Source: Leptospiraceae bacterium
Lineage (GTDB): Bacteria > Spirochaetota > Leptospiria > Leptospirales > Leptonemataceae
DNA: 64,000 nucleotides
NCBI GenBank assembly: GCA_025059995.1
Contig: JANXCF010000004.1
Span: 1-64,000 of the forward strand
Direction of reading: 5' to 3'
In this document: in pieces, positions 1 through 64,000 of the stretch
Position numbering within the stretch: the first letter of the stretch is position 1
Layout: each line of letters opens with the position of its first letter
Program-made: the position numbers and the translations under genes
The notes under the pieces: generated by a model
Told to the model about the DNA's origin: nothing
Databases searched by the model: none
What the model saw: the letters and a program-made list of their open reading frames with translations, nothing else

Positions 1-280
1 CAGCGTCCATGACTTGGAGACCTGGGACGAGTTCACCTGCTGGATAGACTCTGATGTTGAATTTTCCGTTGGTCATCTTGCGAACATATTCTGCCATCAC
101 CTCAGCAGCACCATAGATGGTGTCCAAGCTTCTTGGGAAGCTCGATGCAAGTTTCCAGTTGATTTCAGGAAGATTATCGCCACCTCCAGCTTGACCTTGT
201 GGTTTACATTGAGTTCCTAATGCCAATGCGCCTAAAGATGCAGGGATAAGTTTCAGCATGTCTTTCCTTGATATTTTCAT
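1..280 (-). CDS. TRAP transporter solute-binding protein, DctP family (partial, C-terminus beyond left edge)
   Basis: Only the first 93 residues are inside the window. The product should be the periplasmic substrate-binding subunit of a TRAP transporter, which passes an organic acid to membrane subunits. The mature start runs NWKLASSFPRSLDTIYGAAE, then KFNIRVYPAGELVPGLQVMD, the typical N-lobe of DctP/TakP-like proteins. The leader MKISRKDMLKLIP carries a Tat-like SRKDMLK stretch, and a Cys follows at residue 29 after ALGTQ, a loose lipobox. The start at 280 is preceded by AAGGAGAG, a good ribosome site. The substrate cannot be told from this fragment. Confidence 0.85.
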   Translation of the reverse strand, partial: MKISRKDMLKLIPASLGALALGTQCKPQGQAGGGDNLPEINWKLASSFPRSLDTIYGAAEVMAEYVRKMTNGKFNIRVYPAGELVPGLQVMDA

Positions 281-443
281 AACTCTCTCCTTGGTTTGGA
301 TTTGGTTCTAAGTTCTTTAATTTAATTACCATAGAAATCTTTTTTAGGTAATTATCAACTATATTGTTTAAGATTTAAGAAAAATTAAATTCAAACAAAA
401 AAGATTTTTTTAGGGTATGTAGGAAACTAAATTTACTTGATTA

Positions 444-470
444 AACTAAGTAGGATGAACCTACTTAGTT
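444..470 (-). terminator. Perfect 11-bp hairpin overlapping the desaturase stop codon (possible weak terminator)
   Basis: AACTAAGTAGG (444-454) and its exact reverse complement (460-470) flank a 5-base loop. The desaturase stop codon (465-467) lies inside the right arm. On the minus strand no clear T-run follows, so Rho-independent termination is uncertain; the hairpin may instead protect the mRNA 3' end or attenuate read-through into the TRAP gene. Confidence 0.45.
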
Positions 471-1574
471 TTGGAATTGAAGTTTTTTATAAAAGTAATG
501 GTTGAACTCCTTTTCGAGGTCTTGGAATTTTTGTTTGAGTTCTTTTCTTTTTTGTGCGATGATTTTTTTCGAGTTTTCGATTGCTTGATCTTTATGAGAA
601 AGGATTTGCTGTATGATTGCTTCTACTTGTTGTTTTTTTTCTTTGATTTTTTCTACAAGGTTTGATTCACTGAGATTTTTTATTTTTTGCTCTATAACTT
701 CCAGTTTGGCTTGATAAATTCTTTCTTCTGGAGTGATATGTAAATCCCATGCCAGACCTAATTTCGATAGAATCCAAATAAACCACTTACTGGGATCATA
801 CTGCCATGGCAAAATGGCATTACGATAATCTCCAGGAAATTTATGATGAAAGTTGTGATAACCTTCGCCGAAAGTTAACAGAGCAGAAATCCAGCTATCG
901 CGAGCTGTTTCACTCAAAGAATAAGGTTGTTTTCCAATAGCATGGCAAACCGAGTTTATGGCGAAAGTGCCGTGATGAACAATCACAGAGCGAACCAATC
1001 CAGCAATCAAAACTCCACCCCAGAAATCATTCCATAAAAGAGCTATCAAGCCTGGAAATAAGAACCCCATAAAAATTGCCATCGGAATAAAATACTTATG
1101 CTGAAAACGTATGAAGGGATCTTTCCATAAATCTCCCACTTTTTTGAAGTCGATTTCTGGCTTTCCTGGTTCTACACCTCTTTTGGAGAAAAGCCATAAA
1201 ATATGTGCATACCAAAAACCTTTTTTGATAGAATATGGATCTTTTTCGGTATCTGTATATCGATGGTGATTTCGGTGATCAAATGCCCATTCAACAACTG
1301 ACATCTCAAGAGCGGAACTACCAAATAAAATGTATAAATATTCAATCCACTTTTTGGTTTTATAACTTCGATGAGAGAAATGTCGATGATATCCTACTGT
1401 TATTGACATACCAGAGGCAACCCACATAAAAATCGCAAGAACTACCGTTTCCCATCTCCATAAATCATAGATAGTAAAGTAGATCAACACACCAGTGGCA
1501 AAGAAAGGACTTAAAACTAAATACAAAGTTGTTGGAATGTTTAATTCTTTGATTGTTTGTTTGATTGTTTTCAT
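465..1574 (-). CDS. Membrane fatty-acid (acyl-CoA type delta-9) desaturase with a coiled-coil tail
   Basis: Diiron membrane desaturase that introduces a cis double bond into acyl chains, adjusting membrane fluidity. All three histidine boxes are present: HRHFSH at 63-68, HRNHH at 100-104 and HNFHH at 240-244, with hydrophobic helices around residues 14-60 and 165-205. The catalytic part ends near residue 285. The remaining ~85 residues are unusual for the family: lysine- and glutamate-rich, heptad-like (KIKEKKQQVEAIIQQ, KKIIAQKRKELKQKF), probably a coiled coil. No strong ribosome site precedes the ATG. It is divergent from rpiA. Confidence 0.9.
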   Translation of the reverse strand: MKTIKQTIKELNIPTTLYLVLSPFFATGVLIYFTIYDLWRWETVVLAIFMWVASGMSITVGYHRHFSHRSYKTKKWIEYLYILFGSSALEMSVVEWAFDHRNHHRYTDTEKDPYSIKKGFWYAHILWLFSKRGVEPGKPEIDFKKVGDLWKDPFIRFQHKYFIPMAIFMGFLFPGLIALLWNDFWGGVLIAGLVRSVIVHHGTFAINSVCHAIGKQPYSLSETARDSWISALLTFGEGYHNFHHKFPGDYRNAILPWQYDPSKWFIWILSKLGLAWDLHITPEERIYQAKLEVIEQKIKNLSESNLVEKIKEKKQQVEAIIQQILSHKDQAIENSKKIIAQKRKELKQKFQDLEKEFNHYFYKKLQFQN

Positions 1575-1661
1575 GCTTGTATTAGAAAAATCACTTTTAA
1601 AAGGGTTGCAAAAATTTTAAACTTGATCGCAGAAAAAATAGAAAAAAACAAAAATGCAGTC

Positions 1662-2354
1662 ATGAAGGATGTATCTATAAATGTAAGCGAAAAAGAATTA
1701 TCTGCCATAAAAGCTTTGGATTTTGTGAGAGGAAATAAAACCATTGGTTTAGGAACGGGTAGCACCACAGCAATTTTTATAAAAAAACTAGGAGAAAAAA
1801 TCCAAAAAGAAAATCTCAATATTCTTACCTGCACTACTTCTTTTCAGTCATTTCTTTTAGCAAAAGAAGCAGGTATTCCTGTTTATCCTGTATCTTATTT
1901 TTCTGAGTTGGATTTAAGTGTTGATGGAGCTGATGAAGTGGACCCTAATTTTCAACTTATCAAAGGAGGTGGAGCAGCTCATACGATGGAAAAGATTGTT
2001 CACTCCATGAGTAAAACCTTTGTTTGTATTGTGGATTCAACGAAACAAGTCTCCAAGTTGGGAGAAAAATTCCCCATCCCAGTTGAGATCCTTCCTGAAG
2101 CAATTTCTTCTGTAAAAAAGCAATTACTTGAGATGGGAGCTCGAGACGTTCAACTACGAATGGCAGTAAAAAAAGACGGACCAGTGATAACTGATAACGG
2201 AAATTTTGTTCTCGATGTTCGATTTGATAATTTTGATCCGAAGGATTTAGAAATACGAATAAAATCTATTCCCGGTGTAGTGGAAAATGGGATATTTGCT
2301 ATATATCGACCTCATTACGTAATTGTGGGGGGAAAAGAACTGAAACGTGATTAA
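1662..2354 (+). CDS. rpiA: Ribose-5-phosphate isomerase A
   Basis: Interconverts ribose 5-phosphate and ribulose 5-phosphate in the non-oxidative pentose phosphate pathway (cytosol). Family signatures are present in order: GLGTGSTT near residue 29, DGADEVDPN near 87, and a KGGGAAHTMEKIV phosphate/substrate loop near 98, where many RpiA proteins have KGGGGALLREKIV. From ATG 1662 the protein is 230 residues, close to the usual 220-235. The open frame extends upstream to 1557 but would overlap the divergent desaturase start and adds a low-complexity N-terminus, so the internal ATG is preferred, although its ribosome site is poor. The next gene overlaps its end by 8 bases. Confidence 0.92.
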   Translation: MKDVSINVSEKELSAIKALDFVRGNKTIGLGTGSTTAIFIKKLGEKIQKENLNILTCTTSFQSFLLAKEAGIPVYPVSYFSELDLSVDGADEVDPNFQLIKGGGAAHTMEKIVHSMSKTFVCIVDSTKQVSKLGEKFPIPVEILPEAISSVKKQLLEMGARDVQLRMAVKKDGPVITDNGNFVLDVRFDNFDPKDLEIRIKSIPGVVENGIFAIYRPHYVIVGGKELKRD

Positions 2355-3249
2355 AATCAACCACATCCGAGATTTGGTATTTAAACATATCGATAACTTA
2401 GATGAAGTAAAAGACGAAATCAAATTTTCTCATTTATCAACGAACTTATTTTCTCTTTTTTTGTTGGAAACAAAAAATGAAATTATACTCAAAGGCAAGA
2501 AACTCAATTACAAAAAAATTGCCATTAAAGATACCCATCCTATTACGATGGCAGAAGCAGAGTTCGACGGCTTAGAAAAACTAAAATCCTTTGGTGCCCG
2601 AGTGCCAGACCCTATTGTAGTTCTAATGGATTCTAACACTTCTTTACTCGTGATGGAATTCGTCCCAAAAACATCAATCAATGTGAAGTCAAAACGAGAC
2701 CTGATTCATTCTTTAAAAAATCTTTATAAAAATACAAATATCACCTATGGGTATCATAAAAATAACTATGTGGGGGTTTTACAACAAGTAAATCAGGAAA
2801 CAAAATCATTTTTAGATTTTTGGTGGGCAACTCGTATTGAACCCATGATGGATTTAGCCATCGAAAAAGGACATTTTCAAAAACTTCACAAAGAGCAACT
2901 CTATAAGATTATAAAAACTAAAGTAGAATCTTGGAATTTAGACAAAGACATGCCAAGACCAGTGCACGGAGATCTTTGGAGTGGGAATTTACTTTTTTCT
3001 GAGGAGTTTGCCTATCTCATTGATCCTTCGTTTGGGTTTTCTCATCCGATGCAAGATTTTGCTATGTTGGAGCTCTTTGGAAGTCCTTTGTCATTCTCTG
3101 ATTATCAAGAAATTGCACTAGAATGCAAATTTCGAGTTCATCCCGAAATGATTGAGTTCTTCCAGATTTACCCCTTGCTGGTTCATGTGAATATTTTTGG
3201 AACATTTTATAAAAGAGATGTTATTAATTATATCAAAAAAAATTCTTGA
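2347..3249 (+). CDS. Fructosamine kinase / aminoglycoside phosphotransferase-like kinase
   Basis: Predicted cytosolic small-molecule kinase of the protein-kinase-like fold. Fructosamine kinases phosphorylate sugar-amine (glycation) adducts on lysine so that they fall apart. The catalytic loop HGDLWSGNLLF begins at His207 (Asp209 and Asn214 would be catalytic base and metal ligand), followed by the metal-binding Asp in LIDPSFGF; HPMQDFAMLELF after it is characteristic of the fructosamine-kinase branch. The GTG start (2347) lies inside rpiA, an 8-base overlap suggesting translational coupling, and the pairing with a sugar-phosphate enzyme supports a sugar-derived substrate. The exact substrate is not shown by the sequence. 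Confidence 0.78.
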   Translation: MIKINHIRDLVFKHIDNLDEVKDEIKFSHLSTNLFSLFLLETKNEIILKGKKLNYKKIAIKDTHPITMAEAEFDGLEKLKSFGARVPDPIVVLMDSNTSLLVMEFVPKTSINVKSKRDLIHSLKNLYKNTNITYGYHKNNYVGVLQQVNQETKSFLDFWWATRIEPMMDLAIEKGHFQKLHKEQLYKIIKTKVESWNLDKDMPRPVHGDLWSGNLLFSEEFAYLIDPSFGFSHPMQDFAMLELFGSPLSFSDYQEIALECKFRVHPEMIEFFQIYPLLVHVNIFGTFYKRDVINYIKKNS

Positions 3250-3278
3250 AAAAAACCGAAGATCAAAGTAAAAAAAGA

Positions 3279-3306
3279 TTGACATCTACTCGAATTTTTT
3301 TAGAAT
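3279..3306 (+). promoter_or_regulatory. Sigma-70 type promoter of the tmRNA gene
   Basis: A perfect -35 TTGACA (3279-3284) is separated by 16 bases from TAGAAT (3301-3306), a 5/6 match to the -10 consensus. Transcription should begin near 3313, a few bases before the mature tmRNA 5' end at 3319. This is the clearest promoter in the window. Confidence 0.75.
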
Positions 3307-3318
3307 ATATAAAAAAAG

Positions 3319-3661
<343 letters not shown>

Positions 3662-3664
3662 AAA

Positions 3665-4021
3665 TCAGTGATGATGAGATTCTAATTCTTCTAGCTCATT
3701 TCGAAGAAATTTTTCCACTGCCAACTTGGGATCAGTCTCAGAAGTGATGATTACTTTTTTCCCCCTCTGTCCCATCCGATGTACAAAGCCATGCCCAGCA
3801 GAACCTGTGATGAAAACATCTACATCATCTAAAGGATGAGGAGTTTCTGGAGTTGCATTTATGTTGTGAAAGAAATTATGAAAAACATACTCTTTGGGAA
3901 TTTCTTGAGGGTATTGATCTGTTATTTGGTTTCCTTCAACTTCAAAGATCAAGAAGCGAAAGGTTTTTCCCGCATGTCCAGTGATGGTTTGAAAGTTCTG
4001 ACTCGTAATAGCAATTTTCAT
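3665..4021 (-). CDS. NifX/NifB-type (dinitrogenase iron-molybdenum cofactor family) small protein
   Basis: Small cytosolic protein (118 residues) of the PF02579-like fold, whose known members bind or carry Fe-S/Mo cofactor intermediates. Visible signatures: MKIAITSQNFQTITGHAGK at the N-terminus, FLIFEVEG, and VDVFITGSAGHGFVHRMGQRG near 76-96, followed by KVIIT. The C-terminus ends in ESHHH, a possible metal-binding tail. There are no nif genes around, so this is a stand-alone homologue rather than a nitrogenase gene. GGGAAGGGAAT precedes the ATG. It starts 20 bases after the permease gene and is probably co-transcribed with it. What it carries is unknown. Confidence 0.8.
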   Translation of the reverse strand: MKIAITSQNFQTITGHAGKTFRFLIFEVEGNQITDQYPQEIPKEYVFHNFFHNINATPETPHPLDDVDVFITGSAGHGFVHRMGQRGKKVIITSETDPKLAVEKFLRNELEELESHHH

Positions 4022-4041
4022 ATTCCCTTCCCTTTTTGTTA

Positions 4042-5070
4042 TTAAACTTTTGACGGAAATAAACTTTGAGTTTTTGGAACTAATACGTATTTTTTGCCCA
4101 GTAAAGATACCACTGTCGGTTGGATCAAAATGCCCAAAATGATGGGAACCATCACTAAGATGCCTTCTTGAGTTTCACCGAAAGCAGAAATAGCAATTCC
4201 TAAGCTTATGATATGGTATCTTAAAAACGTGGAAAGAAATAATGGAATTACTTCGTCATCTTTAAGAAAGCGTTTGATTCCAAAAACAAAAACAAAAAAC
4301 ATCGCAATGTAGTATAAGAATATAGCAGGAATTACGATGAGAGTATTCAAAACATTTTGAAACACATATTGACTATTTTCTAGACTCATAAGCAAAAACA
4401 TTACAAGCATCAATCCTAAATTAGATATACCCGAGAAAATTTCTTTGTTATTTTGTAGGAATTCAGTGTTGTTGGTTTTTCTAAAATACAGTCTCGTAAG
4501 ATATGCAAGAATCATAGGAACAACGATGATAAAGAAAATTTTTTCTATGATGACCCAGCTGTTGATAGTGAAGTCTGATTTCAAGATAAAATTAGACAAG
4601 ATAGGAACAAATATTGGCACCAAAAGGAATGCTGTGATGATGTTAAACGAAACAAGTAAAATCCCCATCTTCATATTTCCTTTGAATTGATGGATCCAGT
4701 TCAAAGTCAAACCACTTGTAGGAATACTTCCAATCAAAAGTAATCCAATGGCTAAGTATACATTTTGTTGCAAAAACAATAATATAATACCAATGGCAAT
4801 AATAGGAGATATAAGAAAATTCACAAGGAAGCTCACCCACAAAACTTTCGAAAAGTTTTTGAATTCTTTAAAAGAGTCTTCTATCTTTAAGTTGATCATA
4901 ATGGGATATACCATAAAAAACATAGCCGCACCGCAAATGACTCTACTAAATTCCATAGGATAAAAATAGCCCTTTACTGCCCCCAATACCAATGCACTAA
5001 CAATCAATAGACTTAGATTTTCTCTAACCCATTGAAAAAAACTCAATACTTGATTTCGATTAATTGCCAT
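4042..5070 (-). CDS. ACR3/bile-acid:sodium symporter (BASS) family permease
   Basis: Inner-membrane transporter of 342 residues with about ten hydrophobic helices. The region MVYPIMINLKIEDSFKEF (near 53-70) and the re-entrant-type segment GLLLIGSIPTSGLTLNW match the BASS/ACR3 layout. In arsenite exporters of the ACR3 type a conserved Cys sits in the equivalent of IPTSG; here it is Ser/Thr, so arsenite export is not supported. The substrate is therefore unknown. The start is well defined by AAAAGGAGGAAAAT before ATG 5070. It lies first in a two-gene unit with the NifX-like protein and diverges from leuC across a palindrome (5129-5151). Confidence 0.75.
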   Translation of the reverse strand: MAINRNQVLSFFQWVRENLSLLIVSALVLGAVKGYFYPMEFSRVICGAAMFFMVYPIMINLKIEDSFKEFKNFSKVLWVSFLVNFLISPIIAIGIILLFLQQNVYLAIGLLLIGSIPTSGLTLNWIHQFKGNMKMGILLVSFNIITAFLLVPIFVPILSNFILKSDFTINSWVIIEKIFFIIVVPMILAYLTRLYFRKTNNTEFLQNNKEIFSGISNLGLMLVMFLLMSLENSQYVFQNVLNTLIVIPAIFLYYIAMFFVFVFGIKRFLKDDEVIPLFLSTFLRYHIISLGIAISAFGETQEGILVMVPIILGILIQPTVVSLLGKKYVLVPKTQSLFPSKV

Positions 5071-5128
5071 ATTTTCCTCCTTTTAACAAATAACAAAAAA
5101 AAACGATCATTTTTGTTTGTCAAACTAT

Positions 5129-5151
5129 ATACTTATACATGGTATAAGTAT
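5129..5151. promoter_or_regulatory. Perfect 10-3-10 palindrome in the permease/leuC divergent region (candidate operator)
   Basis: ATACTTATAC (5129-5138), spacer ATG, then its exact reverse complement GTATAAGTAT (5142-5151). It sits 58 bases upstream of the permease start and 75 bases upstream of leuC. The perfect symmetry and central position suggest a dimeric regulator site. A TATACT hexamer (5128-5133) inside one arm could be a -10 element, and TTTGTCA occurs at 5116-5122, but I cannot assign promoters with confidence. The rest of 5071-5226 is AT-rich with nothing else recognised. Confidence 0.55.
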
Positions 5152-5226
5152 GTTGAGAAAAAAAATATTGATATTAAGTAAACATAAATCAATTGTCATT
5201 GAGAGTTTTTTTATTTTTATGGTTTT

Positions 5227-6666
5227 ATGCCTAAGACTTTATATGACAAAATTTGGGAATCCCATTTGGTTTATGATGATGGAAAAACAAGCTTGATATT
5301 TGTTGATAGGCATTTAGTTCATGAAGTTACATCTCCTCAAGCTTTTGACGGGTTGCGCATTAACAAACGTAAGGTTCGAAGACCCGATTTAACGTTTGCA
5401 ACTATGGATCATAACGTTTCCACGAGAACCCGTGATTGGAATGGAGCAGGAGAAATCTCCCGACTTCAAATGGAAACCTTAAAGAAAAACTGTGAAGAAT
5501 TTGGCATCAAACTATTCGATATCCAACATCCCGATCAAGGAATTGTTCATGTGATTGGTCCCGAGATGGGGCTTACTCTACCTGGAACGGTGATTGTTTG
5601 TGGGGATTCTCATACCAGCACGCACGGTGCTTTTGGAGCTCTGGCTTTCGGTATTGGAACAAGTGAAGTAGAACATGTTTTAGCAACACAAACCTTGCAG
5701 CAAAAAAAATCTAAAAACATGCTAATCAAAATTGATGGAGAACTTCCCTTTGGTGTGACAGCAAAAGATGTGATTTTATACATCATAGGAAAAATCACAA
5801 CAAAAGGAGGAACTGGATATGTCATAGAATATGCAGGAAGCACGATTGAATTACTATCTATGGAAGCTCGTATGACGATATGTAATATGTCCATAGAAGC
5901 TGGAGCCAGAGCAGGACTTGTAGCTCCCGATGAAAAAACCTTTGCTTACTTAAAAGATCGAGATTATGCTCCAAAAGGCAAAGACTTTGAACGTGCCGTT
6001 GAATACTGGAGGAACTTGAGATCCGATCAAGATGCTGTTTATGATAAAGTGTTTGAATTCCGAGCTGAAGACATTGAGCCTATGGTGACTTGGGGAACGA
6101 ATCCAGGACAAGTAGTTTCTGTGAGGGATGTGGTTCCTGATCCAGAAAAGCTCAAAGATCCAATAGAAAGAGAATCCGCACGGCAAGCTTTACGATATAT
6201 GGATTTAAAACCAGGAACCCCTATAGTGGATATTAAAATAGACAAAGTTTTTATAGGTTCTTGTACAAACTCACGAATTGAAGATTTACGAAAAGCGGCA
6301 ACCATTGTAAAAGAAAAACTAAAAGAAGGAAAAAAAGTTCATCCCAGGGTTCAGGCAATCGTTGTTCCTGGTTCGGGTAGAGTTTATCGTCAAGCTGTGG
6401 AGGAAGGACTGGACCAAATCTTCAAAGAAGCTGGGTTTGAGTGGAGATTTGCCGGCTGTTCTATGTGTTTGGCAATGAATGATGATTATCTTTTAGAAGG
6501 AGAGCGTTGTGCTTCTACTTCGAATCGGAATTTTGAAGGACGACAGGGAAGAGGAGGAAGAACCCATCTGGTAAGTCCCGAAATGGCAGCAGCTGCTGCA
6601 TTAGAAGGTCATTTCGTAGATATTAGAGAATATGTAAAAAAAGAAGTCTTGATGGCAAAACCATAA
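5227..6666 (+). CDS. leuC: 3-isopropylmalate dehydratase large subunit
   Basis: Aconitase-family [4Fe-4S] isomerase, acting with LeuD on 2-isopropylmalate (leucine) and, in citramalate-using organisms, on citramalate (isoleucine). The 479-residue length is normal. Cluster ligands are Cys346 ([13 protein letters not shown]) and Cys411/Cys414 (GCSMCLAMN). Substrate-side motifs are [19 protein letters not shown] and the C-terminal [18 protein letters not shown]. No leuD follows: the next gene is mutY, one base after the stop. The ribosome site before the ATG is weak. cimA in the same window (54729-56318) gives it a direct metabolic partner. Confidence 0.96.
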
Positions 6667-6667
6667 A

Positions 6668-7717
6668 TTGATCCCAAAACAAGAAATCATCCCAGAGTTT
6701 TTGAAAAAGCTGATACAATGGTTTTCCAATCATCAACGAAGACTTTCATTTCGAAACACAAAAGAACCATACAAGATTTGGATTGCAGAAGTGATGCTTC
6801 AACAAACCCGCATAGGAAGTGTTGTGAATTCTTTTCAAAGCAAATATGACTCTTTCATTCAAAAGTTTCCTGATGTTTTCTCATTGGCACAAGCTCCCGT
6901 AGAAGAAGTATATCGGGCATGGAGCGGTTTGGGTTATTATCAGAGAGCTAAAAACCTTCATAAAACAGCGCAAATCCTTGTAGAGAAGTATCAAGGTAAT
7001 TTCCCAAAATCATACCAAGAACTTCTAAAACTTCCGGGGATTGGAGATTATACAGCTTCTGCGATTTTGAGTATTGCCTTCGATCTTCCTTATGCGGTTT
7101 TTGATGGGAATGTTCGAAGAGTGATTTTTCGTTTTTTTTATTTTTACGCTAAAGAATGGAAGGACGTAAAAGCAAAAGAAATTTCTCAGTTCATACTTAC
7201 AGAATATCGACCTACTCCTTCTTTGTATAATCAAGCTCTGATGGAACTGGGTTCTACGATTTGCATCCAAAAATTCCCAAAGTGCAGTGTTTGTGTTGTG
7301 AAAGAATATTGTGATGCCACATCATTACCACGAGAAGTGATCCAAAACATCCCGAAAAACAAAAAAACCCCAAAAACCAAAAAACAACTTTACGTTTATA
7401 TTATAACCAAACAGGACCAGTTTCTCTTAGTAAAAAACCAAAATCTATTTTTTAAACATCATTACTCTTTTCCTTTTTTTGAGAAAAAACTCTCAGAACT
7501 CGAAAATGTAGTTCATTTAGGAAATATCCGACATCATATCATGAATTACGAGGTCCATGCGAATGTTTTTTTCGTTGATTATGAAGGATTCCAAAAATAT
7601 TTCAATAATAACCAAGATTTCATATGGGTAACCAAGGAAAAAATCGAACATTATCTTTACACAAGCTTCTTCAAAAAAATCTATCATTTGTATCAGTCTT
7701 ATTCGTTATTTCTTTGA
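6668..7717 (+). CDS. mutY: A/G-specific adenine DNA glycosylase
   Basis: Base-excision repair glycosylase that removes adenine mispaired with 8-oxoguanine. The N-terminal catalytic domain has Glu41 in AEVMLQQT, a helix-hairpin-helix LPGIGDYTASAI near 120 and catalytic Asp in VFDGNVRRV near 142. The cluster loop CIQKFPKCSVCVVKEYC gives the classic C-x6-C-x2-C-x5-C [4Fe-4S] pattern. The C-terminal ~120 residues (YVYIITKQDQFLLV; LGNIRHHIMNYEVHANVFF) form the Nudix-like 8-oxoG recognition domain. It starts with TTG one base after the leuC stop, so it is probably translated by coupling. Its 3' end overlaps the next frame by 94 bases. Confidence 0.95.
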   Translation: MIPKQEIIPEFLKKLIQWFSNHQRRLSFRNTKEPYKIWIAEVMLQQTRIGSVVNSFQSKYDSFIQKFPDVFSLAQAPVEEVYRAWSGLGYYQRAKNLHKTAQILVEKYQGNFPKSYQELLKLPGIGDYTASAILSIAFDLPYAVFDGNVRRVIFRFFYFYAKEWKDVKAKEISQFILTEYRPTPSLYNQALMELGSTICIQKFPKCSVCVVKEYCDATSLPREVIQNIPKNKKTPKTKKQLYVYIITKQDQFLLVKNQNLFFKHHYSFPFFEKKLSELENVVHLGNIRHHIMNYEVHANVFFVDYEGFQKYFNNNQDFIWVTKEKIEHYLYTSFFKKIYHLYQSYSLFL

Positions 7718-8319
7718 GTTTTTCTTGTAAGAGTTATTTACAAAAACGAGCTCATGACTTCGGAGACATCATCACACTTCAGGTTCATACTGACACCTAC
7801 GGAGTGACATCACGAATTAGCTTTCTCAAACTCGGTTTACTTTATCAAGATGAAGATAAGTTTAGTTTTGGATTTCAAAATGCTAATTTGGGACAAGTCC
7901 AATCCCAAGAATTTCAAATCATTTTTCTCGGCTCAGAGAATTTCAAAGGCATAAAAGATCCCCATGATCCTAAGTTAGAAAAAGAATTCCAAAACGAAGT
8001 TCAAAACCAAATCCCAAACCAAATCCCAGAAAGATATATTAAATACTGGCAAAAAATACAGAAGGCATTGCAACAAAATCAAGAGCTCGAGAGAAGAAAA
8101 AAACTCTACCAAGCTCATTTTCCTTGGGGCACAAGAAACCCACATAGAAGATCGAATTTTTTCTTAAAAGAAAAAGGTTCTTTTAGCAATCCTGAGATTT
8201 TTGGAGATGTGCGATTTACTTTTGGACTCTATGGAGGAATTACGTTTGGACTTCATGTCTTTGAGCTTTTTGATTTTCTTTTTGGGATTTTTGGTTTAGA
8301 TTTGTTAAAAGATGACTGA
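7624..8319 (+). CDS. Predicted lipoprotein of unknown function
   Basis: 231 residues from ATG 7624. A hydrophobic segment LSFVSVLFVISLSFSC ends in a Cys near residue 35, a plausible spirochaetal lipobox, so export and lipidation are inferred. After it come THTDTYGV-like beta segments, a charged Gln/Lys-rich middle (EVQNQIPNQIPERYIKYW, about 120-150), and a C-terminal hydrophobic glycine/phenylalanine-rich part (GLYGGITFGLHVFELFDF). No known domain recognised. The frame overlaps the end of mutY by 94 bases; no later ATG keeps the signal peptide, so either the overlap is real or an unusual start codon nearer 7680 is used. Confidence 0.6.
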   Translation: MGNQGKNRTLSLHKLLQKNLSFVSVLFVISLSFSCKSYLQKRAHDFGDIITLQVHTDTYGVTSRISFLKLGLLYQDEDKFSFGFQNANLGQVQSQEFQIIFLGSENFKGIKDPHDPKLEKEFQNEVQNQIPNQIPERYIKYWQKIQKALQQNQELERRKKLYQAHFPWGTRNPHRRSNFFLKEKGSFSNPEIFGDVRFTFGLYGGITFGLHVFELFDFLFGIFGLDLLKDD

Positions 8320-8474
8320 AAAATTCTATTTCTTTTTCTTTATAGTGGTTTTTCTCGGGTGATTGTAATATCATCACGTTTTTAGGTTTTTTTTAGTTTA
8401 ATACATCTTCTTTTGTGATATGCGATAAAAGTTCTTACTCAGTTAAACAGACTGAAGGGAAAATCTTTTTTATT

Positions 8475-8957
8475 TTAGCTCTTCTTCTTGATTTTTTCTT
8501 TTTTTTGGACTTGTTGGGCAAAGTAGAGATTTTCAAGATATGCTTTTAGTGGTCCAAGGTAATACTCTCCCCAGCCGTATTCATGTTTCTTTTTGATTTT
8601 CTTATCAGGAAATTGGGAATGAGAGAGCTTGAGCCTTGTTCCGCTTCGTTCATCGGATAACTCTATGACTACAATGGAATCTTTCCAATCGGGTTTCCAG
8701 TCTTTTTCGCGAAGAGTCATGACGATCTTTTCATTTTCCACGAAATCCAAAACTAACCCATAGATTTCTCCGTCCCAAAGGTGATACTTTCCTCCGGCTT
8801 TTAAATGAAATTTTGATGGACCACCTCCCCATTCATTGATGTATTCTGAATCGGTAATCCCTTTAAACACCCATTCCCGTGGTGCGTGGATCCATTCATT
8901 TTCTTTGATGATGTCTTCGTTTTTTTCTTCTTCATAGGAGATAAGAACAGTTTTCAT
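8475..8957 (-). CDS. SRPBCC / AHSA1-type domain protein
   Basis: 160-residue protein of the START-like hydrophobic-pocket fold (activator of Hsp90 ATPase homologue 1 type). Typical pattern: WIHAPREWVFKGITDSEYINEW at the N-terminus, GGKYHLWDGEIYGLVLDFVENE in the middle, VVIELSDERSGTRLKLSHSQ, and a final helix WGEYYLGPLKAYLENL. Such proteins usually bind small hydrophobic ligands or act as stress-related accessory proteins; no specific role can be inferred. The C-terminus is basic (KKEKIKKKS). It is convergent with the upstream lipoprotein; the 155-base gap 8320-8474 is AT-rich with no feature I can support. Confidence 0.82.
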   Translation of the reverse strand: MKTVLISYEEEKNEDIIKENEWIHAPREWVFKGITDSEYINEWGGGPSKFHLKAGGKYHLWDGEIYGLVLDFVENEKIVMTLREKDWKPDWKDSIVVIELSDERSGTRLKLSHSQFPDKKIKKKHEYGWGEYYLGPLKAYLENLYFAQQVQKKEKIKKKS

Positions 8958-9061
8958 GATCTAATTATCGATGAAACAACCACCACAAATAAACATCAAT
9001 AAACATGAAAAACGATTGAGAATAAGGTAATATCAAAAAAACCATATTTTTATTTTGAGAT

Positions 9062-9949
9062 ATGGAATATCGTGTTGGAATTGATTTGGGTGGAACCAAA
9101 ACCGAGATCCTTCTTCTCAACTCAAATCAAGAAGTTCTTCTCAGAGAGAGAATCCCCACCGATAAGTCTTCTTATGAAAGTATCCTTCATACCATCCAGA
9201 ATTTATACAAAAAAGCATTAAGCCACATCCCATCTGGGAAAGAATTTACTTTGGGCATGGGAATTCCTGGTATAATTGATCCCGAGACTGATGTAGTCAT
9301 CAATGCCAACACTACAATTCTCATTGGAAAGCCCTTAAAAAAAGACCTCGAAGCTCTCCTTGAGCATCCCATCTTTATTGAAAACGATGCCAATTGTTTT
9401 GCTTTGGCAGAAGCTATGGCTGGAGCTGGAAAGGAATTTTCTTTTGTTTTTGGTGTGATTATGGGAACAGGTTGTGGTGGTGGTTTTGTGATGGATAAAA
9501 AAATTCATCGGGGACGACATGGAATAGCAGGAGAATGGGGACATTTCTCCATCGATCCTTCAGGGGAACAGTGTTGGTGTGGCAACAGAGGATGTATCGA
9601 AACTTTGATTTCAGGAAGTGGAGTTGAAAATCAATACTACAAACTCACAAAAGAAAAAATCAGTATGAAAGAGATTGTCGAAAGAGCAAAAAAGAGTCTC
9701 TCACCGGCAAAAGAAGTTTTTGAAAAATTTCTTGATGACTATGGAAGAGCTGTGGGAGGTATCATTTCAACTTTTGATCCGGATGTGATTGTATTGGGTG
9801 GTGGCTTATCAAACATCGAAGAACTCTATACCATAGGCTATGAAAAAGTCAAAAAATATACTTTTTATCACAACGTAAAAACTCCCATCAAAAAAAACCA
9901 ACTGGGAGACTCCGCTGGCGTTTTTGGTGCTGCTTGGTTAGGGATTTAA
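9062..9949 (+). CDS. ROK-family sugar kinase (glucokinase-like)
   Basis: 295-residue cytosolic sugar kinase. The N-terminus VGIDLGGTKTEILLL is the ATP phosphate-1 motif, ENDANCFALAEA near residue 107 holds the catalytic Asp, and HGIAGEWGHFSIDPSG leads to the ROK zinc signature CWCGNRGCIE with Cys171, Cys173 and Cys178. The C-terminal GRAVGGIISTFDPDVIVLGGG is the adenosine-binding segment. ROK enzymes phosphorylate glucose, fructose, N-acetylglucosamine or similar sugars; the sequence does not decide which. It is followed by an acyltransferase gene after three bases, so the two are probably co-transcribed. Confidence 0.92.
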   Translation: MEYRVGIDLGGTKTEILLLNSNQEVLLRERIPTDKSSYESILHTIQNLYKKALSHIPSGKEFTLGMGIPGIIDPETDVVINANTTILIGKPLKKDLEALLEHPIFIENDANCFALAEAMAGAGKEFSFVFGVIMGTGCGGGFVMDKKIHRGRHGIAGEWGHFSIDPSGEQCWCGNRGCIETLISGSGVENQYYKLTKEKISMKEIVERAKKSLSPAKEVFEKFLDDYGRAVGGIISTFDPDVIVLGGGLSNIEELYTIGYEKVKKYTFYHNVKTPIKKNQLGDSAGVFGAAWLGI

Positions 9950-9952
9950 AAT

Positions 9953-10918
9953 ATGAAAAACTTTGTAAATTTTATTTTGTATTTAATCTTCCTTGGAGTC
10001 GGTTTTTTATTTCGAATTCTGACTTACAAGCAAGCTCAGAGGCTGGGATATCTCGTAGTTTTAGTTTTATCGTTCATTGTGAAGAAATACAAAAAAATCA
10101 TCCTACAAAACTTGGAGTTTGCTTTTCCAAATGAAACAAAAGAATTTTATCAAAAAATTTACAGAGAAAACCTTAAGCACTTGGGAAGACTACTTGCTGA
10201 TACTTTTTTAAAAAAAAGAATGAATAAAGACTGGTTCGAAAAACACCTATTGAAAACCGAAGAAACTCATCAAATAGAAAAAGAAATCCAAGAAAAACTA
10301 CAAAATAATGAGCCCGTAATTCTCATTAGTGGGCATTTAGGAACTTGGGAAAATCTTGCTCAATATGTAGGCTATCGATTTTATCCCAAAGCTGGGATTA
10401 TTTATAAAGCCATCAAGAATCCATTTTTGGATCGATGGTTTTTGAAGGCTCGAACCCTTACGGGAGCAAGACTCTTCGAGATGGAAGAAGCAATTGTTGC
10501 CGTAAGGTTTCTTCAAAATGGGAATCTCTTGGGGTTTGCTGCCGATCAAAATGCAGGTGGAGCAGGGATTATGATCCCTTTTTTGAACCGTCCAGCCTCT
10601 ACCTACAAAGGACCCGCCTTCATGGGAACCATGAGCCATGCAAATTTGTATTTCATCACCATGCTGCACAAAGACAAAGGAAAACTTTTACTACATTATC
10701 AATACTTGGGACGAATCCCCAAAAGTGACAAACAAAATCGAGAATACATCATAGAAGAATGGACAAAAAAGTGGATGAAATCATTAGAGACGTTTATCAA
10801 AATCTATCCTGAGCAATATTTTTGGGTCCACCAACGATGGAAAACCACCCCCGAAATCATGAAGTATTTCGAAGAACAAAAACTCAAAAAACGCGGATAC
10901 CTACAGAAAAAGGAGTAA
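9953..10918 (+). CDS. Lipid A biosynthesis lauroyl/myristoyl acyltransferase (LpxL/HtrB-like)
   Basis: Inner-membrane acyltransferase that adds a secondary acyl chain to a Kdo-lipid A type precursor. An N-terminal membrane helix (FILYLIFLGVGFLF) is followed by RENLKHLGRLLADTF and the catalytic H-x4-E motif ISGHLGTWEN (His128, Glu133). Further family blocks are KNPFLDRWFLKAR and NLLGFAADQNAGGAGIMIPFLNR near 185-215, then GPAFMGTMSHAN. The 321-residue length is usual. It starts three bases after the ROK kinase stop, without an obvious separate ribosome site. It supports a lipopolysaccharide-bearing outer membrane. Confidence 0.9.
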   Translation: MKNFVNFILYLIFLGVGFLFRILTYKQAQRLGYLVVLVLSFIVKKYKKIILQNLEFAFPNETKEFYQKIYRENLKHLGRLLADTFLKKRMNKDWFEKHLLKTEETHQIEKEIQEKLQNNEPVILISGHLGTWENLAQYVGYRFYPKAGIIYKAIKNPFLDRWFLKARTLTGARLFEMEEAIVAVRFLQNGNLLGFAADQNAGGAGIMIPFLNRPASTYKGPAFMGTMSHANLYFITMLHKDKGKLLLHYQYLGRIPKSDKQNREYIIEEWTKKWMKSLETFIKIYPEQYFWVHQRWKTTPEIMKYFEEQKLKKRGYLQKKE

Positions 10919-10931
10919 GGGAATGAATTCT

Positions 10932-12585
10932 CTATTTTTTTCTTAGGACATAAAAATCAATTGGGTAGAAAAATACATTACTATTGGACATAACCTTAGT
11001 ATCTCTTAATTCTTTTTCGTATTTTTTGTATAGATAGTATTTAGCTAAAGAAACTATATTTAATTCTGGTATTTCGGGGATTGAGTCGGCATGAAATAGT
11101 AAATCATAATCTTTTAGCATTTCTTTAATTTCTCTTTTATCAAGGCTAACAAAACTTTGCATAAAAGGAGTAATGATTACAATATCACCAGATTCTATTG
11201 TTGATGGCTCGAATTCTCTTGCATAAGTATATGGGCTATTTTTATTCTCTTTTATATATTTTAATAATTGAAAGCCACCAACATTAGCTTTTAAATCGAA
11301 TTCATGGTGATTAAGACCTCTGAATTCTAAAAACTTTTCATAACTTGTAAAATTATGTGCTCCACTACTAAAATCAGTGTTATAAAGAAAAATTGATAAC
11401 CTTTTTTCATTACCAGAGTTATCTTTGATATAAGATACAAGAAAATCTATTGTATTTTGAAAATTTACTTGCATGCTTTTGTAAAGGGATAATAAATGTA
11501 GGGTTGTTGGAATACCATTTATTAAAATAATGAGTAATGTTAAACTGAACAAAAATTTAAATAACATTTTTTTGTATAATTCTTTAAAATAATACAAAAT
11601 AGGCAATAATCCAAAGGCATAGATGGGCAGTAAATAATAATGACTAAAAAACTTTAGATAAAAAAGAAATATAGACAAATAAAAAAAAGTAGAAAAAAGT
11701 AGAAAAAAGTAAGGAGTCATGAAATATATCTGGTTTTTTTTCTTTTAATATTAATATTTCATGGATTCTCAAGATGATTGCAGGTAGGATAATAAAGAAA
11801 ATTATGGGTTCATACATGCTATATCTAAAAGAGTTTTTTAAAAAATTCAAAATCCACTGTGCTTCCGTTGCACCGTATGGAGTTTCACCTTTATTTATAT
11901 AGACAATGAAAAAATACAAAACAATAAAAATAAAAGATGAAACTATAAGTAAATAATCTAAAAGCTTTTGCTTTGGGTTCAATTCTTTCCATCCAAATAG
12001 AAGATGAAAAAAAGCAAAGCTACCAAGCATCAAAAAAACTGGCTCTTTATAATAGAGTGCTATGTTAGCAAAAATCAGACTTAGAATTATATATAAAGGT
12101 TTTTGATCTTTTTGATATTTGAGAAAAAAGATCAAAAACAAAATCAATAAAAAAAACACATTTCTTTCTGAGAGAAGCAATCTATGCCATGAAGACACAA
12201 AGGAGGGTAGAAAAATTAAAATAAGGATCACAAAAAAAATCACTTTTTTATCTTTTATATAATCTTTTAACAGGTAATAAATCAAATAAACAACGATAAA
12301 AAACTGTATAGAATTAAATCCGAAAAAGAAATACGGAGAGGTTGAAAACAGAGCTACAAAATTGTATTCAAAACCAAGAAGAGGAAAGAATCTTCCAACT
12401 TCTGGCAATACAAAAGAATCAATTGGTAAAGGTTTTCCTTTTAATAGATTATCAACGAAAACATAATCATCAATTGCACTAAAATTTGCATTGATAACAA
12501 TTAGTAGTCCGTAAACTATTATTATGAAGGGAAAAACCACACTAAACCAATCAATTTTCTTGTAATTTAGAATTTTCAGGTTCAT
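10932..12585 (-). pseudogene. GT-C type membrane glycosyltransferase split by a frameshift at a 10-bp tandem repeat (pseudogene or phase-off gene)
   Basis: Two minus-strand frames form one gene: 12585-11644 (313 residues, MNLKILNYKKIDWF...) and 11720-10932 (262 residues). The first has 8-9 membrane helices and an acidic first loop FSAIDDYVFVDNLLKG, as in GT-C transferases that use lipid-linked sugars; the second supplies more helices and a soluble C-terminal domain (about residues 85-262). The frames differ by one base and meet in the repeat 11681-11710. Removing one 10-base unit joins them smoothly into DSLLFSTFFYLSIFLFYLKF, about 548 residues, a normal size. The second frame has no ribosome site of its own. 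The specific sugar and acceptor are unknown. Confidence 0.75.
11681..11710. repeat. 10-bp tandem repeat (two perfect units plus one with a mismatch) inside the glycosyltransferase gene
   Basis: On the plus strand the unit is AGAAAAAAGT: perfect at 11691-11700 and 11701-11710, and AAAAAAAAGT at 11681-11690 with one mismatch. In coding sense it is ACTTTTTTCT. Because 10 leaves remainder 1 on division by 3, each gain or loss of a unit changes the frame; loss of exactly one unit restores the full-length reading frame. Confidence 0.95.
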
Positions 12586-12588
12586 ATG

Positions 12589-12601
12589 TTTTTTTTTTTT
12601 T
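12589..12601 (-). repeat. A13 homopolymer just upstream of the glycosyltransferase start
   Basis: Thirteen consecutive T on the plus strand (A on the coding strand) end three bases before the ATG at 12585, where a Shine-Dalgarno sequence would be expected. Its length could vary by slippage and alter translation or transcription of the gene. Confidence 0.85.
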
Positions 12602-12651
12602 GCATCTTAGGTCAATTTTTTTCTTCTATAAAATACAAAATTTCGTAGATT

Positions 12652-13521
12652 TCACCAAAACAAAAAAAAGTCTCTCATGAGTTCGCCTTTGTAGACGAAT
12701 TTGGCTTTGCCTGTCATGTAGATATGATTTGTGTTTTCGTTCCATTCAATCTCTAGATCACCACCATCTAAATGGATGGTGTTTTTTCGGGGTAAGCCCT
12801 TTTCTATAACACTTGCCACTAAAACTGCGCAGGCACCACTACCACATGCTAAGGTTTCTCCTGAGCCCCTTTCCCATGTTCGTTGGTACAGGGTTTTGTC
12901 CTCTAAGATTTCCACAAATTCCACGTTGGTTCTTTCAGGGAACGAAGAATGATGTTCTATTTTTGGTCCGATTTCTTTTAGTGGGATCGTTTTTGCATCT
13001 TCAACGAAAAAGACACAATGAGGGTTTCCCATAGAAACAACGATCCCTTCTTTATCAATGAGGGTTGGATCATAAAAGCGATTTTGTTCTTGGTTCATCG
13101 TGCTTTTGTAGGGAATTTTCTCTACATCAAGTATGGGTTCTCCCATGTCAACTTTGATGATCCCAAAGGTATCAAAATCATTAAGAATTTGGATTTGATG
13201 AATCCCAACTCCAGATTCAACAAGAAAATCTTTTTGATGGTATTTTTTAAATAAATAAAGACCTACAGACCTTAAGGCATTCCCACAGATTTTTGAGTAT
13301 GAACCATCAGAATTCCACATCCACATTTTGGCTAATGCTATATCACTTTTGGCAATAACAACAATCCCATCAGCTCCAACACCGAACCTTCGATCACAAA
13401 TCAGGGGTATGACTTTTTCATTCACTCTTGAAGGATGAAATTCCAAATCAAGAAAATCAAAGTAGATATAATCATTTCCAGTAGCCTCCATTTTGAAGAA
13501 AACTTGCTTCAAATCCATCAT
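12652..13521 (-). CDS. dapF: Diaminopimelate epimerase
   Basis: Converts LL- to meso-diaminopimelate for lysine and peptidoglycan synthesis (cytosol, PLP-independent). The two catalytic cysteines are visible: Cys79 in YSKICGNALRS and a second near 237 in GSGETLACGSGACAVL. The N-terminus MMDLKQVFFKMEATGNDYIY matches the family's KMHGxGNDF block, and DRRFGVGADGIV follows. An in-frame ATG at 13557 would add 12 unneeded residues; 13521 or 13518 is the likely start, with only a weak ribosome site. It is divergent from the sigma-like gene, and the disrupted glycosyltransferase follows 66 bases downstream. Confidence 0.95.
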   Translation of the reverse strand: MMDLKQVFFKMEATGNDYIYFDFLDLEFHPSRVNEKVIPLICDRRFGVGADGIVVIAKSDIALAKMWMWNSDGSYSKICGNALRSVGLYLFKKYHQKDFLVESGVGIHQIQILNDFDTFGIIKVDMGEPILDVEKIPYKSTMNQEQNRFYDPTLIDKEGIVVSMGNPHCVFFVEDAKTIPLKEIGPKIEHHSSFPERTNVEFVEILEDKTLYQRTWERGSGETLACGSGACAVLVASVIEKGLPRKNTIHLDGGDLEIEWNENTNHIYMTGKAKFVYKGELMRDFFLFW

Positions 13522-13639
13522 GATGAATTTTCTAATTTCTTTTAAGTTCGAAATCAAAATTCCATCACAGAAAAAAAATTTTAAAAAAGTATCAGTTTTA
13601 AAGATAAATAAAATAAAAAAACCTTTGGGGGAGGATAGG

Positions 13640-14485
13640 ATGAAATTTGAAAGAAATAAAAGTTCTATCGAAAAACAAATGCAGCTTTTATACGAAGAAT
13701 ATTTGAAAACAAATAACTTAGCTCCTCTCTTTGAGATGATATATCAGGTTTTCCCAAAGATTCTTCTTCGGTATTACAGAAACTATGATTTTGTTTACGA
13801 TACTATTGTTGATTTCATTGAAAATGATTTAAAAAAAACCATTGCTTATTATCAAAATTTAAATGATGATGTGAGTTTTTATCGGTATTTATACAAAGCC
13901 ATAAGAAACCATATTTATACCCTTGATAGAAAAGCCAAAAGGCAATCGATAGAGTATATTCAATTCTCATCAAAAGAAGAAAAAATCATCCCTTTTCGAC
14001 GTAATATTGAAGAAAACAAAAATGAAATTTCTGATTTCTGGTTTTACCTTAGCCAAGCACTCAAACAATTGAATTTAGAAGATGTTTTGGTTTTCAAATT
14101 AAGCCATGATATCCCCTTAAATACCGATGAATTGGTTTACTTGATCCAACGATTAGGATATGAAAAAACAAAAAGATTCTTAAGAAATTATAGAGCAAAA
14201 AAAGAAAGGTTTATCGAAAAAAACTTCAAAAACGAAATCAGGCTCAATAGAAAATATTACAAAAAGTTTTATGATAAAGAGAATCCTTTCTTGCAAAGTC
14301 ATTTTAACTTCACACAAAAAACAATATTTAGGATTGATTACCGACCCAAATTCAAAGATATATCTCAATTACTGAATGTATCCCAGAGCAAAATCCACTA
14401 TACAATCAACAAAGTGAAAAAGCATCTAAAAGAATATTTACGTTTGTACAAAAACAATAATGGTTTTTCATCTCTAGCAGCCTAA
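13640..14485 (+). CDS. Sigma-70 family-like (ECF-type) regulator
   Basis: 281 residues from ATG 13640, chosen because GGGGGAGGATAGG lies directly upstream; the open frame runs further up without support. Residues ~25-105 resemble sigma region 2: YYRNYDFVYDTIVDFIEND, then VSFYRYLYKAIRNHIYTLDR. The C-terminus carries a helix-turn-helix, FKDISQLLNVSQSKIHYTIN followed by KVKKHLKEYLR, like region 4. Between them is a long basic helical stretch (about 145-225) that ordinary ECF factors lack. With a STAS protein in the same operon it is plausibly part of a sigma/anti-sigma circuit. The assignment rests on pattern only. Confidence 0.6.
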   Translation: MKFERNKSSIEKQMQLLYEEYLKTNNLAPLFEMIYQVFPKILLRYYRNYDFVYDTIVDFIENDLKKTIAYYQNLNDDVSFYRYLYKAIRNHIYTLDRKAKRQSIEYIQFSSKEEKIIPFRRNIEENKNEISDFWFYLSQALKQLNLEDVLVFKLSHDIPLNTDELVYLIQRLGYEKTKRFLRNYRAKKERFIEKNFKNEIRLNRKYYKKFYDKENPFLQSHFNFTQKTIFRIDYRPKFKDISQLLNVSQSKIHYTINKVKKHLKEYLRLYKNNNGFSSLAA

Positions 14486-14493
14486 AAAGAATT

Positions 14494-14841
14494 ATGGAAA
14501 TCACAATCTACTCAGATATTATTAAATTCAAAAATATTGTAGTTGTAATAGAAATATTCAAAAACTCATCAGAAGAAAGGTTTTTGAAATTTACAAAAAT
14601 TGATTATCAAGATAAACTTTTATTTGTCGGTGAGAAGTCATTGAGTCCTTACCAAGAAAGTTTGAGTAAAGACTTAGTTCAGCTCATCATTCTAAACAAA
14701 AATAAAAAACAAGAAATACAGATATATGAAATCAAAAAAGAATTGACATTCAATTTAGATAAAGTTAGTAGTGGAAATTATAGATTCTTACTTCGAAAAG
14801 GAACAGAAACAAAAGAAATATTAGGTATTAACCTACATTGA
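14494..14841 (+). CDS. Unknown small protein between a sigma-like gene and a STAS gene
   Basis: 115 residues, no signal peptide or membrane segment. It is mostly predicted beta strands (MEITIYSDIIKFKNIVVVIE; ELTFNLDKVSSGNYRFLLRKG). No family recognised. It starts 8 bases after the sigma-like gene and ends 12 bases before the STAS gene, so it is probably in the same operon. Position suggests a regulatory accessory protein, but nothing in the sequence proves this. Confidence 0.65.
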   Translation: MEITIYSDIIKFKNIVVVIEIFKNSSEERFLKFTKIDYQDKLLFVGEKSLSPYQESLSKDLVQLIILNKNKKQEIQIYEIKKELTFNLDKVSSGNYRFLLRKGTETKEILGINLH

Positions 14842-14853
14842 TGGAAGAATTAT

Positions 14854-15195
14854 ATGAAGTTAAAAATCACAACCAAGAATGATGTAGTTATAGTGTCTAT
14901 TGAAGGTGCCATCAAATCTGGTGATGAATATCAATTAGCCGAAAGAATGGAACAATACATCAAACCAAACGTAGCTCCAAAGTTCATCATTGATATGAAA
15001 AAAGTACCTTTTATTAATTCTCAAGCATTAGGGCTTTTTTTACATATTTACAAACATATAGATTATTTAAAGGGAAGGATAGTTTTTTGTGGATTGAACT
15101 CTGATATTGAGTCCTTAATGAATCTAACCCAACTTTCGAATGTTTTTGAAATTTATAAAACTTTAGATGAAGCATTGGAAAGTTTCGAAGATTGA
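14854..15195 (+). CDS. STAS-domain anti-sigma factor antagonist (SpoIIAA/RsbV-like)
   Basis: 113-residue single STAS domain. It has the usual order: VVIVSIEGAIKSGDEYQLAE, FIIDMKKVPFINSQALGLFL, then GRIVFCGLNSDIESLMNLTQ and a last helix. The Ser in INSQALG (near residue 53) aligns with the serine phosphorylated by anti-sigma kinases in SpoIIAA-type proteins. Such proteins bind an anti-sigma factor when unphosphorylated. It is last in the operon with the sigma-like gene. Its TGA stop (15193-15195) directly abuts the stop of the convergent rhomboid gene (15196-15198), together forming TGATCA. Confidence 0.88.
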   Translation: MKLKITTKNDVVIVSIEGAIKSGDEYQLAERMEQYIKPNVAPKFIIDMKKVPFINSQALGLFLHIYKHIDYLKGRIVFCGLNSDIESLMNLTQLSNVFEIYKTLDEALESFED

Positions 15196-16023
15196 TCATT
15201 CAATGATATAAAACTTGCCTGTTTCTGGATCAAAGTAGATTTTACGAGTTCTTGTCTTTGGAGTAGGCTCATCACGTTCATCCCACGAGTCAAAAGTAAA
15301 TGGATATTTTCTGAGGTCTTGTCGTAATTCCTCTATGTTTTTTATTCTTTCCTCTATTTCTTCTTCTAATTCTTCATATGGATCTTTGTAAGTATATAAT
15401 TGGTTATCTCCTATTTTGAGTTGTAGTGCCAATTTTGTATATAAAAAGCCACCGATGAAACCACCAAAGTGTCCGATGTGGGATATATTCGAAGATGAGT
15501 CAATGAATGCCAAAACCAGAGAGCCAAGGCCAAAAATGAGAGCAGCAGTTCTTGCTTTCATGGGAAAGAAAAAGACAAACAAAGTGGACTTTGGGTAAAA
15601 GATTGCCAAAGCAGCAAGCAACCCCATCACAGCACCAGAAGCTCCTATGGTTGGAATGGTCAAATCCGACTGAAATAGCACTACAAAAAGAGAGCCAAAA
15701 AGTCCAGAAATAAAATAAAGCCAAGTAAATGGAATCGAACCAATAGTAACTTCAATTGCGGAGCCTAAGCTCCACAAAGCTATCATGTTGACTAAAAGAT
15801 GTAATGATAATCCTTGATAGCCATGAAGAAACATAGCAGTGAAAGGTTGCCAAAAAGAACCATTCCAAAATTCCACAGGAACAAGTCCAAACTGAAAGTA
15901 AAACTCTTGTAGCCATAGTGGATCGGATTTAATGTAAACTCCATAAATCAAAATAAACAAGTGAATGGTTATATTCAGAAAAATTAATGTTTTTGTGATT
16001 AAAGGATTCTTTCGATATTGCAT
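15196..16023 (-). CDS. Rhomboid-family intramembrane serine protease
   Basis: 275 residues with about six membrane helices (residues 10-195). The catalytic serine lies in TIGASGAVMG (Ser129) and the partner histidine in SHIGHFGGFIGG (probably His185); NM at 79-80 in LHLLVNMIALWSLG contributes the oxyanion asparagine seen in the family. It cleaves membrane-spanning substrates within the bilayer; the natural substrate is unknown. The final ~75 residues form a cytosolic extension: an acidic coiled-coil-like part (EELEEEIEERIKNIEELRQD) ending in RKIYFDPETGKFYIIE. It is convergent with the STAS gene with no gap. Confidence 0.9.
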   Translation of the reverse strand: MQYRKNPLITKTLIFLNITIHLFILIYGVYIKSDPLWLQEFYFQFGLVPVEFWNGSFWQPFTAMFLHGYQGLSLHLLVNMIALWSLGSAIEVTIGSIPFTWLYFISGLFGSLFVVLFQSDLTIPTIGASGAVMGLLAALAIFYPKSTLFVFFFPMKARTAALIFGLGSLVLAFIDSSSNISHIGHFGGFIGGFLYTKLALQLKIGDNQLYTYKDPYEELEEEIEERIKNIEELRQDLRKYPFTFDSWDERDEPTPKTRTRKIYFDPETGKFYIIE

Positions 16024-16106
16024 TATGTTTTTTAATAAATTCAGAAATTTTCTTTTTGTAAATATTTTTTTAGCTTTATTTATGGGAAAGTAAGAAGAAT
16101 TTTATT

Positions 16107-16484
16107 TCAATAGGATTTGGAAATCAAAAAAACACCAATCAAGATAAAGATCGTTCCCAAAAATCTTTCTGTTGTTACGTTTTCTCCAGCGTAGATACCA
16201 TAGAGTAAAGTAATCAAATAACCCAACGACATGAGGGGTCGAACAAAAGATAGGTCTGCATAACTTAGCGTTATTAACCACAGTATAACAGAAATCCCAT
16301 AGCTCAAAAAAATCAACCACAGATAAAAGGATTTTATCGCAGACAGAAAATAAATAAACCAATTGCTAATTTGATGGATTGGGAAAGGTCCTAAGGAATT
16401 CATCATGATCTTCATGAAGATCTGACCTAAAGCACCAAAAAAAATAGAAATCAAAAGAAAAACATAAATCATCCACGTTTTCAT
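16107..16484 (-). CDS. Small EamA/SMR-like four-helix membrane protein
   Basis: 125 residues, four predicted membrane helices: start MKTWMIYVFLLISIFFGALG, a second around 40-60, a third SYGISVILWLITLSYADLSF, and a fourth FLGTIFILIGVFLISKSY. ADLSFVRPLMSLGYLITLLYG and the closing helix resemble EamA/small multidrug resistance half-transporters (as in ArnE/ArnF). Such proteins usually work as dimers; the substrate is unknown. The glutamate central to EmrE-type export is not seen in the first helix, so drug export is not supported. Confidence 0.75.
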   Translation of the reverse strand: MKTWMIYVFLLISIFFGALGQIFMKIMMNSLGPFPIHQISNWFIYFLSAIKSFYLWLIFLSYGISVILWLITLSYADLSFVRPLMSLGYLITLLYGIYAGENVTTERFLGTIFILIGVFLISKSY

Positions 16485-16552
16485 TGGCTTGGACTTTTTA
16501 TTGGGTTTTTAAATTCAATGATTTTTTTGTATTTTAGAAAAGATTTCTTTCA

Positions 16553-17260
16553 TTAAAGAACCTCGAAATCTGTTAAATGATATTCCAAAAGAATCATATT
16601 TTTAGGTAAGGATTCCAAGTTATTTTTATGAATATTGTAATGTAGTTCTCTTAGATTGATTTTTTCATTAAAAACAGGAGTATGAACGTAAAGCTTTGAA
16701 TTAATAGGCATTTCAATGGATTGTTTTTTTATTTGGGTTTCAGCAACACCAATGGGGATTCCTGATCTGGTCGGGAAATGAAAGGAGTCTTTGTGGATCA
16801 AAATCAAAGGAGGATAACCAAAAGAAAAGAACTGACCTATCTGAAAAATATCATCAATAAAGTAATTCTCTTGCAAGTTGGATTGAATGGTAAAATAACA
16901 AAAATAAAAATAGATTTCTTTTTGTTTGTGTATTTGTTCTAATTCATTGATTAAACCATATGGATTATCTTCTGAAAGAAATTTTTGATACAAAGATGTG
17001 TTTTCTAAAGCAATTTTATGATGGTTGTTTAATTCTAAAAAAGACTTTTCATAGGGAAAGGAAATAAAAGAAAATTTGATTTGTTCGTCTTGTTTGTAAT
17101 TGAGAAAGAATAAATTAACATATTCGAACTTTTGTAAAAGGATGAATTCCTTTCCGTATTTTTGAGTGGAATTAAAGTAATGATAGATATTATTTTGATA
17201 CCTCAAATAACCTGTTCCAAGAAATCTTTTAATTTTGATGTTTAATTTTTCGATGAACAT
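16553..17260 (-). CDS. Degenerate SpoIIE/PP2C-like domain protein, probably catalytically inactive
   Basis: 235 residues with no signal peptide. The C-terminal half follows the SpoIIE phosphatase strand order: FSFGYPPLILIHKDSF corresponds to the aGHPPxxLxR strand, SGIPIGVAETQIKKQSIEM to the GxPLGv segment, and INSKLYVHTPVFNEK to GDxLxLYTDGxxE, with the metal-binding Asp-Gly replaced. The early metal aspartates also appear lost (NLFFLNYKQDEQ). I infer a dead phosphatase fold, perhaps a binding partner. It starts directly after the stop of the lipoprotein gene upstream (stop 17261), so the two are co-translated. Confidence 0.5.
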   Translation of the reverse strand: MFIEKLNIKIKRFLGTGYLRYQNNIYHYFNSTQKYGKEFILLQKFEYVNLFFLNYKQDEQIKFSFISFPYEKSFLELNNHHKIALENTSLYQKFLSEDNPYGLINELEQIHKQKEIYFYFCYFTIQSNLQENYFIDDIFQIGQFFSFGYPPLILIHKDSFHFPTRSGIPIGVAETQIKKQSIEMPINSKLYVHTPVFNEKINLRELHYNIHKNNLESLPKNMILLEYHLTDFEVL

Positions 17261-17824
17261 TTATAAAAATTGAATGTCTTTTTTTAAATCTTCCCATTTT
17301 TCAGTAGTTTTTTCTTTATCTTCAGATGAAATCAATATTTCTACATAATGGCTTTGATGATTGAGGTGGATGGAAAGAAAAAACCAATTGCTTTGTCTGT
17401 ATTGAAATAGGCGAGCATTTTTGTTTTTCACAAAAATCCATCCTTTTTTTTCTATTATGCAACCTTGACACTCTTTCGAAAAATCGAATTCAAAGTCAGG
17501 CTTTCTTATGTCTTTGAACTGAGTATCTCCTTCTCTACTAACTTTTATTTGAATTCGATATAAAAGCTTTTCGTCTGTTGAAGATGATTTCGAAAGCCAC
17601 TCAAAATCATAAATATTACTAAAACCTATTTTTGTGATAGTGTTTCGAAAATTAGGTTCTAGCTCCAAAGATATGACTCTTTCCTCATCGATAAAGGTTT
17701 GTTTACTTGATAGGATGTTTAAACTGTCTTTTAATGTATCTCCAATTGAAAGAATCTGTTCTGTTTTACAGTTAATAGAAAAAATAAAAAGAAATACCAT
17801 CAGTATCGTCCGTAAATGTAACAT
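17261..17824 (-). CDS. Predicted lipoprotein of unknown function
   Basis: 187 residues from ATG 17824. The leader MLHLRTILMVFLFIFSINC ends in a lipobox-like FSINC (Cys19). The open frame extends to 17959 but would overlap mqnA on the other strand, so the internal ATG giving a normal-size signal peptide is preferred. The mature part is charged and beta-rich (LLYRIQIKVSREGDTQFKDI), with a C-x2-C pair in KECQGCIIEKKGWIF and FFLSIHLNHQSHYVEILIS near the end. No known domain recognised. It is divergent from mqnA and followed without gap by the degenerate SpoIIE-like gene. Confidence 0.65.
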   Translation of the reverse strand: MLHLRTILMVFLFIFSINCKTEQILSIGDTLKDSLNILSSKQTFIDEERVISLELEPNFRNTITKIGFSNIYDFEWLSKSSSTDEKLLYRIQIKVSREGDTQFKDIRKPDFEFDFSKECQGCIIEKKGWIFVKNKNARLFQYRQSNWFFLSIHLNHQSHYVEILISSEDKEKTTEKWEDLKKDIQFL

Positions 17825-17909
17825 ATGCAAAAATATCAAAAATAATGAATTCTTATTGTAAATCATAAAATGATATGCATTAAGACTTTCTTTAAAAAAG
17901 TGAATAAAA

Positions 17910-18716
17910 ATGCCAAAAGAAAAAACTCCTTTAAGAATAGGCACTGTGAAGTTTCTCAATGCAAAGCCTTTAGATTATGGTTTCTTGCATAAAGAAAAAT
18001 GGCAAAATGTTTCTTTTCTTCCACTTTATGATTATCAAATCATCGAAGATATCCCTTCTACTTTAGTGAATATGCTATTGGAAAAAAAAATTGATATTGG
18101 TCTTATCAGTTCTGTTGAGGTATTAAGAAATCAAGACCTTCTTGATTACTACCCCCATTTGGGTGTATGCGCTCATAAAAGGGTAGCTTCAATTTTGTTT
18201 TTGAAACAAGAATTTTTTTTTGATAGACCAGTTAAAAGAATCTACTTAGACATCAGCTCAAGAAGTTCTGTTGCCTTGTTAAAAGTTCTTTATTACAAAA
18301 CCTTTCAAGAACTGCCGGAATTTATTTACGAACATCCCGATAGAATCATCAAGCAGATTCAGAACTCACCCGATACTGCAGGTCTTATTATCGGAGACCC
18401 TGCCATACAAGTTTTTTTGAATTCTTATGGGTTTTTCGTTAAAGATTTAGCTGAGTGGTGGTATGAATTTACACAACTTCCTTTTGTTTTTGCTCTGTGG
18501 TCCTTCTCGAAGGAGCTCATATTCCAGAAAGAAATCTTTCAAGAATCTTATGAACTGGGTCGTCAATCCCTCGAACAAATCATCAAGCAATCCCCCTTCC
18601 CTAAAGAATTTTCTTTTGAGTATCTAACAAAAATCTTACACTATCAAATCACAAAAAAAGAATGGGAATCCCTTCAGCTTTTCTCAAAATACCTCATGGA
18701 ATTGGGTTTAATGTGA
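17910..18716 (+). CDS. mqnA: Chorismate dehydratase, menaquinone (futalosine pathway)
   Basis: First committed enzyme of the futalosine route: dehydrates chorismate to 3-[(1-carboxyvinyl)oxy]benzoate. The 268-residue periplasmic-binding-protein-like fold shows LRIGTVKFLNAKPLDYGF at the N-terminus, IDIGLISSVEVLRN near 70, IYLDISSRSSVALLKVL near 112 and AGLIIGDPAIQ near 155, followed by DLAEWWYEFTQLPFVFALW, all characteristic of MqnA. Its 3' end overlaps the convergent lipoprotein gene by 23 bases. Other steps nearby: the UbiA-family prenyltransferase (19374) and ubiX (20959). mqnB, mqnC and mqnD are not in this window. Confidence 0.92.
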   Translation: MPKEKTPLRIGTVKFLNAKPLDYGFLHKEKWQNVSFLPLYDYQIIEDIPSTLVNMLLEKKIDIGLISSVEVLRNQDLLDYYPHLGVCAHKRVASILFLKQEFFFDRPVKRIYLDISSRSSVALLKVLYYKTFQELPEFIYEHPDRIIKQIQNSPDTAGLIIGDPAIQVFLNSYGFFVKDLAEWWYEFTQLPFVFALWSFSKELIFQKEIFQESYELGRQSLEQIIKQSPFPKEFSFEYLTKILHYQITKKEWESLQLFSKYLMELGLM

Positions 18717-19317
18717 TAGTAACATACCATGTTGTTGGATTTTTTGAATCAAGGGTTCTTTCCAAAGGAAAATGGAAATTCAAAACCCCGGGTGCAGGAA
18801 GATTCCCCAAATTCGAGACAATACTAAAATGAGTGGGAACCAAAATTTTGAACTTTAAGCTTCTATTTGCGAATTTTTCGTAGATGAAATTATAAACCCA
18901 ACTGAAAATTTGATCTTGAGAATTATAATTAGCAGCAGTAGGAAAAGTTCGATAGAGATGGAATTCATTTTTGTTGCGAACAATGTTTTCTAATCCATAG
19001 AGACGCTTTTCTAAATCCATGATGTATCGGAATTCATATTCTAAATTCACTTGTTTATAGATAAAATTTTCACTCAGTGCTTCTGTATCTTGAACCATAA
19101 AATTACTTAGCTTTATGTCATAAATCTTTTCGTATTCACTTTTAATAACAGGCAAAAAATAAATCAAGCTTTTGCCGGTTTGTTTTGAAATGGGAACTTT
19201 GTATTCAATTTGAACTCTTCCCGATAAATTGGGATAAAGTATCAAAGTTTCGCTATACTCAAAACAAGAAAAAATTACCAAAAAGAAAACGATGAATGAT
19301 TTTTTAAAATAATTCAT
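18694..19317 (-). CDS. Predicted lipoprotein of unknown function
   Basis: 207 residues. The leader MNYFKKSFIVFFLVIFSCFE gives a lipobox-like IFSC (Cys18). The mature part is beta-rich and begins TLILYPNLSGRVQIEYKVP, then has FRYIMDLEKRLYGLENIVRN and closes with TTWYVTITLNPIP. It may be a soluble beta-sandwich lipoprotein; no family recognised. The 3' end overlaps mqnA tail-to-tail by 23 bases, and it is divergent from the prenyltransferase gene. Confidence 0.7.
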   Translation of the reverse strand: MNYFKKSFIVFFLVIFSCFEYSETLILYPNLSGRVQIEYKVPISKQTGKSLIYFLPVIKSEYEKIYDIKLSNFMVQDTEALSENFIYKQVNLEYEFRYIMDLEKRLYGLENIVRNKNEFHLYRTFPTAANYNSQDQIFSWVYNFIYEKFANRSLKFKILVPTHFSIVSNLGNLPAPGVLNFHFPLERTLDSKNPTTWYVTITLNPIP

Positions 19318-19373
19318 ATCGATTGTTCAAAAAATAATAGGAAAAAACCCATAAAAGAAATTTTTTATTCTAT

Positions 19374-20285
19374 ATGAAAAATTCTCATTCTTTGATGGAA
19401 ATCCTTCAAAATTACCTACAAATGATTAAGTTTTCTCATACGATTTTTGCTTTGCCTTTTGCTGGGATAGCTCTTGTAGAAATCCTTTATTGGAATTACT
19501 TTAAAGAAAACCATTTACAATGGAGCCTTCAAGATACCTTGATAAAAACTTTTGGCATCATTATGTGCATGATTACGTTAAGAAGTGCAGCTATGGGATT
19601 CAATCGAATTGTAGATCGTAAATTTGATGCTCTAAATCCGCGAACTTCAAATCGAGAAATCCCTTCGGGGAAAATTTCGCTAAATGAAGCTTATGCTTTT
19701 GTTTTGATTTCTTCAGTTTTGTTTATTTTATTTGCGTTTTTGATTAATCCTATTGCGGGCTTTTTGTCTCCAATTGTGGTGTTTCTTACGTTCTTTTATT
19801 CTTTTACGAAACGTTTTACGTTTTTGTGTCATTACATTTTGGGTTTTGCGATTGGTTTAGCTCCGATGGCGGTAAGTGTAGCTCTCCTTAGCAAGATTGA
19901 ACTCTATACTGTTCTATTATCTTTGGCTCTTATGTTTTATATAGCAGGTTTTGACATTTTGTATGCTTGTCAGGATTATGAGTTTGATCAAAAAATGAAT
20001 TTGCATTCCATTCCTGTAAAGTTGGGAATTTCAAAGGCACTAATTGTTGCAAGAGTAAATCACGTTTTGTCTTTTTTGTTTTTGTTAGGTTTTTATTTCA
20101 CTCGTTCACTCAACTTGATTTTTTTGATTACGATTTTGATTGTGGGATTTTTGTTCTTTTTTGAACATTTTCTGGTACGTGGTGGAAGATTAGAGAAAAT
20201 CCCTGTTGCTTTTTTTCATGTCAATTCTGTGATTAGTTCTGTTTTATTTTTTGGTTTGCTTTTAGACCGCTGGTTATTTTTTTAA
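19374..20285 (+). CDS. UbiA-family prenyltransferase (MqnP-like)
   Basis: 303-residue inner-membrane enzyme with about eight helices that prenylates an aromatic acid. The first Asp-rich motif is [15 protein letters not shown] (near 83) followed by [11 protein letters not shown], and the second is [18 protein letters not shown] near 197, the paired N/DxxxD signatures of UbiA. Because mqnA and ubiX lie close by on the same strand, the likely role is prenylation of dihydroxynaphthoate precursors in the futalosine menaquinone pathway, as for MqnP, rather than ubiquinone synthesis. The LON-domain gene starts 7 bases after it. Confidence 0.88.
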
Positions 20286-20292
20286 AAATTCA

Positions 20293-20949
20293 ATGGAAAG
20301 ATACATACCCCTATTTCCGCTAAGCACAGTCCTCTTTCCGGGAGTAAGTATTGATATTCAAGTGTTTGAAGAACGATACAAAAAAATGGTCGTTTCCGTT
20401 TTGAATACCAACAAGCAAATTGGGATTTTTTGTATCAAAGAAGGTATTGAAGCTCACGGACCTTTACCTATTCCTTATGAATACGGCACCTTAGGTCAGA
20501 TCTATCAGCATGATCCAATCGAAAACTTATATAGCAAAAATAGTGTTTTTCGCATGAGCGTAATGGGTTTAAAGAAAATCAAACTCATCCACTACTACGA
20601 GTCGGTAGAAAAGTATTATATTGGAAATGTAATCATTGATGAAGAATATCTACATAATGTTCAAATCAGCACAGAAGAAAAAGAATATTTTTTTTCTGAG
20701 GCGAAGTTTTATTTAAAACATCAAAGTTTTGAAAATTTAGATCGAATTGACCCCAACAACGTTGTGCTATTGTGCCACCTGACTTTGCATTTTTTGAACA
20801 TCCCCCTTGAGGAAAAACAAAAACTCTTAGAATTATCTTCATTTCAAGAACGGTGGAATAGAACTCTACAAATCCTGAAGTACAAAAATCAAATCATTCA
20901 TCAAATAGAAAAAACCCATCGGTTTCAACAAGAAGATGTTTTCAATTAA
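20293..20949 (+). CDS. LON N-terminal (substrate-binding) domain protein
   Basis: 218 residues carrying the LON_substr_bdg fold without AAA+ or protease domains. The N-terminus YIPLFPLSTVLFPGVSIDIQ, then VFEERYKKMV and GIFCIKEG, are typical; a middle GTLGQIYQHDP and FRMSVMGLKKIKLI follow. Stand-alone LON-domain proteins are widespread and poorly understood; protein binding or quality control is inferred. It lies 7 bases after the prenyltransferase and 9 before ubiX, in one operon with them and tyrS. Confidence 0.88.
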   Translation: MERYIPLFPLSTVLFPGVSIDIQVFEERYKKMVVSVLNTNKQIGIFCIKEGIEAHGPLPIPYEYGTLGQIYQHDPIENLYSKNSVFRMSVMGLKKIKLIHYYESVEKYYIGNVIIDEEYLHNVQISTEEKEYFFSEAKFYLKHQSFENLDRIDPNNVVLLCHLTLHFLNIPLEEKQKLLELSSFQERWNRTLQILKYKNQIIHQIEKTHRFQQEDVFN

Positions 20950-20958
20950 TCACATTAC

Positions 20959-21570
20959 ATGGAAAAAAACTCCTTTCGTTTTGTAATTGGCATTAGTGGT
21001 GCTAGTGGTATAATCTACGGTGTTCATTTTTTGAAAACTTTAGCAAGTCATGTTAAAGGAGAAAGCCATGTGATTATTTCAGAAGCAGCAAAGCTGGTCC
21101 TTGCAAAAGAAATGGAAATTACCATTAAGTCAGATAGAGAATTCATTGAATTTTGTTTAAAAGATATTACTACACCTCAACATGAATTTATTCTTGAGAA
21201 TAACAAAAATTTAGGGGCAAAACCGGCAAGTGGTTCATATCTTCATGATGGCATGATCATCATTCCTTGTTCCATGAAAACCATTAGTGGAATTGCTAAC
21301 GGTTATAGTAATAATTTAATAGAACGAGCCGCTGATGTGGTTTTGAAAGAACGACGAAAATTGATTGTTGTACCCAGAGAAACACCATTGAATTTGATCC
21401 ACATAGAAAATATGCGAAAAATCCTTTTGGCAGGTGGGATAGTTCTTCCTGCTTCCCCAGGATTTTATCATAAGCCCAAAACCATCGAGGACTTGTTGAA
21501 TTTCATAAGCGGAAAAATTTTGAATCTACTTGGGATTCCTCAAAATGTGTTTTCCTCTTGGAAAGGATAA
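20959..21570 (+). CDS. ubiX: Flavin prenyltransferase UbiX
   Basis: Makes prenylated FMN, the cofactor of UbiD-type decarboxylases. Signatures: [19 protein letters not shown] (FMN-binding start), [20 protein letters not shown] and [20 protein letters not shown], then [16 protein letters not shown], all in the right order for a 203-residue UbiX. In this neighbourhood (mqnA, UbiA-type enzyme) it probably serves the decarboxylation step of futalosine-route menaquinone synthesis. The UbiD partner is not in this window. Its stop lies just before the start of tyrS. Confidence 0.93.
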
Positions 21571-21584
21571 ATTTTTTGCATACC

Positions 21585-22838
21585 ATGACCTTCGTGGACG
21601 ATAAACTATTAAAAGAGTTTTCTGAAAAGACTATCTCTGATTTTGAAGTTCTCAAACGAGGTACAGAAGAAATCATACCTGTATATGATCTCTTAAAAAA
21701 ACTCGAGAAAAGTCATACCCAAAAAACCCCCCTAAAAGTAAAAGCGGGTTTTGATCCAACAGCTCCAGATTTACATTTGGGGCATTACGTTCTTTTGAGA
21801 AAACTTAAACAATTTCAAGACCTTGGACATGAGGTTTATTTTTTGATTGGGGATTTCACGGGCATGATTGGTGATCCCACGGGAAGATCCAAAACCCGAA
21901 AACGACTAACGGAAGAAGAAGTCAAAGAAAATGCTAAAACCTATGAAAAACAAGTATTTAAAATTCTTAATCCTCAAAAAACCAAAATTGTTTTTAATTC
22001 TCATTGGTTGAAAAAGCTTACTTTCGAGGAAGTTTTGAACCTAACAGCAAAATACACTGTGGCTCGAATGCTAGAACGTGATGATTTCAAAAAACGCTAC
22101 GAGTCAGGAGAAAGCATAAGCTTGATTGAATTCATGTATCCTTTAGTCCAGGGATATGACTCAGTTGCTCTAAAAGCTGACATAGAATTAGGAGGAACGG
22201 ATCAAAAATTCAATCTTCTCGTTGGTAGAGCACTTCAAGAGGAATATCAGCAAGAACCTCAAGTCATCATTACACTGCCATTATTGGTTGGATTAGACGG
22301 GGTTCAAAAAATGTCAAAATCCTATCAAAACTACATTGGCATTGATGAAGAACCTTATAGTATCTTTGCCAAGATCATGTCCATATCAGATGAGCTAATG
22401 TGGAGATACTACGAACTACTAACAGATGTTCCAGAAGAAGAAATCCAACAACGAAAAAACGATCCTTTTGAAGCGAAGAAGTTATTAGCAGTTGAAATCA
22501 TAAATCAATTGCACCCACTTCCAGAAAGATCCGGAGAAAAAGCAAGAGAGATTTGGGAAAAAGAAAAGAGCTCTGCAAAACAATCCCAATTAGTACTTCC
22601 ACCAAACACACCCGTGTATCATGTGCCAGAAAATATAAAAGAAATAAAATTAGCTCAAGTTTTGTTGGAGGCAAAAATCGAAGAAAGTATGACCTCCATC
22701 AAAAAACTATTTGAATCAGGAGCCATCAAAATAGGTGATAATTTAGAAACCATCACCGCAAGAGATTACACATTAAAATTCCCAGGAGAATACAAAATCA
22801 AAATCGGAAAGAAGAAATATTTATTGGTAAAAGGCTAA
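21585..22838 (+). CDS. tyrS: Tyrosyl-tRNA synthetase
   Basis: Class I aminoacyl-tRNA synthetase that charges tRNA-Tyr. HIGH-type motif [10 protein letters not shown] lies near residue 64 and the KMSKS loop [11 protein letters not shown] near 240; [31 protein letters not shown] and [13 protein letters not shown] are characteristic of the TyrZ-like bacterial branch. The C-terminal ~65 residues are an S4 RNA-binding domain ([15 protein letters not shown]). ATG 21585 is used here; a TTG at 21576 sits better behind GGAAAGGA (21560-21567) and may be the real start, while the frame opens at TTG 21558 inside ubiX. Confidence 0.95.
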
Positions 22839-22846
22839 ACTATTAC

Positions 22847-24442
22847 ATGAATTTTAAGACCTTTCTAAGAAATAACATATTTTATATTTTCTTTATTTTG
22901 ACTTTTTTTGATGTCATCTATATTGTGCATGAATACTGGGAGTTTTATAGGATCAGTGAAAATATCAGTAAAGTAGTTTTGACAAGAAATAATTATGATG
23001 ATATAGTAAACACATATCAATCAATCTTTCATGATCTAAAAAGTCTCACAATCTATCGAAACCAGGAAGTCATCTTTTTTAAAAAAAATGAAATTCTGGA
23101 TTATCATTTTGATATCAAATTTAGAAGAAAATTTAATTTACAAAACCAAGAATTGAATTTAATCTTTGTATTTTCTTTTCTTTTGAGAGATTTTGGTTGG
23201 TTTAATTTGTTTAGTATTATTTTGATTTCAATATTTTTTATTTCAATTAATACGTATCTATCAAAAATACTACAACATAAAAAAAAGAGGCAAACCGATT
23301 ATTTTTTGTTGTTTCAGCTTTATGATTCCTTAAAGGTTTTTTCTATACATTCAGAAAATATCGAATATCAATATATAGTTCAGCAGTTTACCAAGTTTGT
23401 TTTTAAAAATACAATCTTAACTTTAGGTGGAGATTATATCTACTTAGACAAAATCGAATTAAGAAATCGGTCTTATGTTTTTTTCATTAATGCTGATGCG
23501 ATGGGAAAGTCCTTGAAAGGTTTATTGGGTATACTTGTCTTGGCTTCTGTTTTGATTGCCATTTTGAGAAGAACTCAAAAAAGAAAAATCGAAAAACAAA
23601 GATTTCCTGATACTTGGTTAAAATATGTTTACCTTGAAATTCAAGAGGTTCTTGAGACCTTCAATGGTTCTATGTTAATTTCCGCTGTGATTGGATTAAT
23701 TGATGAGAGAAATTATTGTATGTATTACATCAACTTAGATCATCCCAGAATTATCCTTCAAAGAGGGAATGAATATCAATTTATTGAATCTAAAATCTAT
23801 CAAAAATTAGGTTTTCCTGGTTCTACAGAAGTAATTGAGATTCATAGACTATTCTTGAATAAAAGTGATAGCATCTATGTTGGTTCAGATGGAAAAGATG
23901 AAGTGCTAATAAACGGTCAAGTCAACCAAAATGAAAACCTCAGCCTTGAGCTCTTAAGACAGACAGAAGGTGATATAAAAAAATTTTACAAATCACTGAA
24001 ATCAAACTTTGAATTCCAAGATGATTTTTCTATGTTGAAAATTACCATCAAAAAAGAATCTGAAGAATCTCAAGCATTAGTATCTAAAGATGAAGTAGAA
24101 AAGAAAGCATTTCGTTTATACAAAGAAAAGCGCTACAACGAGATTGTCGATAACTTTCATCATTATGCTCATGAATATCCTGTTAGTGATAATATTTTGT
24201 ATTTTTACTCTGTTAGTTGTAGAAAACTCAACAGAATCGAAGAAGAAATCGAAATCGGGGAACGGCTCTGGAACTTCAATAAATCCCATATCAAAAATTT
24301 CATACGATTACTTTATTGTTATCAAAATTTAAAAAATCAAGAACGAGTGGAATCTTTAATCGAAGAGTTTATAAAGTTTCATAAAAATGAAAGTATGATT
24401 CAAAAAATCCAAAAACGGCTCAAATTAAAATTGAAAGCATAA
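22847..24442 (+). CDS. Membrane-anchored SpoIIE-family (PP2C) phosphatase with a tetratricopeptide-like tail
   Basis: 531 residues. Two N-terminal membrane helices (about 8-25 and 122-145) flank a ~90-residue extracytoplasmic segment. The phosphatase domain begins with KIELRNRSYVFFINADAMGK, followed by the SLKGLLGILVL helix, and continues to YYINLDHPRIILQRGNEYQF, KLGFPGSTEVIEI, SIYVGSDGKDEVLIN and QDDFSMLKI. This is the leptospiral type, with NADAMGKS in place of the usual DVxGHG. Residues ~405-530 are helical repeats (FRLYKEKRYNEIVDNFHHYA). Such phosphatases dephosphorylate STAS proteins; the STAS gene at 14854 is a possible target. It follows tyrS by 8 bases. Confidence 0.75.
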   Translation: MNFKTFLRNNIFYIFFILTFFDVIYIVHEYWEFYRISENISKVVLTRNNYDDIVNTYQSIFHDLKSLTIYRNQEVIFFKKNEILDYHFDIKFRRKFNLQNQELNLIFVFSFLLRDFGWFNLFSIILISIFFISINTYLSKILQHKKKRQTDYFLLFQLYDSLKVFSIHSENIEYQYIVQQFTKFVFKNTILTLGGDYIYLDKIELRNRSYVFFINADAMGKSLKGLLGILVLASVLIAILRRTQKRKIEKQRFPDTWLKYVYLEIQEVLETFNGSMLISAVIGLIDERNYCMYYINLDHPRIILQRGNEYQFIESKIYQKLGFPGSTEVIEIHRLFLNKSDSIYVGSDGKDEVLINGQVNQNENLSLELLRQTEGDIKKFYKSLKSNFEFQDDFSMLKITIKKESEESQALVSKDEVEKKAFRLYKEKRYNEIVDNFHHYAHEYPVSDNILYFYSVSCRKLNRIEEEIEIGERLWNFNKSHIKNFIRLLYCYQNLKNQERVESLIEEFIKFHKNESMIQKIQKRLKLKLKA

Positions 24443-24464
24443 AAAAATAAAGAATTTTGTTTTT

Positions 24465-25634
24465 ATGAAAAGCAAAAAAAGATATTTAATAATTTTGATT
24501 TTATCTTTTAGTTTTAATCTTTACCCTCAAAAAAATCCAAGGATTGAAATCGATATTCAATTTTCATCTGACTACATTTGGAGAGGGCATAACTTTTATA
24601 GGGATTATAATATCCAAAAAAAAGAAAGTTATAAATCAATTAATGGAGCATGGTCCTTTCAGCCAAGTATAACATGGTATACTCCATTGAATGGGTTATA
24701 TGTAAATTTATTTTCTTCTTTTGCATTAGTAGGACAAAATGACAAAGATATCGATCAAAGATTACAAACAAATCCAAGAATGCCATTTATTAAAAACCGA
24801 ACTTCTTTGTTGGATTATATATTTGATTCTTCACTCAATATAATAGATGATCTCCAAAATACATTGCCTAATTCTAACTTTATACTGGATTATGAAAACT
24901 TACCAAATTTTTATCGTGAACCAGTAGGTTTACGTCGTTTTAATGAATTGGATATTACGATAGGTTATGATTCAGAAAACAAAATGGGCAAAATAGGATT
25001 TGGTATCATGCATTTCAAATACGCATCCCCTTTAAGTGTGGGTATACCTTATGGAACTGAAATTTTTCTTACATATTCTTTTCCAAATCTTGAAGGCATT
25101 GAACTTGGAATTCATGAAGACATCGTGGTCAATACAATTTATTATTCTATCTCTTTTGATAATGGTTTTTATATTACTAATGAATTATTTTCTGAATATG
25201 AAATACAATTTGGATATTATGTTCTTCACGAGATTCAAGGCATAAGTGATATTACTTTTACCTATCGATTTGTGCATGATAGCGGTTTTTATCTTGGCTT
25301 TAACGCTACTTATACTCCTGATCGTACCTTTCAAGATTACTTTTTTGGTTCGGGCGATCCATTGGACACAGAATTTGATCCAAACCAACAGAAAGTTATG
25401 AATGCTGTATATAAAACAGACTTACCTATTGAAATAAATGGCTTCAGTTCAATTTATGATGGAAAAGTTGCAGATCCATCTAAAACCACAGGTCCCATAA
25501 ATGAATACATCAATAAAAAAATCAATGAAGATATAGCGAATTTATTTGGAATTCCTTACAAATATGTTCCAAGACAAAAGCTTCCAAATTCCTATTATTG
25601 GATTAATTTCGGCTATCGATATGCTTTTGAGTGA
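24465..25634 (+). CDS. Predicted outer-membrane beta-barrel / porin-like protein
   Basis: 389 residues with an N-terminal signal peptide (KKRYLIILILSFSFNLYPQ). The mature start RIEIDIQFSSDYIWRGHNFY is the SSDYxWRG pattern seen in several Gram-negative outer-membrane porin families. Alternating aromatic/polar strands run throughout (ITYPLNGLYVNLF-like; GIELGIHEDIVVNTIYYSIS; GFYLGFNATYTPDRTF), and the protein ends in strand YYWINFGYRYAFE, with aromatic residues near the C-terminus as barrel proteins need for assembly. Substrate unknown. It follows the SpoIIE gene by 22 bases. Confidence 0.7.
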   Translation: MKSKKRYLIILILSFSFNLYPQKNPRIEIDIQFSSDYIWRGHNFYRDYNIQKKESYKSINGAWSFQPSITWYTPLNGLYVNLFSSFALVGQNDKDIDQRLQTNPRMPFIKNRTSLLDYIFDSSLNIIDDLQNTLPNSNFILDYENLPNFYREPVGLRRFNELDITIGYDSENKMGKIGFGIMHFKYASPLSVGIPYGTEIFLTYSFPNLEGIELGIHEDIVVNTIYYSISFDNGFYITNELFSEYEIQFGYYVLHEIQGISDITFTYRFVHDSGFYLGFNATYTPDRTFQDYFFGSGDPLDTEFDPNQQKVMNAVYKTDLPIEINGFSSIYDGKVADPSKTTGPINEYINKKINEDIANLFGIPYKYVPRQKLPNSYYWINFGYRYAFE

Positions 25635-25637
25635 AGT

Positions 25638-27449
25638 TTAATTTTTGAAAAAAACGAAAATGATACCCCATAAGATATGAAGTAATGTGTGTATTGCTAA
25701 TGACGGCAATACACTTTCAGCCCTTTCTTTTATGAAAGTTAAAAGTAATGCATAAAGAAATACAAAGGGACTTCTCATTATTGCAAGGATTAAACTATTC
25801 CAGTCTTCGTAGAGGGTTGGAAAATCCATATGATAAAAAGGTAAAGTAATGGTTGTTAATGTATAAAGTATAGATGTGAAGATAGAAGGTTTTGATATAA
25901 AATACACACCTTCAGCTCTTTGGACTGGGAAATAAAAGAGAAAAATACTATGGATTATGGAAAAAAATAGAACTCCACTTGCAATTGAGCCGAGTAGGCT
26001 CCCCACAATAAAATTATAGATATTTTTATCAATGAGAAGTTCTTTAGGTAGCCAAATACCACCCAGAAAACTCACAATTAGCACAAATGGAAAAAAGGCA
26101 ACCCATTTAAATCCCACTGGAACTCGAAATCCTAAAACAAAATAGTTCTTATAAAAATACTTGTATCCAAAAATAAAAATCACAACAAAGTATAGAAAAT
26201 AAAACACATCAATTCTTATACTTAAAGGCAAGGTTATTAAATGTAAAAAATTAGAATACAGTATAGCACTTGAAATGATAAGCCACGAAATAATGTTCGG
26301 TAATAAACTAATAAACAATGTGAAAGTTAATACTTTGAGTATATCAAGACGTGAAGGATGGTAAAAAGCATTTTTGCAAATTTCAATAATTTGACTTGGT
26401 GTTAACGCTGTTCCAGTTATCCTTGGTGAACCACCAATTTGGTTAGAACCACCCCATCGGTTTTCTTTACTATTTGCGTTTTTATCAAAGATGTTGAGTC
26501 GTTCATAAATTTTCTCTAAATCCAAAGGACTAAATATGTTTGATTTTCTTATTGTGTATGTGTTATGATTTTTTTTCAATATAACAAAAGTGGGCTTTGA
26601 TTGATAGACTTTATTGAGATATTCTTCTAATTCATAAATCCCCAACTCACCTTCAAAAACTGCAACAGAATCATCATCTGTAATATCAGTTCGAAGAATT
26701 TCTATTACGTTTTTGAGATTCTTTAAATCTTCTAATTCGAAAACTATTTGATCAATAAGATTTAAGATTTGATGTGTATATTCTACAAAGTTTGTCGTAT
26801 TCCAAATATTTTTGCTTTTTAAAGATAATTCTAATTCCCTTAGCTTATCTAATTGATTTTTGTATTTTTTTATTTGTTCCTGAGGGAAAGCCGTAATGTC
26901 AATGAGTTCTAATCCCAAGGCATCAATTACACCCTCCAGACGGATTAAGGGAACGATCTTCTTGTATTGCTTTGAAGTTCCGGAATTCATATAATTATGA
27001 TTGAGTAGTATCCATATGGCAAAGATAGTATCTAAGTCTGGTTCATTCGCATAGATAAACCAATTCTTATCTTTGAGATTTAATCCCTTGCGAATCAGTA
27101 TCAGTGCTTGTTCACATGTAGATAGAGTAAAGGTTCTTTCGCAATCTTCATGGTGATCCAAATTATAGATTTGCCTTTGATTGTCTAAGAAAGGTTCTCC
27201 TTTTGCAGCTCCATCTAAAAAAATACTTCTCTCTGGGAATTTCTTCGCTTCCTGTAAAGTGACTACAAAATCTCTTTGTATTTTTACTGTAATATTAGGA
27301 GTCTCAATGCAAAATAAGACATCCCCTTCTTGGGTTCTTTTTATCCGATAGCGATCAGGTATGCGTCTTTTTTTTTCGTTAAAAATTGACTCAATCTTGA
27401 AGTGGACTTCTTTTTGATCGCCATTAAGTATCTTCTCTATGTATTTCAT
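25638..27449 (-). CDS. DHH-phosphoesterase-like protein fused to a multi-helix (CPBP-like) membrane domain
   Basis: 603 residues. Residues ~1-345 resemble a DHH-family phosphoesterase: FLDGAAKGEPFLDNQRQIYN, then LDHHEDCERTF (Asp98-His99-His100), IYANEPDLDTIFAIWILLNH (Asp138, Asp140), and a glycine block WGGSNQIGGSPRITGTAL near 332. Residues ~370-603 hold about seven membrane helices. The last segment, ERAESVLPSLAIHTLLHILW, resembles the final motif of CPBP/CAAX-protease-like proteins, but the first catalytic Glu pair is not evident. Function unknown. Cytosolic hydrolysis of a phosphodiester or nucleotide signal at the membrane is only an inference. It is convergent with the porin gene. Confidence 0.6.
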   Translation of the reverse strand: MKYIEKILNGDQKEVHFKIESIFNEKKRRIPDRYRIKRTQEGDVLFCIETPNITVKIQRDFVVTLQEAKKFPERSIFLDGAAKGEPFLDNQRQIYNLDHHEDCERTFTLSTCEQALILIRKGLNLKDKNWFIYANEPDLDTIFAIWILLNHNYMNSGTSKQYKKIVPLIRLEGVIDALGLELIDITAFPQEQIKKYKNQLDKLRELELSLKSKNIWNTTNFVEYTHQILNLIDQIVFELEDLKNLKNVIEILRTDITDDDSVAVFEGELGIYELEEYLNKVYQSKPTFVILKKNHNTYTIRKSNIFSPLDLEKIYERLNIFDKNANSKENRWGGSNQIGGSPRITGTALTPSQIIEICKNAFYHPSRLDILKVLTFTLFISLLPNIISWLIISSAILYSNFLHLITLPLSIRIDVFYFLYFVVIFIFGYKYFYKNYFVLGFRVPVGFKWVAFFPFVLIVSFLGGIWLPKELLIDKNIYNFIVGSLLGSIASGVLFFSIIHSIFLFYFPVQRAEGVYFISKPSIFTSILYTLTTITLPFYHMDFPTLYEDWNSLILAIMRSPFVFLYALLLTFIKERAESVLPSLAIHTLLHILWGIIFVFFKN

Positions 27450-27488
27450 AAAACTTTATAAACTAGCCCACTTTACTTAAGCAAGTTA

Positions 27489-27929
27489 CTATGATGAATG
27501 ATAAAACCCTCTAATCACTAAGATATTTGTTTCTTGGTAAAAATTCAAGAGAATTTTTAGTAAAGGTTTTCTTGCAGGACCTCGTTTGACTAAACCTGTT
27601 TTTGGACAAAAAGTGGCACCGTGGACTCTACAAATAAGGTTTCCATTTTGATCAAAAAATCTATGATCTCCTAAATCCATAGGAACCTTAATATGACTAC
27701 ATTCATTAAAAAATCCAAGTAGTTCATGATTGTAAAAATAAAAAAATGCTTCTTTTGTTTGGTTTTCAAAAAAGGGAAGTTCCAGAGTATAAGCTTTGAA
27801 GTTTAATGGATCTTCATTATCAAAGATGGGTATTTTTGTTTTTAAATGAATCTTGATTTCTGGTATATAGAACCAAAATCCACTATCAAAAGTAATTTGG
27901 TGAAGATTTGATTCCAAATTTGCATCCAC
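27489..27929 (-). CDS. Rieske [2Fe-2S] domain protein
   Basis: 146 residues with both Rieske ligand pairs: C-x-H in NECSHIKVPMDLGD (near 77-79) and C-x2-H in NLICRVHGATFCPKTG (near 98-101). Another Cys follows the second pair. There is no signal peptide or transmembrane anchor, so this is a soluble ferredoxin-like Rieske protein rather than a bc1 subunit. No oxygenase or reductase partner is adjacent; it sits 39 bases downstream of the DHH fusion gene on the same strand and is divergent from thiL. Electron-transfer partner unknown. Confidence 0.85.
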   Translation of the reverse strand: MDANLESNLHQITFDSGFWFYIPEIKIHLKTKIPIFDNEDPLNFKAYTLELPFFENQTKEAFFYFYNHELLGFFNECSHIKVPMDLGDHRFFDQNGNLICRVHGATFCPKTGLVKRGPARKPLLKILLNFYQETNILVIRGFYHSS

Positions 27930-28004
27930 AATATAATAATAACAAAACCCATAAAAAAGAATAGGAATTCGCTATCAAAGAAAATTCTTTGTTTTTGTAT
28001 AATT

Positions 28005-28931
28005 ATGAGAGAAAAACTCACAGAAGAAGAAATCATTAAAAATTTCACGAAAAAAAGCAAAAATTTTCATAACGATGACTGTGAAGTCTTGCCACTTCAA
28101 AATCGTAAAAACACCCTTATAACCTGCGATACAATGGTAGAAAATACTCATTTTCGCCTTGATTGGCATCCTCCTAATCTTTTGGCTAAAAAATTGTTTC
28201 ATGTGAATCTCTCTGATATAATCTCAAGTGGTGGAGTACCGAAATGGTGCCTGATCCAAATTGGAATACCTAAAAACCTAGAGGAAAATTACATAATGAA
28301 ACTAATAAAATCCTTTCGTAGAGAATGTGAAAAATTCCAATGCGAAATTATTGGTGGAGATACCTTTGCCTCTGAAAGATTGACTTTGTCTCTGACGATG
28401 ATTGGATATGCAGAAAAACACATAACTAGACAAGCAAAACCCAATAGCTACGTTTACGTAACAGGAAACTTCGGGCTATCTTTGTTAGGATATAAAATTT
28501 TAAATCAAGAAATTGCATTACCCAAAAACCTTCAATCAATAGCTATAAAAAAACACTTAACACCAAAAGCAAGGTTTGATATAGTAAAAAAAATCTATCC
28601 TTATGCTATTTCAATGATGGACGTTTCGGATGGATTATACCAAGATTTGACAAAAATGGCAAAAACCTCAGGCTATGAATTTGTAATTTATTTAGACGAA
28701 ATTCCCATTCATCCTAACTTCAAAAATTATATATCTTTTGAAGATGCTTTCATCTCTGGAGAAGAATACGAATTGATTTTCACTACTGACAGGGAACTAA
28801 AACTCTCGGGTATAAAAAAAATTGGTTACGTAAGTGGTAAAAAACTAAAAAAAAACTCTGATCCAGTCATTTGTTTTTTAAACAAAAAAAAATATAAACC
28901 ACAAAAATTAGGATACCTGCATTTCGATTGA
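28005..28931 (+). CDS. thiL: Thiamine-monophosphate kinase
   Basis: Phosphorylates thiamine monophosphate to thiamine diphosphate (cytosol, AIR-synthetase fold). NDDCEVLPL near residue 24 holds the metal aspartates, TCDTMVENTHF near 46 corresponds to the family's TDTLVEGVHF, then LFHVNLSDIISSGGVPKWCL and IIGGDTFASERLTLSLTMIG. The second half has MMDVSDGLYQDLTKMA and ISGEEYELIFTT, both standard ThiL blocks. The 308-residue length is normal. It is divergent from the Rieske gene. Confidence 0.93.
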   Translation: MREKLTEEEIIKNFTKKSKNFHNDDCEVLPLQNRKNTLITCDTMVENTHFRLDWHPPNLLAKKLFHVNLSDIISSGGVPKWCLIQIGIPKNLEENYIMKLIKSFRRECEKFQCEIIGGDTFASERLTLSLTMIGYAEKHITRQAKPNSYVYVTGNFGLSLLGYKILNQEIALPKNLQSIAIKKHLTPKARFDIVKKIYPYAISMMDVSDGLYQDLTKMAKTSGYEFVIYLDEIPIHPNFKNYISFEDAFISGEEYELIFTTDRELKLSGIKKIGYVSGKKLKKNSDPVICFLNKKKYKPQKLGYLHFD

Positions 28932-28971
28932 ATTCACTTGTAGTTTTAGCAACACTATATTCTATGGTTTC

Positions 28972-29979
28972 ATGTTTAATAATAGCTTTTTTAAGTATAT
29001 CATTTATTTTCTTTTGATATTAACTTATTTTAACTTTCCTTTGGTTTTTGATATTGATTTATCCTTTAACAATCTAGATAATCTAGAAATGAAAGAGAAA
29101 ATAAAATCTCAAAATCAAATTCAAGACTTTCCTATAAGTTTGAATGGTTTAATCGTTCAATATTTTTTCTTGATGGAATTCAAAGAAGAACTACAATCAA
29201 ATGAAATATCTTCTGAGTTTATACCACAAAGAGCTTTTCAGATGATGTCAATGGAATTTAGAAAGAATCTTACGTTAATCTTGACTTTTCTTTTTTTGGA
29301 TATGTTGATTGTTTTGTATTTAATTTCATATTTAAATGGTTTATCATTTAGTATAAAGTTTAGAAAGTTGTTATTGATCTTAATTTTAGTTGTTTTGCTT
29401 ATAGATGTCTTTTTGATTAGGAAAGTAGAGTCATCTACGGAATTTTTCTTCTTGGACTTGAAATTTTTTTCTAACGTCCTTGATAGTCTGTTTTTGTTCA
29501 TGACAACTTTTTATATTTTTGAAAAAGAACCTCATACTCCCCAGAAAAAATACTTAGATTTTCTACTCAAAAAAGATGTTTTTGTTTTTAACCTCAATAA
29601 ACAATATCTATTACTTTTCAGAGATTTTTCAATAATCATATTCATAGCTTTAGTAGTTGTAAATATTTTGCTTTTTCCCCTTTTCCTTTTTCAAATCCAT
29701 TATGATAGTCTATTTGGCATGATTGTTATTGTATCTTTGTTATTTTTATTTTGGTTTTATTTACGCACATATAGTATGGTTTCGAAACAAAAAGAAGGTA
29801 GTTCACATTGGTATCATGCTGTATTGTTTTTGGGATATCGTTTTTTGAATAACTTTTTCTTTTTTTCCATCATTATATTAAGTATTTTTTTAGTTGGTAT
29901 GTTCATTAGTTTCGCAATTTTATTGAATTCTCAAATACTTGAATTCTTCGGCTTAGTCCAAGAACATGAGAATTTATAG
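28972..29979 (+). CDS. Unknown multi-helix membrane protein
   Basis: 335 residues. One N-terminal hydrophobic helix (FKYIIYFLLILTYFNFPLVF) could be a signal anchor, followed by ~75 hydrophilic residues and then about six membrane helices between residues 95 and 330 (LTLILTFLFLDMLIVLYLIS; LLLILILVVLLIDVFLI; SIIIFIALVVVNILLFPLFL; GMIVIVSLLFLFWFYLRTY). No family recognised. Strongly phenylalanine- and leucine-rich. Its 3' end overlaps the convergent GHKL-like gene by 6 bases. Confidence 0.6.
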   Translation: MFNNSFFKYIIYFLLILTYFNFPLVFDIDLSFNNLDNLEMKEKIKSQNQIQDFPISLNGLIVQYFFLMEFKEELQSNEISSEFIPQRAFQMMSMEFRKNLTLILTFLFLDMLIVLYLISYLNGLSFSIKFRKLLLILILVVLLIDVFLIRKVESSTEFFFLDLKFFSNVLDSLFLFMTTFYIFEKEPHTPQKKYLDFLLKKDVFVFNLNKQYLLLFRDFSIIIFIALVVVNILLFPLFLFQIHYDSLFGMIVIVSLLFLFWFYLRTYSMVSKQKEGSSHWYHAVLFLGYRFLNNFFFFSIIILSIFLVGMFISFAILLNSQILEFFGLVQEHENL

Positions 29980-31203
29980 AACCAAATCGATTTTTACAGT
30001 TGTTTTCTGGGTTTTTGGTTCAGGATAGATCACACATTTGTATTGAATCCCCTCTTTTCTACAAATTTGCTCTAAGTAAGAGTTGTATAATAATCCCAAT
30101 CCTGCTCCTAATTTTTCTGCGTCGTCAATATCTTCATAAAAGCTTGCAATACTAATACCTTCTACATCAGTTTTCATTTTTTTTCTTAATTTTTGAGTGG
30201 TTGCTTCATCAATCAAACCATAGTTCGAAATAACAATTTGCAGTCTCGATAAACTAAAAGAAATCAACCTTTCAGGGTTTAGTATCCATGAAATCTCTAG
30301 ATTTTGTTTTTTTTCTAAAGCTATATTTCTTAACTTTAATCGATTTTCTCTATTGCGAATAAAGCTATCAGCTTTGTTTATAGGTATCCCAAAATACTTA
30401 TTTGCTAATAATAAAAAATGAGCTTTTTCTGCATTTTGAACAAATTCCATGATCAAATTACTTAAGTGTGTTGCTATAACAGTATGTTCTAAATAGTGAT
30501 AGATCAAGCTTTGAAAATTCTGCAACATTCTATCTCGAAATTCGGTTTGGTAGATTATAAAAAATAAAAACCATACCCTTTTATCGATCCAATCTATGAA
30601 TTTTGGTAAGGCTCGAATTCTTGTGAACTGATCTTCTTCGTTCAATTGATGGTTTTCTAAAATTTTTTGTGTTATTTCTTCTCGAATTCTTGCTTTGATA
30701 CCTTCTAATAGATGACCATATTTTTTGTAGAGTAACTCTACTTTCTGTTCTGATATGTGATTTAACTCAGTCATTGATTCTTTGGGATGCTTTCGATTGA
30801 ACTCTTTGACAACTTTTGACTCAAATAAAGACTTTGCCAGTGTGGGTGTTAATTTTCTATACAATATTGCATAAACGATTAAATTATTTGTGCTGATGAT
30901 TTCGTTTCTTAATGGCAATAATTCTGGTTGTGCTGAATAGATTTCGTCCACATAAAACTTCATGATCATTTTTTGCATTACTTGAGCATTAAAGCTTTTA
31001 GTAACAAAACCTTCTTTTGTATATCCATTTATATTTTGATATCTTCGTATCACAATTAAAGGATTGGCAGTTGTGCTTAAGAATTTTAATCCGATAGGAG
31101 TCAAAAAAACATATGAAGGTAGTTCAATTTCTGGTTTCTTTGGTTGTATTGACTTATATTTTTCTTCTATTTCTTTGAGATTATATCTTTTTTCGATTTC
31201 CAT
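29974..31203 (-). CDS. GHKL (histidine-kinase-type ATPase) fold-like protein of unknown role
   Basis: 409 residues, no membrane segment. An N-box-like helix IMEFVQNAEKAHFLLLANK lies near residue 250 and a G-box-like KLGAGLGLLYNSYLEQ near 370, ending in strand TTVKIDLVL. This is the order of an ATP-binding GHKL domain, but no dimerisation/phospho-acceptor domain or H-box is seen. The first ~240 residues are helical and unrecognised. A second protein with the same box layout is at 53913-54734. I infer a divergent ATP-binding regulator, possibly an anti-sigma-type kinase; ATP binding is unproven. Confidence 0.5.
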   Translation of the reverse strand: MEIEKRYNLKEIEEKYKSIQPKKPEIELPSYVFLTPIGLKFLSTTANPLIVIRRYQNINGYTKEGFVTKSFNAQVMQKMIMKFYVDEIYSAQPELLPLRNEIISTNNLIVYAILYRKLTPTLAKSLFESKVVKEFNRKHPKESMTELNHISEQKVELLYKKYGHLLEGIKARIREEITQKILENHQLNEEDQFTRIRALPKFIDWIDKRVWFLFFIIYQTEFRDRMLQNFQSLIYHYLEHTVIATHLSNLIMEFVQNAEKAHFLLLANKYFGIPINKADSFIRNRENRLKLRNIALEKKQNLEISWILNPERLISFSLSRLQIVISNYGLIDEATTQKLRKKMKTDVEGISIASFYEDIDDAEKLGAGLGLLYNSYLEQICRKEGIQYKCVIYPEPKTQKTTVKIDLVL

Positions 31204-31264
31204 ATTTTTTGAAGTTTATATAAAAATTTTCAATTTAATTTCGAATATAATTTAAATTAAATTT

Positions 31265-33010
31265 ATGAGATTGTTAATCATCTTACTTTTTTTTTACTCT
31301 TTTATTTTGTATAGTCAACAAATATTTGAAAATAAAAGCGGTCAAACTAATACTTTTTCGGAAAATTATATATCATCCCAAATTGAACTTTTTCAGAAAG
31401 GAGAAGAATATTTTTTCAAAAAGCAATATCAAACAGCTAAATTGTTTTTTGAAAAGCTCATATCAATAAATCCTGATCATCCTTATGCACATTCCTATTT
31501 AGGGGATATCTATTTATATCTTGATGATCCTAAAAAAGCACTAGAACATTCTCTTATAGCAAAAGAGCTTTTGCAAAATCAAAACAAAACAAATCAAACT
31601 AAAATTCATCCAATTAGAGAATTATTTCGGATAGCTCAGTTATATTATTTACTAAATCAATTAGAAAAGTCTCAAAAATATTGTAATGAAATTCTCAAAC
31701 TAGAGCCAAAATTTCATCAATGTTTTTTTTATTTAGGATTAATTGAAATTCAATTATATAAAAACAGGGAAAAAGCAATAGAAAACTTAAAAAAATATCA
31801 AACATTTCTTCAAAACCAAGCCTTACAAAATCCAGAGTTATATCAAAAAGAACTTCAAAACGTTCAATTGTTAATCCAAAAATTAGAATTCAAAGACGAA
31901 AATTCCTTGACTTTAAAAAAGGTATTAGATCCTCTAAACTTAATCAGAACTGAAAATCAACCTTATAAGCCAAAAAAACTAGAAGATTTACCAACCATTA
32001 GTCAAATGGATCTTGATACCTTACCTGAATTAGAACAAAACCTTTGGCATGAATACTTTTATTTCAAAACCAAAGAACCCCAAAAAGCAAAAGAAATTCT
32101 TTTAAAAATAGAAAAGAACAAAAAAAAATCTCGAAAAGAAAACTTTTTATTAAGAAAATATCTATGCTTTCATTACTATCAAGACCAGGCATACATAGAG
32201 GCAGAAAGAGAATGTAAGGAAGCTTTATCTTATGAACTCGACAAAGAAATTTTGGCTTATTTATCAAATATTTATTACAATCAAAAAGATTTTGAAGCAT
32301 TCGAAGATACTATTTACCAATGGCTTGAGATTGATAAAGACAATCCCAATGCGCTTTATCTTTATGCCTCCTACCTTTTCGAAAGAAATCGACTTAAAGA
32401 AGCACTTCATTATAACTCAAAAAACCTTTATCAAAATCCCAGTCACAAAGATGCATTACTACTGCAATTATCGATTTACAAAGAACTAAAAGAGCATGAT
32501 CTTTTAAAGTCCGTGTTAAAAAAACTTTATTTATACCATAAAGAAGATATTCAAATCCTAAGAATCATTGCCTATTCGTATTTGGAAATCCATGAATGGA
32601 AAGAAAGTGAATCGATTTTAAAAGAAATTTACCAAAAAACAAAAAAGGTTGAGGATGGATTGCTTCTTATTAGTTCTTATTTACAACAAGATGCATACGA
32701 TGAAAAAAAAGTATTAGAAATTTTTTCTGAACTTTATGCCCAATACCCAACTCATCAACAATTAGTGAAGTCTATCATATTATATTTCAAAGAAAAAAAT
32801 ACCAATTTTGACACCATCAAAACTATAGCAGAAAAATTCATCGAGAGCGAAGAAGATCTCTCAAAGAAAAAAGAAATTTTTGATATTCTTCCCAATGAAA
32901 TTCAAAAAGAAATCCAAAACGAAATATCTCCAAATTTCTTGAAACCAGAAGAAAAACCCCTCAACTTAGAAAATGAACGTCAGAAACTTCAAAATGTTTT
33001 AGATAAGTAA
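31265..33010 (+). CDS. Exported TPR-repeat protein
   Basis: 581 residues with a short signal peptide (MRLLIILLFFYSFILYSQQ). Tetratricopeptide repeats begin at ~47: YFFKKQYQTAKLFFEKLIS, then INPDHPYAHSYLGDIYLYL, with more units through residue ~450 (AIAYLSNIYYNQKDFEAF-like; NPNALYLYASYLFERNRLKEA). The last ~60 residues are charged and helical. TPR arrays bind other proteins, so a periplasmic scaffold role is likely but the partner is not shown. A 19-base exact tandem duplication covers its stop codon (32991-33028). Confidence 0.82.
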   Translation: MRLLIILLFFYSFILYSQQIFENKSGQTNTFSENYISSQIELFQKGEEYFFKKQYQTAKLFFEKLISINPDHPYAHSYLGDIYLYLDDPKKALEHSLIAKELLQNQNKTNQTKIHPIRELFRIAQLYYLLNQLEKSQKYCNEILKLEPKFHQCFFYLGLIEIQLYKNREKAIENLKKYQTFLQNQALQNPELYQKELQNVQLLIQKLEFKDENSLTLKKVLDPLNLIRTENQPYKPKKLEDLPTISQMDLDTLPELEQNLWHEYFYFKTKEPQKAKEILLKIEKNKKKSRKENFLLRKYLCFHYYQDQAYIEAERECKEALSYELDKEILAYLSNIYYNQKDFEAFEDTIYQWLEIDKDNPNALYLYASYLFERNRLKEALHYNSKNLYQNPSHKDALLLQLSIYKELKEHDLLKSVLKKLYLYHKEDIQILRIIAYSYLEIHEWKESESILKEIYQKTKKVEDGLLLISSYLQQDAYDEKKVLEIFSELYAQYPTHQQLVKSIILYFKEKNTNFDTIKTIAEKFIESEEDLSKKKEIFDILPNEIQKEIQNEISPNFLKPEEKPLNLENERQKLQNVLDK

Positions 33011-33028
33011 AAATGTTTTAGATAAGTA
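32991..33028. repeat. 19-bp exact tandem duplication over the TPR gene stop codon
   Basis: AAAATGTTTTAGATAAGTA occurs at 32991-33009 and again at 33010-33028. The first copy ends the frame with TAA at 33008-33010, so the second copy is outside the protein. A shorter 8-base tandem pair (TGAGCTTT, 33041-33056) follows. The rest of 33011-33266 holds only very short open frames and nothing I can support. Confidence 0.9.
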
Positions 33029-33266
33029 AACATTTCATTTTGAGCTTTTGAGCTTTTGAAATTGGATTAACTTGAGTTTTTAATTTTTAGTTCATTTCTA
33101 ATAACATGGCAAAAATTAGAAAAAAAAAACATAACTACTTCAATGGAAATAGCTGAAAAGTTCCGTTTTTGCAAAAAGCTTAAAGGTCAGCTTAATAAGA
33201 TCAACTAAAAAAATAAGAAGTATCTTTTGGTCCAAAGAGTGAATGGCTCAAACTTGACGTTTTTAA

Positions 33267-35261
33267 TTAATCTTGTTCAACTATTTCTCTGAACTTCTCT
33301 AAGTATTCTAAAAGTGCTACTTGGTGTGGTAATTTTGAACTCTGTTTAAGATAGTTTATGGTTTTTTCGATCCATTTTTCATTCATTAAATTTTCTCTAC
33401 GTATATACAAGGGTTTGATGTCTTTCAAAGATTTGATTTCTTCAAATCTTTGTAACTTATCATAATAAAGCAATGAACTTAGTTTTTCAATGTCATCTTT
33501 GTAATTTAGAGCAAAAGCCAACTCATCGATCCAAATCAAATCTTGGTATTGTCGTTCTATATATTCAATTGCCCTTTCGATTCTATCAGGTATGGTTTTC
33601 AATTTTTCTTTTGGGATATAGGGTCTTTTAAGTTTGAGTTTTTTTTCTTTTTTTTGTTCGTTCGTTTCTTCTACGATTTTGTTTTCATTGGGCTTGTTGT
33701 TGAAAGTTTTGACATTGAAGTTTTCTTGTTTATTTTTATTTATGTTTTCTACTGTAGCTTGCTTTACGGAAGAACTTCCAAGCTTTTGGAAGAACTCCCA
33801 TAGTAAAAAAAAGAAATCAATAATTAGACTAACCAAACTCTTTTTATTCTTTTTCTGTATCTCTTTTTCCCATTCTTTGATTGCTTTTCTGAGTAGTTGC
33901 TGATCTTCTTTTAGGGGAGCAGGTATAGAAGATTCGGGAATTACAAAGTCATAAATTCCATTAGAATAATTACTTCCTTTGAGCATTATGTGGATAAAAC
34001 TTCTTTTGTCTTTGTTTCTTATGAATGCTCTTGGTATGTTATATTTATAGATGACATAATAACCTCTCTCTGGATTTGATTGTTTAGATTGATAAATAAT
34101 CAACTCTGGATTTTTATTTAAATTTAAAATTAAATTTTCAAAGAGCTCTTTTTTTGTGATTTTAAGTTCATCTAATAAGTTCTCCAATTCCACAGGAACT
34201 TCCATCATATTTTCTGATACATAATAAGGCTCGAAGTTCATGTTGAATTTTTTCAAAAACTCATTTGTAAATAAATCCATGAAATAAGATTTCTTTTGGT
34301 TTAGGATGCTTTCGACAATACCTGTTAATTTACTTAATATAGAAACCATTCTCTTTAAACCTGGCCAACTATCTTCGTTCTGCAGGGAAGAATGTTGAAT
34401 AAAAAAATCGAATATGGTATCATAAGTTTTTATTTCAGTTGGTTTGATGAAGTCGAAATATGATATAATTTTTTTTAGAATTTCCATACCTACTTCAAAA
34501 GTAGATTCAATATTAGACTTTTTGAAAAAATAATGCTGATCTGCTACATAAGTTAAGCTCGAGATAGTAGGATAAAACAAGTGAAATTCTTCATCGATGG
34601 ATACAAGCAGTGGATGATTTCCACGTTGGAACAAATAAATCTTTATATCCTCTGTGAGAAATTTACTTGTTGCAAAGTAATTATGTATATCAATGCTAGT
34701 CATTGTCAGAAATTGGATGAAGTACTGATATAATTCAATATGCAGATTCAATTTCTTAATAAAAGCATTGAAACTTAGTTCATAAAAGTTTTGTATTAAA
34801 TCCAATAATTGACTTCTTGTTGGAATTTCTATTTGGTTAAGTAGTTTCAATAAATTTCGATAGATTTCGAAAAAAGTTTCATAGCCTTTTACTTCATCAT
34901 CAATAAGAAACTTAATCAAGCTGATTAAAGAATACTCATTACAAATTTTTTTAATTTTTTCTACGTCATCTTGTTTTAATGTTGGTGGACGGATTAATCC
35001 TATTTTCTTTTGTAGTTTTGAGTTTTCATAATCAAAAAATTCGTAAGAAATCAAAACCTTCCTTTGAGTTAATATCCTTAAAACATTAGAGTCAAAATTT
35101 GTAGCTTGATTTAAGAGCCTTAAGCTTAAAGGATTTCCTGTTATGTTTAAAGCAGCATAAGTTGCTTGCTCAATGAATTTAATTTCTCTTTCTACGGAGG
35201 GATTCAATCCAATGATAGCAGCACTTAATTCAGTCGATGAAACAAAGTCCTGTGATTTCAT
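33267..35261 (-). CDS. Large unknown protein, last gene of the copper-ATPase operon
   Basis: 664 residues, no signal peptide. Mostly helical, with LNITGNPLSLRLLNQATNFD near the start and a hydrophobic stretch LVSLIIDFFFLLWEFFQKLG near 465-485 that may be one membrane-associated helix. A low-complexity Asn/Lys linker follows (about 490-545), then a basic domain (KRPYIPKEKLKTIPDRIER) and a final helical part (WIDELAFALNYKDDIEKLSS). No family recognised. Its ATG overlaps the phosphoesterase stop by 4 bases (ATGA), indicating coupled translation. Confidence 0.65.
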   Translation of the reverse strand: MKSQDFVSSTELSAAIIGLNPSVEREIKFIEQATYAALNITGNPLSLRLLNQATNFDSNVLRILTQRKVLISYEFFDYENSKLQKKIGLIRPPTLKQDDVEKIKKICNEYSLISLIKFLIDDEVKGYETFFEIYRNLLKLLNQIEIPTRSQLLDLIQNFYELSFNAFIKKLNLHIELYQYFIQFLTMTSIDIHNYFATSKFLTEDIKIYLFQRGNHPLLVSIDEEFHLFYPTISSLTYVADQHYFFKKSNIESTFEVGMEILKKIISYFDFIKPTEIKTYDTIFDFFIQHSSLQNEDSWPGLKRMVSILSKLTGIVESILNQKKSYFMDLFTNEFLKKFNMNFEPYYVSENMMEVPVELENLLDELKITKKELFENLILNLNKNPELIIYQSKQSNPERGYYVIYKYNIPRAFIRNKDKRSFIHIMLKGSNYSNGIYDFVIPESSIPAPLKEDQQLLRKAIKEWEKEIQKKNKKSLVSLIIDFFFLLWEFFQKLGSSSVKQATVENINKNKQENFNVKTFNNKPNENKIVEETNEQKKEKKLKLKRPYIPKEKLKTIPDRIERAIEYIERQYQDLIWIDELAFALNYKDDIEKLSSLLYYDKLQRFEEIKSLKDIKPLYIRRENLMNEKWIEKTINYLKQSSKLPHQVALLEYLEKFREIVEQD

Positions 35262-36184
35262 ATTTCTTTCTCTTCTTTATCTTGGACGTATTTTTCTTGG
35301 ATTTCTTTTACTTTTTTTTCTAGGATTTCGACATAAATATAATAGTGCAACTTTTGATTTTTATCTTTAATGATTCTTGGAACCTTAGCAGGATTTACGT
35401 AATATGTATCGTGAATTTTTTTGATTGGGATTCGTTCTTTTTTTTCTAAGTTTTTGATATAGCTAAAAGCTTTTTTTGAAATTCGATGGTGCATATGCCC
35501 TGCCACAACCAATGGAATAGATAACCCTATGCTTTGAGCAAAAGAAATGATTTCAGCAAAGTCACTATCTCCAAAATCGCCATAATCGGGTTGAAAATCA
35601 CATCCCCAAATATCCATAGGAAGATCACCCAATCCCATAGGTCCGTTATGTCCTAAGAAAATCAAAACTTTTGTTTTTGGTTTTTTCTGCAAATAATCGT
35701 GAAGTAGATTTTTCATTTTTTTGATAGAATCATCAAATGTTTCTACACCATACTTCATTTTCAAAAAGTTTTTGTAGCCTATGGTTTTTCCTCCAATTGA
35801 GTGGGGACGAACCAAAAAGATGGCAGTCTCTTCATCCAAAGAAAAAATCTGATATCCACCGCAGTGGAAGTTTTTTCCCAATTTTTTCTGAATCACCTCA
35901 AGTCTCTGGTTTACTTTGATCCAATCAGATTCTTTTACTTGCCACTTTTTTTTAGAATAGATTTCAGCCAATAGTTCATGAAGCCTAAACCCGTCGTGAT
36001 TACCCCAAATCAGAAATGATTTTTTCTTCAGCTGACTCAGATGAAAATAAACTTTATGGGACAATGAAATCAAACCCAACAAATCACCCGTAAATAATAA
36101 ATAATCATAGTCAGATTGATTAAAATATTCTACATCAAAATCATCAAAATGTCCATGCAAATCACCAAAAAGAGCAAGCTTCAT
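35258..36184 (-). CDS. Calcineurin-like metallophosphoesterase
   Basis: 309 residues from ATG 36184. The frame is open far upstream inside copA, but this start gives the family N-terminus MKLALFGDLHGHFDDFD and a 4-base ATGA overlap with the copA stop. Metal-ligand motifs in order: GDLHGH (Asp8, His10), LLFTGDLLG, LIWGNHDG, IFLGHNGPMG near 184 and VVAGHMHHR near 235. The overall layout resembles the phosphoesterase family found in cyanobacteria and plastids, but the substrate is unknown. It is translationally coupled on both sides. Confidence 0.85.
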   Translation of the reverse strand: MKLALFGDLHGHFDDFDVEYFNQSDYDYLLFTGDLLGLISLSHKVYFHLSQLKKKSFLIWGNHDGFRLHELLAEIYSKKKWQVKESDWIKVNQRLEVIQKKLGKNFHCGGYQIFSLDEETAIFLVRPHSIGGKTIGYKNFLKMKYGVETFDDSIKKMKNLLHDYLQKKPKTKVLIFLGHNGPMGLGDLPMDIWGCDFQPDYGDFGDSDFAEIISFAQSIGLSIPLVVAGHMHHRISKKAFSYIKNLEKKERIPIKKIHDTYYVNPAKVPRIIKDKNQKLHYYIYVEILEKKVKEIQEKYVQDKEEKEI

Positions 36185-38415
36185 TTTGTCTCTTTGATTT
36201 TTTTTAAAAAACGCTCTTTCGATAAAGAATATAAGCTCAAAGAGGAAACCACCACTGAAACCGAACTCATTGCCATAGCTAATGCTGAAACGGTTGGATT
36301 TAAATAACCCAAAGAAGCCATAGGGATGCTTATGACATTGTAAGCAAAAGCAAAAAACAAATTTTGATAAATCTTGCGAATGGTTTTTTGAGAAATCCAA
36401 ATCGCAAAAGGGAGATTCCACAAATCAGGATGAATCAACACAATATCAGAAACATTTTTTGCTAAAGAAGTTCCATCACCAAAAGACAAAGATACATCGG
36501 CTTTTGATAAAGCCGGTGCATCATTGATTCCATCCCCTATCATACCCACTCTTTGTTTTTTTTGCTGAAATTGTTGTATTAAATGGAGTTTTTCTTCTGG
36601 CTTCAAAGAGGTATACACTTGATTGAAAGGCAAAACCAAAAGATCTTTTGTGGATTCTTTTCGATCACCCGTAGCTAACACAACAAAAAAGCTTCTTTTC
36701 AAAAATGAAATCACCTCAAAAGCTTCTTTTTTAAAGGAGTCTTTTAATAAAAAATATCCGTAAGCGTGATTTTTAATAGAATAACACACCACACTTTCAT
36801 TTGAACTTTGCGGTATCAGAAAACTATCGTTGGAGGCTTTGTTTTCGAAAATCCATTGTTCATTTCCTACATAGATTTCGTATTGGTTTTGTTTATATAA
36901 AGATTTAACAAAAAAACCTTTTCCGGGACGATGGTTAAATTCTATGAACTGAAATTGAGAATTGTTTTTTAAATTTTGTTTTGATAAATATTCAACAATA
37001 GGTTTTGCTAAAACATGCTCTGAAAGTAAAAAAGATTGATAAAGTATTTCGAAAATTTCACCAAGATTTAAGTCATTTTGTAGTAGAAAATGTTTTGAGT
37101 CTAGAACTTGGGGTTGTCCTTTGGTGAGAGTTCCTGTTTTATCAAAAACGAGCACTTGAAGTTTTCCTAACAATTCCATTGCTTGTAGGTTTTGGAATAG
37201 AATTCCATACTTAGCGGAAATCCCTGTGGAAATCAAAATGGCAATCGGTGTTGCCAAACCCAAAGCACAAGGACAAGAAATCACCAAAACCGAAATCGCC
37301 CTCAGGATTGACTGAGCTAAATCTAAGCCAAAAACGAAAAAAGAACCAACAAAAGAAAAAAAGCTTATGATTATCACAATGAATACAAAGCGAGAAGATA
37401 CCTTATCCACAATCTTCTGAAGTTTCATTTTTGAGTTCTGTGCCTTTTCTACTAATTCGACTATTTTTGATAAGGTTGATTCTTCTGGAGTTTTTTGAAC
37501 TTGGATTTTTATTATCCCAGAAAGATTGGTGGTTCCCGCAAATACCGTAGAACCAATTTCTTTTTTCACAGGAAGACTTTCGCCTGTTAGTAAGGATTCA
37601 TTACATTCTGTTATGCCTTCAATCACTACTCCATCCACAGGAATGTTTTCGCCAGCTCTCACTAAAAGCACATCTCCAACCCGAACTTCTGAAATGTCAA
37701 TATCTCTGATTTGATTGCCATCTACCCGATGACAAACTAAAGGTTGTAAGGAAACCAAATCCTCAAGGGCTCGTTTTGCACGCCTTTTGGCAATGTTTTC
37801 TAAGACTTTACCCAACAAGACAAACGTTATAATCAACACCGAAGACTCAAAATACACAAAAGAAGGGATTGAGAACTTTTCAGCAAAAAACATCACAAAT
37901 AAACTATAAAAAAACGCAGCATTTGTTCCCAATGAAACCAATACATCCATGTTGAGTCCGCCTTTTAGGATTGATTTCCACGCGCTTTGATGAAATCTCA
38001 AACCTACTCCAAACTGAACTGGGATTGCCAAAAGCAATTGAACCCAATGAGGAAGATGAATGAAAAACATGCTCACCAAAAACGGAATTGAAAAAAAGAC
38101 ACCCACAATAAGAAGTAAAAATTCATTTCTCTCGTACCTTTTGTTTTCAATTAAACGTTGGATTTGTTCCCTTGCGAAAAGATTTTCTCGAACTCGGGCT
38201 CGATATCCCAAATCTTGGATTTTCTCAAGTATGAGCTTTTCGTGGTTTTGATTTTTATTGAGCTTTACTACAGCAACGGAAGTGGCAAAATTGACTTTAG
38301 CTTCTTCAACCCCCTGAGTTCTTTTCAATACATTTTCTATTCGTTGGGCACAACCTACACAATACATACCCTCAACTGCTAACGTTAAGATTTCTGATTC
38401 TTTTTCTTGATCCAT
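36181..38415 (-). CDS. copA: Copper-exporting P-type ATPase (P1B type)
   Basis: 744-residue inner-membrane pump that expels Cu(I) using ATP. One N-terminal heavy-metal domain has GMYCVGCAQRIENVLK (Cys19, Cys22). Membrane helices follow; the metal site CPC is in ISCPCALGLATPIAI (near 378-380). Cytosolic motifs: LLTGESLPVKKE (actuator), VFDKTGTLTKGQ (phosphorylated Asp near 425) and GDGINDAPALSKADVSLS. The last helices carry AYNVISIPMASLGYLNP and MAMSSVSVVVSSLSL, the copper-type YN and MxxSS residues. The conserved SEHPLA is SEHVLA here. Its stop overlaps the phosphoesterase start. Confidence 0.93.
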   Translation of the reverse strand: MDQEKESEILTLAVEGMYCVGCAQRIENVLKRTQGVEEAKVNFATSVAVVKLNKNQNHEKLILEKIQDLGYRARVRENLFAREQIQRLIENKRYERNEFLLLIVGVFFSIPFLVSMFFIHLPHWVQLLLAIPVQFGVGLRFHQSAWKSILKGGLNMDVLVSLGTNAAFFYSLFVMFFAEKFSIPSFVYFESSVLIITFVLLGKVLENIAKRRAKRALEDLVSLQPLVCHRVDGNQIRDIDISEVRVGDVLLVRAGENIPVDGVVIEGITECNESLLTGESLPVKKEIGSTVFAGTTNLSGIIKIQVQKTPEESTLSKIVELVEKAQNSKMKLQKIVDKVSSRFVFIVIIISFFSFVGSFFVFGLDLAQSILRAISVLVISCPCALGLATPIAILISTGISAKYGILFQNLQAMELLGKLQVLVFDKTGTLTKGQPQVLDSKHFLLQNDLNLGEIFEILYQSFLLSEHVLAKPIVEYLSKQNLKNNSQFQFIEFNHRPGKGFFVKSLYKQNQYEIYVGNEQWIFENKASNDSFLIPQSSNESVVCYSIKNHAYGYFLLKDSFKKEAFEVISFLKRSFFVVLATGDRKESTKDLLVLPFNQVYTSLKPEEKLHLIQQFQQKKQRVGMIGDGINDAPALSKADVSLSFGDGTSLAKNVSDIVLIHPDLWNLPFAIWISQKTIRKIYQNLFFAFAYNVISIPMASLGYLNPTVSALAMAMSSVSVVVSSLSLYSLSKERFLKKIKETK

Positions 38416-38438
38416 GTTTTCAAATAAACGTAAAAATT

Positions 38439-39932
38439 TTAAAAAATGAATTTTTTTTGAATGATAGGAAGAACGTAATCATCAGGAGTAAGTCCTTTAA
38501 TTGCCCGTTCAAAATGGAATTCTATTTTGTTATAAACAATATCATTATTCAGAAAAGGAATTCCCATCATGGTCCAAAGATAGAATGTCTCGAACTTTGA
38601 TAAATCAAGCAATACACTTGAAAATTGATCCAATCTGCCAAAGTAATAATCTTCTAAATCATTAGCCCAATAGGTTTCAAATATCTTCTGTGGATGAGGA
38701 TTAGGATAAAATTTAAAATGTTCAAAATCAATTGAATAGTTTTTATCATAAAATTTTGATGATGTTCCATAGAGAATCTTGATTGTATAGTTCTCTTTGA
38801 GTAATTTCACGATAGGAATTTCTGGTTGAGTCGTTAAGTAAATGTAAAGTCTGTCTAAAAGTTTTTCTATCAATTGTTCTTGTTTAGAAATATCCCTTTC
38901 TTCATCAAACACAGGCTGATCTTTGATTGTTTTTGAAACATCAATATCTTCTAATCCAACGGGATAAAACTTGAACTCGCTCGAAAAACTTTCTTTTTTC
39001 GTGAGTTTGCCTTTTTCGAGCTCGAAATACATTCCAGGTTCTTGTGATAAAACAAGAAATTGATTTTGATATTCTTTTTGGATTTCTTTTTCCCACTCCG
39101 TGATCTTCAAGAAAGGCAAAACTCCTGAAATTTTAAGAAACTCAGAAAAAAAATCCACTGGATAAATCATACCTTGACCTGTATAGATTTTTACAAAGTT
39201 TTTTAAACGATATATGTTTTTTAATTCTAAGTTTTCTTCAAATTTGTAATAATCCCATTCGATTTCTTGTTGTCTTTTTTGAAAATAATTTTGAAGCTTT
39301 TCTTTGCGTTTTTTGCCGTTAGGTTCATCAGTGGAAAGAAAAAACCCTTCGAGCTCATTTCGAACACAAACATAAATTCGTTGTTGAAAATTATTTTTCG
39401 TAAATTCCCGAAACAGAATATCGTAAGCTTCTTTTGTATCAGGAATGGCTACATCTTCCTCGAAAAAAAGAATTTCTCTTTCATTATCGATAAATAAATT
39501 CATCACATCTTTTTCATTGGTTTCAAAATGATTCTGAAATGTAACTCCCAAAAAATTTAAATCCTCATAAGATATTGGCTCAAAGTTTTTGAGTATCAGA
39601 ATTTCTGTATTTGGTAAGTATTTTTTTAAGAGCGTTTTTACCCATGACAAGTTTTCTGGTAAAAGAATTTTAGGATTCTGTTGTTGATAGATAAGAAACA
39701 AACTATACGGATCGAAATGATCAGAATGAGGGTGAGAAAGATAGATCAAATCAATTTTACCTAAAAAATCCAAAGAACTTTTTTTTGTGTGAAACCAAGT
39801 AGGGTTTCTTTGTAAAAAATCTCCAAAAGCATAGTTTGTTAGCCAAGCATCGTTTAAAATCCTAATAGGTTTTCCTTTTTTGTTTTGGAACTCTATCATA
39901 ACTTCAGAATGCCCTAAAAAAAAGATTTTCAT
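38439..39932 (-). CDS. Large metallo-beta-lactamase-fold hydrolase-like protein
   Basis: 497 residues. The N-terminal ~230 residues resemble the MBL fold: FFLGHSEVMIEF, then the metal motif LSHPHSDHFDPYSLF (His67, His69, Asp71, His72), a later His in TFQNHFET and Asp in IDNEREILFFEEDVAIPDT. The C-terminal ~260 residues are unrelated to classical beta-lactamases and unrecognised; a similar two-part layout is known in CMP-sialic acid hydroxylase/UlaG-like relatives, which is only a loose comparison. Substrate unknown. It is in the same run as the glycosyltransferase upstream (2-base gap) and copA downstream. Confidence 0.72.
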   Translation of the reverse strand: MKIFFLGHSEVMIEFQNKKGKPIRILNDAWLTNYAFGDFLQRNPTWFHTKKSSLDFLGKIDLIYLSHPHSDHFDPYSLFLIYQQQNPKILLPENLSWVKTLLKKYLPNTEILILKNFEPISYEDLNFLGVTFQNHFETNEKDVMNLFIDNEREILFFEEDVAIPDTKEAYDILFREFTKNNFQQRIYVCVRNELEGFFLSTDEPNGKKRKEKLQNYFQKRQQEIEWDYYKFEENLELKNIYRLKNFVKIYTGQGMIYPVDFFSEFLKISGVLPFLKITEWEKEIQKEYQNQFLVLSQEPGMYFELEKGKLTKKESFSSEFKFYPVGLEDIDVSKTIKDQPVFDEERDISKQEQLIEKLLDRLYIYLTTQPEIPIVKLLKENYTIKILYGTSSKFYDKNYSIDFEHFKFYPNPHPQKIFETYWANDLEDYYFGRLDQFSSVLLDLSKFETFYLWTMMGIPFLNNDIVYNKIEFHFERAIKGLTPDDYVLPIIQKKFIF

Positions 39933-39934
39933 AA

Positions 39935-41086
39935 TTACATGATCCTTTCGTAGATGTTATGAATACTTCGTTGTATGTAGAATTCTTTTTGAACTTTTTG
40001 TTCTGCGTTTCTTCCCATTTTTTTTCTCAGTTTTGAGTCTTTGTATAACTCCCAGATTTTATAGGATAGCAATTCAAAATCGTCATAGCTTACAATATAT
40101 CCTGTGACGTTATTTTGAACTAACTCATGAATGGCAGCTCCATTCCCAGCAATCACGGGCAAGGAACTATATCCAGCTTCTAAAAGCGTAATACTAAAAC
40201 CCGAAAAAGGATCCCTACCATCACCACCAGGATGAAAATATACATCTGAGTGGAAATACATCATCCCTAATTCTTTGTCACTTAAAAACCCTAACAAAGT
40301 TATATAATCTTCTAAGTTATGGGAATGAATCAGCTCTTTTAGAAAATAAAACTCTTCTCCACTTCCTGCGATGAACCAATGGATGTTTTCTTTTTGAATT
40401 AACTTGATAAGGTGTTCGAGAACGAAAACCCCCCTATGAATGTGTTTTTTTTTTACTAAAGGACCGACTGTCAATATCTTGAATTGATCTTTTTGTTTTT
40501 TGAGAATGGTTTTGAAGTTTTCGTTGACTGGATGATCTTTTGTATGCTCCCATCTCGCAAATAACCCCAAAGGAATTAATATTAATTTTTCTCGAGGAAA
40601 ACCATTAATCAAAGCCAATTCATAAAAATAATGGGTATAGGTAAAAATATATTTTGACTCTCGAAGAAAGCGATTCAATCCAAAATGAAAAAAAGGGCTT
40701 TTTTCTAAATCCACAGGATGTAAAATGATGGAATACGGAATACCTAGTCCTTGAATAAAGGGGTACAAGTATTTTATATTCGAATATAAATTACCGATTA
40801 AAATATGTTTTATTGGGATTTCTTTTTTTAACTTTTCTAATTGGATGACTATTTCTTTGATATGATTCTTTTTTTTAAAAGAACGATTCGGAATTATGTG
40901 ATGATAAATCGTTTTAGACAAATAGTCTTCGTAATCGGCATTTTTTTTTGGTTCAGGATAGCTATCTAAAAAAAAAGTAATGATATACTCATCTGGCCAG
41001 AATTTGACCAAACCCAAATGAAAGCTTTCGATTCCTCCAGGATAAGGACCGAAAAAATCTGTAATGAACACCACATAAGGCTTCAT
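39935..41086 (-). CDS. GT4-type glycosyltransferase
   Basis: 383-residue GT-B fold enzyme that transfers a sugar from a nucleotide-sugar. N-terminal FFGPYPGGIESFHLGLVKF is the acceptor-side Gly-rich start; FKILTVGPLVKKKHIHRGVF (near 205) and WFIAGSGEEFYFLKELI begin the donor domain; HPGGDGRDPFSGFSITLLEA near 315 corresponds to the EX7E region, with the first acidic residue apparently replaced, and GNGAAIHELVQNNVTGYIV follows. It likely works on surface polysaccharide or a glycolipid, but the substrates are not shown. It is first gene of the minus operon ending at 33267. Confidence 0.87.
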   Translation of the reverse strand: MKPYVVFITDFFGPYPGGIESFHLGLVKFWPDEYIITFFLDSYPEPKKNADYEDYLSKTIYHHIIPNRSFKKKNHIKEIVIQLEKLKKEIPIKHILIGNLYSNIKYLYPFIQGLGIPYSIILHPVDLEKSPFFHFGLNRFLRESKYIFTYTHYFYELALINGFPREKLILIPLGLFARWEHTKDHPVNENFKTILKKQKDQFKILTVGPLVKKKHIHRGVFVLEHLIKLIQKENIHWFIAGSGEEFYFLKELIHSHNLEDYITLLGFLSDKELGMMYFHSDVYFHPGGDGRDPFSGFSITLLEAGYSSLPVIAGNGAAIHELVQNNVTGYIVSYDDFELLSYKIWELYKDSKLRKKMGRNAEQKVQKEFYIQRSIHNIYERIM

Positions 41087-41133
41087 AAAATTTTTTAAAA
41101 AGAATCCTCAAAAATCCACATATTATCCTATGT

Positions 41134-44004
41134 ATGAAAAATCAATTACAATGGTTGATACTCATCAGCATATTCGGCTTGGCTTTAGGAACGTTTCATT
41201 GCCAAAAAAAAGACCCACAAAAGACAGCTCCTCTAGATACTCTCAAGCAAACTTTTTCTAATTTTGAAATTCTGTTCTTGAAAAAAAGCCACGAAGAACT
41301 CAAAAAAAATGATGATTTTCTCTCTAAACTGAAATTTGTTTCTGAATATACAAAAGAAGGAAATCCAACAAATTACTTTCCTGTTTTTCAGAAGGATGGG
41401 TGTTTTTACTCTTCAGATCCCTTTTATTTCCATAATGAATTTGGACTAGCAATTAAGTATTGTTCATCGGTAATAACAGAAAATTATCAGCAAATACAAG
41501 AATATCTTCATAGAATCGATGAAGACATTCAAATTCATCTTCCTACGGAAATAATTAGTTTTAATAAAAAGACGTTGGATTCGTTAACAAAAGAATCATA
41601 TCTGATTGTATATCACTCTTTTCTTGATCCAAAAATACAAAAGAAATTTGAAGAAATTCCAACAGAACTCTTTTTCTTCTCGGATAAGTCTTTTGATAAA
41701 AATCAAGAAACTCAAGTTTTTATCCCAAAACGCTTCTTTGAGGTGGAATATGGATTGCTTATACAAGAAGAGCGAGTTCATTTTCTATACAAGCTCAAAA
41801 GAAATTTTCTCAACATAACCATAAAAGATAAATCCTTTGCAAAAGAATTAATTAGCTTCTTTACAAATTTTCCCTTTAAAAAGCTCATGGAAATCTCAAC
41901 GTCAAATTCTTTAAAAATCGATAAGTTATTATTTCAAAACAAAAAACCCAAGATGATTACTTTGTCTTCTCAAGAAGATTTTGTGATTTTAGAAAATCCA
42001 AAAAATCAAAAAGTGAGCTATTTTTTCCCCTATACAAATATTGTCTTTGATTTAGATGAGTTTGATTATACATATAAAAATAACCAATTAGAAATTTTTA
42101 CTAATCCTTCACTTTTCATGAAGGTTCATCAGCCTCAAGGAAACATTCATCATCATTGGCTTGTAAATGATGGAACTGGGTACGTGCCCCTAAGCATATG
42201 CCTTTGGAATACTCCTTGTAGTGTGAATGATTTAAATCACAGCGAATTCGAAGACTCTAATTCCATTCAAGACTGTGATCTCAGTTCTTTTATTCTTACA
42301 GAACTCAACCCTTTTGGTTTGTATAGTAATGATAGAGTTAATGCCTATGGCAAATTCATTGAAATTTATAATAACAAAAAATGCTCAAATAAAATTTATT
42401 TATCGATTGATAACGTTCTTGTACCTTTTCCTGATAATTTGTTAGAGACTTATTATGTTTTTGCTCCTTCTGATAAATATATTCTTTATGAAAACTTAAT
42501 TCAAGACGTTTCAGTTGTTTCTTTGAAGCCAAGTTCTCAAATCGATGTGGTGCAGTTTTTTCCTTACAAACGAAGGACTTTATTTTCTGGAATACATCCT
42601 GAAAACTCAAGCGAAGAAAATTACTTTATCTATGGTGATAAACAAAATGGTATTTTTAAAGATGTTCATTCCCTTGTTTTAGAAAACCAAGATTGGGGGT
42701 TTCATTCCCATGATTGTATGGGGCTTAGTGATTGCCATCAATACGGCATGAGTCCAGGATATGAAAATCCAAAAGTTCTTGAGCATCAAGAATGTAGGAT
42801 CTCAGAAATTTTCATCGGAGGTCCTTACAATCATCAAAATAAACGTCTAAGCTCAGATGAATTCATCGAGATAGAATGCAAAAACTCAAATACAGTAGAA
42901 CTTCATTATTTTAAAATCAAAAATAACGATAAAACTTATAAATACTTCTTTCCAACCCCCAAAAGAAATCGATTTTCCCTGTTTGCAGAAAAGCCAGTTT
43001 GTTTGATTAACGAAAACAACGTAGTTTTCTCAAATTTAAAGATACCTAATGACTATAGATTAGAACTCACAACACCAACACAAAACATAAAGCTTGACTA
43101 TAGAATCTACTCAAATGCTGTAAATTCTCAGAAACCAAAGTCGATAAACATTGCGGGCACGACCCTCACCCTAACAAGTGATGATCAAGAGTTAACCCAC
43201 TGCATAGGCAATGCAACTCCAAATCAACAGAATCAATTTATCCCCGTTCTGGAAATTGATGGATACCAACAGAAGCACTTTCGTTTGATTTCTTCCCAAA
43301 ATCAAAATCGAATAGAAGTTTACGAACAAAATGGACAACGATTATCCCATTGGACTCAAGATTCTTTTACTGATTTTAATTGGAATCCACAAATCCCTTT
43401 AAAACCTCATGAACGTCAATTGTTGCGAATTGTTATCGATTCAAAATTTCTCATTTATGATGAACTCTTTTTAGAAAAGCCTTTTTGTTTTATCGATTTA
43501 CTTCATATTCATACTCCTGAATACTTACGGATTTGTTTTTTAGAAAATGATGATCAAAACCGAGCTCTCTTTCTTAAAGATAATCACACAGAAATACAAA
43601 TACAGCCTATTGCCACAAAACCCATCATAATTGAAAACGAATATCTAAACCAATTAGAAAAAAATACATTTTCTGCCAAAAAGAATCGATGTATAATCCT
43701 TGTTGAACCCAAACCAACGATACCAAATTTTTCTGTTATAGAACCGCATTCGGGTTTTGTTGATGAATTTCTTACAACATCAAATAGAACAAGAATCGGT
43801 AATGGTTTAAGTGAAAACGAATACATAGAAGTTTATTGGAAAATTAGAAAAAGCTCTAACCAGTTCGAAAAGATTTCTTTGTGTTCCTATGGAGTTCCTG
43901 AGTGGAAAATTTCTCCTTTTAGTATTCCAGATGGAAAAGTAGTTTTAAATCAAATTCGAAAAAATGGCAAAGCGTTCGGAAACTTTCACTTTTATATCCC
44001 ATAG
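41134..44004 (+). CDS. Large surface lipoprotein with lamin-tail-like domains
   Basis: 956 residues. The leader LQWLILISIFGLALGTFHC gives a lipidated Cys near 24. Three segments resemble lamin-tail (LTD) domains: FILTELNPFGLYSND...GKFIEIYNN near 385-425; CRISEIFIGGPYNHQN...DEFIEIECK near 553-590; FSVIEPHSGF...ENEYIEVYW near 866-905. Each has the FIEI/YIEV strand after a 15-30 residue loop. Long linkers between are unrecognised. Such LTD lipoproteins occur in spirochaetes, often near exported hydrolases. A promoter is probably in 41087-41133. It is first in a run of same-strand genes reaching 49242. Confidence 0.65.
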   Translation: MKNQLQWLILISIFGLALGTFHCQKKDPQKTAPLDTLKQTFSNFEILFLKKSHEELKKNDDFLSKLKFVSEYTKEGNPTNYFPVFQKDGCFYSSDPFYFHNEFGLAIKYCSSVITENYQQIQEYLHRIDEDIQIHLPTEIISFNKKTLDSLTKESYLIVYHSFLDPKIQKKFEEIPTELFFFSDKSFDKNQETQVFIPKRFFEVEYGLLIQEERVHFLYKLKRNFLNITIKDKSFAKELISFFTNFPFKKLMEISTSNSLKIDKLLFQNKKPKMITLSSQEDFVILENPKNQKVSYFFPYTNIVFDLDEFDYTYKNNQLEIFTNPSLFMKVHQPQGNIHHHWLVNDGTGYVPLSICLWNTPCSVNDLNHSEFEDSNSIQDCDLSSFILTELNPFGLYSNDRVNAYGKFIEIYNNKKCSNKIYLSIDNVLVPFPDNLLETYYVFAPSDKYILYENLIQDVSVVSLKPSSQIDVVQFFPYKRRTLFSGIHPENSSEENYFIYGDKQNGIFKDVHSLVLENQDWGFHSHDCMGLSDCHQYGMSPGYENPKVLEHQECRISEIFIGGPYNHQNKRLSSDEFIEIECKNSNTVELHYFKIKNNDKTYKYFFPTPKRNRFSLFAEKPVCLINENNVVFSNLKIPNDYRLELTTPTQNIKLDYRIYSNAVNSQKPKSINIAGTTLTLTSDDQELTHCIGNATPNQQNQFIPVLEIDGYQQKHFRLISSQNQNRIEVYEQNGQRLSHWTQDSFTDFNWNPQIPLKPHERQLLRIVIDSKFLIYDELFLEKPFCFIDLLHIHTPEYLRICFLENDDQNRALFLKDNHTEIQIQPIATKPIIIENEYLNQLEKNTFSAKKNRCIILVEPKPTIPNFSVIEPHSGFVDEFLTTSNRTRIGNGLSENEYIEVYWKIRKSSNQFEKISLCSYGVPEWKISPFSIPDGKVVLNQIRKNGKAFGNFHFYIP

Positions 44005-44013
44005 GGAGGAAAT

Positions 44014-45414
44014 ATGAGAATTCTTTTACTTTTGTTTATTTTTGTTATAAACTTCTATGTGTTATTTGGAAGTGATGGAAAGTTAACTTCAGGTTTTTAT
44101 AGCAATTTCTTTATTACTACAACCAATGAAGGACAGAATCAAAACCGAAAAGTTCAAGAATTTCAATATTTTGGCATTCCTTTGGTAGTGAATTATGTCG
44201 ATGAACATACGATTGTAGATGTTCACCAGATTATACTTTTTCCTGTGTATAGAAAAGAGGACCATGAATTTCTAAATCCTATCAAAAAAGAAAAACAGCA
44301 ATCTCAAATAAAATTTTTTAGCTTTCAGAATACTTTGATGGGCGCATATTATGAAAACTTGTTTTTAACATTTGGATATGCTGATCCTTATCATTCTACT
44401 CTTGATAAAAATAGAGCCATTTTTGGAGATACGTTTTTTCCCTCTTTGGATGTTCGTGTTCAAACCCAGCGCCATATCTTTGTTTTTTCCCCCATTTACT
44501 GGACCGAACTTTCCCAAAGGTATGAAAGAAATTTCGAAGACAATAACATTCATTTCATTCATCAAATCAAAAAAGATATAAATTTTCAATTATCAAATCA
44601 TCAATATAAACTACATTATAGCTTTCTTTTTGATTTTTTTGCTTTGCAATTTGGGTATTATCGATATGAGCAGGAAAACCCCTACTCCAACAAAAAAAAC
44701 TTTATTGGATTTGATTACTATGACTTTCGAACTTTGTTTTTCAGTGAAAATATCAATTTAAGACTTAGAATAGCAAACAGTAAAGGAAGTTTTTCGAATT
44801 CGAATGTTATTTACCCTATATTCGGTTATAAATATCAATTTTCGCTTTTTCTGGAGTTTTATCCTTTTCAGCTCTATTTTGATGGCAGTAAAACCACGAA
44901 ATCCAAGTTTGATCCATGGACCCAAAAATATAAATACTTTGGTTATACTTCTTTTTTTTCTGAATATGTGCCATCACCGCAATTAAGTTCTACGTATGAT
45001 TTGATTCCACATTATCAAATTTGCTTTGAATCGAAAAACCCATGTGAAGGGATTTTGTATTATCATAGTGACTTTTCTTTTAATGAACCAGCGGATACTT
45101 TTTATATGAAATTAAAATTTCTTTATTATTCGTTTCAGCTTGCTGTGGGTGTTGGATACATAGAGCTCTTTAAAATCAAAAAAAACCCTATTGAAATTGG
45201 GTTTGATACAGCTCTATGGGATACATTGATTCTCAAGAAACCTCAACAAAGATGGATTTATATTGAACCATTTCTCCAGGTAATTTTGAAATACAAACGA
45301 TTTCTTATGCATATAAACTATTCTCAATTTTACCAAAAACATCAGGATCCACAAAAAAAACCCTATAATGAAATATCAAAAAACTTCTTATTTTCATTTC
45401 TCTTTTTGATGTGA
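44014..45414 (+). CDS. Predicted outer-membrane beta-barrel protein
   Basis: 466 residues. Signal peptide MRILLLLFIFVINFYVLFGS, then many amphipathic strands rich in Tyr and Phe (YKLHYSFLFDFFALQFGYYR; GYKYQFSLFLEFYPFQLYF; YMKLKFLYYSFQLAVGVGYI), and a C-terminal strand ISKNFLFSFLFLM ending in hydrophobic residues. No family recognised by motif. A strong ribosome site GGGAGGAAAT precedes the ATG, which lies 9 bases after the LTD lipoprotein stop. Its place between two lipoproteins suggests a joint surface role. Confidence 0.65.
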   Translation: MRILLLLFIFVINFYVLFGSDGKLTSGFYSNFFITTTNEGQNQNRKVQEFQYFGIPLVVNYVDEHTIVDVHQIILFPVYRKEDHEFLNPIKKEKQQSQIKFFSFQNTLMGAYYENLFLTFGYADPYHSTLDKNRAIFGDTFFPSLDVRVQTQRHIFVFSPIYWTELSQRYERNFEDNNIHFIHQIKKDINFQLSNHQYKLHYSFLFDFFALQFGYYRYEQENPYSNKKNFIGFDYYDFRTLFFSENINLRLRIANSKGSFSNSNVIYPIFGYKYQFSLFLEFYPFQLYFDGSKTTKSKFDPWTQKYKYFGYTSFFSEYVPSPQLSSTYDLIPHYQICFESKNPCEGILYYHSDFSFNEPADTFYMKLKFLYYSFQLAVGVGYIELFKIKKNPIEIGFDTALWDTLILKKPQQRWIYIEPFLQVILKYKRFLMHINYSQFYQKHQDPQKKPYNEISKNFLFSFLFLM

Positions 45415-45423
45415 GGGTAGTCT

Positions 45424-47127
45424 ATGAGACAGGTTATCCTATTGATTTTAGGCTTTCTTTTATTTTGTAATCAAAAATCGAAACAAGATTTATTTTTAAT
45501 TTCTCATTTGACTTCAACACCAAGGATTCATTATTATTTTACAGATCCATATGATCTACCCAATAATATTAAAGTTCGAGATAAAATCCTTGAGATCATT
45601 GAGGGAACTCAAGTGGAATTATATCTTTTTGTTTATGAAATCAACGAAAAAGAAATTTTGCAGGCAATACTCAAAAAGTACCAACAAGGAGTAAAAATCT
45701 ATATTTTTGGTTCAAATGACCAAAAATACAGTGAATTCAATGAATGGAAAATTCCTTACAAAACCAATGCAGGCTCAGGCTTACAACATATAAAAATGAT
45801 TCTTTCAGATAAAAAAGTTCTATTTTCTGGCACAGGGAATTTTACCCAGAGTGATATTTTTTATAATTCGAATCTCTTTATTGAGATACCCATCAATGAA
45901 ATGACTGGGAATTTGTTGATCAAAAAATTTTATGAATTCGATTACCTTTCACCTATTACAATACAAGGTCCTTCTTATAAAGTAAAAATTCTAAAATCTC
46001 CAGAAAATGGCGACTCCATTCAAAGCATCATGAATAACACGATATTACGTTCAAAAAGAAAAATAGATTTTTTTGTTTTTAGTTTCTTTGATCCTACAAT
46101 CATGAATTCATTATATTACAAAAGCCAACAAGGTGTATTGGTATCAGGCATTATTGATCAGCAAAGTCTAACTAACAATGAAAATATCAGACTTCTCATA
46201 TCTCACCAACAAGGAAATTCGTTTTTTGTCTATCAAGATAATTTTCACATGCAATATATTGACGAAGAAGGTATCAGGAGAGGAGCGAAAATCCATCATA
46301 AAACTTTGCTTGTAGATAATTTGATTTTGACAGGTTCTTATAATCTAAGCTTGAATGCTAAAGATAATAATCATGAAGTTTTTTTTGTGATTGAAGATCC
46401 GAAGGGTTTTTTAGAAGTACAAAAAAAATACCAAACGTTATACGAAAAATCTTTGCCAATTTTTCTAAATGAAAAGAAACCCTCAATTAATGACATAGAA
46501 ATTACGGATAACATATGTCAGAAATCATCTGGAAGTAGTGTGTATTTTCAAAACAAAAATGCCTTTTTGTTTATGATACACATAAAAGACTCAGAATGCC
46601 CAACAACTTATAGTTCCTACTCCAGTGGCATTGTGGGTAATCCTTCTGATGGATTTCCATTCTTAGAAGGAGTTTCTATCAAGAATTTTCAAGAGATAAA
46701 ACAAACTTATAAAGAAAATCTATGGGGTTGTTCTTTTGAATGTGATTTTTGTGAGATTTTTGATTGTAGTTTATTCAAAATACAAAGCATAAACCTTAAT
46801 GGAAAATATTTTACTTCAAAAGAACTCATTGAACCTATTGAGTCCTCTTTTCTTTGGGATGGTCAAAGATGGTTTGCTTTGAAAGTCAAAAATATTATTA
46901 AATTCAATCATTATTATTATTTGTTTGATATACTTGAGGGAAAAAAACAATTTTCTGGTAAAATTTCAGACGGTATTATCTTTCTAAAAAGCAAGAATAA
47001 CTTATTCATAGGTTGCTTCTATAAAAATAACTTAAGAAAAAACCTAAGAACTTTTTTAAATTTACTTGAATGGTATCAAGAAAAGTTTTTAGCATTAGAA
47101 AAAGAATGTGCCTTACAAAAACATTAA
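45424..47127 (+). CDS. Phospholipase D-like lipoprotein with two HKD motifs
   Basis: 567 residues. The leader MRQVILLILGFLLFC ends in a lipobox-like Cys15. Two PLD catalytic motifs: HIKMILSD (His122, Lys124, Asp129) followed by GTGNFT, and HHKTLLVD (His292, Lys294, Asp299) followed by GSYNLS. Both H-x-K-x4-D sets are intact, so phosphodiesterase or phosphatidyltransferase activity is likely, outside the cytoplasm. The C-terminal ~200 residues are an unrecognised Cys-rich domain (CSFECDFCEIFDC). It starts 9 bases after the barrel gene, with GAGGGTAG upstream. Confidence 0.85.
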   Translation: MRQVILLILGFLLFCNQKSKQDLFLISHLTSTPRIHYYFTDPYDLPNNIKVRDKILEIIEGTQVELYLFVYEINEKEILQAILKKYQQGVKIYIFGSNDQKYSEFNEWKIPYKTNAGSGLQHIKMILSDKKVLFSGTGNFTQSDIFYNSNLFIEIPINEMTGNLLIKKFYEFDYLSPITIQGPSYKVKILKSPENGDSIQSIMNNTILRSKRKIDFFVFSFFDPTIMNSLYYKSQQGVLVSGIIDQQSLTNNENIRLLISHQQGNSFFVYQDNFHMQYIDEEGIRRGAKIHHKTLLVDNLILTGSYNLSLNAKDNNHEVFFVIEDPKGFLEVQKKYQTLYEKSLPIFLNEKKPSINDIEITDNICQKSSGSSVYFQNKNAFLFMIHIKDSECPTTYSSYSSGIVGNPSDGFPFLEGVSIKNFQEIKQTYKENLWGCSFECDFCEIFDCSLFKIQSINLNGKYFTSKELIEPIESSFLWDGQRWFALKVKNIIKFNHYYYLFDILEGKKQFSGKISDGIIFLKSKNNLFIGCFYKNNLRKNLRTFLNLLEWYQEKFLALEKECALQKH

Positions 47128-47843
47128 TTCCTTTTGTTGTGTTTTTTCTTTCTTTTGCTCTAAATGCTGATACCTTTGTGAATCTTTATTTTTTGAACTC
47201 GAACTACTTCCAAAAAGAAAGTAATATTGATTTTTTTAATAAGTTTTATAAAAACAAAAAAGAACTTCATGCACGAGGTAAAGAATTCTCGTTATTCTTT
47301 TTAGATTTTACCATCAACAATAATCCAAGCTTGTATAAAGAGAAAGAATATTATCACATCTTAAGTAATGTGTTGTTTGATTTTGGAAATTTTATTGAAC
47401 AAGAACAAATCATAAAAGAAAACGAAAGTGAACTTAAAAAATACAAAGATAAGCTCATTTGTTTTAATTGCTCGGAGCGATTTAGCTATCTCTACTCAAA
47501 ATTTAAATTTTTGAATTTTCAGAATATCAAAATAGGGATTTTACATTTTCGGGACTGCAGACAAAACGAAAAAGAATTAGAAAAGTTCTTGAATATGCAT
47601 AAAGATACTAATTTATGGATTATTTCCTCAAAAGAAGAATGTAGTGAATTAAATATTTTTATGGAATGGATTGATGAAGCAGTGGTTATCTTTTTTATGT
47701 CAGAAAAAAAGGAATCTTTTTATAAACAAAAAAAAATATTTTATTGCTATAGCCTCGATAAAATTTGTTTTTTGACTCTAAAGCTACGAGAAGGATTATT
47801 ACTAAATATAGAGAGCAATTTTTTGGATTTTAGAGGTCAATGA
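47106..47843 (+). CDS. Exported protein of unknown function
   Basis: 245 residues from ATG 47106, giving the signal peptide MCLTKTLIPFVVFFLSFALN followed by ADTF; the frame also opens at 47070. It overlaps the PLD gene by 22 bases. The start FVNLYFLNSNYFQKE and CFNCSERFSYLYSKFKFLNF, then QNIKIGILHF, faintly recall a 5'-nucleotidase/metallophosphoesterase N-terminus without metal residues; this is a weak impression. Five or more cysteines are spread through the mature part. It ends in an ATGA overlap with coaE. Confidence 0.55.
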   Translation: MCLTKTLIPFVVFFLSFALNADTFVNLYFLNSNYFQKESNIDFFNKFYKNKKELHARGKEFSLFFLDFTINNNPSLYKEKEYYHILSNVLFDFGNFIEQEQIIKENESELKKYKDKLICFNCSERFSYLYSKFKFLNFQNIKIGILHFRDCRQNEKELEKFLNMHKDTNLWIISSKEECSELNIFMEWIDEAVVIFFMSEKKESFYKQKKIFYCYSLDKICFLTLKLREGLLLNIESNFLDFRGQ

Positions 47844-48520
47844 TAAAAGAAGAAATATTTAATCAATATGATAAAATTCCAGAGAAAATTTATTGGAAAA
47901 AAAAATACTTTTTCATAGGTTTAACAGGAACGATTGCTTCTGGGAAAACTACAGTAGCAGAGTTATTTCGAAAAAAAGGTTTTAAAGTATGGAATGCAGA
48001 TTTAATAGCAAAGAAAATGTATAAAAAAACAAAGATAAAAAAAAAGATTATTGACAAATTCGGTAAGGAATCTTACTATGACAATGGGGAGGTAAATACA
48101 GCCTTTCTTGCTAAATCCATATTTAGCGATAGGAAATATGTAGATTGGATTAATTCTATTATACATCCAGAAGTTAGTAGATACACAAACATTTTTTTAA
48201 AATGTTTAAAAGAAGGAGAAGTTTTGGTTTATGATGTTCCTTTGCTATTTGAAAGTGATCTACAAAAAAGTTATGATTTTGATTTAATTCTGGTAATCGA
48301 TGCACCTACATCTCAAAGAATGGATAGAGCTCAACAAAGAGGCTGGAGTAAAGATGAAATTCTTAATAGAGAGAGATTCCAAATCTCACCAGAAGTCAAA
48401 AGGAAACTTGGAGATTGCGTAATCTGGAATGATTCTACATTGGAAAAATTAAATAAAAAAGTTGATTTTTTATCAAAAAAGATTATAACTTCAAAACTTA
48501 AAATGGAGGCTAATTCATGA
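47840..48520 (+). CDS. coaE: Dephospho-CoA kinase
   Basis: Last step of coenzyme A synthesis: phosphorylates the 3'-hydroxyl of dephospho-CoA. P-loop GLTGTIASGKTTVAE near residue 29, then KVWNADLIAKKMY, VYDVPLLFESDLQKSYDFD and LVIDAPTSQRMDRAQQRGWS, all typical of CoaE. The protein is 226 residues with a ~25-residue N-terminal extension before the P-loop strand. The ATG overlaps the previous stop (ATGA), and its own stop overlaps the SPOR gene start in the same manner. Confidence 0.94.
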   Translation: MIKEEIFNQYDKIPEKIYWKKKYFFIGLTGTIASGKTTVAELFRKKGFKVWNADLIAKKMYKKTKIKKKIIDKFGKESYYDNGEVNTAFLAKSIFSDRKYVDWINSIIHPEVSRYTNIFLKCLKEGEVLVYDVPLLFESDLQKSYDFDLILVIDAPTSQRMDRAQQRGWSKDEILNRERFQISPEVKRKLGDCVIWNDSTLEKLNKKVDFLSKKIITSKLKMEANS

Positions 48521-49242
48521 GAAAAAGATTATTTTATATCATACATTTAGACAAGGAAAGAATTTTATTTTTATCTATCATTGGCATGAGCATTACTTTG
48601 TTTTCGTTTTTGTTTGGCTATAAGCTCGGGAAAGAAGATAACAATGAAACAAATAATTCAATAAAGGTTGAGACTGCAGTAAATTCGGATAAAGTTATTA
48701 AAAGTGAAAATTTTATCCCAAATCAAAGTTCTCAAATGGACACAAAAATAAACATAAAGAACAACAAGGATGATAAAAAAACCTTAAATCAAAAAACGAA
48801 AGTAAGAGAAGAATCTAAAATTTCAATCGATGAACTTCAAGAAGCTGAGGCTATCAAATTAAATAAAGCTCAAACTAATGAGATTAATTTGCAAAACGAA
48901 AAACAAAGTGATTTATCTATAAATGTTGAATCAGAAAATAATCAAATTGAATGGAAAGATTATAAAGAGCCATTCAGAGAAAAAGAAAACTTAAGGAGTA
49001 CAGAAAAAACTGAAAAAGATATTGATTTTTACATTCAAATTGGTGCTTACAAAAGCGAGATTGAAGCAAAAAATATACAAAACTCACTAAGAGAAAATAA
49101 TATAAAAACGTATATCAAAAAAAGAAATAAGTATTTTATTCTTTATACCACTGCCGACTCTGAAAAAGAAATGAATACAATAAAAAAGAAACTTATTAGC
49201 ATGAACTACAAAGATTTATTGATTAAAAAATCAATTCAGTAA
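48517..49242 (+). CDS. Membrane-anchored SPOR-domain protein
   Basis: 241 residues. One transmembrane helix (ILFLSIIGMSITLFSFLFGY, about 15-35), a long Asn/Lys/Glu-rich linker, and a C-terminal SPOR domain: FYIQIGAYKSEIEAKNIQNS near residue 170, KTYIKKRNKYFILYTTADSE and KLISMNYKDLLIKKS. SPOR domains bind glycan strands stripped of stem peptides, so the protein probably acts in the periplasm at division or growth sites. Its ATG overlaps the coaE stop by 4 bases. Confidence 0.87.
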   Translation: MRKRLFYIIHLDKERILFLSIIGMSITLFSFLFGYKLGKEDNNETNNSIKVETAVNSDKVIKSENFIPNQSSQMDTKINIKNNKDDKKTLNQKTKVREESKISIDELQEAEAIKLNKAQTNEINLQNEKQSDLSINVESENNQIEWKDYKEPFREKENLRSTEKTEKDIDFYIQIGAYKSEIEAKNIQNSLRENNIKTYIKKRNKYFILYTTADSEKEMNTIKKKLISMNYKDLLIKKSIQ

Positions 49243-49290
49243 ATTCAAAAAAAAACTTGCATTCAGAATATACACTTCATTCTTTTTCAT

Positions 49291-49959
49291 GTGAATTACA
49301 ATTCTGAAGAATATAGAAAGGTAAGAGAGATAGTTGTAAATCTCATCATCAAAAAGTTAGAGGAGACTTACCAAGATTATATTCAAAACCAAGAAGGCTT
49401 CAAGGAAATACCCTCTTTTTTTAAAAACTATTTATATTCTCCTGCGAATAAAGAAGAAAGAGATAGAGTTTTAGTGGAACTTTACCACAAACTAAAGACC
49501 ATTGTTGGTCAGGATTTAGTCGAAAATATTCAGAAATTGATTGAATTGGTAAAATTATCAGATGAATTAGATTTCGAGATAACAGAAGAAATATTAAAAG
49601 ACCAAGCACATACTAAGAAACGATTGAATCACACTACATATAATATAAACCTACAAGCAATAGAAAAAATCATTCATAAAAGAGATCAGTATGAAAAAAG
49701 AAAAAGACAAATCCTTCTTGTCTGTGAAACACTAAACTTTTTTTTTAATTTATCCAAACTCCCATTAGTAAAACTAGTGATGGCACCAATCAAAGTTGCT
49801 GCTAGTTTAGTAGGAGCTGAGATTCTCATTGAAACTATGGAAGAAGGTTATAGAATTTCTAAGAATATCAAAGATATGAAACCATTCATAAACGATTTTT
49901 ATAAACGAGAAATGGAATATCTTGAGTCTATAAAACTTAAGTACACGAAATCGAATTGA
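49291..49959 (+). CDS. Unknown helical protein upstream of ppk1
   Basis: 222 residues from a GTG start. All-helical, with FFKNYLYSPANKEERDRVLV near residue 40 and LLVCETLNFFFNLSKLPLVK, a hydrophobic stretch near 150-185. The FF-x2-YLY-x-P-x4-RD pattern is reminiscent of a small uncharacterised family named after an FFLEELY motif, but I cannot confirm it by eye. No signal peptide. It ends 34 bases before ppk1. Function unknown. Confidence 0.55.
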   Translation: MNYNSEEYRKVREIVVNLIIKKLEETYQDYIQNQEGFKEIPSFFKNYLYSPANKEERDRVLVELYHKLKTIVGQDLVENIQKLIELVKLSDELDFEITEEILKDQAHTKKRLNHTTYNINLQAIEKIIHKRDQYEKRKRQILLVCETLNFFFNLSKLPLVKLVMAPIKVAASLVGAEILIETMEEGYRISKNIKDMKPFINDFYKREMEYLESIKLKYTKSN

Positions 49960-49993
49960 CATTATTTTTTGACTATATTTAATTTTTTTAAAT

Positions 49994-52270
49994 ATGTTAG
50001 AACAAAAAAATTTGAACAGTGAGATAAAAGTAAAAAAACTCAAATTAAACGAAGACAAAAACAATGCAAATATTGCTAATAAACATAGAGTACTAAATCA
50101 ATTCAAAAACCAAAATATTTTGAGTATTAACAATTATGATTTATTTTTCAATCGTGAGCTATCATGGATTGAGTTCAATTACAGGGTTTTAGAGGAGGCA
50201 ATGAGAAAAGATAATCCGCTACTAGAAAGATTGAAGTTCATTGCTATTTATGAATCCAATATGAATGAATTTTTTATGGTTCGAGTGGCTGGTTTGAAAC
50301 AAATCGTGGCTTCTTCTATCAACGAGATCCAATTGGATGGGAAAACTGCTGATGAAACATTGATTGAGATTCACAACAAAGTTCATAAACTCATGAACTT
50401 GAAGTATAAAGTATTGAATGCAATTTTAAGTCAGTTAAAAAATCATGGAATAGAAATATATCAAGAGGTTAAAACATTGGAAAAATCCTTAGATGATAAA
50501 GATAAAAAATTTTTGAAGGACTTTTTTAAAAAAGAGTTATTCAAAATACTAACTCCATTAGCCATTGACCCTTCCCATCCATTTCCTAAAATCCTAAATG
50601 GAAAATTGAATTTAGCAATAAAGCTAAGATTAGTAAAAAACCCAAATAAGATTTCTTATGCAATCATAGAAGTTCCTTCTGATGTCCTACCTCGTTTTAT
50701 TGAACTTCCAAGAAAGAAGAAAAATAACATATTTCTCTATCGTTTTGTCCCCTTAGAAGAAATCATAAAACTCCACATCAATGAACTCTTTGGAAATAAT
50801 GAAATCATAAGCATACATGGTTTTACTATATTTAGAAATTCAGAACTATCAATAGAAGAAGTTAGTTCAGAAAATTTACTGTCTACCATCGAAGAGGAAT
50901 TAAAAAACCGAAAATGGGGGGAAGCAGTAAGACTCAATTATCAAAAAGGAATGCCAAAGGATTTAGTTGAGTTTTTGATGAAGCAACTTGATTTAAAACC
51001 ATTCGAAACTTATGAACGTCCTGGCATGCTGAATCTTAACAATTTGTGGGAAATTTATGAAAAAATCCAAGATCGAAATGAACTAAAAGATCAACCTTTC
51101 ATTCCTAGAAATGCCGTATCACTACAGGAACCAAAAGAAATTTTTGATATCATAAAACAAAAAGATATTCTCCTTCATCATCCTTATGACTCTTTTCAAA
51201 CCGTCATAGATTTTTTGACTGCAGCTGTGGAAGATGAAAATGTCTTAGCCATAAAATTAACATTATATAGAACAAGTGGTGATAGTCCTATTGTCAAATT
51301 ACTTATCCAAGCCGCAGAAAAAGGGAAACAAGTAACTGCATTAGTAGAATTAAAGGCTCGTTTTGATGAAGAACGAAATATCAATTGGGCAAGAGAAATG
51401 GAAAAGCATGGTGTTCATGTGGTTTATGGGTTAGTGGGATTAAAAATTCATGCAAAGGCATTACAAGTAATCAGAAGAGAGAAAGATGGTGTCAAATCGT
51501 ATGTACATCTTTCAACTGGTAATTATAATCCCATCACTGCTAAAATCTACACTGACTTAGGACTAATAACAGCTGATCCTGAGATTAATGATGATGTGTC
51601 AAATTTATTTCATGCCTTAACTGGTTATGCTGAGGTTCCAAAATTTAATAAAATCGCTTTAGCACCAATTAACCTAAGGCAGACTTTATATAAGCTAATT
51701 GAGAATGAAATTGATATTGCTAAGGCAGGAAGAAAGGCAGAAATCAAAATCAAAATCAATTCTTTGTCTGATCCTGAAGTAATTTTAATGTTATATAAAG
51801 CTTCTATGGCAGGGGTCAAAATTGATCTTAATGTTCGAGGTATTTGTTGTTTGAAACCAGGATTAAAAGGTATTAGTGAAAATATTCGAGTGATTTCAAT
51901 AGTGGGTAGGTTTTTAGAACATAGTAGAATCTATTACTTCCATAATGATGGTAATCCAAAGATTTATTTATCCTCAGCAGATTTAATGACAAGAAATCTG
52001 AATCGTAGAGTAGAAACGTTTTTTCCCATCGATAACGTTGAATTGAAGAAGAAAATCATAAGCTTTTTAGATGCCATCTTTAGAGATAATCACAATGCAA
52101 GAATCTTACAACCTGATGGAAGTTATATAAGATTGAGACCCCAAAAAGGAGAAACAAGATTTTCTTCGCAGAGATACTTTCGAGAAGAAGTAATCAAAGA
52201 ATTTGAAAAAAAAGAAAAAACAAAAGAGGAAAAAATAAAGACCATCTTTCAACCACTTACAAATGTATAG
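49994..52270 (+). CDS. ppk1: Polyphosphate kinase 1
   Basis: Reversibly polymerises ATP gamma-phosphate into polyphosphate. 758 residues with the N-domain FNRELSWIEFNYRVLEEAM and ESNMNEFFMVRVAGLKQ, the ATP-binding HHPYDSFQTVIDFL, and the catalytic PLD-like core: VALVELKARFDEERNI-type block, GLKIHAKALQVIRR (phosphorylated His486), YVHLSTGNYNPITAKIYTDL, and the C-terminal DLMTRNLNRRVETFFPI. A ~40-residue Lys/Asn-rich N-terminal extension precedes the usual start; an internal start is possible but no better ATG with a ribosome site is apparent. It is convergent with DUF2905, 13 bases apart. Confidence 0.96.
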   Translation: MLEQKNLNSEIKVKKLKLNEDKNNANIANKHRVLNQFKNQNILSINNYDLFFNRELSWIEFNYRVLEEAMRKDNPLLERLKFIAIYESNMNEFFMVRVAGLKQIVASSINEIQLDGKTADETLIEIHNKVHKLMNLKYKVLNAILSQLKNHGIEIYQEVKTLEKSLDDKDKKFLKDFFKKELFKILTPLAIDPSHPFPKILNGKLNLAIKLRLVKNPNKISYAIIEVPSDVLPRFIELPRKKKNNIFLYRFVPLEEIIKLHINELFGNNEIISIHGFTIFRNSELSIEEVSSENLLSTIEEELKNRKWGEAVRLNYQKGMPKDLVEFLMKQLDLKPFETYERPGMLNLNNLWEIYEKIQDRNELKDQPFIPRNAVSLQEPKEIFDIIKQKDILLHHPYDSFQTVIDFLTAAVEDENVLAIKLTLYRTSGDSPIVKLLIQAAEKGKQVTALVELKARFDEERNINWAREMEKHGVHVVYGLVGLKIHAKALQVIRREKDGVKSYVHLSTGNYNPITAKIYTDLGLITADPEINDDVSNLFHALTGYAEVPKFNKIALAPINLRQTLYKLIENEIDIAKAGRKAEIKIKINSLSDPEVILMLYKASMAGVKIDLNVRGICCLKPGLKGISENIRVISIVGRFLEHSRIYYFHNDGNPKIYLSSADLMTRNLNRRVETFFPIDNVELKKKIISFLDAIFRDNHNARILQPDGSYIRLRPQKGETRFSSQRYFREEVIKEFEKKEKTKEEKIKTIFQPLTNV

Positions 52271-52283
52271 TCTGAAATAAAAA

Positions 52284-52514
52284 TCAACGGAATTTTTGTA
52301 TTAGATAAAAAATTAGCGTTAAGAGTAGACTAATGAAAATCGACGTTGTAAGGGGAAAGTAAAATTTAAAGTTTTCTTTTTCGATACGAATATCCCCTGG
52401 TAGATTTCCCAAAAATCTGAAAGGAAAACTCTCATTGTTTAACAAGCTAAATAGTAAGCCTAAAACTATGAAAATTATGCCTATTGTAAAAAAAAGTTTT
52501 CCTAAGTCCATCAT
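52284..52514 (-). CDS. DUF2905 small membrane protein
   Basis: 76 residues, two membrane helices (FFTIGIIFIVLGLLFSLL and FPLTTSIFISLLLTLIFYLI) joined by the diagnostic loop FLGNLPGDIRIEKENFKFYF, in which LPGDIxIxxxNFxFYFP is the family signature. Function unknown. It lies 15 bases downstream of the MFS gene on the same strand. Confidence 0.9.
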   Translation of the reverse strand: MMDLGKLFFTIGIIFIVLGLLFSLLNNESFPFRFLGNLPGDIRIEKENFKFYFPLTTSIFISLLLTLIFYLIQKFR

Positions 52515-52529
52515 TTCTATAATATAATG

Positions 52530-53834
52530 TCAATTTATTTTGAAAACTTTTTTTGTCCAAAGCAAAATCAATAATAAAAAGACCATTAGTAATGAGAAAA
52601 TTATGTAAATTTTTGAACCGAAAATCCAAAATAGAAAACCACCAATTAGTGGACCAAAAACCCTTGATAATGAATTTGTGGAACGCAAAATTCCTATAGT
52701 TAATCCTTTCTTTTCCATTTGAGCGAGTTGACTAACATAGCTCGCTATTGAGGGTTGAAAAAAGGCATTCCCAATAGCCAAAGGAATAAGTGCTATTAAA
52801 GAAAAATAGACATTGGAAACACTAAAAAACAAGAACAGAAATGAAACCGACAACATAAAAATACCTAATACTAATAATTCTTTTTCTGAGAATTTACCTG
52901 AGATCTTTTTTGTAATCCAACCTTGACTGAAAGCTAAAAGAAATCCCAAGTAAAAAAATATTAGCCCGATTGTTTCAGGTGAAAAGTGAAAGTAAAACTT
53001 GTAAAAAAAAGTGAAGGTGAATTCAAATGAAGTAAAAATTAGCATGTAAATGAAGTTCAAAAAGATTAGATAGCGAATTAATTTATTTTTCATTTTTTGT
53101 TGAGTAAGGAAAATTTGACTTTCCTGAGTTATTTTTAATGAACTTTTAGTTTCTTCAAAAAAAAAGATATTCAAAATGACACTTAACATTGATAACAAAA
53201 AAGCACCAAGAGCGCAAACCGCAAAGGGATGAGCTCCTTCCAATTGAAAGATGTGTTTCCCTAAGTAATACAGGGCACCGCCTAAAAGAGGACCTAAGAT
53301 GAAGCCAATCCCCATTGCCATCCCCAAAAGTCCCATATAGAAGGTTTTATTTTGATGATTGGCCAAATCGGAAATCGCAACTGTAGCAACACTCAAATTT
53401 CCAGCCATGACTCCGGCTAAAATCCTTGATACCAAAAAGAATGATATACTATTCGAAAAAAACCAAATCAAATACGAAATTGCCATACCCAAACTTGATA
53501 AAGTTAACACTAACTTTCTACCCTTCAGGTCTGAAAATTTGCCCCATAAGGGAGAAAAAAGAAATTGCAGAAAAGAAAATAGTGAACTAAAAAACCCACC
53601 CATCAAAACAACTACGTAATTTTCGTTTTGAATGAAATGATGAACATTAGTGGGAATAAAACCACTCAAAAATATGAAAAAGTTGATGATTTTAATGTCT
53701 GAGTCATAAACAAAAGTATTCGAGTAAAAGATCAATAAATCAGGCATCAAAGGGAATATCAATGTAAAACTGATAAAATCTAAAGCTACAATTAAAAGAA
53801 GAATGAGTAAGTTTTTTTTTGTATTTTTCACCAT
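52530..53834 (-). CDS. Major facilitator superfamily exporter (TetA/DHA1-like)
   Basis: 434 residues, about 12 membrane helices in two halves. The loop 2-3 motif is LWGKFSDLKGRKLVLTLSSL (G-x4-D-x2-GRK), and the motif C-like GMAMGIGFILGPLLGGALYY near 178 is characteristic of antiporter exporters. The N-terminus, LIVALDFISFTLIFPLMPDL, fits the drug:H+ antiporter-1 family that includes TetA. An extra ~40-residue loop between helices 1 and 2 is unusual. The substrate cannot be assigned. It is divergent from the GHKL-like gene at 53913. Confidence 0.88.
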   Translation of the reverse strand: MVKNTKKNLLILLLIVALDFISFTLIFPLMPDLLIFYSNTFVYDSDIKIINFFIFLSGFIPTNVHHFIQNENYVVVLMGGFFSSLFSFLQFLFSPLWGKFSDLKGRKLVLTLSSLGMAISYLIWFFSNSISFFLVSRILAGVMAGNLSVATVAISDLANHQNKTFYMGLLGMAMGIGFILGPLLGGALYYLGKHIFQLEGAHPFAVCALGAFLLSMLSVILNIFFFEETKSSLKITQESQIFLTQQKMKNKLIRYLIFLNFIYMLIFTSFEFTFTFFYKFYFHFSPETIGLIFFYLGFLLAFSQGWITKKISGKFSEKELLVLGIFMLSVSFLFLFFSVSNVYFSLIALIPLAIGNAFFQPSIASYVSQLAQMEKKGLTIGILRSTNSLSRVFGPLIGGFLFWIFGSKIYIIFSLLMVFLLLILLWTKKVFKIN

Positions 53835-53912
53835 TAAAACTACTTTTTTTCTTTTGTTATCATGTCAAAAAAGAACTTGCAACTTTAGTTCATTAATATT
53901 ATAATCATCAAA

Positions 53913-54734
53913 ATGACTCAAAACATAAAATTAGAAGATATCTATAAAAAAGATACAGTAATTCTTGTTGGGAAGGATTATATACCTGATGGTGAACTCC
54001 ATTTAAGAAATTTGATTTTTCAAATTTTCCAAAATCCTACTGACCACTTAGATGTTGACTACTATATGCTTGCAGAAGCAGTTTTTTGGTCTATTGGTGA
54101 GTTGATAAATAATGCCAACAAAGCCAATAATCGATGGGCAATTTTAGAGAATATGTTATTTCAAAGAATCACAAAAGAAAATCCCGACAAAGATCAAGAA
54201 AAAATCAAAGAAGATATACAAGAAGCAATCGAGTTTAGTCAAAGCGATATTTTGAAAAAGTATGGTTTAGATAATATCGATTTGACGAACACAATTCTAA
54301 ATTTGATTGAAAAATATAAAACAAATTCTTTTGCTTTGTCAGAAAAATTCAATAAAAAGATCGTAGTTACACTGAAGATACAGAAGAAAAATGAAGTGGA
54401 ATATTTCATTGTAAATGTTCTGAATAATTGTCCTATTACAGTCATCGATAAAGAAAGGGTTGAATATAATTTAAACAAAATCAAAGAAGATCTCATCAAT
54501 GCCAACAAAAATCCTTTTGAAGCTACACTGCACTTGTATCAAAAGGAAGCGGATACATTGGGTGGTGGCTTCGGTGCGGGTTTACGAAGTATCATTCTTT
54601 TTTTAAGGTCTGGTTTTGAACCATTCGATGTAGACATCATTTACACAAAATTACTTCAATATCGTTCAGCTTCAAAAAACACGATTTTTAGCTTAGAAAT
54701 TCCTATACCTAGATTCAAGAAAAAATCATTATGA
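53913..54734 (+). CDS. GHKL (histidine-kinase-type ATPase) fold-like protein of unknown role
   Basis: 273 residues, no membrane segment. An N-box-like helix FWSIGELINNANKANNRWAI lies near residue 62 and a G-box-like DTLGGGFGAGLRSIILFLR near 213-231, ending in strand NTIFSLEIPIPRF. The order and spacing (about 150 residues apart) parallel the protein at 29974-31203. No phospho-acceptor His or dimerisation helix is apparent, so it is not an ordinary sensor kinase; a serine-kinase/anti-sigma role is possible but unproven. It overlaps cimA tail-to-tail by 6 bases. Confidence 0.55.
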   Translation: MTQNIKLEDIYKKDTVILVGKDYIPDGELHLRNLIFQIFQNPTDHLDVDYYMLAEAVFWSIGELINNANKANNRWAILENMLFQRITKENPDKDQEKIKEDIQEAIEFSQSDILKKYGLDNIDLTNTILNLIEKYKTNSFALSEKFNKKIVVTLKIQKKNEVEYFIVNVLNNCPITVIDKERVEYNLNKIKEDLINANKNPFEATLHLYQKEADTLGGGFGAGLRSIILFLRSGFEPFDVDIIYTKLLQYRSASKNTIFSLEIPIPRFKKKSL

Positions 54735-56318
54735 CAATTTTATCTCTTCACTGATTGGACTCATTGATTTTTGGTTTTGCGAAATCAAATACAGGCGGTT
54801 TAGCATTTTTTCTGTCGCTTTCACAGCCGCAAGAAGCTGGTCGGAGTCGACGCCTACTGTCCGAAAGATCGTTCCATCAAAAGGACTCCTCCATGTGATC
54901 ACGGTTTCAACTAGAGCATCAGTTCTTCCACCCGGGGGAATACGAACTTCATAATCTGTGAGTTCTGCAATCGACATTTGATTCATTTCGGAGATTTTTC
55001 TTATGGCATTCATGAAAGCATCATAACCACCATCACCGCTGGCTTCGGCATAGTAATCATTTTCTAAGTAATTCAAAAGGACCTTTGCAATAGGGTTATC
55101 ATGAAGTTTTGTGACTATTTCTAATTCTTTCACTTTAATATAAATAACTTGAATTCCACCAAATAAATCTTCAATAAGAAATGGTAAATCATCTATTGTG
55201 ACAGTCGCCTTTTTCTCTCCAAGTTCTTTGATTCTCTCGAGTAAAATCAATTCTTTCTCTGGTGAAAGTTCAATCCCTAACATTTTTAGATTATTTGAAA
55301 TCGAAGCTCTACCTGACAGTTTTCCTAAAGAATAATACCTTTGTCGTCCAAATCTCTCGGGTAAAATCGGATTGGCATATAAGTTATATTTTTTATCCCC
55401 ATCAGCATGTATACCTGCTGTTTGAGTGTAAACATCCTGTCCCACAATAGGATGATTAGGAGCGATTCTTTTACGACTGAAGGTCTCCACTAAGCGTGAG
55501 GCATCAGTGATGGCTTTTTCATTAATGCGAGTTCTTTTTTTTAGCTTATCATGGATGGCAGTGACAACAGCTTCTAAGGGAGTATTACCTGCTCTTTCAC
55601 CCATGCCATTGACAGCTACATGGATTCCCTTGGCACCAGCTTTGATGGCGGCTAAGGAATTGGCAGTGGCTAGATCGTAATCATTATGACCATGAAAATC
55701 AATTTCTAACTTTGGGAACAACTGAAGTGCCCAATCAATCCCTTCTCGAACTTCATCAGGCTCCATAATACCCAAAGTATCCGGGAACATAAATCGACTG
55801 ATGGGCATTTGAATTAACGCCCTTAACATTTCTTCCACATAGTCTCGTGAATATAAATATCCACCACTCCAATCTTCTAAATAAACATGGATAATAAAAT
55901 TTCTATCATAAGCATATTGAATTGTTTTTTCGATGTCCTTTAAATGTTCTTGAAGGGTTTTTCCTAATTGGTATTCGCAGTGTTTTTTTGAACCTTTTGT
56001 AAGTAAATTAATGACTCTTCCACCAGCTTCTTCAATCCAATCAACACTGGATTTATAGTCAACAAAACCCAAAATTTCAATGCGATCCTGTAGATTTTTG
56101 GTTTTTGCCCAATCAAAGATTTCTTTAACAGTTTCAAACTCTCCTTTGGAGACACGAGCACTTGCAATTTCTATACGATCAACTTGGAGTTTTTCTAATA
56201 AGAATTTTGCTATTTGGAGCTTCTCAAAAGTTGAATAAGAAACCCCATCCATTTGTTCTCCATCACGTAAAGTCGTATCCATGATTTCCACGTAATCATA
56301 GTTTCTATTCACATTCAT
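54729..56318 (-). CDS. cimA: (R)-citramalate synthase
   Basis: Condenses pyruvate with acetyl-CoA to citramalate, opening the threonine-independent isoleucine route. 529 residues: catalytic TIM barrel with EIMDTTLRDGEQMDGVSYST, FHGHNDYDLATANSLAAI and VNGMGERAGNTPLEA; linker with GIHADGDKKYNLYANPILPE; C-terminal regulatory domain with EASGDGGYDAFMNAI and YEVRIPPGGRTDALVET. It closely resembles the leptospiral enzyme as I recall it, including Leu83 and Leu106, which correspond to the two leucines linked to pyruvate preference there. Feedback inhibition by isoleucine is expected from the family. leuC at 5227 supplies the next step. Confidence 0.93.
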   Translation of the reverse strand: MNVNRNYDYVEIMDTTLRDGEQMDGVSYSTFEKLQIAKFLLEKLQVDRIEIASARVSKGEFETVKEIFDWAKTKNLQDRIEILGFVDYKSSVDWIEEAGGRVINLLTKGSKKHCEYQLGKTLQEHLKDIEKTIQYAYDRNFIIHVYLEDWSGGYLYSRDYVEEMLRALIQMPISRFMFPDTLGIMEPDEVREGIDWALQLFPKLEIDFHGHNDYDLATANSLAAIKAGAKGIHVAVNGMGERAGNTPLEAVVTAIHDKLKKRTRINEKAITDASRLVETFSRKRIAPNHPIVGQDVYTQTAGIHADGDKKYNLYANPILPERFGRQRYYSLGKLSGRASISNNLKMLGIELSPEKELILLERIKELGEKKATVTIDDLPFLIEDLFGGIQVIYIKVKELEIVTKLHDNPIAKVLLNYLENDYYAEASGDGGYDAFMNAIRKISEMNQMSIAELTDYEVRIPPGGRTDALVETVITWRSPFDGTIFRTVGVDSDQLLAAVKATEKMLNRLYLISQNQKSMSPISEEIKLS

Positions 56319-56358
56319 AAGACATTTCCATAATAGTGAATTTTATTGAAATTTCCAA

Positions 56359-57621
56359 CTATTTTTTTAAATCTTCGTCAATATCGTAAAGAAAAAAGCC
56401 TGATTTTAGTTTGGGTTCAAACCATGTAGATTTCGGGGGCATGATTTCCTCATTGTCAGCAATTTTAAATAAAGATGAAATTGGGGTTGGATAAAGTGAA
56501 AAAGCCACCTTTCCTTTTTTTGTTTGAACCCATTTTTCTAATTCATCTTCTCCTTTGATACCCCCAATGAAATGAATTCGTTTTGAGGTTCGTGGATCAT
56601 CAATCCCCAAAAGTGGCTTTAATACATAATCTTGTAGATAACTAACATCCAATCTATCTATTTCTTTTTCTCGATAAAACTCGGGTTTTAGTTTCAAATG
56701 ATACCATTGATCTTCAAGAAACATATTGAAGCTATGCAAAGAAAGTTGTTGTTTCTTTTCGAAAACATGAAACTTTTCTTTTAGTTTTTCCAAAAAAACA
56801 TTTTCACTCAAACCATTCAAATCCGTAACAACTCGATTATAAGGTAGTATTTTTAATTGATGAGACGGAAAAGTTACACTTAAAAAATAATTATAAGACT
56901 TCTCAGGATGATAGTTGGGATCGTTTTGTTTTCTTTTCAACCCCACATTGACGGTCGATGCTGTTCTATGGTGTCCATCGGCTATGTAGATACATGAGAG
57001 TTCTCGAAACGCATCTCGAATTAATTGTTGATCTTCTCTTTTATTTACGATATAAACTCTGTGCCTTATTCCCTGATCATCAATTACGTCGTAGAGTAAA
57101 TTTTGATCTTTTTGGGTGTGATTTCCGAGAAATTCAGTGAGTTTTTGGGACTCTTCGGATTTAAAGGCAAAAAAAACAGGTTCGCAATTGAATCCTAAAA
57201 TATCAATGTGATCAAAGCGATCTTTTTCTTTATCTGGGCGAGTTAGTTCATGCTTTTTTATTTTGTTATTCATATAGTCGTCAATATGAGTAAGTCCCAC
57301 AATGCCAGATTGATCCACATCCTGCCATTGCAAACGATAAATAAAAAAAGTTTCTTCTTGAATTTGGAAAAAAACGTTTTGGTTTATAAATTCTTCTAAG
57401 TTTTTTTTTGCTTGATGATAAACTTCTACATCATATGGATCAATCTTTTCGAAATCCACCTCTGAACGAGTGATCCTCAAGAAAGAGTATTTTCCCTTTC
57501 GGTTGATGATCTCTTTAATTTCGTCTATCTCTACTACATCATAGGGAGGTGAAACTATAGACTCAACCAAATCTGGGTTGGGTAGGTAAGCTCGAAAAGG
57601 CTTGATTTTTACCATATTCAC
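56359..57621 (-). CDS. DUF1015 family protein
   Basis: 420 residues with the DUF1015 layout: [20 protein letters not shown], then PPYDVVE near residue 24; a middle [10 protein letters not shown] preceded by IYIADG near 217; and the C-terminal [20 protein letters not shown], then [14 protein letters not shown]. The family is conserved in bacteria and archaea but biochemically undefined; it often sits near serine biosynthesis genes, which are absent here. The frame starts with GTG (57621) overlapping the VOC gene stop (GTGA); ATG at 57615 is an alternative. Confidence 0.88.
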
Positions 57622-58085
57622 TCACGATAGGCTTTTATGACTTCCTCAGGAGCTTGTACTAATTCAATCAAAACTCCCTCTCCTGAATAGGGAAATTCTT
57701 CATTGGCTTTGGGATGGATGAATGCCACTTTATGACCACTTGCTCCTACTCGGATACCTCCTGGTGCGAAACGAACCCCTTTTTTTGTTAACCAATCAAC
57801 AGCTTTTTCAATATCATCAACCCATAATCCAATGTGATTTAAAGGTGGGATGTGGACCTTCGGGGATTTTTCCGGATCGATTGGCTCCATGATGTCGATT
57901 TCCACAGAGAAAGGTCCTTTTCCGATCCGAAGTATGTCCTCATCGACATTTTCCTTTTCACTGCGAAATGTTCCAACTTTCTCCAGTCCCATAATATCTA
58001 CCCAGAATTCCTTGAGTTTTTCTTTGCTTGTTCCACCAATTGCTATTTGCTGAATCCCTAAAACTTTAAAAGGGCGATCTTCCAT
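57618..58085 (-). CDS. VOC (glyoxalase/dioxygenase fold) family protein
   Basis: 155 residues made of paired beta-alpha-beta-beta-beta modules: [20 protein letters not shown]...[13 protein letters not shown] in the first half and [20 protein letters not shown]...[18 protein letters not shown] in the second. His near 92 (PLNHIG) and Glu in VLIELV are at the usual metal-ligand positions. It could be a lactoylglutathione lyase-like or epimerase-like enzyme; the sequence does not decide. It is translationally coupled to the DUF1015 gene and divergent from speE. Confidence 0.85.
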
Positions 58086-58166
58086 AACATCAAAGTTTTT
58101 ATCTTTACCTCTATTGTCTTTACATTTTTCTGTTCAGAAATCTACTTTTCGAGGTTGAGGTTGGTT

Positions 58167-59033
58167 ATGTCAGAATGGTTTGTGGAAAAATTAAACATGG
58201 CACAACATATAAAAACACAAGTTTCCATCACAAGAAAACTTCATGAAGAACAAAGTCCATTTCAACAAATAGCTGTCTATGAAACCACAGGCTTTGGAAG
58301 AATGCTCACACTTGATGACGTAATTATGTGCACCGAAAAAGATGAATTTGGCTATCACGAAATGATTGCCCATGTTCCCATGTTTGCTCATAAGGAACCT
58401 AGAAACGTGCTAGTGATTGGTGGTGGTGATGGTGGTACTGTAAGAGAAATCGTAAAACACAAAGTCTTAGAAAAAGTGACCATGTGTGAAATTGATCAAA
58501 AAGTTGTAGAAGTTTCAAAAAAATACCTTCCTACTATGTCTCATCAACTAGAACATCCCAAAGTCAAATTAGTCTTTGAAGATGGTTTTGAATGGGTAAA
58601 AAAACACAAAAACGAATACAATGTCATTATCGTTGACTCAAGTGATCCTGTTGGACCAGCAGAAGTTTTGTTCAAAGAAGAGTTCATTCGCCTTTGTTTT
58701 GAAGCTCTAAAAGAAGATGGGATTTTGATCAACCAAGCAGAACATATGTTAATGTTCACAGACATCATCTTGCAACTACTCAGTTTTGGAAGAAAATATT
58801 TCCCTATTGCCTATTATTACAACACCTTAGTTCCCACATATCCTGGTGGTTTCATCGGTTTTACTTTTTTCTCAAAGAAATATACTCCCTTTGAAAATTT
58901 AGAACAACGCTGGAGAGAGGAAAATATAGAATCATGGAATCTGCAATACTACACCCCAGAAATCCACAAAGGAAGCTTCATACTACCAAAGCATGTTCAA
59001 GAAACCCTCAAAACTCCTAAAATTTCTTTATGA
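58167..59033 (+). CDS. speE: Spermidine synthase
   Basis: Aminopropyltransferase making spermidine from putrescine and decarboxylated SAM. From ATG 58167 (preceded by GAGGTTGAGG) the protein is 288 residues; a TTG at 58155 is open but less likely. Motifs: ITRKLHEEQSPFQQIAVYET, LDDVIMCTEKDEFGYHEMIA, VIGGGDGGTVREIVKH, MCEIDQKVVEVSKKYLP and VIIVDSSDPVGPAEVLF (catalytic Asp in DSSDP), then FFSKKYTPF. It ends with a 17-base overlap with prmC on the other strand. Confidence 0.94.
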   Translation: MSEWFVEKLNMAQHIKTQVSITRKLHEEQSPFQQIAVYETTGFGRMLTLDDVIMCTEKDEFGYHEMIAHVPMFAHKEPRNVLVIGGGDGGTVREIVKHKVLEKVTMCEIDQKVVEVSKKYLPTMSHQLEHPKVKLVFEDGFEWVKKHKNEYNVIIVDSSDPVGPAEVLFKEEFIRLCFEALKEDGILINQAEHMLMFTDIILQLLSFGRKYFPIAYYYNTLVPTYPGGFIGFTFFSKKYTPFENLEQRWREENIESWNLQYYTPEIHKGSFILPKHVQETLKTPKISL

Positions 59034-59880
59034 ACAAAAAACGTTCTTGTTGTTGGTAGTCTTTTTTTATTTCCCATTCAACTTGAGGGAACGCACGCAA
59101 GATTTCTATTTGAATAGAAATCAAAGAAGGAGAAGTTTCTAAGAAGACTTTTCCTTTTTCTTTTAAAAGCAAAAGGGAATTCTTGAAAAAAATCTGATAA
59201 AACCAAATAGGATTTTCCACAAAAAGAGCTACTTCGGGTTCGTAAAAAGTTTCTTTATTCATGTATTCTACTTCTTCTTTCAAGACATATGGAGGATTAG
59301 ATAAGATATAATCAAAAGAAAACTTTGAAAGTTTTTGATGTTCCGTCAAAAAATCCATTCGCATGAGCTTGAGGCGTTTTTTTTCTTTATTTGTTAATAG
59401 AGCTTCTTTGTTTTTCTTAGCAACTTTTAATGCTGATTTTGAAATATCAATCCCTATGAAACAAACTTGTTCGTTTGTGTGTTTGATGGCGCTGATGGCG
59501 ATACAACCTGAGCCAGTTCCTATATCCAAACAAAGGATTTTTTCTTTTGATTGTTTAACTTCGTTTAAAAAAAATTCTACAAGTAATTCGGTTTCAGGAC
59601 GAGGGATCAAAACCTGCTCATCCACATAAAACTCCAAGGAAAAAAATTCTTTTTTCCGAAAAAGATAGGCAAAGGGATAATTTCTCTTTCGTAATTCTAC
59701 TTTGTGGTAAAATTCTTTTAAACTCTGTAAACTGACATCAATTGTAGTTGGTAAGAGAAAATCCCTCTCATCCAAAGAGAAAAAATTTTTTATTAAGTAA
59801 TACGATTCTCTTTTAGGATCATCTAATTGCGATAACTTTTTTGTTGTCTCCTGCCATAACGTATTCAAAGAGATTTTCAT
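59017..59880 (-). CDS. prmC: Release factor glutamine methyltransferase
   Basis: Methylates the GGQ glutamine of release factors RF1/RF2. 287 residues: an N-terminal helical domain, ending YPFAYLFRKKEFFSLEFYVD, with IPRPETELLVEFFL near 90; SAM-binding CLDIGTGSGCIAISAI near 115-130; and the catalytic NPPY in YILSNPPYVLKEEVEYMN near 193. The layout is typical of PrmC/HemK. It is last in the operon ribBA-guaA-SAM hydrolase-prmC, starting 3 bases after the hydrolase stop. Confidence 0.94.
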   Translation of the reverse strand: MKISLNTLWQETTKKLSQLDDPKRESYYLIKNFFSLDERDFLLPTTIDVSLQSLKEFYHKVELRKRNYPFAYLFRKKEFFSLEFYVDEQVLIPRPETELLVEFFLNEVKQSKEKILCLDIGTGSGCIAISAIKHTNEQVCFIGIDISKSALKVAKKNKEALLTNKEKKRLKLMRMDFLTEHQKLSKFSFDYILSNPPYVLKEEVEYMNKETFYEPEVALFVENPIWFYQIFFKNSLLLLKEKGKVFLETSPSLISIQIEILRAFPQVEWEIKKDYQQQERFLFIKKF

Positions 59881-59883
59881 TCA

Positions 59884-60747
59884 TTATAAAACACGTAATT
59901 CTAAATCAAAGTTTTTGATTTGATCCCAATTCCCCCACTTTGAAAAAGCCGAATTTTGATTCATCGCTACCTCCAAAAATCCAAAAGAACCAACATAAAA
60001 CAAAAAAGAATCTTTTTCTTTCTCTCCATAAGTGGAAAATAAATTTTCTAAATGCATGATTTCTTTTTTTTGTTCGAAAATCTTTAATTGGATTTGATTT
60101 TGAGTTTTTTTGTTAATAATTTTGAAATTCGTAAATAAATTTCCAAAATGATCATAATAAACGAACTTTCCTTTGTAGTTTCCTTTTTGGGAAAGATCGA
60201 TCTTGATGGGATGAATGATATCTTTGAGGGTATATATGCTTTCACAACTCTTTGTGAATTTTTTTCTTAGTTTTACATCGTACGATAAAAATCCAACTGC
60301 AGGAGCAAAAAGGTCCCTTCCATGAAAGGTTGTGCTTAATTCGTATTGAAGTTGGATCTTCTTTTTTTGTAAAAAATTTTTATAAAGTTTTTCTAATTTT
60401 TTTGGTTCAATTTCAAAAACTTCTGATTTTTCTTTGTTTTCTTCGTAAATCAGAGTGATTAATCCATTGTCTGGTAAAACAAAATATCGTTTTTGTATTC
60501 TTACAATGATGGGTTTTCTTTCAGTTCCAACACCTGGATCTACAACAGCGCAAACAAATGAGGGAGACTCCAAACTCACGTAGGAAAGATACAAAAACCA
60601 GCTTGCAAAAGAAACATCATACTGCCTTAACGAATGACTCAAATCCACAAGAAGTGCTTTGGGGTTAACTACACCCACACGACTTTTCAATATCCCTACG
60701 TATGGATCCTGAATGCCATAATCAGTCATTAAGTAAATTATTCCCAT
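59884..60747 (-). CDS. SAM hydroxide adenosyltransferase / S-adenosylmethionine hydrolase (DUF62)
   Basis: 287 residues. The N-terminus IYLMTDYGIQDPYVGILKSR is the family start, followed by VDLSHSLRQYDVSFASWFLY, CAVVDPGVGTERKPIIVRI and YFVLPDNGLITLIYEE; a middle TFHGRDLFAPAVGFLS and the C-terminal domain YYDHFGNLFTNF complete the fold. Characterised members hydrolyse SAM to adenosine and methionine. It overlaps guaA by 10 bases, so the two are coupled. Confidence 0.9.
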   Translation of the reverse strand: MGIIYLMTDYGIQDPYVGILKSRVGVVNPKALLVDLSHSLRQYDVSFASWFLYLSYVSLESPSFVCAVVDPGVGTERKPIIVRIQKRYFVLPDNGLITLIYEENKEKSEVFEIEPKKLEKLYKNFLQKKKIQLQYELSTTFHGRDLFAPAVGFLSYDVKLRKKFTKSCESIYTLKDIIHPIKIDLSQKGNYKGKFVYYDHFGNLFTNFKIINKKTQNQIQLKIFEQKKEIMHLENLFSTYGEKEKDSFLFYVGSFGFLEVAMNQNSAFSKWGNWDQIKNFDLELRVL

Positions 60748-62606
60748 TCGATTGTTCCTGGAGGTTTTGAAGTGAGATCATAAAACACATGAGAAACTAA
60801 TTTCGTTTTGTAGATTCTTTCTGAAAGCTCCAAAAAAATATCAGGCTTCATTTCATAAACAGAAGCCGTCATGGCATCCAAAGAAACAACAGGGCGCAAA
60901 ACAACGGATTCTTTTTTTTCTTGATTCTCAATGGGAATCAAAACCACCGGGAATTGCCATATCTCAAATAAAAGATTTCTCTTTTGAACAAAATCATTTA
61001 CGAGTTCATCCAATTCTCTTAGCAAGTCTATTCTATCTTTTGTAAGGAATTTCTTTTTTGCTAAAATGAAGTCGTAAGTATGCTTATTATCAAAATCGGG
61101 AATATAAAGCAACAATCGATTACAACGTCCTTCGGTGTTAATAATATTAGTAGTAAGATCCAAAAGAATCTGCCAACGAAAATTTTTTCGAAAGAAATCT
61201 TCATCATGAATCCACAGAAAAGCCGGTTGACGATAACTTCTTTGATCTCCTTGAACACCAACACTTTTTATGGGTAAAAGAAAAACTTCTGCTTTTAATT
61301 CATTGAGCTGAATTTGTATTGAATTATCTAATTCTTTTGTGATGTTTTCAATTTGTCCATGATAAGTATCATTACAAAGACATCGGACAGCTAATCCTGG
61401 ACCCGGAAAAGGTTGTTTGAAAACCAACTCTTTTGGTAGATTCAACATTAAACCTATCTCCCGAACTTCATCTTTGTAGAGTTCTTTTAGTGGCTCAATG
61501 ACTTTGTTTTGTTTTATCAATTCTTGGATGATGGGGACACGATTATGATGGGTTTTGATTTTATGGCTATGTTTTGTCATACCTGATTCTATTGTATCAG
61601 GATAAATGGTTCCTTGCCCAAGAAGCCAAGGTTCGTTTTCTATGTTTAGTTTTTGAAGGATTTGATTTTGAATTTCAATGAATAAATCCCCAATGATTTT
61701 TCGTTTTATTTCCGGATCCACAACTTCTTTGAGTCTTTCTAAAAAAAGAGCTTCATAGTTTTCGATTTTAATTTCGATTCCCAAGGTCTTTAGGTTTTGA
61801 AGAACCTTTTTGGTCTCATTTTTGCGAAGAAAGCCTGTATCGATCATGACTCCGTGAATTTTGTGCTTATCAAGAATTTTGTATAAAATACTAAAGGCAA
61901 CAGTAGAATCCACCCCACCTGAGACAAAGAAAAAAACGTTTTTATCATTGATAAATTCTTTTAAATATTCTATGAGATGTTCTAAATACAACTTCAAATC
62001 CCATGTGCCCTCTAGCCCACAGATTTGAATGAAGTTTTTTAAGATTTGTTTTCCTTCGATGGTGTGGCTGACTTCAGGATGGAATTGAACGCCAAATCGA
62101 TTTCGAACCAAATCCTCAACAACGGCAAATCTACAATTTGTCGTAGAAGCAGTTAAATGAAAACCCTCAGGGATTTTTATCACCTCATCGCTATGGCTCA
62201 TCCAAACCAACGAATTTTCAGAAACATTTTTTAAGATTTTGGTTTCTTTTGATACTTGTTTAAGTTCTGCTTTACCATATTCTTTGTATTGAGCTCTTTG
62301 AACTTCTCCCCCCAAGTTGTGCATCATGTATTGATGACCATAGCAAATTCCAAGAATGGGAATATTGAGTTCAAAAATCTTGTTATCAATCTTAGGAGAA
62401 TGATCATCATAAACAGATTCTGGTCCTCCTGAAAGAATGATTCCTTTGTGAACATCGGGTCTGAAGTATTCAAAAAAATTTTCTGGAAGGAAAATTTCAC
62501 TATAAGCACCTAAACGTCGAATCTTTGAGGCGATCAAATGGGCGTATTGCCCACCGAAATCAATCACAGCAATGGAACCTTGAGTTTGATATTTTTGCGA
62601 TGACAT
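60738..62606 (-). CDS. guaA: GMP synthase (glutamine-hydrolysing), long form
   Basis: Converts XMP to GMP. Class I amidotransferase domain: IAVIDFGGQYAHLIASKIRR, catalytic Cys88 in LGICYGHQYM, and FGVQFHPEVSHT near 170. ATP-pyrophosphatase: FFFVSGGVDSTVAFSIL near 225 (PP-loop SGGVDS), then QGTIYPDTIESG, and the C-terminal KQPFPGPGLAVRC and KPPGTIEWE. At 622 residues it is ~95 longer than the E. coli enzyme, with extra sequence in the C-terminal dimerisation region (about 470-570). It starts one base before the ribBA stop on this strand. Confidence 0.95.
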   Translation of the reverse strand: MSSQKYQTQGSIAVIDFGGQYAHLIASKIRRLGAYSEIFLPENFFEYFRPDVHKGIILSGGPESVYDDHSPKIDNKIFELNIPILGICYGHQYMMHNLGGEVQRAQYKEYGKAELKQVSKETKILKNVSENSLVWMSHSDEVIKIPEGFHLTASTTNCRFAVVEDLVRNRFGVQFHPEVSHTIEGKQILKNFIQICGLEGTWDLKLYLEHLIEYLKEFINDKNVFFFVSGGVDSTVAFSILYKILDKHKIHGVMIDTGFLRKNETKKVLQNLKTLGIEIKIENYEALFLERLKEVVDPEIKRKIIGDLFIEIQNQILQKLNIENEPWLLGQGTIYPDTIESGMTKHSHKIKTHHNRVPIIQELIKQNKVIEPLKELYKDEVREIGLMLNLPKELVFKQPFPGPGLAVRCLCNDTYHGQIENITKELDNSIQIQLNELKAEVFLLPIKSVGVQGDQRSYRQPAFLWIHDEDFFRKNFRWQILLDLTTNIINTEGRCNRLLLYIPDFDNKHTYDFILAKKKFLTKDRIDLLRELDELVNDFVQKRNLLFEIWQFPVVLIPIENQEKKESVVLRPVVSLDAMTASVYEMKPDIFLELSERIYKTKLVSHVFYDLTSKPPGTIEWE

Positions 62607-62607
62607 G

Positions 62608-63819
62608 TCATAAATCCAACAAATGTCCTAATTTCAGTTTTTTTGTTTCTAAATAAAATCGGTTTTCTTCTTCTGGTGGGATAATCAGTGGAACCCTTTC
62701 TACGATTTTTAATCCATGTCCTTCCAAACCAATGATTTTTCTTGGATTATTTGTCATGAGTCGTATGGTAGATAATCCAAAGTGACGTAGGATTTGAGCT
62801 CCAATGCCATAATCCCGCAAATCCGGTTTAAAACCTAATCGTTCATTGGCTTCGACAGTATCATATCCTTCATCTTGTAATCGATATGCTTTGAGTTTGT
62901 TGATTAAACCAATACCTCTACCCTCTTGCCTCATGTATACCAAAACTCCTCTTTTTTCTTTAGAAATCAATGTTAATGCTGCATGTAGTTGTTGTCCACA
63001 ATCACATCTTCTTGAGTGAAAGATATCCCCAGTAAGACACTCACTATGAACTCGAACTAAAACATTGCTTTGATTTTTAACATTCCCCATGACCAAAGCT
63101 AAATGAATTTTATCGTCAATTGTGGTTGAAAAAGCATAGATTTGGAATTCCCCGTAGTCAGTAGGTAACTTTGCTGAAACTTCTAAATGAATCAACGTAT
63201 CAGTCTTTAAGCGGAGACGTATTAAATCCTCAATCTTATAAATATTTAAGTTATGCTTTTTTGCAAAAGTAATGAGTTGAGGAAGCCTTGCCATGGTTCC
63301 ATCATCATTCATGATTTCGCAGATCACAGCAACAGGTTTCAAGCCCGCAAGTTTGCATAAGTCAACTGATGCTTCTGTGTGTCCAGCTCTTCGTATGACT
63401 CCTCCAGGAACCGCCTCTAAGGGAAAAATATGCCCGGGTTTGACTAAATCCTCTGGTTTTGCATTATCATCGATGAGAACTTGTACGGTTCTTGCTCGAT
63501 CATAAGCAGAAATCCCTGTTGTAATTCCTTTCGCTGCATCAACAGAAACAGTAAAAGCTGTGCGATATATGTCATTGTTTTGTTTTACCATTCGTTCTAA
63601 TTGTAGTTTTTTGATCCTTTCACTTTCCATTGGAACACAGATCAAACCTCTTCCGTAAGTTGCCATAAAGTTGATCACTTCTGGTGTAGCAAACTCCCCC
63701 GCAACAACGAGATCCCCTTCATTCTCTCGATCCTCTGAGTCAACGAGAATGATCATCTTTCCTTGTTTTAGCTCTTCAATCGCATTTTCAATGGGCGGGA
63801 ATTCATAATCTTCGAGCAT
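62608..63819 (-). CDS. ribBA: Riboflavin biosynthesis bifunctional protein: DHBP synthase / GTP cyclohydrolase II
   Basis: Two early riboflavin steps in one 403-residue protein. N-terminal Rib[45 protein letters not shown] and [17 protein letters not shown] (acidic and His metal ligands), ending [17 protein letters not shown]-terminal RibA from ~210: [20 protein letters not shown], whose cysteines follow the zinc pattern C-x10-C-x-C, then [17 protein letters not shown] and [18 protein letters not shown]. It is the first gene of the minus operon. No FMN riboswitch is visible in the short upstream gap 63820-63910. Confidence 0.95.
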
Positions 63820-63910
63820 ACATAATTCAATCTTTTTTTTTTATCTTTCCAATCAAATCTTTTTAAAACATACTTTAAAAATAGCGATATAACGTTATAG
63901 GGAGGATAGT

Positions 63911-64000
63911 ATGAAACTTCTCATAGGTATGAGGAATTGGGAATGGAAATTCGTGGATGAATTGATACGACGTTCTCAATTTGATGAATTCCTTTGGAAT
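63911..64000 (+). CDS. Start of an unknown gene (truncated at right edge)
   Basis: Thirty residues visible, starting MKLLIGMRNWEWKFVDELIR and continuing to the window end in frame. GGGAGGATAGT gives a strong ribosome site directly before ATG 63911, supporting a real gene. It is divergent from ribBA. Too short to assign a family. Confidence 0.65.
   Translation, partial: MKLLIGMRNWEWKFVDELIRRSQFDEFLWN

Follow-up and report, generated by a model that had tools for sequence, protein, structure and literature searches.

A conserved gene trio of the Leptospirales links a phospholipase D-like lipoprotein to a lamin-tail-domain lipoprotein and a predicted outer-membrane porin

The window analysed here, a stretch of 64,000 nucleotides from the 2.38 Mb genome of a Leptospiraceae bacterium, carries three consecutive genes for exported proteins whose order and strand are conserved over two families of the Leptospirales. 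They encode a lipoprotein with lamin-tail-domain (LTD) segments, a predicted outer-membrane barrel of porin type and a phospholipase D-like (PLD) lipoprotein with two intact HKD motifs. As the best explanation of this arrangement we tentatively propose an outer-membrane nucleic-acid processing unit, in which a surface nuclease would scavenge nucleic acid together with binding partners that are not catalytic and a pore devoted to the task; we see this as a real possibility that nevertheless falls somewhat short of an even chance. The components are of known kinds, and it is their assembly that is new.

The four genes are encoded on the plus strand. Gene 1 (LTDp, 41134..44004) specifies a lipoprotein of 956 aa with a signal peptide and the lipid-carrying Cys23, gene 2 (44014..45414) the barrel of 466 aa, gene 3 (45424..47127) the PLD-like lipoprotein of 567 aa with HKD1 and HKD2, and gene 4 (47070..47843) an exported protein of 257 aa. 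According to the list of open reading frames, 9 bases separate genes 1 and 2 and another 9 bases genes 2 and 3, while genes 3 and 4 overlap. The lipobox cysteines are invariant in the homologues of gene 1 (C23, 22 sequences) and gene 3 (C15, 27 sequences), and the N-terminal stretches of the products of genes 2 and 4 resemble signal peptides. This agrees with the original prediction, made from the letters of the window, of four consecutive plus-strand genes for exported proteins with short gaps or an overlap. The annotated start of gene 4 at 47070 is doubtful, because the signal peptide follows immediately on an internal ATG at 47106, which is likely the true start. Behind gene 4 the run of genes continues uninterrupted with coaE (dephospho-CoA kinase, 47840..48520, plus strand), which overlaps gene 4 by 4 bases, and a gene for a SPOR-domain protein (48517). 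We regard coaE as context outside the unit, and the same holds for the group-1 glycosyltransferase gene (39935..41086, minus strand), the divergent upstream neighbour of gene 1. A scan for promoters and terminators gave counts not above those in shuffled sequence.

Conservation of the gene order in other spirochaetes had been suggested as a check, and it was found for the first three genes. A first sequence search detected the PLD of gene 3 in 49 of 61 relatives, and neither the barrel nor gene 4 was found by this search outside the genus. In distant relatives, however, the PLD is accompanied by an LTD-like lipoprotein and a barrel-sized open reading frame, with the order of the three unchanged. 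Profile searches with alignments of genes 1, 2 and 3 (A1, A2 and A3) were applied to 30 genomes of the order, the neighbours of the window's genome being treated as Leptospirales, and matched gene 1 in 27, gene 2 in 27 and gene 3 in 28 of them. Genes 1-3 are consecutive, in the same order and on the same strand in all 22 genomes with intact contigs (G000-G009, G014-G016, G018, G019, G022-G027 and G029), which belong to two families; five further genomes (G010, G011, G017, G020 and G028) are consistent with the trio at contig ends, and G021 is fragmentary. The surroundings behave differently from the trio. In the family of the window the glycosyltransferase adjoins the unit at 14 of 17 loci and coaE at 10 of 17, as opposed to none of the eight loci of the second family in either case; the trio is kept at all eight of these loci, the flanks of the window's family at none. 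Since the flanks change between the families while the trio stays, the trio outlives its neighbourhood, and such a conserved order over two families is more than chance. In the PLD tree, the unit PLDs form a single clade (support 100/98) that is split by family. This split is what vertical descent predicts, and we consider the unit PLDs as vertically inherited.

The fourth gene does not share this distribution. Its family is confined to the genomes of the window's own family, so that the originally proposed unit of four genes holds as a conserved exported unit for genes 1-3, without gene 4. Pfam gave no match for the gene 4 family, and the family profile (12 sequences) matches the catalytic domain of the UshA 5'-nucleotidase with an E-value of 1.9e-8. 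Only the N-terminal part is present in gene 4, and the DxH and GNHE metal-ligand motifs are replaced in the alignments. Gene 4 thus appears as a divergent UshA relative without metal-ligand residues, likely a second dead hydrolase that adjoins the order-wide unit and is not part of it.

For the putative catalytic component, the sequence profile of gene 3 points to the nucleases rather than to the phospholipases. Pfam recognises PLDc_2 twice (3.5e-23), and both motifs, HKD1 (H122/K124/D129) with GTGN and HKD2 (H291/K293/D298) with GSYN, are invariant in 27 homologues. The closest solved structures by sequence profile are NucT of Helicobacter pylori (2e-20), MitoPLD/Zucchini (1e-19) and Nuc (7e-18), and the sole phospholipase among the matches listed follows at 1.5e-8. 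NucT is also ranked first by NCBIfam, far under its cut-off. It is an envelope-associated nuclease that has been implicated in purine salvage and transformation (PMC5714352). The NucT, Nuc and Zucchini entries are chains of 155-204 aa with one HKD motif, whereas gene 3 combines two HKD motifs in one lipoprotein with an extra Cys-containing domain and with partner genes. This C-terminal domain (residues 346-567, about 220 residues) has the conserved cysteines C392, C531 and C562; the CxxxCxxC-like cluster is confined to the genus. The two intact HKD motifs of the original prediction hold throughout. The domain was also considered as a diverged LTD, and this was rejected, as profile comparisons gave no match to the LTDs of relatives or to gene 1; no recognised fold emerged from these comparisons.

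The partner lipoprotein encoded by gene 1 probably starts with a catalytically dead PLD, a pseudo-PLD, to judge from its structural model. The AlphaFold model has a pLDDT of 64 and a pTM of 0.40, with values mostly above 80 for residues 80-250. Comparison of residues 37-250 with the PDB gave moderate Z-scores for poxvirus F13 (8.0), PLD3 (7.6), PLD4 (7.5) and PPK1 (6.8), followed by Zucchini (6.3, residues 138-251), NucT (6.0) and PS synthase (6.0), and all matches listed over this region belong to the PLD superfamily or have the same fold. Foldseek likewise matched the model to PPK1 (probability 0.96). The motif HxKxxxxD is absent from the first 400 residues in 22 gene 1 homologues, and it is the combination of a PLD-like fold in the model with the missing HKD motif that leads to the pseudo-PLD reading. 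This reading rests on the model, because the profile-profile alignment of gene 1 with the PLD profile (hhalign) covers the final 28 residues only (E 0.058); the gene 1 profile gave no match to PDB chain sequences at E-values up to 1.

Behind this domain, gene 1 has three LTD-like segments at about residues 376-498, 551-645 and 782-925, as had been predicted. The first is recognised in the model, where residues 376-498 match lamin-B1 with Z 6.5-6.7 and an rmsd of about 2.9. The middle one has a Pfam LTD match (PF00932, E 8e-5) with 23.4 bits, below the curated cut-off of 34.3, and the segment 545-660 matches the LTD of relatives in a profile-profile comparison (probability 95.6, E 1.1e-8). For the third, Pfam matches in homologues (E 8e-10 and 6e-9) align to residues 782-859 of the window's protein; the homologues L061 (39.5 bits) and L064 (36.8 bits) exceed the Pfam LTD cut-off. 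The original idea of LTD modules as binders would therefore describe gene 1 incompletely, as the N-terminal domain looks like a dead PLD.

Gene 2 is best described as an outer-membrane barrel of porin type on the basis of its model. The AlphaFold2 model (12 sequences; pLDDT 71, pTM 0.72) found AlgE (6e-7) and the OprD/Occ porins as best matches in Foldseek, and AlgE is also the best PDB match in VIA-align, with Z 17.3 over 328 residues. AlgE, OccK, OpdK and MOMP are tied within about 1 Z, and the top entries among the matches listed are barrels of the outer membrane, which supports the barrel that had been predicted for this gene. On gene order as well as on the LTD and barrel folds, the points at which the original prediction could have failed, the outcome was thus in its favour. 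Gene 2 resembles the AlgE and OprD/Occ porins in fold (Z 16-17) but is only 6-10% identical to them and is without a Pfam family, as the search of gene 2 gave no credible Pfam match.

The same kinds of protein come together a second time, in a paralogous unit. A second PLD match is present in 10 of the 30 genomes, and where it was read, the protein of about 930-1060 aa is a PLD-LTD fusion, encoded after an LTD lipoprotein and a conserved barrel-like protein of 600-670 aa. Relatives at the class level unite PLD and LTD in a single-chain lipoprotein, whose PLD groups with that of the second unit in the tree. In two reduced genomes the order is another one, with the PLD followed by an LTD-like protein and then by the barrel. 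The LTD-like protein has an LTD match (4.7e-5) in one of these two genomes, and the gene 1 profile did not match it. Profile-profile comparison identifies the barrel of the reduced genomes as homologous to the second-unit barrel B (probability 99.3); the match between the first-unit barrel A and barrel B (E 4e-4, probability 36) is only suggestive. We do not claim a pseudo-PLD for gene 1 of the second unit, because its N-terminus looks different. The recurrence of an LTD protein, a barrel and a PLD in varied arrangements is the main argument for a joint function.

A described protein can be connected to this unit. The gene 1 proteins of the second family are homologous over their full length (E-values to 1e-72, model positions 2-699) to the LIC11755 family lipoproteins (NCBIfam NF047473). 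The curated cut-off of this family is 300 bits, the best relative reaches 245 bits and no genome of our set lies above it; in the window's genome, window gene 1 included, the model has no match. LIC11755 is an outer-membrane lipoprotein of Leptospira interrogans that is conserved in the species compared and was reported without a predicted domain and with a model of poor quality (PMC5406399). LTD domains, a PLD-like domain and partner genes are not given for LIC11755 as published. As to its surroundings, LIC11756 is uvrC (PMC3789691), and LIC11755 is two locus numbers away from LIC11753, a putative O-antigen ligase (waaL) of L. interrogans (PMC13111663), a vicinity that could hint at envelope roles.

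In the nucleic-acid processing unit that we propose, gene 3 would be the active enzyme, a two-HKD nuclease of the PLD type that is anchored in the outer membrane, faces outwards and cleaves DNA or RNA outside the cell. Its non-catalytic partner would be the lipoprotein of gene 1, with the dead PLD and the three LTDs binding the polymer and/or docking the enzyme, and the barrel may provide a dedicated pore for the entry of the products or a surface attachment site for the lipoproteins. The window's family would have added the UshA-like protein without metal ligands. Complex formation, the outward-facing location at the surface, the nucleic-acid substrate and the uptake are what we infer here. 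A connection between LTDs and DNA degradation is described for the extracellular nuclease ExeM, which has been implicated in the degradation of extracellular DNA and which, once its LTD is deleted, degrades DNA more slowly in vitro (PMC6085458). LTDs also occur in nucleases of the DNA-degradation loci of Izemoplasma (PMC8289736). ExeM carries an EEP catalytic domain together with the LTD in one chain and has no barrel partner. In contrast, the unit described here has no EEP domain, and PLD and LTD reside on separate lipoproteins, being fused in the paralogue. No paper linking LTD with phospholipase D was found, nor did the open-access literature yield a description of the unit, of a link between LTD and PLD in Leptospira or of such a PLD/pseudo-PLD pair, in agreement with the original prediction, in which this exact combination was not known as a described system.

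The main rival is an editing of lipids or glycolipids, in which the PLD would cleave the head groups of phospholipids at the outer leaflet or transfer them. Lipids can be substrates of HKD enzymes with similar sequences, and MitoPLD is also called cardiolipin hydrolase. A lipid-anchored enzyme of the PLD superfamily beside an outer-membrane barrel would fit such a role, with gene 1 holding the substrate or a partner and the barrel exporting or presenting a lipid-linked product. The divergent glycosyltransferase neighbour in the window's family and the position of LIC11755 near the putative waaL in L. interrogans (PMC13111663) point the same way, as does a Pfam match to PagP in one of 25 barrel homologues (E 0.001). 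However, this match is single and weak, and the gene 2 model is AlgE/OprD-like; the glycosyltransferase is missing from the second family, and the gene 3 profile is nearest to nucleases. We consider lipid editing, including these roles for gene 1 and the barrel, as unlikely, if clearly worth keeping in mind.

A further alternative is that the barrel moves or anchors both lipoproteins, with the PLD as cargo, and thus serves the placement of an enzyme instead of uptake. Every intact unit has one barrel flanked by two lipoproteins, and the barrel fold is as close to the exporter AlgE as to uptake porins. Yet the barrel models as a plain porin without a recognised translocator domain, and most lipoproteins need no barrel of their own to reach the surface, which makes this alternative quite improbable. 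That the genes merely stay together in slowly rearranging genomes without a joint function is the least probable of all and deserves little credence, for although the flanks of the window's family (glycosyltransferase, coaE, SPOR, ppk) are often conserved too, the second family keeps the trio without them, and the combination of these three protein types recurs in the paralogous unit and in the rearranged order.

Taken to its full extent, the proposal of nucleic-acid processing would make the trio an order-wide outer-membrane machine of the Leptospirales, which captures nucleic acid outside the cell, cleaves it and brings it in by means of a PLD nuclease, a pseudo-PLD/LTD lipoprotein and their own porin. 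This version, which would give the uncharacterised LIC11755 a function, we regard as doubtful. In the open-access literature we found no account of an active and a dead enzyme that are carried by two different surface lipoproteins and combined with a porin. If nucleic-acid processing is correct, the Leptospirales would share a dedicated surface system for extracellular nucleic acid or, if the main rival holds, for envelope lipid. LIC11755, a widely conserved Leptospira lipoprotein that has been proposed as a vaccine candidate, would thereby gain domains, partners and a testable role.

In the PLD-like lipoprotein of the main unit (gene 3, 45424-47127, plus strand), residues 346-567 form a Cys-containing C-terminal domain with three near-invariant cysteines (C392, C531 and C562), and a comparison of this segment with the lamin-tail domain (LTD) and other domains found no relation. 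The following gene 4 (47106-47843) belongs, together with its homologues in alignment A11, to an exported UshA-like family, which retains the nucleotidase sequence pattern and has lost the metal-ligand motifs. This gene, positioned between the PLD gene and coaE, is specific to the window's family of genomes. At three loci from one genus of this family of genomes (L052, L055, L087), the PLD gene is followed, in the same orientation, by a gene for a large protein of ~1785 aa, which stands where gene 4 and coaE lie in the window. Elsewhere in the window, a tmRNA gene lies at 3319-3660 (tag ANNEYALAA), and there are no tRNA genes within the 64,000 nt.

Besides the main unit, a paralogous second unit (L079:367-8020; also L069, L070, L078, L080, L103 and L106) comprises an LTD lipoprotein, a barrel-like protein and a PLD-LTD fusion lipoprotein. 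Its barrel-like protein of 600-670 aa has a mean column identity of 56% and no Pfam family. Class-level relatives (L072, L075, L076, L081) carry a single long PLD-containing lipoprotein of up to 1308 aa, with no recognised adjoining barrel gene; in the three scanned for LTD (L072, L075, L076), this domain resides in the same chain as PLD. In the reduced genomes G012 and G013 (L108, L109), the trio is rearranged to the order PLD, LTD-like protein, barrel; the barrel here is a homologue of the second unit's barrel-like protein.
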